A stretch of DNA of 33,401 bases from Leptolyngbya sp. FACHB-8. Lineage in GTDB: Bacteria; Cyanobacteriota; Cyanobacteriia; Elainellales; Elainellaceae. Positions within the stretch are counted from its first letter, which is position 1. Every line of letters starts with the position of its first letter. Positions 1 to 33,401 of this stretch are shown one piece after another. Below the pieces are notes generated by a model. It was not told the DNA's origin. It made no database searches and was given only the letters and a program-made list of their open reading frames with translations. Both the position numbers and the translations under genes were made by a program. The stretch spans positions 1 to 33,401 of the forward strand of contig NZ_JACJOO010000027.1 in assembly GCF_014695575.1 (NCBI RefSeq), read 5' to 3'.

Positions 1-101
1 AACTGAAGCAATACCGGGGGATTGCAACCCGGTACGATAAGCTAGCGGAGAGCTTTTTAGGGGGTATCTACCTGGCAGCAACGCTCATCTGGCTTAATTG
101 A
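1..101 (+). pseudogene. 3' end of IS5-family transposase (cut by window edge)
   Basis: Frame 3 is open from the window edge to the TGA at 99-101. It encodes a C-terminus containing IATRYDKLAESFL and ending LAATLIWLN. This matches the usual end of IS5-group DDE transposases (IATRYDKLA..FL...LA..LIWL). Only about 32 residues are inside the window, so I cannot tell whether the full gene is intact upstream. The bases after the stop, TGATGACACGCCCTAG (about 99-113), resemble the terminal inverted repeat seen in this group (CTAGGGCGTGTCATCA on the other strand). The element's right end is therefore probably close to 113. Confidence 0.6.
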
Positions 102-113
102 TGACACGCCCTA
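99..113. mobile_element. Probable right terminal repeat of an IS5-type element
   Basis: The sequence directly after the transposase stop reads, on the minus strand, CTAGGGCGTGTCATCA. This motif is typical of ends of IS5-like cyanobacterial insertion sequences, from memory of the group. The left end lies outside the window, so the pairing cannot be checked here. Confidence 0.4.
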
Positions 114-153
114 GAACAGTTTCCTCATGCTGGCAATCTCTCCATTCCCATGC

Positions 154-285
154 CAGCAGTTCTCATTATGAGCTTCAAAGCCAAGATTGCGCGCCCGTTG
201 GGCGCGCAATCTTGGCTTTGAGGCCCGAAAACCGCTTGCCCTCGGCAAGCGGTTTTCGGGCCTAATTCCATACTGAGAATTGCTG
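154..285. repeat. Double-hairpin repeat with outer stem (copy A)
   Basis: Two perfect hairpins lie side by side. The first has 21-bp arms (176-196 and 200-220) and a 3-nt loop. The second has 20-bp arms (221-240 and 244-263) and a 3-nt loop. Both sit inside an imperfect outer stem (154-170 pairing with 269-285, 15 of 17). There is no T-run, so it is not a standard terminator. The architecture matches the elements at 30534-30667 and 32914-33039, but the sequence differs. It fills the space between the IS end and mutS. Confidence 0.85.
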
Positions 286-367
286 TTCCCATGCAACCTT
301 TTACCCAGTGCGATACATTACTTAGGTGCATTGCCCCAAGAGATGGGGCGTGGTAACTAGAACTGCA

Positions 368-3091
368 ATGTCTGACTTGCCTGAGACGGAAAATAATCCT
401 TTAGGGGATTTGCCAGAGCGATTAATTAAACATACCGTGCGTTATGCCGATCACCGGGCGGTGAATCGGGAGGCCTTGACGCCCATGATGCGGCACTACG
501 CGGAGCTGAAGGACGAGTATCCACACGCGTTGTTGCTGTACCGCGTGGGTGATTTTTTTGAAACCTTTTTTCAAGATGCGATCGCCGTTGCTCGTGAATT
601 AGAACTGGTGCTCACCAGCAAAGATGCTGGCAAAGAAATTGGTCGGGTGCCTCTAGCCGGCATTCCCCACCATGCGCTGGATCGCTATTGTGCCTTGCTG
701 GTAGAACGGGGATTTGCCGTCGCGATTTGTGACCAAACTGAGGACGCTTCTGAAGTTCAGGGGCGACTGGTACAGCGCGAAGTGACACGGGTGATCACCC
801 CAGGCACAGTGCTGGAAGAGGGGATGTTGAATGCCCGTCGCAACAACTATCTGGCCGCGGTGGTGATTGCAGGAAATCATTGGGGATTGGCGATCGCTGA
901 TGTCTCCACGGGAGAATTTCTCACCACCCAGGCCAGTGAGCTGGATCAACTCACTCAGGAACTCATGCGCCTGCAACCCTCTGAGGTGCTGGTGCCCACT
1001 GATGCACCGGATTTAGGGCGGTTACTGCGTCCGGGGGAAGGGGGTGCTGGAAGTGGCTTACCTGAGTGTTTCCCGCCGAGCTTTTGCTATACGTTGCGAT
1101 CGCAGTCTCCCTTCATCCTGAGCGAGGCCAAGCAACGATTGTTGGAGCGGTTTCGAGTGCGATCGCTGGAAGGCATGGGCTGTGAACACTTGCCGTTGGC
1201 CGTACGCGCAGCGGGAGGATTGCTGGCGTATTTAGAAGAAACCTCGGAACGTCAGGTGGAACTGCCGGGACAACCCAAATCCAATAACCGCATTCCGCTA
1301 CAACCCCTTTGCACCTATACCCTGAGCGAGTTTTTGGTGTTGGATCACCAGACTCGCCGCAACCTCGAAATCACACAAACTCAGCGAGATGGCACATTCC
1401 ACGGCTCCTTACTTTGGGCGCTGGATCGGACAGTAACCGCCATGGGCGGGCGGCGATTGCGACGTTGGCTATTGCAGCCATTGTTGGATCGGAAGGGCAT
1501 TGGCGATCGCCAGGAAACCGTGAAAGAACTCGTCACCCATGGTCTTTTGCGACAACACCTGCAACAACTGCTGAAACAGATCTACGACCTGGAGCGGCTG
1601 ACCGGACGAGCCGGGTCAGGCACCGCCAATGCCAGGGATTTATCGGCTTTAGCAGATTCGCTGATTAAGTTGCCAGAGCTAGCGGCAGTGCTGGCAGAAG
1701 CGGCTTCCCCCTACTTAATGGCGCTGCAATCGGTACCCATTGAATTGGAGGAGTTGGGTCATCGGCTCCGGGCGCATCTGGTGGAGCATCCCCCGCTCTA
1801 TCTGACTGAAGGAAATCTCATTCGTTCAGGCATCCATCCCCAACTGGATGAGCTGCGGCAAAAGCTGGATGCGGACCAGCAGTGGATCGCCAACCTGGAG
1901 AGCCAGGAACGCCAACGTACAGGTATTTCCAGCCTCAAGGTGGGCTATAACAAGGCGTTTGGCTATTACATCAGCATTTCGCGGGCCAAGTCAGGAGACA
2001 AGGTGCCTGAAGGCTACACGCGCAAGCAAACCCTGACCAACGAGGAACGGTACATCACCTCTGAGTTGAAAGATCGGGAAACTGCGATTTTTAACGCCCG
2101 CGATGCAATCAACAAGCTGGAATATGAAATCTTCGTCGGCTTACGGGAAGAGGTGAGCCAATACGCCGAGCCAATTCGGGAGGTAGCCGGGGCGATCGCC
2201 GCCGTTGACGTCCTCTGTGCCTTTGCCGAAGTCGCCATCTACCAAAACTACTGCTGCCCCACCATCACAGAAGGAAGACAAATTGCCATTGAGAATGGCC
2301 GCCATCCCGTCGTTGAGCAATCCTTACCCGCCGGTTTTTTTGTGCCCAACTCCGCAATGTTGGGAGCCACCGCCCAGGGGTCTGAAGAGAAGGTTCCAGA
2401 TTTGATTATCCTGACCGGACCCAATGCTAGCGGGAAGAGCTGCTACTTACGCCAGGTGGGGTTGATTCAACTCATGGCCCAAGTGGGTAGCTTTGTGCCC
2501 GCAACTCGGGCGGAATTAGGAGTGTGCGATCGCATTTTCACCCGCGTTGGAGCTGTGGATGACCTGGCTACGGGACAATCGACCTTTATGGTGGAGATGA
2601 ATGAAACAGCCAACATCTTGAACCATGCGACGGCGCGATCGCTCGTTCTTCTGGATGAAATTGGTCGGGGTACAGCCACCTTTGATGGATTGTCGATCGC
2701 CTGGTCAGTGGCAGAATATTTGGCAAGCGAGTTGCGCGCCCGCACCATTTTTGCGACTCACTATCACGAGCTGAATGAGCTGGCGTCGTTGCTGCCCAAC
2801 ATTTCCAACTATCAGGTTGTCGTGAAAGAGCTACCTGATCAGATTATCTTTTTGCATCAAGTGCGTCCGGGAGGAGCCGATCGCTCTTACGGAATTGAGG
2901 CGGCCCGGTTGGCAGGCTTGCCTCCCTCCGTCATTCAGCGGGCGAAGCAAGTCATGGCACAAATCGAGAAGCACTCTCGTATTGCCGTAGGCTTACGCAA
3001 ATCCGGCTCCACGTCTGAGCTGCCATCCAAGAAGCGAAATCTTGTGTCTGAGGATTTGCCTTCCAGTCAGCTCGATATTTTTAGCCTGTAG
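368..3091 (+). CDS. mutS: DNA mismatch repair protein MutS
   Basis: MutS recognises base mismatches and small loops as a clamp-like dimer and starts ATP-dependent repair with MutL. The 907-residue product is of usual MutS1 size. The mismatch-probing region keeps a Phe-x-Glu motif (GDFFETFF, about residues 59-66). The connector, lever and clamp regions follow. The C-terminal ATPase has Walker A GPNASGKS (about 683-690), the STFMVEMNE segment (about 737) and Walker [12 protein letters not shown] (about 758). I chose ATG 368 rather than the in-frame GTG at 326 because the family-like sequence begins after it; no strong ribosome site separates the two. HIP1 sites are frequent within the gene. It stands alone, about 165 bp before the next gene. 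Identity is very secure; only the exact start is open. Confidence 0.97.
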
Positions 3092-3255
3092 GGTCAGATG
3101 TTCTCCAGCATGCCTGCCATTTCAGCAAGGCTTCGGTAAAATCAGCCCAAACCAACTGAGCTGAGCGCATAGTTTGGACAGTGCAGTCAAGGGCAACCCT
3201 GTGTACGATGTCCAATCCCTTACACCGATGGAACTCATGATGAAAGGTAGACCCT

Positions 3256-3777
3256 ATGGCAATGTTTTTTGATGTGTTAAGTGCGATCAACAACCCTAAC
3301 CTTCAGGGAAATGTTGCGCAGCTTGAAACAGTAGTCAACACCGTTCAGCAGTTTGCAGCGGATCATCATATTCCACCTTCGACGATGCAAACGATTTTGT
3401 CTGCGCTGGGGGGTTTGGTACAGGCAAACATACGGCACGGCGGGCTCGGCAGTGGTCAATTAGGAAATTTGTTGGGTCAAACCCTGGGCGGTGGCGGAGC
3501 CGCAGGAGTGCAAGCGCTTTTCCCACCCCCAATACAGCAGCAGTTTGCCCAGGAAGTCGGGCAGCGTACAGGTCTGGATACTGGCGTGATTCAGGCGGGG
3601 CTCCCCTTACTGTTACCGGCAGTGCTTAAGCTGTTAAATATGGGAAATCCTAAATCGGAAGCGGGTGGAGCTAATCCCCTGTTAACGATGTTTTTGGATG
3701 GCGATCGCGACGGCGATACTGATCTTGGAGAAGTATTCCGACTGGCAACCCACTACATCAACCCCGAAAAGGTTTAG
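3256..3777 (+). CDS. DUF937-like protein with a C-terminal EF-hand-like loop
   Basis: This 173-residue soluble protein has the helical, Gly/Leu-rich layout of DUF937 proteins: a helical N-terminus, a central glycine stretch (LGQTLGGGGAAG, about residues 73-84), then a TGLDTGVIQAGLPLLLPAVLKLL segment. Its function is unknown. Near the C-terminus, DGDRDGDTDLGE (about 149-160) places acidic residues at positions 1, 3, 5, 9 and 12 with Gly at 6, as in an EF-hand calcium loop. Position 8 is Thr instead of the usual Ile. A HIP1 octamer lies inside the codons for this loop. GAAAGG stands upstream of ATG 3256. No signal peptide or membrane segment is evident. The family assignment is by appearance; calcium binding is inference. 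Confidence 0.75.
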   Translation: MAMFFDVLSAINNPNLQGNVAQLETVVNTVQQFAADHHIPPSTMQTILSALGGLVQANIRHGGLGSGQLGNLLGQTLGGGGAAGVQALFPPPIQQQFAQEVGQRTGLDTGVIQAGLPLLLPAVLKLLNMGNPKSEAGGANPLLTMFLDGDRDGDTDLGEVFRLATHYINPEKV

Positions 3778-3866
3778 AAATTCGTAAGAAACGTTGTTTT
3801 CTCTACTTTGCACGTAAGAATTAACACTTCTAGAACCTTGCCCAACCGCTTTTTTAGGAGAAATCC

Positions 3867-4355
3867 ATGTCAGATGCCACTTTTTCGCGCGACGAAATGA
3901 CGCAGTTGGCTGCCGCTGTTATGGTCACTGGGATGGCCGTCTCTATGGTGGATGTGGGAATTGTCTCATCGGCCATTGAGGCAACGGCCATGGGTCAGGA
4001 GATTGCTGCTGCATCGGAACGTTATCCGAACAATGCCATTATTCAAGCGCTCTTTTCTCAGGAAGCTGTGAAGCAGGCCCGTGAGGAGGGGAGCTTAAAT
4101 GTTCAGCTCACCCCCGATGAGGTGAAGCCCGAGACCGTCGTGGATACGGCGATCGCGCGCATTCAAGCGGCCTTAGCAGTCCTTAGCAGCAAGGCTAGCC
4201 CTGAAGACATTCAGCAGTACAAAGAATTCATCTACTCCTGTGCAGAGCGGGTTGCCAAAGCAGCGGGCAGCGGATTGTTCGGCTCAGGCAGCACAAAGGT
4301 CAGCGATAAGGAGGCCATAGCCTTAGAACGCATCAAAGCTGTTTTAGCGCTATAA
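3867..4355 (+). CDS. Conserved cyanobacterial hypothetical protein (162 aa)
   Basis: The product is a small, mainly helical protein of 162 residues. The N-terminal half is Ala/Met/Val-rich (AAAVMVTGMAVSMVDVG, about residues 12-28) and could be a buried helix or a weak membrane-associating segment. The C-terminal half contains YKEFIYSCAERVAKAAGSG (about 117-135), reminiscent of helical stress or tellurite-type proteins, but I cannot place it in a named family. A good ribosome site (AGGAG) precedes ATG 3867. It lies 89 bp after the DUF937-like gene on the same strand and ends just before a bidirectional hairpin. The clear ribosome site and coding character make it real; the function is unknown. 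Confidence 0.75.
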   Translation: MSDATFSRDEMTQLAAAVMVTGMAVSMVDVGIVSSAIEATAMGQEIAAASERYPNNAIIQALFSQEAVKQAREEGSLNVQLTPDEVKPETVVDTAIARIQAALAVLSSKASPEDIQQYKEFIYSCAERVAKAAGSGLFGSGSTKVSDKEAIALERIKAVLAL

Positions 4356-4373
4356 CCCTCGCTTACATCTCAG

Positions 4374-4420
4374 AAAAGCTTTATTGTGCGAGGACGAAGT
4401 CCTTGCACAATAAAGCTTTT
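4374..4420. terminator. Bidirectional hairpin terminator between convergent genes
   Basis: Two 22-base arms (4374-4395 and 4399-4420) pair at 21 of 22 positions around a 3-nt GAA loop. The stem has A-rich and T-rich outer ends (AAAAGCTTT...AAAGCTTTT), so it could act from either strand. It sits between the end of the + strand gene at 4355 and the end of the - strand gene at 4448. Confidence 0.7.
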
Positions 4421-4447
4421 GTTTTGGAACACCGCTGGGCAGAAATT

Positions 4448-5710
4448 TTAGCGGGGTGCTGTCCAGGTTTTAATAACACGACCTGTAATCACTTGCTCCA
4501 GCCAGGGCGTGTTGTAAGAGCGGGATTGAAGTACTTGAGGGGTAATTCGCCAGCGATCGCTTGGGTCAAACAAAACCAAATCAGCCGGTGCTCCGGGAGT
4601 AACCCCTGTAGGGGTCTGTTGAAGACAGGTCTGGGGAGAGAGACTTAAAGCTTTCCATAGCGTCAGGGCTGACCATTTTTCGCTAGCCACCAGCCCCTGC
4701 CAAAGAAGCGGCAGTGCTAACTCCAGCCCAATGACCCCAGGAGGAGCTTCAGCGAAAGCAACCGTTTTCTCTTCATAGGTGTAAGGGGCGTGGTCGATGG
4801 CGATCGCATCAATCACCCCTGATTCAACTCCCTGAATTAACGCCATCTGATCTGCTGAAGTGCCCAAAGGCGGCTCTACGCGCAGATTGGGGTTATAACT
4901 CTTGAGATCGCTGGTGTTTAGCAACAAATGTAACCAGGTGGTGCTGGCAGTAATGGGTAATCCCTTCTGTTTTGCATCGGCAATCAGCTCGACACTGCGG
5001 GCTGTAGAAACCCGCATGACATGCACAGGGGTACCGATGGTTGCCACACACTCCAGCAAGGTAGCCAGAGCCGTTGTTTCTGCCAGGGCCGGAGTACCCG
5101 GTAAACCCAGTTGAATGGAATCCATCCCCTCGCGGGCAACCCCACTGCCCTGAAGTTGGCGATCGCACCCCCACAAAGCCACAGGTTTCTGCAGTGGATG
5201 GGCGTACTCTAACACCCGACGCAGCAACAATGGATTTTGCAACGGTTGGCCATCAGCGAATCCGATCGCCCCCGCTGCCGCTAAATCCGCCAATTCTGTC
5301 ATTTGCTGCCCCTGCACCCCCTGGGTTAAGGCTCCCCATAGATGCAGACGTGGGCCTGTAGCTGGCCAGTGGGATGTAGCCCAGGTTATGCCTGTGGGGG
5401 AATCAACGGTCGGATCAGTATCCGGGAGCAGGGTTAGTTGAGTGAAGCCACCTGCGATCGCTGCCCGTGCCAAAGTTTCCATGGTTTCGCGAGACTCATT
5501 TCCTGGCTCACCAGAATGGCTGTACAAGTCAACCAGTCCTGGTCCTAATACCAGCCCCGTACCATCTCGCACCTCTGTACCTTCCGGTACGTCAGTAATG
5601 TGCTCGGTAATATCCCGAACAACGTCAGACTCTAGCCACACATCCGCGCAACTATCCCGTCCATTTAGGGGATCGAGTACGCGAACCTGACGTAACAATT
5701 CACCAGCCAT
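4448..5710 (-). CDS. pyrC: Dihydroorotase-like amidohydrolase lacking metal ligands (PyrX-like)
   Basis: The 420-residue product has the full amidohydrolase fold of type I dihydroorotase, the third step of pyrimidine synthesis. Recognisable family segments include GPGLVDLYSHSGEPG (about 56-70), LGLPGTPALAE, DAIAIDHAPYTYEEK (about 301-315) and GAPADLVLFDP. Several metal-binding residues are replaced. The HxH motif is Tyr63-Ser-His65, the usual HAED is WGCD (180-183), the HVCHVS motif is HVMRVS (230-235) and TPHHL is TWLHL. Asp306 of the DHAP motif remains. This resembles inactive PyrX-type homologues that in some bacteria support aspartate transcarbamoylase assembly. Catalysis is therefore unlikely and a structural role is inferred. 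ATG 5710 is preferred over an in-frame TTG at 5752. Confidence 0.85.
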   Translation of the reverse strand: MAGELLRQVRVLDPLNGRDSCADVWLESDVVRDITEHITDVPEGTEVRDGTGLVLGPGLVDLYSHSGEPGNESRETMETLARAAIAGGFTQLTLLPDTDPTVDSPTGITWATSHWPATGPRLHLWGALTQGVQGQQMTELADLAAAGAIGFADGQPLQNPLLLRRVLEYAHPLQKPVALWGCDRQLQGSGVAREGMDSIQLGLPGTPALAETTALATLLECVATIGTPVHVMRVSTARSVELIADAKQKGLPITASTTWLHLLLNTSDLKSYNPNLRVEPPLGTSADQMALIQGVESGVIDAIAIDHAPYTYEEKTVAFAEAPPGVIGLELALPLLWQGLVASEKWSALTLWKALSLSPQTCLQQTPTGVTPGAPADLVLFDPSDRWRITPQVLQSRSYNTPWLEQVITGRVIKTWTAPR

Positions 5711-6079
5711 AAACCAGAAGACCCTGTGCAGAAGCACCAACTTGGAGGCCAAATAGCCTTATTTCATTGTCCATTGTCGGGCACCCGGAAACTTTTCAAA
5801 ATAATCGTTTTCATCCAAACTCTCAATCCCCTCAGACCGCTATGTTGCGACAGCGAGTAGCTCAACTCAATTACATACAGCACTTTTAAATTTATGCAGG
5901 AGGTCTGGTGAGGTACAAGAGGGGGATGCGGGACTTCGTTCCACATCCCTCTCTCATACCCCACGAAGTAGAAACATGCTGTAGATGGGTGAGGGATGAT
6001 TTCGTTCCCCCGACGGATACGGAGCAAAGCCGAAATTTGCGATGGTACCGACAGCATCAATGCGTGGGAACACAACGTC
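5711..6079. other. Intergenic region with imperfect hairpins
   Basis: This 369-bp gap lies between divergent genes and must hold both promoters; I cannot assign -35/-10 boxes with confidence. It contains GCAGGAGGTCTGG at 5897-5909, related to the repeat at 8726-8806. It also holds an imperfect hairpin at 5918-5954 (14 of 17 pairs). The right arm of that hairpin, GTTCCACATCCC, recurs in the hairpin at 14812-14875. A partial second copy of the TTCGTTCC sequence lies near 6000-6010. Confidence 0.5.
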
Positions 6080-6958
6080 ATGATTGGTAATCGTTTGAGG
6101 ACTGCTGCACTACTAGGTTTACTGAGTGGCCTGTTAGTGCTGGCTGGATACTACCTGGTAGGAGATGAGCGAGGCTTGTATGCGGGGTTGGCGATCGCCG
6201 CCTTCACCAGCTTTAGCTCCTGGTTTTACTCAGACAAAGCTGCTCTGGCTGCCTTCCAAGCTCAACCTATTTCGCAGGCAGAGGCTCCTGACCTGCATGC
6301 AATGGTACATCGGTTGAGCGATCGCGCTGGAATTCCCACTCCTCAGATCTACATCATTCGCAACGAGTCACCCAATGCTTTTGCCACAGGCCGCGACCCC
6401 AACCATGCTGCCGTTGCGGTAACGGAGGGAATTTTGAATTTGCTGACACCTGAGGAGCTGGAAGGGGTTTTGGCCCACGAGCTAACCCATGTCCGTAACC
6501 ACGACACCCTGACCCAGGCCGTCGCCGGAACTCTGGCCGGAAGCCTGACCTTCCTGGGGCGGATTCTCACCTTTGGTGCCTTATACTTCCCCGTTTCAAA
6601 CAACAATCGTCGGGGTGGTAATCCACTGGCCATTTTATTCCTGGTTATTCTAGCCCCGATTTCAGCCTCCATCATTCAACTGGCGATCTCCCGCACCCGT
6701 GAGTTTGCCGCCGATGCCGGAGCCGCTGAGATCACTCACAACCCTATGGCACTGGTATCAGCGCTGGAAAAACTGGAACGAGTTGGCCATCAGATTCCTA
6801 TGAATGGGAACCCTGCCATGTCCCCGCTGTTGTTTATCAATCCCCTCTCTAAAGAAGGTTTGGAAGTCCTCTTCCGCACTCACCCCTCCACCGAAAATCG
6901 GATTGAGCGCCTCAAGCAGCTTGCAGCAAGCTTACAAACACCTGCGATGGCATCGTAA
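6080..6958 (+). CDS. htpX: HtpX-type M48 zinc metalloprotease (membrane)
   Basis: HtpX-family proteases are inner-membrane zinc endopeptidases that degrade misfolded membrane proteins. The 292-residue product has two N-terminal hydrophobic segments (about residues 10-50), the zinc motif HELTH (133-137) followed by VRNHD, and a further hydrophobic region (about 150-200). The downstream SRTREFAADAGA segment supplies the third ligand (Glu about 208). All catalytic elements are present. ATG 6080 gives the family-type start (MIGNRLRTAALLG); upstream in-frame sequence is palindrome-rich and unlikely to be coding. A strong terminator follows at 6978. It is transcribed alone, divergently from the dihydroorotase homologue. 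Cyanobacteria often carry several M48 paralogues, so the symbol is by family. Confidence 0.92.
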   Translation: MIGNRLRTAALLGLLSGLLVLAGYYLVGDERGLYAGLAIAAFTSFSSWFYSDKAALAAFQAQPISQAEAPDLHAMVHRLSDRAGIPTPQIYIIRNESPNAFATGRDPNHAAVAVTEGILNLLTPEELEGVLAHELTHVRNHDTLTQAVAGTLAGSLTFLGRILTFGALYFPVSNNNRRGGNPLAILFLVILAPISASIIQLAISRTREFAADAGAAEITHNPMALVSALEKLERVGHQIPMNGNPAMSPLLFINPLSKEGLEVLFRTHPSTENRIERLKQLAASLQTPAMAS

Positions 6959-6977
6959 AAAGTTAGCCAATTTCTCA

Positions 6978-7015
6978 AAGGATGGGCGGTGCTGTATACT
7001 GCCCATCCTTTTTTA
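6978..7015 (+). terminator. Rho-independent terminator after htpX
   Basis: AAGGATGGGC (6978-6987) pairs perfectly with GCCCATCCTT (7001-7010), and the T-run continues to about 7014. It lies 20 bp after the htpX stop. Confidence 0.85.
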
Positions 7016-7030
7016 CAGTCATTTTTTACA

Positions 7031-7076
7031 GTCATTTCGGATGCTGGAGTGTAAGCCCTTTACCATCCGAAATGAC
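7031..7076. repeat. Hairpin next to a short tandem repeat
   Basis: GTCATTTCGGATG (7031-7043) pairs perfectly with CATCCGAAATGAC (7064-7076) over a 20-nt loop. Just upstream, TTTTTACAGTCATT occurs twice in tandem (about 7010-7036), the second copy running into the left arm. It could be a second terminator or a leader structure for the following gene. Confidence 0.6.
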
Positions 7077-7267
7077 ATCTTCAATTCTTGCCCCATAGCA
7101 AAAGAAGGTTGAATTTTACAGGATACGTCATTGGAAAGACGTTATCCATGAATACCCTTTTTACGATCAGAACAATTGAAGGCAATCCTTCAGGCACTAC
7201 TTCTGTGGCATCCAAACAACACGCCCAGAATGGAACGTGTGAAGCCGCTATACAGGATTTAACAGTC

Positions 7268-8071
7268 ATGAATACAACGCAGACTCGGCCCCTGGCGGTC
7301 GTAACAGGTGCGTCCAATGGAATTGGTTTCGAGCTAGCCAAACAATTTGCACAGAATGGATTCGATTTAGTGGTCACCTCCACAGGGCCTAGCATCGAAA
7401 AAGCAGCCGAGGCATGTAAAGCCTTTGGTGGCCAGGTGCAGACTGTGCAGACAGATCTAGCAACCTATGATGGCGTCGAGAAGCTATACAGCGAAATCAA
7501 AGCAACAGGCCGACCGGTAGAGGCGATCGCTCTCAATGCTGGGGTTGGAGTTGGTGGCGAATTTGCCCACGAAACTGATTTGAAGGATGAACTCAATCTC
7601 ATCAACCTCAACGTCGTATCCACTGTTCACCTCGCCAAGCGGGTCGTGAAAGACATGGCGGATCAGGGGCATGGGCGTATTTTATTTACGTCCTCGATCG
7701 CCTCCATCATGCCCGGTCCCTTCGAGGCGGTTTATGCCGCGTCTAAATCCTTCGTCCATTCCTTTGCCGAAGCACTCCGCAATGAGTTGAAGGATACTGG
7801 GGTAACCGTCACGTCATTGATGCCAGGACCAACGGATACGAACTTCTTCCACCGGGCAGGAATGGATGATACGAAAGCAGGTTCGGAGCATAAAGACGAT
7901 CCGGCGCAGGTAGCAAAGCAGGGTTTTGAAGCGCTGATGGATGGCAAAGATTCCATCATTGCCGGGTCCTTGATGACCAAGGTGCAGGGCACGGTGAGCA
8001 AGGTTCTACCGGATATGGGTAAAGCCGCACAGCACCGCCAACTGACAGAACCCGGTTCAGGTAATAAGTGA
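7268..8071 (+). CDS. Short-chain dehydrogenase/reductase (SDR)
   Basis: This classical-type NAD(P)-dependent oxidoreductase has 267 residues. It shows the cofactor motif TGASNGIG (13-20), an NAG-type motif (LNAGVG, about 89-94), catalytic Ser about 142-143 and YAASK (Tyr156, Lys160). All active-site residues are present; the substrate cannot be read from sequence. ATG 7268 puts the Rossmann motif at the usual distance from the N-terminus. An upstream ATG at 7148 would add 40 low-complexity residues. The gene is followed after 10 bp by an HVA1-TUDOR gene and then a DUF3140 gene, so the three probably form an operon. Such cassettes are common in soil and plant-associated bacteria (established pattern, from memory). 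Confidence 0.9.
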   Translation: MNTTQTRPLAVVTGASNGIGFELAKQFAQNGFDLVVTSTGPSIEKAAEACKAFGGQVQTVQTDLATYDGVEKLYSEIKATGRPVEAIALNAGVGVGGEFAHETDLKDELNLINLNVVSTVHLAKRVVKDMADQGHGRILFTSSIASIMPGPFEAVYAASKSFVHSFAEALRNELKDTGVTVTSLMPGPTDTNFFHRAGMDDTKAGSEHKDDPAQVAKQGFEALMDGKDSIIAGSLMTKVQGTVSKVLPDMGKAAQHRQLTEPGSGNK

Positions 8072-8081
8072 GGCAATCGTT

Positions 8082-8300
8082 ATGACAGAGAAATTTAAGA
8101 AGGGCGATCGCGTCGAATGGCATTCCTCCGGCGGCACATCACAGGGCGTGGTCAAGAAAGTGATCACAGAACCTACAGACTTCAAAAACCATCACTTTGC
8201 AGCCTCTAAGGATAAGCCCGAGTATCTGGTGGAAAGTGAGAAGAGCGGCAAGGAAGCCATCCACAAAGGCGAGCAGTTGAAGAAGATCGCAGAGGATTAA
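8082..8300 (+). CDS. Hypervirulence-associated TUDOR-domain protein (DUF2945)
   Basis: The 72-residue protein matches the HVA1-TUDOR/DUF2945 pattern: FKKGDRVEWHSSGGTSQGVV (about 5-24), then KVITEPTDFKNHHFAASKD and EYLVESEKSGKEAIHKGEQL. It is a single small SH3/TUDOR-like beta-barrel with no signal peptide. Its biochemical role is unknown. It starts 10 bp after the SDR stop and ends 2 bp before the next gene, so it is almost certainly co-transcribed with both. Confidence 0.88.
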   Translation: MTEKFKKGDRVEWHSSGGTSQGVVKKVITEPTDFKNHHFAASKDKPEYLVESEKSGKEAIHKGEQLKKIAED

Positions 8301-8302
8301 CC

Positions 8303-8653
8303 ATGGCACACCACACCGCAACAGACAACGAGACGGCCCTGCGGGAGTTCCGCGAGGCGGTTAATATGTCTGCTAAGGAACTCGATGCCTGGCTCAAGAC
8401 CGAAGAATCCAAATCCGTCGGCTGGAAGGAACATGAAGGCGACGAATCTACCGGCCATCAATCAGGGCGAGCCATCGTGGAACTTCTACGCCATAAAGGC
8501 AACGATTACTCTGACGAGGACTATCATCAGATGCGCCGCGTCGTCAGCTACGTACATCGTCACCTCGCCCAACGTCCGTCAGGCGACATTGAAGACACTC
8601 GCTGGCGCTATTCCCTCAAGAACTGGGGACACGAGCCCTTGCAAGACAAGTAG
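8303..8653 (+). CDS. DUF3140 family protein
   Basis: The 116-residue soluble, highly charged protein fits the DUF3140 pattern: ALREFREAVNMSAKELDAWL (about 11-30), ESKSVGWKE, GHQSGRAIVELL, then a region rich in Tyr, His and Arg (MRRVVSYVHRHLAQRP) and a C-terminal TRWRYSLKNWGHEP. DUF3140 and DUF2945 genes are frequent neighbours in other bacteria. They may act in the same stress or DNA/RNA-related process, but this is unproven. A strong hairpin follows the gene. Confidence 0.88.
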   Translation: MAHHTATDNETALREFREAVNMSAKELDAWLKTEESKSVGWKEHEGDESTGHQSGRAIVELLRHKGNDYSDEDYHQMRRVVSYVHRHLAQRPSGDIEDTRWRYSLKNWGHEPLQDK

Positions 8654-8676
8654 CAACGCTGGCTAACCATCACAAA

Positions 8677-8709
8677 AAATGTGCGAGGCACTTTATGCCT
8701 CGCACATTT
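8677..8709. terminator. Terminator-like hairpin after the SDR operon
   Basis: AAATGTGCGAGGCA (8677-8690) pairs perfectly with TGCCTCGCACATTT (8696-8709) around a 5-nt loop. Flanking A- and T-rich ends allow action on either strand. It lies 24 bp after the DUF3140 stop. Confidence 0.75.
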
Positions 8710-8725
8710 CCTAGTGGCAGTACAC

Positions 8726-8806
8726 TAGACCTCCTGCATGAATCGATTTCTGAGAGCGTGAATCGTTGCGCGGTGCAGCCGCGCAACGATTCACGCAGGA
8801 GGTCTA
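8726..8806. repeat. Nested palindrome: outer 12-bp stem enclosing a 17-bp hairpin
   Basis: TAGACCTCCTGC (8726-8737) pairs perfectly with GCAGGAGGTCTA (8795-8806). Inside it, CGTGAATCGTTGCGCGG (8757-8773) pairs perfectly with 8779-8795 around a 5-nt loop. A related single-sided copy lies at 8826-8855 (TTAGACTTTCTGCATGAATG, then GTTGCGCGG), and the outer motif recurs at 5897-5909. It lies between the end of the SDR operon and the end of the convergent spkG-like gene. Confidence 0.85.
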
Positions 8807-8896
8807 CTACAATTCCCACAAATCTTAGACTTTCTGCATGAATGGTTGCGCGGCAAGGTCGCCCCCTAGACTGCGCTAACGGTTGGGCTGTAAGCC

Positions 8897-10783
8897 TCAA
8901 AATAAAAACTGGATATCTAACGTTTTGAGGTTAAGGATGTGCAAGTGGCCCCAGGTTTCATTCCAGGTGGCAATTAATAGGCCGTGGGCATCGAAGGGCA
9001 CGATTGCAGTTGCTGGAAAGGGCAGATCAATACGGCCAACCCGCTGCCCGTACTCATCCAACATCAAAACCTGTCCCTTGGCATCAGCAACAACATAACC
9101 CCAGGGAGCTACAGCAATAATTTCAGGAACAATGCCTAGCGCAAATCGGCTGATGCGGTAGGGTTTTAGATCAATCGTCACGAGAGATTGAGGATCACGG
9201 CGATCGCTCACCACCAACCGATAGGGAAATGCCGTTTTAACCACCTGCCCCATCTGAATCGGCAGTTCAAATCGCCCCAAATGCTTACCACGCCGCGCCA
9301 ATACATCCATCCAGGAAGAATGCGTCTCAGCCTTCGAACGTTGGGAAATGGCGACCAGGTGGCGATCGTCGAGAAATACCAGATGTTCAACCTGGGTCTG
9401 GGCCTGGGCATAGGGTACTGAAACCAGGCGAGGTGGGACATTCTCCGATTGCAAAGATAGCACTCGGAGTTGCCAGGTCGGCAGATCAGGTTGGGGAGCT
9501 GCGATCGCCAACCATTGCTGTTGCGGAGACAACGCCGCGATCGCCCCTGGCTCCAAATGGGTTAGTGGCACAGGGGGAAGGTCTGCCCGGTATGACCAAT
9601 TAATCTGATAAAACGCCCGCTCGGTTAGCGCATAGCACCCCTCAGAAGTAGGCACCAGTTGCCGAATCGGGTCTGGCAGCTTAACCGTATGAGAAAGGTA
9701 AGAAATCGGGTTTTCTGTTAAAGCCGTTTCACGCTGCTCTATGCTGAGAGCCTTGCCTTTGGCAACACATAATTTCAGTAGTGCCGGAAAGGGCTTAAAC
9801 AGTTTTTGATTCTGCTCAGGCAGGGGAGCGATCGCCTGAAAGGGCTCCCCAATGCGATCGGTACGATTTTCTGACAGGCTGGCTGGGGTTAGCTCTGTGT
9901 TCGACTGCAGCAGTGGAATTGTGACAGGTTGCCTTTCGATCGAACTCAAAATGCCATCAGCTGCGGCTGCCTGTTTCAACGCGAGCAGCATGTCCCCCGC
10001 CGTCTGGAAGCGTCGAGCCACTAGTTTCTGAAGAGCCATCAGCAAGACCGGATACCAAACTGGGGCAATGGCATCTGGAAATTTTAGTGGCTTGTTCAGA
10101 TGGGCTGACATCAGCTCGCCGGGAGTACCTGAGAAGGGGCGATCGCCCGACAGCAACTCAAACAGCAACACGCCAACCGAGTACAAGTCTGAAGTCTTGG
10201 AATACTGCCCGTAGAACCGTTCTGGAGCCATATAGGCCGGTGAGCCCGTATTGCCGGTGCCTGAGTGAGGGTCCGCAGCTTCGCTTTCCTGGCTCAACCG
10301 TGCAATTCCAAAGTCAGAAATTCGCGCTTTCCAACCATGAGGCTCTAAATTCAGCAGAATGTTCTCTGGCTTGATGTCACAATGCACAATCCCCCGTTGG
10401 TGCGCTTGCTCCAACCCTGAGAGAATATCCATCGTGAGCTTAATGCTTTGCGGCAGGCTGAGGCGTGTGTCCTCCTCCATCAAGCCCCGCAGTGTGCCCC
10501 CTTCGCAGTAATCCATCACCAGGTAGCGTCCGGTGCGAGTGTGCTCCAGGGAGTGGCAGGTAACAATATTGGGATGTTCCAGGCTCAACAAGAACCTCAG
10601 TTCCCGCAGAAACTTGTGCGTTGGAAAGCGCTCGTGATCCAGGTCTTTTAAGGCTACAAGCTGCCCGGTACGGCGATGCACCGCACAGTATACACGTCCG
10701 AATTGCCCCTGTCCGACCAGCCCTAACAGTCGATAACGTGAACGCCTCAGATCTTTTCCCGGCAATCCCAATGGAGTAGACAC
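8897..10783 (-). CDS. spkG: Serine/threonine protein kinase with C-terminal propeller-like domain (SpkG-like)
   Basis: The 628-residue Hanks-type kinase has an intact catalytic domain: glycine loop GQGQFG (24-29), Lys46, HCDIKPEN (134-141, catalytic Asp136), DFG (157-159) and APE (186-188). After about residue 275 comes a linker. A region of about 300 residues follows, rich in beta-strand and Trp/Asp-type repeats (LSPQQQWLAIAA, VFLDDRHLVAIS), consistent with a propeller sensor or scaffold. There is no membrane segment. The start is GTG 10783. It lies 101 bp after the second V4R gene on the same strand. In Synechocystis a kinase gene (SpkG, slr0152) closes the same PAP cluster, so orthology is likely. 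Targets are unknown. Confidence 0.85.
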   Translation of the reverse strand: MSTPLGLPGKDLRRSRYRLLGLVGQGQFGRVYCAVHRRTGQLVALKDLDHERFPTHKFLRELRFLLSLEHPNIVTCHSLEHTRTGRYLVMDYCEGGTLRGLMEEDTRLSLPQSIKLTMDILSGLEQAHQRGIVHCDIKPENILLNLEPHGWKARISDFGIARLSQESEAADPHSGTGNTGSPAYMAPERFYGQYSKTSDLYSVGVLLFELLSGDRPFSGTPGELMSAHLNKPLKFPDAIAPVWYPVLLMALQKLVARRFQTAGDMLLALKQAAAADGILSSIERQPVTIPLLQSNTELTPASLSENRTDRIGEPFQAIAPLPEQNQKLFKPFPALLKLCVAKGKALSIEQRETALTENPISYLSHTVKLPDPIRQLVPTSEGCYALTERAFYQINWSYRADLPPVPLTHLEPGAIAALSPQQQWLAIAAPQPDLPTWQLRVLSLQSENVPPRLVSVPYAQAQTQVEHLVFLDDRHLVAISQRSKAETHSSWMDVLARRGKHLGRFELPIQMGQVVKTAFPYRLVVSDRRDPQSLVTIDLKPYRISRFALGIVPEIIAVAPWGYVVADAKGQVLMLDEYGQRVGRIDLPFPATAIVPFDAHGLLIATWNETWGHLHILNLKTLDIQFLF

Positions 10784-10884
10784 GACAGCTTTAGACCGTG
10801 AGGACGGTTGAACAGGGGTAGTTTAACGTTATAGCTGGGATCTCTGCTAGATCACCTATGACAGAGATCTCCGAAACCCATGGC

Positions 10885-11538
10885 TTAGCTGCAGAGCTGT
10901 TGAATGATGGCATCGTGCTCTAGATTGGTGACCATCGTTTCGGCAGGCTCCAGACGTTTGGGTAAGCCCACGATAAAACGGTTACAATCTGCTCCCATGG
11001 ACTCACACGTCGTTTGGACACAATGCAGCTCTCGCCCGGCAAGCTGGCTGAAGAAGGAAGCTAAAATCCCTGCTTCTAAGGGGCACATGGGTTGGTTCTG
11101 TTTGGGAGCCAGGCGAGCGTAGGGAGAATTGGTGATTTTAACCACCAGCAAACCACGGTGTTGATGGGATTCATCCAGTTCAATCTTGCCCCAACCGTGG
11201 GTAATCCAGCACTGCTGCAATGCTTGAATAAATTCCACCATGGGCATGTCTGATAGAGGCGTGCCGTAATAGTCAGTCAGTTCTTCGCAAAAGCGGCTAT
11301 AGAGGTTTTTACCCCACCAACGGCCGCAATTGAACAATACCAAACGGGAAGCCTGTCCAGTTTCCCTATCCAAGCCAGAGTAAATAGCCTGAATGAGTGT
11401 CTCTGGAAGGGCCAGTAGGCGATCGCCCTGACGGTTTTCCAGCAAGCCCATCTCCAGGTCACTGCGAACATAGGCATCCGTGGCGAAATAGTTGCCCGGA
11501 ATTCGGTTATTTACCAATAAATCAGCGACGGAAATCAT
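10885..11538 (-). CDS. V4R-domain protein (Slr0147-like, PSII assembly cluster)
   Basis: The 217-residue protein ends in a V4R (4-vinyl reductase) domain. Its signature is the cysteine-bearing segment CVQTTCESMGADCNRFIVG (about 174-192) and a GWGKIELDE core near residue 115. V4R domains bind small hydrophobic or tetrapyrrole-like ligands. Here the protein corresponds to the second V4R member of the slr0144-slr0152 (PAP) cluster linked to photosystem II assembly in Synechocystis. It is the fourth gene of the - strand run, 79 bp after the phycobiliprotein-like gene, with GAGAG upstream of ATG 11538. The family is certain; the role follows from synteny. Confidence 0.85.
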   Translation of the reverse strand: MISVADLLVNNRIPGNYFATDAYVRSDLEMGLLENRQGDRLLALPETLIQAIYSGLDRETGQASRLVLFNCGRWWGKNLYSRFCEELTDYYGTPLSDMPMVEFIQALQQCWITHGWGKIELDESHQHRGLLVVKITNSPYARLAPKQNQPMCPLEAGILASFFSQLAGRELHCVQTTCESMGADCNRFIVGLPKRLEPAETMVTNLEHDAIIQQLCS

Positions 11539-11617
11539 AGGAGTCTCTCAGCTTAGTTCTAATGGTTCTGACGGTTGCCCTCGGCCAATTGCCCGGGAGA
11601 GGTGAACCGTCGTGCAC

Positions 11618-12115
11618 TTACCACCCCAGAACCGAGGCGGTGAGGGGTTCTTCCGCAGCACCCAGGAGGGTGTTTTGAGCCAGGGCTAACAGCGGCTTCA
11701 GCAGAGCCACTTGAGCCGCACTCAGAGACTGAGCTAGATGCTTGTCAAGCAGAGTGTAGAGTTGGGTTTCAATCTGGGGGGTGTCGTAGGCTTGAATGGA
11801 TTCTTTGAGCCAGCCTTGAATGCGGCCTTGCACAAAGCTTTCATCCTCCAGCAACATACCCATAGCGCAGTAGCGCAACACCAGCAACGCGTTGCGGATA
11901 CTCCGCTCTAAGCGAGGCTGAGACTCGCCGGGCATGGCAGCAACCAGATCATCAGCAACCTTTTGCATGATGTCGAGTTCGCGATCGCGTAACACCCGAT
12001 AGGTATCCAGACGCTCAGGTAGAGACGATACATATTGGCTGAGAACACTCAGTTCTTCAGGCTTCAGATAACGGTTTTCAGCTTCATCAAAAACGGATTC
12101 GAGTTGTGGGTGCAT
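11618..12115 (-). CDS. Phycobiliprotein-fold protein (Slr0146-like)
   Basis: The 165-residue helical protein resembles a diverged phycobiliprotein subunit. The central SIRNALLVLRYCAMGMLLED (about 91-110) aligns with the phycobilisome helix that normally reads LRYATYAMLAGD. The following SFVQGRIQGWLKESIQAYDTP matches the helix after the chromophore pocket. The usual chromophore Cys context is absent, but RYC provides one Cys close by. It is likely a chromophore-free or transient bilin-binding homologue acting in photosystem or phycobilisome assembly. It lies between the Slr0145- and Slr0147-like genes exactly as in the Synechocystis cluster, 45 bp after the former. Conservation of order supports the assignment more than sequence alone. 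Confidence 0.8.
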   Translation of the reverse strand: MHPQLESVFDEAENRYLKPEELSVLSQYVSSLPERLDTYRVLRDRELDIMQKVADDLVAAMPGESQPRLERSIRNALLVLRYCAMGMLLEDESFVQGRIQGWLKESIQAYDTPQIETQLYTLLDKHLAQSLSAAQVALLKPLLALAQNTLLGAAEEPLTASVLGW

Positions 12116-12160
12116 AGGTTTTCATTCTAAGAAAGTGAAGGACTTGGATAACTAAGGGGG

Positions 12161-12487
12161 TTAGAAGAGATCCGAAAAGTCATCCAGGGTGAAATTATTG
12201 GCGGGCTCCTCCAGCAACTCTGCCAGGAAGTTGTCGGCAGCAGGTGGAGCGACGGCGGCGTCATCATCCCAATTCACCGCCGCAAAGAACTGACCGACCG
12301 TCAAATCACGGCTCAAATCTTCCGCAGTGGGGTTCTCTGCAACCTTCTGTTTAATCTCTTGAATCTCGGGTGGGTTATCGTCCCAATTGACGGAGGAGAA
12401 AAACTTCCGGGTTGAGGTTTGGAGCCAGGCATCCATGGAGATATGAGGTTTCGAACCGTTGGTATGGAGAAGAGTAGCACTGCTCAT
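12161..12487 (-). CDS. Small acidic repeat protein (Slr0145-like)
   Basis: The 108-residue protein contains two related units, RKFFSSVNWDDNPPE (about 27-41) and GQFFAAVNWDDDAAV (about 66-80). A related third, shorter FLAELLEEPANNFTLDDFSDLF closes the protein. The FF..VNWDD units look like short binding motifs joined by flexible acidic linkers. The start codon overlaps the stop of the upstream V4R gene by 4 bp (ATGA), showing tight translational coupling. The position matches Slr0145 of the PAP cluster. The function is unknown; a small adaptor between the V4R and phycobiliprotein-like partners is a reasonable guess. Confidence 0.82.
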   Translation of the reverse strand: MSSATLLHTNGSKPHISMDAWLQTSTRKFFSSVNWDDNPPEIQEIKQKVAENPTAEDLSRDLTVGQFFAAVNWDDDAAVAPPAADNFLAELLEEPANNFTLDDFSDLF

Positions 12488-13161
12488 GACAACCTTTCTC
12501 CAGAACGCAGCCGTTTTTCAATGTCGCGGGCGGTTGCACCTTCATTCATCCAGAAGGAAGCCGCATCAATCCGGTCTTGGCCCCCCAGCAGGAACTTGCA
12601 ATAGGTTTCGCCCATGGAGTAGCACTGAATTTCAATACAACTCAGTTGCTTTTTCACTAGCTCAGTGAAGAATCCGGCAAATAAACCGGCGTAGATATAA
12701 CAAACCGGCTTACCCACATCTCCCAGCGTGCGAGCTACAGCGGAGTCAAAAATGTTGATGAACATGAAGCCTTGTTTGCGATCGCCCATGTCCACTTCCC
12801 AACGCCCCCAACCCTGAGAGGTGAAGGGCCACCACCAGGTTTCTAGTAGAAAAAGCAGATTGGTTTGGCGAATATTCCGCTCAAATTCTTTCTCAAACCA
12901 CTTCTCGAAAAAGAAAGCATCCTTCTGGCCCCACTCACAACCAATGGTGTACATAATGGCGGCAGAGGAGTCACCAACTTCTTCTTCGAGGCCCTCAACA
13001 AGGCCAATAATAAAGTCTTCGGTGGTCAGGAGGTTTTGGCTCCCGTTCCAGTCCATAATCGTGCCCTTGTCAGGGTCAAATTGAAAGAAGTCACGGAACC
13101 CATAGTGGTTATGTTTTTTAGGGTTACGGAGCTTTAGTATGCTATCGGATGCAGTCACCAT
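12484..13161 (-). CDS. V4R-domain protein (Slr0144-like, first gene of PAP-type operon)
   Basis: The 225-residue protein carries a C-terminal V4R domain with GWGRWEVDM (about 117-125) and the Cys-bearing segment CIEIQCYSMGETYCKFLLGG (about 173-192). The N-terminus (KHNHYGFRDFFQFDPDKG) is typical of the cyanobacterial Slr0144 group, one of the proteins whose cluster was shown to aid photosystem II assembly. It is the first gene of a - strand run of four closely spaced genes plus a kinase. Upstream, 13162-13919 is non-coding and must contain the promoter. ATG 13161 is preceded by a weak GGATT. Ligand and exact role are unknown. Confidence 0.88.
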   Translation of the reverse strand: MVTASDSILKLRNPKKHNHYGFRDFFQFDPDKGTIMDWNGSQNLLTTEDFIIGLVEGLEEEVGDSSAAIMYTIGCEWGQKDAFFFEKWFEKEFERNIRQTNLLFLLETWWWPFTSQGWGRWEVDMGDRKQGFMFINIFDSAVARTLGDVGKPVCYIYAGLFAGFFTELVKKQLSCIEIQCYSMGETYCKFLLGGQDRIDAASFWMNEGATARDIEKRLRSGERLS

Positions 13162-13919
13162 AGGAATCCCTTAGCTGTACTGAACTATGTATGCGTTGTG
13201 TGCTTTCGCCCCAATGACAGGCTATTTAAATCCATCCCATGGGAGTGCAGGATTCATGCCGAAGGGCAAAGTTCGAAAGTGCTTGGTAGATACTTCAACC
13301 ATTCGGGAAGGCATTGTAGGCGGTAGCCTATCGCCAACGTGCTATCATCTCTAACTTCCAATTCCAGTGTTCCCTTTAGGGGGTAGATTAAACCCTGGGT
13401 GGGGTGGTTTCCTGTAGATTTTTGTGAACTTAAGTCAGAATTACAAAACTCAGAACTGCCAGAAAACATCACGAAATAGAAGTAAGAGTAACGCCATAAT
13501 CTGTGACGAATCTTCTTCTAGAATTGCCCGTTATTAGCTCAGATATAACGGGTCGTGTTGATTTTTTTACAAATATTGATTGTCTCTTAATAGGACACGG
13601 AGATACCAAGGAGTTCAGGGCGAACCGATAGGAATCCGGACGGTGCCTTGAGGGAACCTGGGTTCGGGTTAAAGGCGTTTTCGAGTGCAGCGTGTTACGC
13701 GGTACTCGAAAACACCCTTCTTGACGTGCGCCTCACGCCAAGGTTATGCGCGGGCTTGCAACTCAGAATTCACTTGGCGCACTACTCGTCCTAAGCAGCG
13801 GGAATCAACCTATGTGTAAAGATTAGGAAAGATTAGGGTGGTTCATGTCCCTCCCCTCCACAGATGGGCATGGGCAAACTACCTCCCGCCTTCCGCCCAT
13901 GAACCCATCACCCTCTGCC
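13162..13919. other. Non-coding 758-bp region with a decayed hairpin repeat
   Basis: No convincing gene lies here; the open frames lack family-like sequence or ribosome sites. The right part of 13162-13300 should carry the promoter of the V4R operon. CCCGTTAT...ATAACGGG (about 13527-13553) forms a small hairpin. A degenerate copy of the double-hairpin repeat occupies 13655-13745. Confidence 0.55.
13655..13745. repeat. Degenerate double-hairpin repeat (copy B)
   Basis: AACCTGGGTTCGGGTTAAAG, then GCGTTTTCGAGTGC, matches the left side of the element at 32914-33039. The first hairpin is kept with 15 of 17 pairs (13677-13693 with 13697-13713, loop GTT). The closing pair is T-A instead of C-G. The second hairpin is truncated (CTTGACGTG/CACGCCAAG) and the right outer arm is missing. 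It appears to be a decaying family member. Confidence 0.75.
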
Positions 13920-14555
13920 TTATTCATTCAACGTATTCAGCAAAAACTGTGTAATCGACTCTGGCTGAATAGTTTCCAGGTGACGGGTGTGAACGATGTC
14001 AAAGGCAGCGCCAGCTTCCTGAAGGTTTTCATCGAGGGCGGTGAGGAAGCCAGTAGCGATCGCGTTATCCCCAATCTGCAAGAAACTAATGCCCAGTTCC
14101 TCATCAGAGTCCATCTGGTGGGTAGCCTCCCGAATGGTTCGCGCCACTGCCATACGATCTTCGGGCTCCCCATCCAGCAAAATTACAAGCATCTCGCCAT
14201 TAGGTTGAGTTTGTCCGGCAGTTTTTCGCGTAAAGTAGCTGTCCAACGCAGCTTTTAGTACGGTTTGAATTTGTACTTTGCGAGGTGGGTAATTATCTTT
14301 AATCACCGATAACAAACTTCCACTGGTCACATTTTCGTACTGGAGAAACTCGCAATCCCTTTCGTTTCCCTGACAAGCGACATAGAGTGTAATTCCATCA
14401 GGGTCAAAGGTTTCGCAGGTTTGGGCTAGCATCACAATAGATTCCAGGGCAGCGTTCCAACGCTCGGAAAAATGTGGTGGGTTAGGAGCAAATTCGTCGG
14501 CTGTACGGGCAATAATCAACGTATAGTCGCGGTTCTGGAGAAGGTTAGTATCCAT
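13920..14555 (-). CDS. VWA-domain protein with missing MIDAS motif
   Basis: The 211-residue protein is a single von Willebrand A domain of the cyanobacterial type: RDYTLII (9-15), FDPDGITLYV (50-59), KAALDSYFTRK, AGQTQPNGEMLVILLDGEPEDR (about 113-134), then DEELGISFLQIGDNA. In usual members the first strand ends in DKSGSM, giving the metal-binding DxSxS. Here it reads ARTAD (16-20). The Thr loop (normally GSTNL) is PRKVQI (91-96). Asp128 of LLDGEPED remains. Metal-dependent ligand binding is therefore probably lost. ATG 14555 is preferred to TTG 14597 because it matches the short N-terminus of relatives. The gene stands alone; its downstream end is close to the repeat-rich region. Confidence 0.85.
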   Translation of the reverse strand: MDTNLLQNRDYTLIIARTADEFAPNPPHFSERWNAALESIVMLAQTCETFDPDGITLYVACQGNERDCEFLQYENVTSGSLLSVIKDNYPPRKVQIQTVLKAALDSYFTRKTAGQTQPNGEMLVILLDGEPEDRMAVARTIREATHQMDSDEELGISFLQIGDNAIATGFLTALDENLQEAGAAFDIVHTRHLETIQPESITQFLLNTLNE

Positions 14556-14698
14556 GAGGTACCACTGGCTTGAAGGATTTTTGCTCAGGGAGGACAATTT
14601 TTTTGATGCCCTCCAAAGAATAGCAACTTCACCAGATTCAGCAATAAAAAACCAATACTGAGTCTTGATATAACCTTTGTTGCGCCAGCTAGAACATC

Positions 14699-14775
14699 CG
14701 GAGCGAATGGGAGCAGTGCTCCCATTCGCTCCGTTTTATTGAGTGTGGCGTGTAATGGAAAAAACACTCAATAAA
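14699..14775. repeat. Two tandem hairpins
   Basis: The first is a perfect dyad of 17-bp arms (14699-14715 and 14717-14733) with a single central base. The second pairs TTTATTGAGTGT (14735-14746) with ACACTCAATAAA (14764-14775) over a 17-nt loop. They lie upstream of the VWA gene and downstream of the flavin oxidase. Confidence 0.85.
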
Positions 14776-14811
14776 GACGCCATCACGAACCAACGGCAAA
14801 CAGCAATGTGT

Positions 14812-14875
14812 CGAATGGAGCTATGAAATGGGATGTGGAACCGTAGTTCCACATCCCATTTCATAGCTCCATTCG
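14812..14875. repeat. Long perfect hairpin, 30-bp arms, 4-nt loop
   Basis: Bases 14812-14841 are the exact reverse complement of 14846-14875, separated by CGTA. The core GGGATGTGGAAC/GTTCCACATCCC is shared with the imperfect hairpin at 5918-5954. There is no T-run at either end. It lies 35 bp beyond the end of the flavin oxidase gene and could double as its terminator. Confidence 0.9.
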
Positions 14876-14909
14876 GTTACGGGCAAAAAGTTATGAAGAG
14901 CAATGAACA

Positions 14910-16250
14910 CTAAGGTAAAGCATCTTGCAGCGTGTATAGAGCGTAAAGCGATCGCAGATACCACATCCGCAAACCGGGTAATGGAAAAGCCTTCAACGGC
15001 TGGCGATAGACAGCGGAAAAATCAGTGAGCTGAGCTTGATCTGTCATGATCTGAGCGATCGCCCGCCCACTCCAGGTCGCTGCTGCAACCCCGTTTCCGT
15101 GATAAGCCAGAGCATAGAAAACACTTGGATCTTCTGCAAAGCTGCCAATGTGGGGCGTAAGGTTAGCGCTGGTACAGGCTAAACCATTCCAGAAATGGGT
15201 AATTTCAACCTCGCTCCAGGCAGGGAACGTACGACGGAATTGCTGAGTTAAAACGTGGCGGCGGCGATCGCTCTCCTCCTGCGAACCCACCATTCCCCCA
15301 CGCCCACCAAACAAAAATCGACCATCCGCCAATAACCGGAAGTAAAACAATAAGTTCTGCGTGTTGAAGACAGGAGTTTCTGTGTGCCAGCCCTGGGCTG
15401 CTAATTCCTCTGAGGTAAGGGGTCGCGTAGTGAGAATATTGGACATCACAGGCAGGAGGCGCCCCTCAAAGGCTGGGAAAAGAGCTTCTGATGTATAGCC
15501 GTTTGTCGCAATCAGTACGCGGCGGGCAACTACAGTTCCTCCAGGCGTGTGCAATTGATGCTTGGCGTCCGTTTTCTCCCAGGCTTCGACAGGGCTGTGA
15601 GCATAGAGGGCGATCGCCCGCTGCCTGACAGCCGTCGCCAACCCCTGCACATATTTCATTGGATTCAGGCCAAACCCGACCCCCAGCCATAAAGCACCAT
15701 AACCTTCAGGGATTTGAAGAGCTTTCTCGGTCAGCTCCTCAGACGTCCAAAGAACACAGGGATACTCTGCGACATCTTTAAAGAATGCGTACTGGTTCTC
15801 CAATGCCGATCGGCGCGAGGGACGGTGAGCCACCTGAATCTCTCCATTTCCTTGCGCGTCAATGGAAAGATTGTACTGCTGCGCCAGGTGACGAACCAGT
15901 TCCACACCATCCCGCTGGTGCTGAAAAAAGCGATAGGTTTCGTCCCGGCCAAACCGTTGCAACAACTCCTCATCTGAAAGACGGGTAGAGCCAACACAGC
16001 AAAATCCACCATTGCGACCAGAGGCACCCCAACCGGGAGTTCCTGCTTCAAGGATGCAAACCTGCTCTCCCGCTTCAGCTAGATGCAATGCCGCAGAAAG
16101 TCCAGTAAAACCACTCCCGATGATGGCAGTATCGCAGTGAAGAGTATGGCTGAGGGGCGGGTCTACCATCGGTGAGGGAACCGTTGTTTCCCAAAAACTT
16201 CCGACGGGACGGGTGCGATCGTACATTGACGTATCATAAAGCCTGGCCAT
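14910..16250 (-). CDS. FAD-dependent amine/amino-acid oxidase (DadA/PuuB type)
   Basis: The 446-residue flavoprotein of the DAO family begins its Rossmann fold with TAIIGSGFTGLSAALHLAEAG (about 41-61). It then has the GASGRNGGF motif (about 75-83) characteristic of DadA- and PuuB-like enzymes that oxidise amines or D-amino acids. The C-terminal FAD-contacting segment is YALAYHGNGVAAATWSGR (about 393-410). It has no secretion signal. ATG 16250 is chosen because the first family-like sequence (MARLYDTSMYDRTRP) follows; upstream in-frame codons encode unlikely sequence. It diverges from the small ORF at 16442. The substrate cannot be read; no polyamine or amino-acid genes adjoin. Confidence 0.9.
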   Translation of the reverse strand: MARLYDTSMYDRTRPVGSFWETTVPSPMVDPPLSHTLHCDTAIIGSGFTGLSAALHLAEAGEQVCILEAGTPGWGASGRNGGFCCVGSTRLSDEELLQRFGRDETYRFFQHQRDGVELVRHLAQQYNLSIDAQGNGEIQVAHRPSRRSALENQYAFFKDVAEYPCVLWTSEELTEKALQIPEGYGALWLGVGFGLNPMKYVQGLATAVRQRAIALYAHSPVEAWEKTDAKHQLHTPGGTVVARRVLIATNGYTSEALFPAFEGRLLPVMSNILTTRPLTSEELAAQGWHTETPVFNTQNLLFYFRLLADGRFLFGGRGGMVGSQEESDRRRHVLTQQFRRTFPAWSEVEITHFWNGLACTSANLTPHIGSFAEDPSVFYALAYHGNGVAAATWSGRAIAQIMTDQAQLTDFSAVYRQPLKAFPLPGLRMWYLRSLYALYTLQDALP

Positions 16251-16441
16251 GGAGCACCTGCTCTGATAGAAGCAGAGAAAAACCACACGAATGGGTACAC
16301 CATTCGCCATAATGGGTTGGCTCTGCGTGAACAAATTTGTTCATTGGGTAGTCTAGTAGAGAAGCAGAAAACGCTTCTTGGATAGACTGGCCTGGATTGA
16401 ATTGTTGTTGTATTAGCGTTCCGTTTTGGAGTTGAGTTTCA

Positions 16442-16738
16442 ATGAGGAAGTTACGGCGCGATCGCCACTACCCCCGGTCTTCTGCCACCACTGTGGCCGT
16501 AGCCGCTACTTCGCCTGTGTTTTCGTCCCGCAGCCTGGATCTGATGTCCCTGGCGCTGTGCTCCTGTGCATTGACCCTACTGTGTCACTCGGCGGCTAAC
16601 CTCCCGACCTCGGGGGTTACGGCCAACAACTCGATGACAACTCAGTCAGGGCCAGCACAGAATGTGGGAGCCTCGGTTCAGCCATTCACCCTGACCTCCC
16701 CGCGCCCATCAGTCAAAGCGAACGACGCAGACGAGTAA
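16442..16738 (+). CDS. Possible small secreted or hypothetical protein
   Basis: This 98-codon frame starts MRKLRRDRHYPRSS. It has one moderately hydrophobic stretch (LDLMSLALCSCALTLLCHSA, about 32-51) followed by a Ser/Thr/Pro-rich tail. The arrangement could be a signal or lipoprotein-like anchor, but there is no clear lipobox and no recognised family. It is divergent from the flavin oxidase and convergent with the gene at 16764-17078. The frame may be real but could be chance. Confidence 0.3.
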   Translation: MRKLRRDRHYPRSSATTVAVAATSPVFSSRSLDLMSLALCSCALTLLCHSAANLPTSGVTANNSMTTQSGPAQNVGASVQPFTLTSPRPSVKANDADE

Positions 16739-16763
16739 TCTAACCCAACCCAGGCTGATGGAA

Positions 16764-17078
16764 TTAGGCTTTGGGTGTGCCGTGGCTAGGGCAGGGCGGA
16801 GCCTGAATGGATCGATCAAGCCAACCGGTGGCCTGCTGTAAGCGGGCTAGCGCTTCCTCCGGTTGATCCTTGAGCAGATAGACCAGGGCGATCGCCGCTT
16901 GTTCTGCGGCCCGTGCTTTGCGGTTAGATTTGAGGCGGTGCCAGTCGTTGGGGCCAATAGCCAGGCGAGCGGCAAGCGCTTGAACCAGTTCAACGTCAGA
17001 AAGATCCGCCAGGGCGGCAGGACCGGCCGTTGCTAGACCGTTGCTAATCAGGGGTTGGGCTTCGGTGGATTGTGTCAT
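16764..17078 (-). CDS. Conserved small cyanobacterial protein (DUF6439-like)
   Basis: The 104-residue helical, soluble protein has a compact pattern familiar from cyanobacterial genomes: LADLSDVELVQALAARLAI (about 24-42), GPNDWHRLKSNRKARAAEQAA (43-63), LVYLLKDQPEEALARLQQAT and GWLDRSIQAPPCPSHG. I believe this is the DUF6439 group, but this is from memory. No catalytic motif is visible. It diverges from the coiled-coil gene at 17184 with about 105 bp between starts. The function is unknown. Confidence 0.8.
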   Translation of the reverse strand: MTQSTEAQPLISNGLATAGPAALADLSDVELVQALAARLAIGPNDWHRLKSNRKARAAEQAAIALVYLLKDQPEEALARLQQATGWLDRSIQAPPCPSHGTPKA

Positions 17079-17183
17079 TGGAAGAACCTGAGGGGTGCTG
17101 TCAACCGATATAGACCCTTCATTCTGTCGGGCTGTTTTGGGCAGAATAGGGTAAATACCCGTATTTCTATTCTTTTAGCCTAC

Positions 17184-17543
17184 ATGAACTCTCCCAATGA
17201 TGCGCCCACCTCCCATGAGCCAGATATTGAACTAACCCTGGCAGAGATTGAGCGATCGCTTGAACAATTTAAATCTCGCTATGCTCAGGTCAAACGCGAC
17301 CTGGATGAGCAGGCCGAGTTGCAAGACCAATTGCGCCAGGCTCAAGCAAGCTACCGCCGAGAGAAAACCCCTGCCATGAAACAGGAAGTTCGCCAGATTC
17401 AGCAGCGCTTAGAAGAATTAGAAATCACGCTGGAAAGCCAACTCGTCTCGTGGGGTTGGGTGCGAGAAACCTTTTGGCAAGTGGTGCGGTTTGGAGGATT
17501 GGGCATTGTGGTGGGTTGGTTACTGCGATCGTGGGCAGGGTAA
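17184..17543 (+). CDS. Coiled-coil protein with C-terminal membrane anchor
   Basis: The 119-residue protein has a long heptad-rich coiled coil (about residues 15-80, LTLAEIERSLEQFKSRYAQV through QIQQRLEELEITLESQ). A C-terminal hydrophobic helix follows (VVRFGGLGIVVGWLLRSWAG, about 100-119), which should anchor it in a membrane with the coil in the cytosol. ATG 17184 is chosen over upstream alternatives because sequence before it overlaps the neighbouring gene's start and is not protein-like. It belongs to a conserved cyanobacterial group without assigned function. A long hairpin follows its stop. Confidence 0.8.
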   Translation: MNSPNDAPTSHEPDIELTLAEIERSLEQFKSRYAQVKRDLDEQAELQDQLRQAQASYRREKTPAMKQEVRQIQQRLEELEITLESQLVSWGWVRETFWQVVRFGGLGIVVGWLLRSWAG

Positions 17544-17576
17544 GCAGCAAAGCCTGGAGTTTAGCCCGAAATCCAT

Positions 17577-17642
17577 GGTTCGCGTTATGAGGACAAGAGA
17601 GCGTGGGTTTAACCTGCGCGCTCTTGTTCTCATAACGCAACC
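17577..17642. repeat. Long imperfect hairpin after the coiled-coil gene
   Basis: GGTTCGCGTTATGAGGACAA (from 17577) and its continuation AGAG pair with CTCTTGTTCTCATAACGCAA plus CC (to 17642), with one bulge and one or two mismatches. It lies 34 bp after the stop at 17543. Confidence 0.75.
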
Positions 17643-17711
17643 ACCCATATAGCAATCTGCAAGTGCGTTAAGCACACCACCGTACCTAATCAACGCGCAC
17701 GCTATAAACAA

Positions 17712-17735
17712 AATCCCGGCCTTCTGGCCGGGATT
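17712..17735. terminator. Compact GC-rich hairpin, terminator-like
   Basis: AATCCCGGCC (17712-17721) pairs perfectly with GGCCGGGATT (17726-17735) around TTCT. It is flanked by AAAA on one side and TTAATT on the other. The form is typical of terminators, possibly for either strand. Confidence 0.7.
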
Positions 17736-17862
17736 AATTGGGTGAGGAGCATGATGCTCTTATTTAAAGTACCGGGCTCGTGTGGCAGCCATGTGTCGAA
17801 GGTGAGACATTTTTGTTGGCGCATCTCATCAGAAGCAGCCCCTATGCCACTCTTTATTGGCT

Positions 17863-17967
17863 TACAGCGCTTTTCAAGCACTTAAAATCTGATTGTTTTT
17901 ATGAGAGCTGCGCTCCGTGTGGCTCTCATAAAAACAACTGTGGCTGATTCAAGCACAAAGCGCTGTA
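17863..17967. repeat. Hairpin element inserted in a hairpin, with 9-bp direct repeat
   Basis: The outer arms TACAGCGCTTT (17863-17873) and AAAGCGCTGTA (17957-17967) are perfect complements. The direct repeat TTCAAGCAC occurs at 17873-17881 and 17948-17956, just inside them. Between the repeats is a 66-bp segment containing its own 16-bp perfect hairpin (17893-17908 with 17922-17937). Removing the 66 bp and one repeat gives back a simple hairpin with an 8-nt loop. Confidence 0.8.
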
Positions 17968-18013
17968 GTACAGGTGTGGTAGCTTAGGAAAACTTGTCAG
18001 TTGATGGACATTG

Positions 18014-18940
18014 ATGACACCCACTGCGCCTCCCGCCTGGAAAGTTGGGCTAATAGTTACCATCGGAATTCTGGCTGTTTCCGCATCGGCAATTTTCATT
18101 CGCCTTGCTTTTCAAATATCCGGGGAAACGGGCTTTGGGTTTAGCCTTGTTCTATCCGCATCGCGCCTCACCATTGCGGCCCTCCTATTCGCCCCAGCCT
18201 GGCGGAATGTAGGCATTCCTGGAGCCTGGAAGCGGGGATGGCGTTTTTCTGTAGGTGCTGGGATATTTCTAGCCCTGCATTTTGCCTGCTGGATTACGTC
18301 GTTGTCTTATACCTCTATTGCAGCGTCGACAGCATTGGTAACGACCAATCCCGTATGGATGGCGTTGTTGTCCTGGTTGTGGTTTAAGGAGAAACCGGGT
18401 CGACAGTTAACCTTGGGAATTGCGATCGCTCTTCTAGGAAGCCTCCTGGTCGGACTTGGAGGGGCAGGGACCAGTGGAGCGGCGTTGAATCCTGCCTTAG
18501 GTAATGTGTTAGCGTTAGTGGGGTCCTGGGCTGTGACGCTGTACTTTTTATTGGGTCGAGAGGCTCAACGGTGCGGCCTCGATATCAGTGGTCATGCCGT
18601 CTTAACGTATACGACAGCAGCATTGGTGTTATTGCCACTGCCACTATTGCTAGGCAGTAAGTACACCGGATACCCACCCCTGGTCTACCTTTGCATTGCC
18701 TTGATTGGGCTCTTTCCTCAAGCGATTGGACATACGAGTTTGAATTGGGCCGTTCGCTGGGTTTCGCCGACTCTCGTGACGCTAACGATCCTGGCAGAAC
18801 CCGTTGGTTCAAGCATTTTGGGACTCTTAATCTTTCGGGAAGACCCAGGAGCGATCGTCTGGATAGGAGCGGCTATCATCCTGGGCGGCGTTGCGATAGC
18901 CGCTCTTAGCCAGAGATCGCTTAAACAGGCAGGCGAATGA
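18014..18940 (+). CDS. EamA/DMT-family transporter
   Basis: The 308-residue protein has about ten membrane helices in two EamA halves, the layout of the drug/metabolite transporter superfamily. The first half spans about residues 10-150 with SLSYTSIAASTALVTTNPVW (about 95-114), the family's typical fourth-helix segment. The second half (about 165-300) contains GHTSLNWAVRWVSPTLVT and a final GLLIFREDPGAIVWIGAAII. It likely exports or imports small metabolites; the substrate is unknown. ATG 18014 is preferred to TTG 18011. The upstream 470 bp contains only hairpins. It is convergent with the STAS gene. Confidence 0.92.
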   Translation: MTPTAPPAWKVGLIVTIGILAVSASAIFIRLAFQISGETGFGFSLVLSASRLTIAALLFAPAWRNVGIPGAWKRGWRFSVGAGIFLALHFACWITSLSYTSIAASTALVTTNPVWMALLSWLWFKEKPGRQLTLGIAIALLGSLLVGLGGAGTSGAALNPALGNVLALVGSWAVTLYFLLGREAQRCGLDISGHAVLTYTTAALVLLPLPLLLGSKYTGYPPLVYLCIALIGLFPQAIGHTSLNWAVRWVSPTLVTLTILAEPVGSSILGLLIFREDPGAIVWIGAAIILGGVAIAALSQRSLKQAGE

Positions 18941-19009
18941 TGAAGCTGAAAGCCAGAGGAATAGTTTGCAAGGTAAATTTTTCTGCACTAAGTGCATGAA
19001 CAACCTTCT

Positions 19010-19339
19010 CTAAAGGCTGGCTTCTTCCGGTAGGGAACTTCGATAGTCATCCACGGTCGAGAATAGGGGAAATAAACGTTCAACCCCTGCTAATTCCAAC
19101 AACATATGGGCTTGTCCATACAGCGAGGTCAAAACCAGTACAGCTCCACGTTCATAGGCCATGCGACGAGCAGCAACTAAGCTTCCTAGCCCGCTACTGT
19201 CCATAAACATGACATTTCTCATATCTATTACCAGGTGCTTTGAGCCTGCATCCAGTTTTTGACGAATCCAAGACGTGAGATCCGAAGCATTACTCGCACT
19301 TAGCATACGAGTAGGTTTAAAAACGTCAATCTTTGCCAT
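19010..19339 (-). CDS. STAS-domain anti-sigma factor antagonist-like protein
   Basis: The 109-residue single STAS domain is of the SpoIIAA/RsbV type. It shows the beta strand HLVIDMRNVMFM (about 35-46) followed by the phospho-acceptor loop DSSGLGSL (47-54), and the YGQAHMLLELAGVERLFPLF segment. Such proteins bind partner kinases or phosphatases and switch by Ser phosphorylation in the loop; Ser48 or Ser49 is the candidate. No kinase or phosphatase partner gene adjoins, so the partner must be elsewhere. ATG 19339 is chosen over a TTG at 19360. Confidence 0.92.
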   Translation of the reverse strand: MAKIDVFKPTRMLSASNASDLTSWIRQKLDAGSKHLVIDMRNVMFMDSSGLGSLVAARRMAYERGAVLVLTSLYGQAHMLLELAGVERLFPLFSTVDDYRSSLPEEASL

Positions 19340-20103
19340 AAGCAACCACGGTAAGCTCAAGTAAATTAGCCGTAATAGTTGAGAGCACCCCGATCGCTAG
19401 CACGGGAATACATAGCAGGTTTTTCCTGTTGGATAAACCTATTTGCTTTCAAAAAGACCGATGGGTAGAGGCTTTAGAAGGCGATAGGCCGGCTTGCCAA
19501 CCTGACAGCTTTTGTTGGAGATGCAAGGGTGAGGCCGTTCTCTCAAGACCTATCTGCAGGTCACATTCATAGATAGGGCTTAAGAAGGCACAGTTCTTGA
19601 ACCAGATTAGAAGAGTACAAGACGTTACTCTCTTAACCTAAATTCCATGAACTCAAGAGGCAGGATTCGCGAGGTCTAGGCAACTTCTTTAGACCTATCC
19701 TTATTCCTTATGTTTTCAACCTTACAGTTTGTAATACGGGAGAGATCAGCTTGAGAGGCCACTTTATAGTGAATTTAAGAACAAGCCCCTATTTGTTAAG
19801 TGATTATCCGGTTTCTCTCTCCTCGCTCGACCTCTAGCGTTGTTTTTCTGAGCCAGGTGCCGGGGTATGAGCGGTTTAACCTATTAGAAGCATTTAACGG
19901 GGTGCATCCCAGTTTTGTTAATGTGGCGGGCGACGCCCGCCACATTAACAAAACTGGGTTTTCAATCTGCAAAAGTGGGATGTACCTCATTTAACGTCAC
20001 TGAATACATCCGCTTCCGGTCTGGAGGCACGAGAGAGGCTGTATCAGCCTGCTGGCTGGAAAACTTGCTTAGAATAACGGAAAGACCGAAATTGTAGAGG
20101 GTC
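19340..20103. other. 764-bp non-coding stretch with one nested hairpin
   Basis: No credible gene is present. Apparent frames around 19800-20000 arise from the palindrome at 19901-19986. The left part should carry the STAS promoter and the right end the promoter of the DCC-family gene. I found no recognisable RNA gene. Confidence 0.5.
19901..19986. repeat. 24-bp perfect hairpin with overlapping outer stem
   Basis: Bases 19908-19931 are the exact reverse complement of 19935-19958 around a GAC loop. An outer pairing, GGTGCATCCC (19901-19910) with GGGATGTACC (19977-19986), matches at 9 of 10 and shares the CCC with the inner left arm. The two stems are therefore alternatives rather than fully nested. 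It lies 118 bp upstream of the DCC-family gene. Confidence 0.85.
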
Positions 20104-20520
20104 ATGGGCAAGTATTTCTACGTTATCTACGACGGGTTATGCAACCTCTGCGTAAATCTCGTCAAGCTGTTAGAACAACTCGACCAGGGCAAAACCTTTC
20201 AATACGTGCCCATGCAAGCGGAGGAAACCCTGAAAAACCTGGGCATTACACCGAAAGATTGTGAACAGGGCATGATTCTCCTGGAAACCGATGAGCCGTT
20301 TCGTCGCTGGCAGGGCAGTGACGCTGCTGAGGAAATTGGCCGAATTCTACCCATGGGGTTTCTATTTGTGGAGGCCTATCGTCGGTTGCCAGGATTGAAG
20401 TGGATGGGCGATCGCGTCTACGAGCAAGTGCGCGATAACCGCTATGACTGGTTTGGAGGGCGCGATCGCCTCTACGAGTCAGAGTATCCCGTCTGTGAAA
20501 CAGGTCATTGCAAACCCTAA
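20104..20520 (+). CDS. DCC-family thiol-disulfide oxidoreductase-like protein (DUF393)
   Basis: The 138-residue protein opens with the family motif YDGLCNLCV (9-17). It provides a Cys13-x-x-Cys16 pair on a thioredoxin-like strand after a short VIYD strand. It continues through QYVPMQAEE and GSDAAEEIGRILP, typical of DUF393/DCC proteins. It has no signal peptide. Relatives are thought to have thiol-disulfide activity, but substrates are unknown. The C-terminal CETGHC adds two further cysteines. Its 3' end is 36 bp from the convergent tgpA-like gene. Confidence 0.9.
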   Translation: MGKYFYVIYDGLCNLCVNLVKLLEQLDQGKTFQYVPMQAEETLKNLGITPKDCEQGMILLETDEPFRRWQGSDAAEEIGRILPMGFLFVEAYRRLPGLKWMGDRVYEQVRDNRYDWFGGRDRLYESEYPVCETGHCKP

Positions 20521-20556
20521 ATTGAGGGTGATGAGACAAATCACCACCCGCAATAT

Positions 20557-22860
20557 TTACGGTCGAACCCGTCTCACACGGCGGGTTTGTTGACGTGCCT
20601 GTTGCAGCCTGCGGGTTAAGTACTGCGTATCTGCCGACTGTCCCCCGTAACGCCAATGCAAATAAGCATTGGATATTTCATCCACGATATCTACAGGGAT
20701 CGGGGCTTGTTGATAGCGCACCTGCCGAGCAAACTCCAGAGGTGTTTGCACAGAAGACTTTTGAATGCCTTGGGATTCTAACCACTTCAACATGCGCTGG
20801 TAGAGCGATTCCATGGGGGGTAGCTTGGCGAGCCAGCGCTGATAACGCCAGGAACTCCACCCACTCCAGGCGATCCATCCCAAAAATGCCAGCCCCGTCA
20901 CCAGACCCGCACCGAGCAAAATGCCCACCCATCCCCGATTAAATAGGGTAGTCAGCTCTGCAAAGATCCAAGCGACTGTTCCAGCGATCCACTCAAACAC
21001 CCCACCCAGTAATCCAGCAATCGGTGAAGGAAGCCATCCGGCTATCCAATTCCAAAACTGCCGCAGTACGCTGAAGGCTTGATAGTCGTTAACGGTAGGT
21101 GGTATGGCTTCCATCCCAGGAATTGGGTTGAAGGCAAACCACCCATAGCCGCTAATGTAAACTTCAGTCAGGGCGAAGGCATCCGTGTTTTTGACAACGT
21201 AGTAGCCCGTAAATGGGTTGAACTGTCCCGGCAGAAATCCAACCACTAACCGTGCCGGAATCCCGACAGAACGCATCATCAGGGTCAGTACGGTGGAAAA
21301 ATGATCGGGATATCCGCCCTGATAACGATACAGAAATGCTTCGGCTAAATCTTCAGAACCACCAAAGAAGGGTAGATCTGGCTGAAGCGTGTAGTTCTGC
21401 TTGAGATACTGGGCTAAGTAGAGCGACTGCTCATAGGGAGTGGTAATGGGAGTGGGGGCAGCATTCAAGATGTCTTGAGTCGTTTTTTGAATGCGTTGCT
21501 GCAAGGCATCAGGTACTCCCAGATAATTTCTAATAACTTCTTCGGGATAGCGGCGGGAGTTGCGTTGCAGTTGGGTGCGATTCCGGTAGGGAACATCTGA
21601 GACCACCGTATAGGTCAAGCCTTCGGAAAGCGGAACTGGCGCACGCAGCCCTCCATCCAAATCAATCGCCACCTCCTTGGTGGGGAAGTAGAGCTGGCGA
21701 GCTTCATACATCACAGGAATGACATTGGGTAACTCTGCCACCACTGTGTAAGACTGGATCACTTCTTTCCGACGACCGAGAGTGGGCTCCAGGGGCAAGT
21801 TGAAGCGGAACGTCCAGTTCGGGCGATCCAACTTACGCATTTGCTCAGGTTCGTTGCGAGAAATCTCCCAACCCTGGCCTGTGTAGTGATCGAACGCGAG
21901 TACGCGGAGGAACCCTTCGGCTTGCGATCGCACCCGCATCACCACGCGAGGCGTCAAAGTCCCCCGCAGGTTCTGATTGATGCGACTGCTGAAGCCGTAG
22001 TAGGAATAGTCATCCATCTGCCCGGCCCCGGTACCGCTTTCCTGGCCAGTGCCCCCCGTTCCATTACCAACCCCATCTCGCACATAACCGGGATTCGTAA
22101 TGGTTTCGGCGTTGAATTCACCCTGGAAGTTAATGGGGGCACTGACCGGAAAGTTGCGTAACTGGTAGCCAGGAAATCGGGGCATGACCGCAAAAATTGC
22201 CAGGCCCAGGGCCAAGATAATGGCCAGAAATGTACCCAGACGTCGGAGGGATAGATCCGATCGCACGCCTCGGAAGGAGGGAGCCGACAGCCCCAACCTG
22301 GAGCGGTAGTCCAGCATCAGGACAGGGATGGCGATCGCCACAAAGGCCAGTAAAATCGGTGCAAAGAGGAGCGTCTGGCTGAGGGTGGCGGCAACCCCCA
22401 TCAAGATCAACCCAATCACCAGGGAATAGCTCAAGTCTTTGCGCCGGGGCAGGTCAAAGCTGTGGAAGACCTGTAACTGAATCAACAGCTCTGCCAGCAC
22501 CAGCCGCGTGTCGTTGCTATCCCCAACGAGCCTCATGAAAAAGACCGCCAAGGCAATCAGCATGGCGATCGCAATACAAAATTTAACGGGAATATTAGCT
22601 TTATACCGGCGATACCAACTCCAAAAGCCCCCGATGATGCTCACCGGCACAGCCCAAAAGCTAACTCCCGGCGAATCCACGACATCCGCCGCCGCTACGT
22701 CAATAGCAATGACCCCAACAATGACCAGTAGCTGCACCAGTACCCGCAGAGGAACCGAATCTTCCACCTCTGCCGGATCTGTAGATGCCAGAGTTCGCCG
22801 GAGTGCCTGAAATTTTGCGGGATCAATGAAACCAGAGCGTCGTGGTAACCCAGTGGACAT
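20557..22860 (-). CDS. TgpA-type membrane transglutaminase-like protein with lost catalytic triad
   Basis: The 767-residue protein follows the TgpA layout. It has N-terminal membrane helices (DUF3488-like, about 38-228), an extracytoplasmic transglutaminase-like domain (about 300-590), one or two more helices (about 605-670) and a C-terminal DUF4129-like tail (about 690-755). In the active family the triad is Cys in CEHF, His in DAHAW and Asp in DPT. Here these are Pro518 (PDHF), Phe562 (DAFAL) and Asn578 (FNPI), so cysteine-protease or crosslinking activity is unlikely. The fold is otherwise well kept (GIPARLVVGFLPGQFNP). It starts 58 bp after patU on the same strand and is probably in its operon. 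From memory many cyanobacterial homologues share the changed Cys. Confidence 0.9.
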   Translation of the reverse strand: MSTGLPRRSGFIDPAKFQALRRTLASTDPAEVEDSVPLRVLVQLLVIVGVIAIDVAAADVVDSPGVSFWAVPVSIIGGFWSWYRRYKANIPVKFCIAIAMLIALAVFFMRLVGDSNDTRLVLAELLIQLQVFHSFDLPRRKDLSYSLVIGLILMGVAATLSQTLLFAPILLAFVAIAIPVLMLDYRSRLGLSAPSFRGVRSDLSLRRLGTFLAIILALGLAIFAVMPRFPGYQLRNFPVSAPINFQGEFNAETITNPGYVRDGVGNGTGGTGQESGTGAGQMDDYSYYGFSSRINQNLRGTLTPRVVMRVRSQAEGFLRVLAFDHYTGQGWEISRNEPEQMRKLDRPNWTFRFNLPLEPTLGRRKEVIQSYTVVAELPNVIPVMYEARQLYFPTKEVAIDLDGGLRAPVPLSEGLTYTVVSDVPYRNRTQLQRNSRRYPEEVIRNYLGVPDALQQRIQKTTQDILNAAPTPITTPYEQSLYLAQYLKQNYTLQPDLPFFGGSEDLAEAFLYRYQGGYPDHFSTVLTLMMRSVGIPARLVVGFLPGQFNPFTGYYVVKNTDAFALTEVYISGYGWFAFNPIPGMEAIPPTVNDYQAFSVLRQFWNWIAGWLPSPIAGLLGGVFEWIAGTVAWIFAELTTLFNRGWVGILLGAGLVTGLAFLGWIAWSGWSSWRYQRWLAKLPPMESLYQRMLKWLESQGIQKSSVQTPLEFARQVRYQQAPIPVDIVDEISNAYLHWRYGGQSADTQYLTRRLQQARQQTRRVRRVRP

Positions 22861-22918
22861 TGTGTGAAACCGAGCTATTTATCCACCCTATGCTAACGAG
22901 GCCATGCGGCCACGTCAC

Positions 22919-23932
22919 CTATGCCTCATCGAGCAGGGAAATCTGGAAGAACAGCATGGGTTGGTCAGGTAGAACCAGAGAGACTTCCAGGGGGTAAGCC
23001 CGACGCGGTGCCAGATCAAACAGCTCAACGCTGAGCAGTCCGGCGTCAGGACGCTGGGCCATCACCTCAGACTCCATGCCACGAAATTCCATGCGACCAC
23101 CACAAGGCAATTCGCCACGCACCCGCAGGCTTCCAGACTCAGAAGACTCGGCCCGCAGACGAATGGGGCCTGCTTCGGTCTGCCACTCCCGGCTCACAGG
23201 ACCATGGGTGCGGGATACAGACAGAGTCAGATTTTCAATAATTTCACGAGCAGCCATCAACGAGAGGGCCATCTTTTGGGTATCCGTTGCCGCGTCATAA
23301 TCCACAGGCAGCGGAGCATCCTTTGTCACCAGCGCCGCTTCGCTAGAACGGGCGGGTGCCGCCATGACCAGGCTGGCTAGATTATTAAGACTGGTTTCTT
23401 GATTGGGAAATAGAGATTCCACCGCACGTACCAGCCGAGTCCCTTCCTGAAGGGAGGATTGCAGAACAGCTTGGCACTGCTCCAACAGGTGCTCCAGCAA
23501 TGAATCAGGAAGCTTCAGCGGTACGTCCAACTGACGTAGCTGGGTCATCCAGAAGCGCACAGATGCGGGCTCTGCTTCGTAATCGAGCAATTCCCCTTCC
23601 CAGGGGAACAGGGGCGGCTTCTGCTCGATCTCGGCACGTAATCGCCGCTTAATTAATGAATAAAAACGATCTTGCACAACAGAAAACTCTCCTGGTTTGG
23701 ATAGTGGGGTATCACGAAATGAAAAAACGTCCGACCGGCGAGCCTGCCCTTCGGAATTTAGGGCTGTCTCAACGTCGAGCTCGTTTTTATTATTCAGTTC
23801 CAATGGATTGAGGCTCTGACTGTTTGCCTCGATTGAGGGATCGAGGCTCCCTGATGGCGCTTCTTCATCGGTCAGAGCCAGTTGTTGCAGAAGCCAAGAC
23901 ATAAACTGCTCAGCTTCTGATTCTCTATTCAT
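22919..23932 (-). CDS. patU: PatU, heterocyst patterning protein homologue (unsplit)
   Basis: The 337-residue protein begins MNRESEAEQFMSWLLQQLAL, the pattern of Anabaena PatU5. It continues into a C-terminal half of PatU3 type (EWQTEAGPIRLRAE, about 245-258; GELPCGGRMEFRGME). In Anabaena the gene is split into patU5 and patU3; here it is a single frame. PatU3 counteracts HetZ in controlling heterocyst pattern in Anabaena (established). It overlaps the end of hetZ by 8 bp, so the two are translationally coupled. A central low-complexity linker (about 25-70) is acidic and Ser/Asn-rich. The identification rests on gene order and end sequences and is fairly secure. Confidence 0.85.
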   Translation of the reverse strand: MNRESEAEQFMSWLLQQLALTDEEAPSGSLDPSIEANSQSLNPLELNNKNELDVETALNSEGQARRSDVFSFRDTPLSKPGEFSVVQDRFYSLIKRRLRAEIEQKPPLFPWEGELLDYEAEPASVRFWMTQLRQLDVPLKLPDSLLEHLLEQCQAVLQSSLQEGTRLVRAVESLFPNQETSLNNLASLVMAAPARSSEAALVTKDAPLPVDYDAATDTQKMALSLMAAREIIENLTLSVSRTHGPVSREWQTEAGPIRLRAESSESGSLRVRGELPCGGRMEFRGMESEVMAQRPDAGLLSVELFDLAPRRAYPLEVSLVLPDQPMLFFQISLLDEA

Positions 23933-25067
23933 CGGTCGATACCCCTGCTCCGGAAACTAAATTATTTCGAATTTCCCATGCCTGTTCCAGTAGTTTAGAC
24001 CACTGTTTCTGAACTTGATTCACTGTGCAACCAAGATTTTGAGCGATCGCCATATCCGACGCTCCCTGTTGCTTCAATCTCAACAGGTCAGATTGAGCCC
24101 CCGTAAGGCGTCTAAGCAGAGTCTCCCATTGAGCTGGCGTTAATCCTAAGTTTCTTTCCAGATCCGCTTCTAACCATTGATGCACTAATTCCCAATGGTG
24201 TGCCAGGGCAAATCGGATCAGGTGATATTTAAAGCGTTGCTGCAAGTAGTCTCGCTGCCGGGGAGTTAGGCCCAAAATTTCCTCAATTTCATGGGCCGGG
24301 AGATCCCGAAGTCGCAGCGCAAAGTAATCAGCACAATCTGATTGCTGCCGCTCCTCCAGGTAACTCATCAACTCCGTAACAACGGTTTTGCGGAGAGTAT
24401 CTTCGGCTACTTCAGGCTCCTGAGCCACCATTTGTTCCCGCAACTGTTGCAGAGGAGCCGCACTCCGGGGCTGATCCGATTCGCCATTACCCCCCTCAGC
24501 TGCCTGCTCAATGTCAACGGAAGTTTCCGGGGGCTGTTGCTGAGAAAAGGTTTGGGCTCTCAGGATAATCAACTGTTGATTGCGCCGTCCGGGTAACGGA
24601 ATGCGCCGTTTGGCATAGCGTTCCGTAAAGGCCATGTATTCGGCCAGTTGAATCAACGTACGTGGGCAGTAATCAGAGGGGAGCTGATTTTCCCGCCGAA
24701 AGGCATTCAGCGCTTCAATATAGAAGCCCTGCAAAAAATCCTCAATCAGGGTAAGACGGGCCTGATAGCTGGATTGCACCTGGGGCGGAGTGATATAGCG
24801 GTAGATCACCGCACTCAAGGTACTGTGCAACTCTACCCGGCCTCGCCGCGAGCCCAGTTGATAATATTTGAGGCATTGTTTTAGCCGGTGACGGGCCAAC
24901 GCCGTTGACCAGGCTTCCACTTCGCCGGAGGCTTGAATCCGTTTGCTTTCAACGCAAATGCGGTTGACTTCCCCCGTAAGCCGAAGGGCAACGTCTCGAC
25001 AGGCCTTCTCCGAAGCTCGGGTGGCTTGTTTCAATTCATGACTGAGTAGTTCAAGTATGGCTTCCAC
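23925..25067 (-). CDS. hetZ: HetZ, heterocyst differentiation regulator homologue
   Basis: The 380-residue protein matches HetZ along its length. Landmarks are CRDVALRLTGEVNRIC (about 23-38), ESKRIQASGEVEAW, KYYQLGSRRGRVELHSTLSA (about 68-87), the YMAFTERYAKRRIPLPGRR block (about 149-167) and FSQQQPPETSVDIEQAAEG. The C-terminal part (MAIAQNLGCTVNQVQKQWSK, about 341-360) reads as a helix-turn-helix, in keeping with DNA binding. HetZ acts with HetR early in heterocyst commitment in Anabaena; relatives also occur in filaments that make no heterocysts. The start is GTG 25067, with an in-frame TAG two codons upstream. It is the first gene of hetZ-patU-tgpA and is divergent from the gene at 25258. 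Confidence 0.92.
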   Translation of the reverse strand: MEAILELLSHELKQATRASEKACRDVALRLTGEVNRICVESKRIQASGEVEAWSTALARHRLKQCLKYYQLGSRRGRVELHSTLSAVIYRYITPPQVQSSYQARLTLIEDFLQGFYIEALNAFRRENQLPSDYCPRTLIQLAEYMAFTERYAKRRIPLPGRRNQQLIILRAQTFSQQQPPETSVDIEQAAEGGNGESDQPRSAAPLQQLREQMVAQEPEVAEDTLRKTVVTELMSYLEERQQSDCADYFALRLRDLPAHEIEEILGLTPRQRDYLQQRFKYHLIRFALAHHWELVHQWLEADLERNLGLTPAQWETLLRRLTGAQSDLLRLKQQGASDMAIAQNLGCTVNQVQKQWSKLLEQAWEIRNNLVSGAGVSTDE

Positions 25068-25257
25068 GCTCTATACTTTTTCTCCCTGATGGTTGTTTGG
25101 TCGGCCAACGGTAGCACACCCTTTTTGTTTCCGTTGCGCGTAAAATCCAGGCAAAGACCCTCGTTCGCCCGAGATTCCAGGCGCTACTCCTCAGGGAAAC
25201 CCAGGAGAACTCGCTCCGTCGTCTAGACTGAAGGAAAAACGAGGTTTTCTTACCGAT

Positions 25258-25731
25258 ATGGATTTAGACCAGCAAATTCAGGAATTACTCGACCAAGCTC
25301 CCGATGACGGGGTAACACCCGGTGCCGTTCAGGCGATCGCCCCGGCACTGAAGCTTGTAGCTGGACAGTTGAAGCACCCGCAGTACCACATTCTGCAAAC
25401 CCTGGATGGACGTTGGGTCATGATTACCATGAACCATCAGACTCAAGCCGATACGTCCAAAAATGTGGTGTATGCCTTTTCGACGTTAAAGGATGCAATG
25501 ACCAGCCCGGCGACGAAAGATCCGCAAGTGATCGCGGTGCCTATCCCTGTGACACACATCCTTTTCCAAATGGTAGCAATGACATCTATCGATGGCATTG
25601 TTTTCTTCGAGACCCCCGGCAACCCCCAGCAGGGGAGTGAAGTGACTCGCGAAAGCATTCAGCAGTTGATTCAGGCACATCTGCGCCCATTACAACAGCC
25701 TTCTGCGTCACCCCCATCAGATATCGCCTGA
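25258..25731 (+). CDS. Conserved cyanobacterial protein of unknown function (157 aa)
   Basis: The 157-residue soluble protein opens with a helical segment (DLDQQIQELLDQAP, 2-15). It continues with HPQYHILQTLDGRWVMITM (about 40-58) and VIAVPIPVTHILFQMVAMTS (about 92-111). The pattern is familiar across cyanobacteria but carries no named motif. It is divergent from hetZ, with 190 bp between the starts, so both promoters lie at 25068-25257. It ends about 85 bp from the convergent prenyl synthase gene. The function is unknown. Confidence 0.82.
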   Translation: MDLDQQIQELLDQAPDDGVTPGAVQAIAPALKLVAGQLKHPQYHILQTLDGRWVMITMNHQTQADTSKNVVYAFSTLKDAMTSPATKDPQVIAVPIPVTHILFQMVAMTSIDGIVFFETPGNPQQGSEVTRESIQQLIQAHLRPLQQPSASPPSDIA

Positions 25732-25815
25732 CGGTGCCAGGAACCTAAGAGATTCCTTCCAAAGGAGGATAGGAACGATCCGGGTGGTTTCTCCACCCAA
25801 TATGCCCAATCTCAC

Positions 25816-26787
25816 TTAGTATGCCCGGCTTAAGACATAATCCTTCAAATTAATTAGTGCTTCTCTAGATGTGGAAGCTGGTAGCCCTGCCAAATGTTGC
25901 ACAGCCAGTTGTGCATGGTGGGCTGCGAGTTCCTTGGTTCGCTCCAGACCCTTGCTATCGAGGACAAGGGCGACGGCCTGTTCCAAATCATCATCCTCTG
26001 CAAATTCCCGCTCAATGAGCGCCTCGAGATAAGGCTTCTCTTCCATGGCATAGAGGACGGGAGCCGTCAGGTTGCCACTGCGGAGGTCAGAACCAGCAGG
26101 CTTACCCAGCGTATCGGCGGAACTGGTGAAGTCTAACAGGTCATCCACGATCTGGAAAGCTAATCCCAGATGGCGACCATAGTTATAGAGGTTAACGGCC
26201 ATTTCTGGAGACACGTCGCTCAGAACCCCAGCCGCCTTACAGCTATTCGCAATCAGGGAAGCGGTTTTGTAATAGCTTTTCTCTAAATAAGCTTCGATGG
26301 AAAGGCTAGTATCAAAGCGATTAAGCCCTTGCTGAATCTCGCCTTCCGCCAAATCCATAATGACCTGGGAAAGTAGCTTCACCACTTCCAGGTTATCCAG
26401 ATTGGCAAGGTACCAGGAGGATTGGGCAAATAAGAAGTCTCCAGCTAGAACAGCTACACGGTTGCCAAAGCTGGCATGCACCGTGGGCACACCCCGACGC
26501 AATTCGGCCTCATCTACCACATCGTCATGCACCAGGCTGGCGGTGTGGATCATCTCAGTAATTTCGGCTAGGCGGCGGTGGGTAGCATAGATGCTCTGAT
26601 CAGGAGATGTAGCCCGAGAGACCAGTAGAACAATGGCAGGTCTTAGGCGTTTCCCTCCAGCTCCAAAGAGATGCTCAGCGGCGGCATAGAGGATCGGATG
26701 GCGAGCTCCGACCAGGTTCTTCAGATTCTCCGTCATCTGACAGAGGTCTGCATCAACCGGGGCAAAGAGGGAAGCGACTGAAGTCAT
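25816..26787 (-). CDS. sds: Long-chain (solanesyl-type) polyprenyl diphosphate synthase
   Basis: The 323-residue trans-prenyl transferase makes the isoprenoid tail, probably of plastoquinone. Both Asp-rich motifs are present: DDVVD (88-92, preceded by LVH) and DDLLD (215-219). GGKRLRP (44-50) binds diphosphate and the KTASLIA segment is at about 174-180. The residues before the first motif are small (MIHTASLVHDD), consistent with a long product. Length and sequence match cyanobacterial solanesyl diphosphate synthases; chain length is inferred. ATG 26787 starts directly at the family N-terminus. It stands apart from other terpenoid genes. Confidence 0.92.
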   Translation of the reverse strand: MTSVASLFAPVDADLCQMTENLKNLVGARHPILYAAAEHLFGAGGKRLRPAIVLLVSRATSPDQSIYATHRRLAEITEMIHTASLVHDDVVDEAELRRGVPTVHASFGNRVAVLAGDFLFAQSSWYLANLDNLEVVKLLSQVIMDLAEGEIQQGLNRFDTSLSIEAYLEKSYYKTASLIANSCKAAGVLSDVSPEMAVNLYNYGRHLGLAFQIVDDLLDFTSSADTLGKPAGSDLRSGNLTAPVLYAMEEKPYLEALIEREFAEDDDLEQAVALVLDSKGLERTKELAAHHAQLAVQHLAGLPASTSREALINLKDYVLSRAY

Positions 26788-27547
26788 GAAGCGGCAGCTC
26801 GAAGGTTACGAAATTTTACATATTATTCTAAGCTAACCCTCCGATCTATGGGACTCGCTTTAGCAAACTCGACCACTTCCTGCCCAGTAAATTAGAAAAC
26901 CTGCTTGAAAAGATTCGCTTTTCGTGCTCCTCAGTAAAGGGTTGACCGCCCTAAGTGAGCCACCAAGGGAATTTTGAAGGTCTTACCTTGAAGCTCGAAG
27001 AATTAAATCAACAGGCTTGAGGAGTATAAATCCTTAGAAATACTTAGCTGGAGACAACTCATAAAGCTTCAGGGAGGCATTTGAGATTTGTATACAAGGA
27101 ATTAGCCAGACCAGGGGAAGATTTCTGAAAAATTTCTACCGCAATTTTGCCGAGTGGGAGGCGATCGCCCGTCCTCATAAATCCCGAAAGCCCTTCAGGG
27201 CAAGCATTTCAGGATACGAGAAAAATGTGTGCAAATGTAACAAAACATTTACGTTGCCCATGAGATCTATGTTAGGATTCTGGAAGAAGCTATTCAAAAA
27301 ACTGATAGTTGAAATCGTCACCCGTTGTTATCTGGCTCTGAGAAAGATACGTCTTACGAGGTATTTTTCCAGTTCGCTGCTCAGGGACGGGAGATGTTGA
27401 AGCCCCCAGAGTTCTGGGTGTTTTCGTTCGCCTATCTTTAGTTGGCTTTATTGCTGCATGAAGGCGTCCGATTTTTTCGGGCCTGCTGCCGTGCGCCTAT
27501 GGTTCGGGTTCGCTGCTTGCTACTCCAGGTTTCTTAGGGTTAGGCCA
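26788..27547. other. 760-bp non-coding stretch before the small membrane ORF
   Basis: There is no protein-like frame and no tRNA or rRNA signature. A short hairpin CCCAGA/TCTGGG (27405-27418) followed by TGTTTTCG lies 130 bp before the 34-codon ORF and could belong to its leader. The length of apparently untranslated DNA suggests a long 5' leader or an unrecognised RNA. Confidence 0.45.
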
Positions 27548-27652
27548 ATGTCTTATTTTTTCGATATTCCCATCATTATTCCCATACTGGCTGCGTTCTA
27601 TTTAATGGTTGTCTATGTAGTACTGGCCGTTTTGCAACGAAAACAGGCTTAG
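27548..27652 (+). CDS. Possible 34-residue single-helix membrane protein
   Basis: The frame encodes MSYFFDIPIIIPILAAFYLM followed by VVYVVLAVLQRKQA. This is one hydrophobic helix (about residues 6-28) with a basic C-terminal tail, the size and shape of small photosystem, cytochrome or NDH subunits. I cannot match it to a named subunit. An upstream in-frame ATG at 27458 would add 30 residues without membrane character; AGG precedes the ATG at 27548. A strong rho-independent terminator follows 52 bp after the stop, which supports a real transcript. The membrane character is clear; reality and function are uncertain. Confidence 0.45.
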   Translation: MSYFFDIPIIIPILAAFYLMVVYVVLAVLQRKQA

Positions 27653-27703
27653 ACGTTGAATTTTGCGTGGAGTAGTCTGCGCAACATTATTTCTTCTTGA
27701 GGT

Positions 27704-27748
27704 GGTTGAATTTGTGGGTGCCTGGCATACACAAATTCAACCTTTTTT
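27704..27748 (+). terminator. Strong rho-independent terminator
   Basis: GGTTGAATTTGTG (27704-27716) pairs perfectly with CACAAATTCAACC (27730-27742) and is followed by six T residues (27743-27748). It ends the transcript carrying the small ORF at 27548. Confidence 0.85.
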
Positions 27749-27936
27749 ATTGGTTCAGGGTTCACATAGCGCTATCGGCCGCTTCGCTTCGCATCGGTGA
27801 AGTTTGGATCAGGTATGGGTGATGTCGTTGCAAGCAATGCTGTACCGGTACTCTGGGAACCTGGTGTTTTCAGAAAGACCAGGTTTCTGGATTGTCAGCC
27901 CTAAGCAAGTTGAGCTGGCGGCTCTACTCCATGCAT

Positions 27937-28779
27937 TTAAGGCTTGATGTACTTTGGTCGCTCTTGCTGAGTCTGTACTAACCAGGCTTCGAGCTCAACC
28001 CAATTTGAGTTTTGAATGTTTGCGATACACCTATCTAACTGGGTGCGGTATTGGGTTAGGGCTGCTAGTAGAGCCGCAGTATTGTGTTGAGCCATCATTA
28101 GTCCCAGTTCGGGGTTGCCACCACCTACTCGGCTCGTGTCTTTAAATCCTGAGCTGGCTAGTGCTTGTGCGAGTTCTCGTACGTTAGCGTCTACCTCTCC
28201 CGTGCAAGCGGCGATTAGAGCGGCGCTTACCATGACAGGCAAGTGCGAAATCCAGGCGACTGCTCGGTCGTGTTCAGCAGGGTCGCAGATGTGGATGGTG
28301 GATTGGAGCGATCGCACCACCTCCATCATCGTTTCTACAGATTCCTGTGGAGTAGATTCTGTTGGCGTCAAAACGTAGGGGCGTCCCACAAATAAGTCAC
28401 GCTGGGCAGCTTCCAGGCCTTGTTCGGCAGTGCCTGCCATCGGATGCCCACCTACAAAGTTCGGCCATTGGGGGGAAATCCGTTCAACAATGGGCTGCTT
28501 AACGGAACCCACATCCGTCAGGATAGTCGAAGAAGTAAGGTGAGGGATTAAGCGTTCAGCAATGGGGGCGATCGCCTCAATGGGGGGGCACAGCACAATT
28601 ACATCTGCTTCCGCCATGTCCAGCAAATCGGGACTGGCGTGATCCACAACCCCCAGAGCAACGGCCTGCTCACAGGTTTCGGGACGACGACTGGTACCCA
28701 GCAGGGTATGTCCCAACCGGCGCAAATCCAACGCGAGTGACCCGCCAATCAATCCCAGCCCAACAATGGCAATTTTCAT
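27937..28779 (-). CDS. tyrA: Arogenate/prephenate dehydrogenase (TyrA)
   Basis: The 280-residue protein oxidatively decarboxylates arogenate (or prephenate) in tyrosine synthesis. The N-terminal Rossmann fold has GLGLIGGS (7-14). LTDVGSVK (about 86-93) and GGHPMAGTAEQG (about 108-119) are family hallmarks, the latter carrying the catalytic His. HDRAVAWISHLPVMVSAAL (about 168-186) contributes the second conserved His. The short length without a regulatory domain fits the NADP-dependent arogenate dehydrogenases described in cyanobacteria. It diverges from the helicase-like gene with 168 bp between starts. Confidence 0.94.
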   Translation of the reverse strand: MKIAIVGLGLIGGSLALDLRRLGHTLLGTSRRPETCEQAVALGVVDHASPDLLDMAEADVIVLCPPIEAIAPIAERLIPHLTSSTILTDVGSVKQPIVERISPQWPNFVGGHPMAGTAEQGLEAAQRDLFVGRPYVLTPTESTPQESVETMMEVVRSLQSTIHICDPAEHDRAVAWISHLPVMVSAALIAACTGEVDANVRELAQALASSGFKDTSRVGGGNPELGLMMAQHNTAALLAALTQYRTQLDRCIANIQNSNWVELEAWLVQTQQERPKYIKP

Positions 28780-28947
28780 CTCAAACCTGATTTAGCCTTT
28801 ACCGCAATCGTCGATTATCCCCCATCTGGGCTGCGTTCGCTGAGGGAGAATGCATGGCTTAACTTTCTTGCCTTGTCAAGATGCTGTTTAGAGCCGTCAA
28901 TTTCTCTGACAGATACCCATCGGAGGAACCCTGAGGTTTGTGTCACA

Positions 28948-30522
28948 ATGAGTTTCAACCCTAGTAGTAAGGCACCTGTGATCGAGGTCGAAGTCCATCA
29001 GCAATTAAGAGCTTTTCTGCGGCAGCAGGGCGAACCTTACTGGCACCATCACCTGACGATGGCCCGCCTGGTTGCCCGCGGTCTGCGCTTGGGCCGGAGT
29101 GCATTGATCCAGGCGGGTGCTCCATCTGGGTATCACGGTCGCTACCGCCTCAGCTATCTGATGCCAGCCCTCCTGTGGCAAGGTCCAGTTATTTTGGTCG
29201 TGCCAGAAGCCTTACAACAACGGCTATTAATGGTCGAGATTCCCCGACTGCGCCAGTGGATTGAAACTCCAAAGGCGATTCGGACGGGCGATCGCTTCCC
29301 ATCAGAAGATTATGATGGCCTTTTGTTGACATCCCCAGAGTCATGGTTGCGCGATCGCCTCTACTCTGAAGGACGTTTCCCTGCTGGCATCCCCACGTTG
29401 ATCGACGGAGTCGATGACCTGGAGGATTGGGTACGGCAGGCCCTGACTGTCAGCATTTCGCCAGCCCAGTGGGATGAGCTGATGCTAGCCTATCCCGAGC
29501 AGGCAGAAGACATCCGCAACACACGGGTACGTCTGACTCATGCAGTTTTCCAACATCCTGCCAACCCCTACGAATGCTACCCCGTAGAATCCTGGGAGCA
29601 GAGCTTGTTACGGGAATTAGCAGATGGGTTATTGGCTCATGCAGGAGACAACCCAGCTCCATTACCCGAACCCTGGGCCTCAGTGCTAACCCGACTTCAT
29701 TCAGATGATGTGTTGTTTTGGGCGGAAGTCAGTCGTCTCCATGGGCAGTTCTCCCTCTTCACCTGCCCATTAGATGTGGCATCCTACTTACAGCCGATAT
29801 GGGAACAGCAACCCCTGGTACTGATGGGCGGCACACTGGATCCCGAAACGAAAGCCTTAACCTATCGTCAGCGCCTTGGATTAGGGGATTTAACCTGTGT
29901 CAAGTTTTCGCTAGATCGTCAGCACGAGTTGATTCAGCTCTACTTGCCTGATGGTTTACCCCTGCCCAACACCCCGCAATTTCAACCCGTTCTGATGCAG
30001 GAATTGCGGGCGTTGCTTACTACAAAGACGGCCCGGCAAGGGTTGAGCGTAATCTTGGTAGGAGATACGCCCCTACGTGCCCAGATTGCCGCTGTTCTCG
30101 CGGCAGAATTTGGGTCACGGGTACAGATGGAGAAGACCTGCCTTGATGAGATGGGAATTTTAGTAACAGGTTGGGAGTTTTGGCGTGAGCACCAGGGTGT
30201 GTTGCCTACTCCACGCCTATTAGTCATTCCAACCTTACCCATCCCATCTCTGGAAAATCCGCTTGTTGCCAGCCGCGTAGCGTATTACAAGAAGCTGCGT
30301 CAAGATTGGTTCAAGCTGTATTTACTACCAACGGCATTAAGTGAGTTGCAACGGGCGATCGCCCCCCTTCGTGACTCCCAAGGGGTGGTAGCCCTTTTGG
30401 ACAACCGGGTTAATTACCGCACCTATGGTCAACAAGTTTTGACCGCTCTCCACCCCCTGGCGCGAATCAATTATGTAGATGCCAGCCTCTTCTCTACGCC
30501 GGATTACTCCTCGGTTGATTAG
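28948..30522 (+). CDS. DinG-like helicase homologue with degenerate ATPase motifs
   Basis: The 524-residue protein aligns with XPD/DinG superfamily-2 helicases in order of segments but not in key residues. The position of Walker A reads QAGAPSGYHGRYR (55-67), with no GK[ST]. The DEAH position reads LIDGVDDLED (151-160). The final motif, normally QGxGRLIR, reads LQRAIAPLR, followed by a well-kept GVVALLDNRVNYRTYG. ATP hydrolysis is therefore unlikely. The N-terminal block (HHHLTMARLVARGLRLGRSA) and SYLMPALLW are typical of a conserved cyanobacterial group. ATG 28948 is preferred to the in-frame TTG at 28873. It may be a structural or DNA-binding remnant; its role is unknown. Confidence 0.82.
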   Translation: MSFNPSSKAPVIEVEVHQQLRAFLRQQGEPYWHHHLTMARLVARGLRLGRSALIQAGAPSGYHGRYRLSYLMPALLWQGPVILVVPEALQQRLLMVEIPRLRQWIETPKAIRTGDRFPSEDYDGLLLTSPESWLRDRLYSEGRFPAGIPTLIDGVDDLEDWVRQALTVSISPAQWDELMLAYPEQAEDIRNTRVRLTHAVFQHPANPYECYPVESWEQSLLRELADGLLAHAGDNPAPLPEPWASVLTRLHSDDVLFWAEVSRLHGQFSLFTCPLDVASYLQPIWEQQPLVLMGGTLDPETKALTYRQRLGLGDLTCVKFSLDRQHELIQLYLPDGLPLPNTPQFQPVLMQELRALLTTKTARQGLSVILVGDTPLRAQIAAVLAAEFGSRVQMEKTCLDEMGILVTGWEFWREHQGVLPTPRLLVIPTLPIPSLENPLVASRVAYYKKLRQDWFKLYLLPTALSELQRAIAPLRDSQGVVALLDNRVNYRTYGQQVLTALHPLARINYVDASLFSTPDYSSVD

Positions 30523-30533
30523 CAATCCATTAG

Positions 30534-30667
30534 TACGTAACCTCAGTTCGGGATAGGCTGCAGTGCTTAATTTGGCGTGCGCTTTGCGCACGCCAAATTA
30601 AGCGTTTTCGAGTGCCGCGCGTTGCGCGGCACTCGAAAACGCCCTTAACCCGAACTCAGGTTACGTA
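30534..30667. repeat. Double-hairpin repeat with outer stem (copy C, intact)
   Basis: The outer arms 30534-30552 and 30649-30667 pair at 18 of 19. Inside, a hairpin with 18-bp perfect arms (30565-30582 with 30586-30603, loop TTT) is directly joined to one with 19-bp perfect arms (30602-30620 with 30624-30642, loop GTT). The whole resembles a three-armed cruciform. It is the reverse-orientation counterpart of 32914-33039. It begins 12 bp after the helicase-like gene. Confidence 0.92.
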
Positions 30668-30752
30668 GGATAGGAGCGTGGCTGACCCAGTTATCAAGCC
30701 GAAACAAGTCTGAAAATTTAGCTTGGAGAAGAGGCACATCCTCTCCATTTGC

Positions 30753-30824
30753 CCCGTTCTTCTCAGGGCAGAAGGGATGGATGGGCTGAGCGCTTATCCG
30801 TCCCTTCTGCCCTAAGAAAAGGGG
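30753..30824. promoter_or_regulatory. Long hairpin upstream of the DUF2839 gene
   Basis: AGGGCAGAAGGGA (30765-30777) pairs perfectly with TCCCTTCTGCCCT (30801-30813). Pairing extends outward imperfectly to CCCC (from 30753) and GGGG (to 30824). It ends 58 bp before ATG 30883. It may be a leader structure or an independent terminator; no T-run follows directly. Confidence 0.5.
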
Positions 30825-30882
30825 TTAGAAGACGTTATGATCAAGGCAAACTTTGGACTAACCAGTTAATCAACAGAACATT

Positions 30883-31098
30883 ATGGGTGATTCAAAACGC
30901 CGTAAAGAAACGCTGGGAGAAAAGTACGGGCAAGAACAAAATGTTCTTCCTTGGTTGCCCTTCAAAAAATCCCAAGCCGCACAGTTTGTGAAATGGAGTA
31001 CAGCAGGAGCCTGGGCTGGGATTGGTCTTTTGGTGGCCTATTGGGTGGTCATCCGCTTTTTAGGCCCCGTTTTAGGCTGGTGGCAAGTCAATCCCTAA
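30883..31098 (+). CDS. DUF2839 family membrane protein
   Basis: The 71-residue protein matches the cyanobacterial DUF2839 pattern: MGDSKRRKETLGEKYGQEQN (1-20), VLPWLPFKKSQAAQFVKW (21-38), a membrane helix (about 42-63) and a final GPVLGWWQVNP. The basic cytosolic N-terminus and single helix near the C-terminus suggest a small membrane-anchored protein of unknown role. No clear ribosome site precedes ATG 30883. A hairpin lies upstream and a 20-bp imperfect hairpin downstream. Confidence 0.92.
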   Translation: MGDSKRRKETLGEKYGQEQNVLPWLPFKKSQAAQFVKWSTAGAWAGIGLLVAYWVVIRFLGPVLGWWQVNP

Positions 31099-31153
31099 TT
31101 CTGGTTACAACCCACCTTACCGTCAGATGTACTTCATCTGGCCATGGATGAAC

Positions 31154-31199
31154 TTGAGAACCCGCAGTTACCGTAAGTTCGGCAATTGTGGGTTCTCAA
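31154..31199. terminator. Hairpin after DUF2839
   Basis: TTGAGAACCCGCAGTTACCG (31154-31173) pairs with CGGCAATTGTGGGTTCTCAA (31180-31199) at 17 of 20 around a 6-nt loop. It lies 55 bp after the stop. There is no long T-run, so the terminator role is likely but not certain. Confidence 0.65.
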
Positions 31200-32158
31200 A
31201 GCTTTAAACCTGCCCTAGAGAACTCCTACACCCATCTTGCAGAGCCTAAAATAGCGAGTTTGTTCCCACCCAAAATGACAGACTTAGCATTCTCGGTTTT
31301 GATTTTTGAATATGGGCAAAATCCACATATAGCAAACTTACTGTAAATCTATACCGATTGATCCCTCTTGATCCACCGTTGGAGTGAGGCGTGAATTGCG
31401 TCAATCATCTACTACTAAGAAGTGAATTTTAGTGAAATTCATTACTATCAGCAATTTCCATGGAATATTTTTAGGAAGGGCTAAAAATACTCAAACATGA
31501 GTAAAAGTCTTTATTAACTATTTTATTTACTCTTAAAGCAAATCAGGAACATGTTTTGATGGATACGGAATTTATTATTACTTCGTTATCTCAAATTCAT
31601 CTGCTGCTTTAGAGGCTTGGCACAGATCATCAGGAGTACTGAGTGCTCAAAAGTATTACAAACAAAGGTACTGCAAGGATTTTGTGTTAAGTTTCTGAAT
31701 TTATCCTGATTATCAGGAGATGCTTTTGAAACTTATATTTATGTAAGTAAAAGATAAGAAATATACTTCAGAAATCTTTTTTGGCACTCTAATATCCATG
31801 AGCCAAACTCATTTATTGATATGCAATGAGTTGGAATCAAGTTGACATTCTCCATTACAATTACTATTTGACGGATCATCTGAAAAATTGTTAAGACAGA
31901 TACGAACATTTCCAGAATTTTTGATTAGCCTATTGATAACATAAGGTATCAAAAAGGGAAGGCTATTCATCAGGGCGATCGCTCATTATTCGCCTCGTTG
32001 TTACCAGATTAACTCTCAAGCTTCTTGCGTTTTCGGTTGTATACCCCTAAATGGGTGATTGGCATACTCCTGCCCAGGGCGATAAGATGACCGCAAGATG
32101 GAAATATTAAAAAAACATTAAAGCGCTAGAATGGATTATTGGTGATTGGAGGCTAAGG
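31200..32158. other. AT-rich non-coding region of nearly 1 kb
   Basis: From about 31400 to 31960 the sequence is markedly AT-rich compared with the GC-balanced, HIP1-rich surroundings. It contains no long open frame on either strand. Small dyads occur at GAGTAAA/TTTACTC (31499-31532) and CCAAACTCATT/AATGAGTTGG (31803-31832). HIP1 reappears at about 31976. The right end must carry the DUF1815 promoter. No RNA gene was recognised. Confidence 0.5.
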
Positions 32159-32518
32159 ATGTTTGTAAGACTTGCAAAGCAACACCAGCAGTTAGTACAG
32201 GACCTCGTCATGAATCTTCAAGCACTGGCAACAGTGCTGGAGCGTCAGGGCTATCTCGCTTCCTGCTATACCTGCGGTGGTCAGATGAACAGCGCTTCTT
32301 TTATGGTCAGTCTGGGAGAGAATCATCTGATTCGTTTCCTAGTGTCTGATTATGGAATTACCTGGACTGAGATGCGGGACGATCGCGAACTCATGAAACT
32401 AGAGGGCGCAGAAGCCATCAGCCAACTTCAGGAGCTGGCCAACTTAGTGAAGTACCAGATTAAGCCATCTGAACAGTCGCTCGTCCTGGCGGGTTCAGCG
32501 TCTGACCTGGTTGGGTAG
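32159..32518 (+). CDS. DUF1815 family protein
   Basis: The 119-residue soluble protein matches the cyanobacterial DUF1815 family closely: MFVRLAKQHQQLVQDLVMNL (1-20), QALATVLERQGYLASCYTCG (21-40), GQMNSASFMVSLGENHLIRF (41-60), VSDYGITWTEMRDDRELMKL (62-81), then an EGAEAISQLQELANLVKYQ helix. Members are conserved throughout cyanobacteria without assigned function; the high conservation suggests a core role. GGAGG stands 8 bases before ATG 32159, a strong ribosome site. The gene is isolated by long non-coding regions on both sides. Confidence 0.93.
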   Translation: MFVRLAKQHQQLVQDLVMNLQALATVLERQGYLASCYTCGGQMNSASFMVSLGENHLIRFLVSDYGITWTEMRDDRELMKLEGAEAISQLQELANLVKYQIKPSEQSLVLAGSASDLVG

Positions 32519-32823
32519 ATAAGTGTTTCTTGCGCGGCCCCAGCGTGAGGAATTGACATAAGTTGAGTAGTTGACTTCTAATCTAACTGTGAAACCGAGG
32601 TTGCACTGGGTTAACATTTTGATGCGCTACTAGTTAAAATTTGTGGCCTGTGCCCTCGTGAGGGGATCATTTACCCCACAAAATCCCCTCCTCAAAAGTT
32701 AGACTGCACCCAAACGAGTTGGATATTAGCCCAGAACTGGTTGTTAGGTTATACGAGTCTTGCTTAAAGATGCGCGGCTCAAAATCAACGAGAAGGCCCG
32801 CGATAAAAGTATTACATCTACCA

Positions 32824-32857
32824 AACAGTAGGGATTAGAATTCTAATCCCTACTGTT
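32824..32857. repeat. Perfect 34-bp palindrome without loop
   Basis: The half-site AACAGTAGGGATTAGAA (32824-32840) is followed immediately by its exact reverse complement (32841-32857), centred on GAATTC. No spacer separates the halves. It lies about 305 bp after the DUF1815 stop. Confidence 0.9.
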
Positions 32858-32913
32858 GTCGTATAGAAAAGGGCGATCGATTCTCAGGTGAGCCAAAGTA
32901 TCTTTGTTATAAA

Positions 32914-33039
32914 TAACCTGAGTTTGGGTTAAGGGTGTTTTCGAGTGCCGCGCGTTGCGCGGCACTCGAAAACGCTCATTTTGGCGTGCGCAAAGCGCAC
33001 GCCAAAATGAGCACTTCAGCTTATCCCGAACTGAGGTTA
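32914..33039. repeat. Double-hairpin repeat with outer stem (copy D, intact)
   Basis: The outer arms 32914-32928 and 33025-33039 pair at 13 of 15. The first hairpin has 17-bp perfect arms (32937-32953 with 32957-32973, loop GTT). The second has 18-bp perfect arms (32974-32991 with 32995-33012, loop AAA). It is close to the reverse complement of 30534-30667 throughout. Differences occur as paired changes on both arms. Confidence 0.92.
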
Positions 33040-33092
33040 AATAAACTCGCATGAAAGAAGCTTGTTATCTGCTAGGGCGATGTTCAAGTTTA

Positions 33093-33141
33093 TGAGGTGT
33101 AGGTGGCGTGTAGCACTGAGTACCACAGCACCTACACTTCA
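33093..33141. repeat. Imperfect hairpin
   Basis: TGAGGTGTAGGTG (33093-33105) pairs with CACCTACACTTCA (33129-33141) at 12 of 13 over a 23-nt loop. No function is evident. Confidence 0.55.
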
Positions 33142-33286
33142 TTAATCTGCACAGTGCCTTATAAGATTTTTGTGAATCATTAGCTTTGACAGGAGGAGCA
33201 ACTTCGCCTCTCCTATCAAAACTGGTGCAGTAAAGCCCTACTAGTGGGTCATCTGGCGTGAGTATTGCCATTTCAGGTGGAGCATT

Positions 33287-33401
33287 TCAGGCCACCAAGG
33301 ACTGGGTTACAGCCCCAGACCCTCCTAATCGATGCTTAGGTCGTTTAGATCGCGCTCGTTGTCGTCGTGCCGCTCGCTTGCCACCCCACTCAAACGGTGT
33401 T
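33287..33401 (-). CDS. Possible C-terminus of a basic protein, cut by the window edge
   Basis: On the - strand a frame is open from the window edge to a TGA at 33287-33289. It encodes a basic tail including [20 protein letters not shown] and then [17 protein letters not shown]. The opposite strand is also open from GTG 33258 to the edge, so the coding strand is undecided. I recognise no family. Sequence beyond the edge would settle it. Confidence 0.25.

Follow-up and report, generated by a model that had tools for sequence, protein, structure and literature searches.

The stretch of DNA analysed here (the window) comprises 33,401 nucleotides of Leptolyngbya sp. FACHB-8 (contig NZ_JACJOO010000027.1, positions 1 to 33,401). 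It carries two intact copies of an element in which two perfect hairpins stand in tandem. The question raised by the locus is what keeps such hairpins perfect while their arms change and a loop is turned around. The features concerned are listed below.

30540-30661, plus strand: MITE copy 1 (122 nt, IS982-type), 98% identical over 122 positions to the nearest other genome copy
30534-30539: left target-site duplication of copy 1, TACGTA
30662-30667: right target-site duplication of copy 1, TACGTA
30540-30557, plus strand: left terminal inverted repeat of copy 1, ACCTCAGTTCGGGATAGG (family consensus ACCTCAGTTCGGGATAAG), with similar ends on IS982 elements
30644-30661, plus strand: right terminal inverted repeat of copy 1
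30565-30603, plus strand: hairpin 1 of copy 1 (18-3-18), loop TTT at 30583-30585
30604-30640, plus strand: hairpin 2 of copy 1 (17-3-17), loop GTT (30621-30623), inverted with respect to copy 2
32916-33037, minus strand: MITE copy 2 (122 nt)
32910-32915: target-site duplication of copy 2, TAAATA, low-coordinate side
33038-33043: target-site duplication of copy 2, TAAATA, high-coordinate side
32974-33012, minus strand: hairpin 1 of copy 2, minus-strand loop TTT
32937-32973, minus strand: hairpin 2 of copy 2, minus-strand loop AAC
about 13656-13745, minus strand: decayed copy with a single terminal repeat, hairpin 2 (T-A beside the loop) and a truncated hairpin 1
154-285, minus strand: another MITE with two hairpins, unrelated to the first (132 nt; ends CAGCAATTCTCA; target duplication of 9 bp)

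Identity and dispersal of the element

Direct reading of the window recovers both intact copies as described in the first-pass annotation, although the span given there for copy 1 (30534-30667) includes both 6-bp TACGTA duplications in addition to the element proper. When the copies are read in the same orientation, two positions of hairpin 1 differ between them, each matched on the opposite arm, and the inversion of the hairpin 2 loop is real. The decayed copy lacks its far end and shows, as had been noted, T-A in place of C-G next to the loop of hairpin 2. The region 30525-30680 folds with z = -13.30 as DNA and z = -14.61 as RNA, 0 of 200 shuffles being equally good in either case.

The element has no coding capacity and is bounded by 18-bp terminal inverted repeats, which correspond to the "outer stem" of the first-pass annotation. 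The terminal-repeat pattern yielded 537 matches in the 6.9-Mb genome (G000) and none with a reversed control pattern; the copy number in this cyanobacterium exceeds 100. Exact target duplications of 6-8 bp flank 60 of 80 copies, or 68 if one mismatch is allowed, whereas only 29 of 988 swapped-flank control pairs show duplications of even 5 bp or more. The idea of a mobile family, for which the presence of further copies had been named beforehand as the test, is borne out by these end matches and duplications. One clean uninterrupted target site was found, the insertion at C7:167962 corresponding to C42:72700-72783 with a single TACTTA. For the window copies, the matched flanks in another genome of the genus (G001) are only 71-81% identical, with a 320-bp gap between them. 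When ends were paired across G000, 33 of 193 were left unpaired. Two spans of 2526 and 1260 bp between paired ends were considered as autonomous copies and rejected, since they hold ordinary ORFs between ends of separate elements; by eye, one ORF is helicase-like and one encodes a NUDIX-type protein. Judged by its sequence features (ends, target duplications and uninterrupted target), the element is a MITE. No element with exact ends was present in the viral contigs searched, and the element was not described among the matches listed in a literature search that covered mainly open-access papers. A paper by Elhai from 2008 is said to treat small mobile repeats of cyanobacteria.

Four genomes (G026, G035, G001 and G048) contain IS982 elements of 963-967 bp whose ends are similar to those of the MITE, and the ends in G016 are also similar, with more changes. 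The transposase of the G026 element matches NF033520 (E 1.4e-74) and PF13612 (E 5.1e-73). The ends ACCT/ACGT and the 6-8 bp duplications agree with the features of the IS982 family, whose ends start with 5'-AC and which produces direct repeats of a few bp (PMC7335449). The draft assembly of G000 gave no IS982 transposase match at E 1e-5 and one weak family match at 8.4e-5; this bears on present mobility alone and not on the ends. The MITE was probably moved by a borrowed IS982-type transposase.

REP/REPIN repeats are linked to RAYT transposases and are not known to produce a target duplication. They are, like the present element, palindromic and numerous (PMC3733652), and the element shares with them an intergenic placement. 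That it is such a repeat, moved by a RAYT (Y1) transposase as the first-pass annotation had proposed to check, is nevertheless hardly credible. A search for Y1 transposases (PF01797), positive in 5 of 14 control genomes, gave none in the G000 assembly, and the copies carry target duplications; the RAYT link is therefore unsupported. In addition, the ends are of a different kind, being terminal inverted repeats similar to those of IS982 elements.

Pairing in the hairpin arms and at the ends

Covariation was counted in 135 copies from three genera, forming four families (subfamilies A and B and the copies of genomes G016 and G013). Eight copies outside subfamilies A and B were left out, as were those not 122 nt in length (7 in G000, 2 in G016, 3 in G013). 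For G016 and G013 the count draws mainly on the 30 top-scoring loci of each genome, which favours intact copies. In the hairpin arms, 44 double cells (26 types) are matched, 2 doubles are mismatched and 97 changes are single; the corresponding counts for the terminal repeats are 0, 2 and 117 (Fisher, 9e-14 for cells and 3e-7 for types), and matched change is absent from the repeats within each of the four families. Under independent arms, at most 2.2 matched cells are expected in subfamily A, 0.13 in G016 and 3.0 in G013, against 22, 4 and 18 observed. Arm differences are compensated far above chance, as the first-pass annotation had supposed. Because the arms show matched changes and the terminal repeats none, the two hairpins are kept paired and the outer stem is not; the proposed upkeep of structure thus holds for the hairpins but not for the whole three-armed shape.

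That the outer stem belongs to a selected fold was rejected on its columns as well. Among 40 aligned sequences, hand-picked from 143 for distinct arms, two columns of the terminal repeat are mostly unpaired (in 31 and 39 copies, the latter being column 14), and what had been taken for a maintained stem is a terminal inverted repeat. Column 3/120 co-varies between genera, with C-G in 21 and G-C in 10 of the 40.

The families differ in their changes. Subfamily B has no matched double change and 7 singles, although its per-site end divergence is the same as that of subfamily A (0.0250 and 0.0258). G016, the least diverged family, has four double changes, each in 1 of 31 copies, and two singles. 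Its copy L118 holds two of the four doubles, has hairpin 2 arms identical to those of G013, and may represent an old lineage. Double-change types are common to several copies in 5 of 10 cases in subfamily A and 5 of 12 in G013. Transitions make up 82 of the 97 singles in the arms and 68 of the 117 at the ends (34 of 35 and 32 of 47 in subfamily A), as if bad mismatches were purged from the arms.

One source of paired arms would be selection on an RNA, the element being transcribed and acting in mRNA stability, as a 3' end or as a regulator. Placement and fold agree with this. By crude gene calls (ORFs of at least 90 aa, codon score), none of 63 placed copies lies inside a called ORF; convergent gaps are enriched (19 copies against about 11 expected by bases) and divergent gaps depleted (9 against about 18); 25 of 35 copies between tandem genes share one orientation (25:10); and the RNA fold is very stable. 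Intergenic placement, however, also follows from selection against gene damage. Among one-sided arm changes of subfamily A, read in element orientation, G-T (19) and A-C (15) are about equal, so that no RNA-strand bias is seen, and the loops have three bases where RNA hairpins prefer tetraloops. On these two grounds RNA selection, one of the two upkeep mechanisms offered in the first-pass annotation, has little support, and we regard it as improbable. Rfam covariance models gave no match in the window above the gathering score, and no T run of an intrinsic terminator follows the hairpins on either strand of the window copies.

Loop orientation and the origin of matched arms

Loop orientation is near 50:50 in subfamily A, and both states occur also in two other genera and in the second MITE. 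Eleven copies are identical outside the loops; ten of these span all four orientation combinations (3, 3, 2 and 2) and one carries GTC. The state of loop 1 is not linked to relatedness (same state 0.478, a value reached or exceeded in 252 of 300 shuffles). Intermediates are scarce, loop 1 being TAT in 4 of 57 copies and loop 2 being AAT in one and ATT in one. Since G000 is a draft in 95 contigs, near-identical 122-bp repeats might be unphasable by short reads, and the assembly may mix loop states between such copies. Mis-phasing could shuffle states but not create them, and no loop is more than 46 bases from an element end; with both states also found in other genera and another family, it is very improbable that the flips are an artefact.

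The reading towards which we lean is that of an IS982-type MITE in which template switching, possibly tied to transposition, keeps the hairpins perfect and inverts their tips. The transposase of an IS982-type insertion sequence would recognise the 18-bp ends and insert the element into TA-rich target sequence (about TANNTA), with a duplication of 6-8 bp. During replication or transposition the strands would separate at the hairpins, and the polymerase may change template, from one arm to the other or from one sister strand to the other. Such a switch would copy a mutation of one arm to the other or erase it, and a switch spanning the tip would leave the loop inverted. Template switching would thereby keep the arms matched and let the tips drift to random orientation, with no need for selection on the function of each copy. 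The two ends would decay independently, being too distant for either to serve as template for the other. Of the two mechanisms offered at first, the one in which replication copies or inverts hairpin arms is the better. Template switching has already been described as a mechanism for loop inversion with restored pairing (PMC8794818).

The shorter elements speak in part for a role of proximity. In a 113-bp single-hairpin element (L253) the ends pair perfectly. Of five elements of 77-81 bp, the two that contain hairpin 2 are paired at end column 14, although they still mismatch at column 5; the other three show no pairing at column 14.

Subfamily B, which hardly flips and lacks matched double changes, has no explanation in the template-switching reading. 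Of its 15 copies, 13 have GAC in loop 1, one GTT, one GAT and none GTC; in loop 2, 12 have GAA and 3 TTC. As this contradicts a steady rate in place, flipping would have to depend on movement or vary from hairpin to hairpin.

Template switching alone also leaves the shared architecture unexplained. Two other genera have the identical 18-3-18/17-3-17 layout with different arm sequences, and the second MITE of the window resembles the 122-nt MITE in layout and behaviour. To account for this, descent or shape selection may have to be invoked. The main rival is accordingly selection on DNA shape, in which transposition needs the hairpins or cruciforms, for example to join the ends, so that only copies with perfect hairpins spread and compensation arises in two steps in source copies. 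We consider it unlikely, though a serious contender. Beyond the layout shared by three genera and two unrelated families, it accounts for the loop type, since a triloop with a C-G closing pair is a stable type of DNA hairpin: of 535 perfect hairpins, 315 carry a loop of three bases, and among these 306 are closed by C-G and 142 have the loop GAA/TTC. Loops of this DNA type agree equally with the template-switching reading. The near absence of transversions among arm singles of subfamily A, the doubles partly common to several copies, and the two doubles in the old-looking L118 also agree with it. Loop inversion is left unexplained, and 13 of 20 IS982-type MITEs that measure 98-203 bp and lack two perfect hairpins are flanked by exact duplications of at least 6 bp, although those of G001 nonetheless fold strongly. 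Among three hairpin-less copies of 46 bp, one is flanked by an exact duplication of 8 bp and another by one of 7 bp with a single mismatch; loss of the hairpins after insertion may explain these two cases. The 46-bp copy in L115 has no duplication.

A bolder form of the template-switching reading, put forward tentatively, is that switching at triloop hairpins, perhaps triggered by transposition, is frequent enough in this lineage to make nearly all of the covariation in place of selection. The layout with two hairpins would then be a mutational attractor at which unrelated MITEs arrived independently of one another. In that case covariation by itself would not speak for a functional RNA, and each loop would be a record of switching events.

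Comparison with known elements

Nezha is an IS630-type MITE, and we know of no bacterial MITE with tandem perfect triloop hairpins and flipping loops. Double-hairpin elements (DHEs) are reportedly the subject of a paper by Paquin from 2000; two adjacent stable hairpins and dispersed copies are features that the 122-nt MITE has in common with them. The DHEs of fungal mitochondria are likewise dispersed, potentially mobile and mostly intergenic, but they are organellar (PMC10085805), whereas the MITE is bounded by terminal repeats and target duplications and has a candidate transposase family. Nezha, RUP, NEMIS, ERIC and bcr1 are likewise short, gene-less and foldable, with terminal repeats (PMC3733652); Nezha and other bacterial MITEs depend on transposase families other than that of the present MITE. 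An IS982-derived MITE of Cardinium (related to ISCca4, about 240 bp) is also non-autonomous with IS982-family ends, and its upkeep was ascribed to the parental IS982 element (PMC9769881). It differs in host and size, and the main text of that paper contains neither "hairpin" nor "secondary structure". The present finding points to IS982-dependent MITEs across several cyanobacterial genera.

The origin of compensatory changes in stems is an open question, and a 2022 study of template switching rated its own evidence for stem maintenance as circumstantial (PMC8794818). One-step compensation and loop inversion were predicted there for RNA hairpins, and both patterns are seen in the MITE. The MITE gives a natural test of hairpin perfection from DNA copying errors against selection, and a warning that mutation can drive covariation statistics. 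Rates should be measurable, since there are many insertions, a built-in control in the unmatched ends, matched arm changes and near-50:50 loops in one subfamily. Loop inversion in rRNA is rare (69 alone, 6 with a compensatory change; PMC8794818) in comparison with the near-even state of subfamily A. Small hairpin-loop inversions in chloroplast DNA likewise show both loop orientations between perfect arms, with changes both ways on the tree (PMC6824564). These are single loci, whereas the MITE offers many mobile copies together with co-changes of the arms.

Layout and abundance of the element

The element is 122 nt long and, read in one orientation, consists of an 18-bp end (the ends being terminal inverted repeats), 7 nt, a hairpin of 18-3-18, a hairpin of 17-3-17, 3 nt and a second 18-bp end. 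The two intact copies and the decayed copy claimed in the first-pass annotation are present in the window.

Copies of the element in the window
30540-30661 (+): intact copy, 122 nt, flanked by direct 6-bp repeats (TACGTA)
32916-33037 (-): intact copy, 122 nt, flanked by direct 6-bp repeats (TAAATA)
about 13656-13745: decayed copy

The window is one complete 33.4-kb contig of the 6.93-Mb draft genome (G000), a cyanobacterium to judge by its family relatives, which include Kaiparowitsia implicata. The search for further copies in this genome gave 537 end-sequence matches (≤ 2 mismatches) vs 0 for the reversed control. With 40 of the 372 candidates from the first look scored, at least 43 BLAST matches spanned most of the element at 73-100% identity. 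A search for exact end pairs separated by 70-100 bases hit 113 places in G000 and 66 in Kaiparowitsia implicata (G016); of the remaining 386 genomes searched in the class, six had 1-2. Synechococcales cyanobacterium M55_K2018_004 (G013), whose end letters differ, scores 0 in this search. The detailed G000 sample comprised eight whole contigs and the window (1,566,271 bp); of its 193 ends, strict pairing left 33 without a partner and joined the rest into 80 pairs, 61 of which span exactly 122 bp. When the end criterion was relaxed and 15 loci on other contigs were added, the set grew to 87 elements, 80 of them 122 nt long.

Insertion sites and relation to IS982

The first family is a transposon and carries a mobility signature. 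Exact direct repeats of 6-8 bp surround 60 of 80 G000 copies (68 with one mismatch allowed), whereas the swapped-flank control reached at least 5 bp in 29 of 988 cases. Target sites resemble TANNTA. Repeats that are exact over at least 6 bp flank 25 of 31 copies in G016 and 16 of 32 in G013. The copy at C7:167962 is inserted within another dispersed repeat, the uninterrupted form of which has a single TACTTA; an example of the empty site (C42:72700-72783) is 93% identical across 84 bases to the joined flanks. None of the 63 copies placed in 1.57 Mb of G000 interrupts a called ORF; one further copy lies at a contig edge. Selection on the hairpins as RNA is weakly hinted at by placement: among the 35 copies located between tandem genes, 25 share one orientation relative to transcription, and convergent gaps hold 19 copies vs about 11 expected by bases.

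Ends similar to those of the element bound insertion sequences of 963-967 bp in relatives G026, G035, G001 and G048, and further ones of 928-1010 bp in G026, G016, G020 and G056. They encode an IS982 transposase (NF033520, E 1.4e-74; PF13612, E 5.1e-73). Among nine end-flanked insertion sequences, exact 6-7-bp duplications flank two (L132, TAGCTA; L134, AATACTA), and the other seven lack them. The features given for the IS982 family in PMC7335449 include 5'-AC ends and short direct repeats, which the element matches. Judged by sequence, the ends are common to the element and the IS982 insertion sequences; the first family is an IS982-family MITE, a known class, and IS982 transposase probably acts on it. 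In the G000 draft assembly this transposase gave a weak match only (8.4e-5), and none at 1e-5 with the G026 query. The annotation had also proposed a REP-associated Y1 (RAYT-like) transposase as a check; it was looked for in G000 and not found. End matches were present in 26 of 60 genomes (three or more in 14) and IS982 transposase above the cut-off in 8. Single end hits mean little, since the reversed-end control yields 1-2 hits in 10 of the 60.

IS982-type MITEs with other interiors were found in G001 (162/173 bp), G037 (98-101 bp) and G047 (174-203 bp), with exact duplications in 13 of 20. Two 122-nt IS982-type elements of other genera (L250, L252) are without perfect hairpins and are possibly relatives that lost or never acquired them.

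Arm covariation and loop inversion

Every copy was compared with its family consensus at paired positions, the ends serving as internal control for the hairpin arms.

Changes at paired positions within families
Subfamily A, 57 copies: arms, 35 singles alongside 22 matched double cells (10 types), none mismatched; ends, 47 singles and no doubles
Subfamily B, 15 copies: arms, 0 matched, 7 singles; ends, 0 matched, 12 singles
G016, 31 copies: arms, 4 matched, 2 singles; ends, 0 matched, 3 singles
G013, 32 copies: arms, 53 singles alongside 18 matched doubles (12 types) and 2 mismatched ones; ends, 55 singles and 2 mismatched doubles, none matched

The compensatory changes first noticed in the window recur in the arms across the families: by cell, 44 are matched and 97 single, vs 0 and 117 in the ends (Fisher 9e-14). 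The count by type (26 and 74 vs 0 and 70, Fisher 3e-7) is safer because copies share ancestry. The G016 double changes occur in one copy each, but two of them are in locus L118, which may be an older lineage because its hairpin-2 arms equal those of G013. Transitions account for 82 of 97 arm singles (40 of 53 in G013 alone) vs 68 of 117 end singles.

Across genera (40 sequences hand-picked from 143), 98.3% and 99.3% of cells in the two hairpins are paired and 23 of 35 pairs are altered on both sides, vs 84% and 1 of 18 pairs in the ends. None of 500 shuffles of the whole structure matched the observed value on any of five measures, and every slid version was lower. Arms in G016 and G013 are far from those of G000; the layout is identical. 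End columns 5/118 and 14/109 lack pairing in 31 and 39 of the 40 sequences. Column 14 has A at one end and T at the other (each read inward), also on several IS982 elements, and this difference perhaps reflects left/right end identity. At column 5 the C-bearing and G-bearing ends swap by lineage.

The suspected loop inversion is likewise present. Subfamily A has AAC 26 and GTT 25 (others 6) in loop 2, and AAA 29, TTT 20, TAT 4, TTC 2, GAA 1 and TCT 1 in loop 1. The four main combinations occur in 16, 10, 9 and 10 copies (Fisher 0.38); among eleven copies that are identical apart from the loops, ten cover all four and one carries GTC. Loop 1 state showed no association with relatedness: the same-state value was 0.478, a level equalled or exceeded in 252 of 300 shuffles. 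The two loops are GAC 27 : GTC 2 (others 2) and GTC 23 : GAC 7 (other 1) in G016, and GAC 19 : GTC 8 (others 5) and CCG 17 : CGG 13 (others 2) in G013. Subfamily B has GAC 13 and no GTC in loop 1 (others 2); its loop 2 is GAA 12 : TTC 3. A simple clock of flipping is disfavoured, since subfamily B rarely flips although its ends have diverged as far as those of subfamily A. Flipping and arm matching may be coupled to movement of the element.

Template switching between strands, with one arm copied onto the other and the loop inverted, is treated in PMC8794818, where rRNA loop inversions are rare and the evidence for stem maintenance is self-described as circumstantial. In the element, such switching would copy one hairpin arm onto its partner, keeping the arms matched, and would also invert the loop. 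It accounts for matched arms, loop flips and unmatched distant ends, and it predicts that single-hairpin elements should pair through their ends. Such end pairing is full in a 113-bp perfect palindrome of a distant cyanobacterium (G173, L253:1496-1608), a single hairpin with IS982-type ends. It is partial in two of five 77-81-bp G000 elements, the two with hairpin 2 (C95:84271, C53:122156), which pair at column 14 and not at column 5; the other three do not. Template switching is the probable cause of arm matching and flips. Alone, it gives no account of the cross-genus constancy of layout, the quiet subfamily B or the transition excess among arm singles. The main alternative is selection on DNA shape during transposition. 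Against such selection stand 46-bp copies with two ends only, although these may have lost both hairpins after insertion.

Hairpin-less 46-bp forms
C53:11946 (G000): no duplication
C55:30357 (G000): exact 8-bp duplication
C72:76048 (G000): 7-bp duplication with one mismatch
L115:1375-1420 (another genus): no duplication

Through its hairpin behaviour the element brings an open question, how compensatory changes in stems arise, within reach of a test.

A second family and the hairpin load of the genome

An unrelated double-hairpin MITE family is also represented in the window, together with further perfect hairpins.

Other hairpin features of the window
154-285: second-family element, 132 nt, ends CAGCAATTCTCA, hairpins 18-3-18 and 23-3-23
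19908-19958: perfect hairpin, cluster of 15 in the sampled 1.57 Mb
8756-8796: perfect hairpin, cluster of 8 in the same sample
14812-14875: perfect hairpin
14699-14733: perfect hairpin
32824-32857: perfect hairpin

The second family has an exact 9-bp duplication in 24 of 31 rows. In the 22 copies measured, the arms carry 30 singles alongside 69 matched double cells (20 types) and 2 mismatched doubles, vs 8 singles and no matched doubles in the ends; in the 17 main-subfamily copies the arms carry 20 singles, 23 matched (9 types) and 1 mismatched, vs 7 singles and no matched doubles in the ends. Triloops occur in both orientations (TTC 6 : GAA 6; TTT 5 : AAA 2; GTA 8 : TAC 4). G000 contains 75 copies with exact ends, and 5 of the 35 other family genomes contain 1-3. 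Second-family elements are inserted within first-family copies at C55:36360 and C61:227736.

Hairpins with perfect arms of at least 15 number 535 in 1.57 Mb of G000 (34 per 100 kb) vs 0 in a mononucleotide-shuffled control of 536 kb. Small samples gave 12 in 60 kb (G016) and 3 in 36 kb (G013), and none in either 45 kb of G009 or 68 kb from other bacteria. G000 seems to tolerate palindromes well. Loops of 3 bases are found in 315 of the 535, with a C-G closing pair in 306 of these and GAA/TTC in 142. The triloop C(GAA)G is very stable in DNA, which favours hairpins formed at the DNA level. Many single-hairpin repeat clusters were also seen in the sampled 1.57 Mb.
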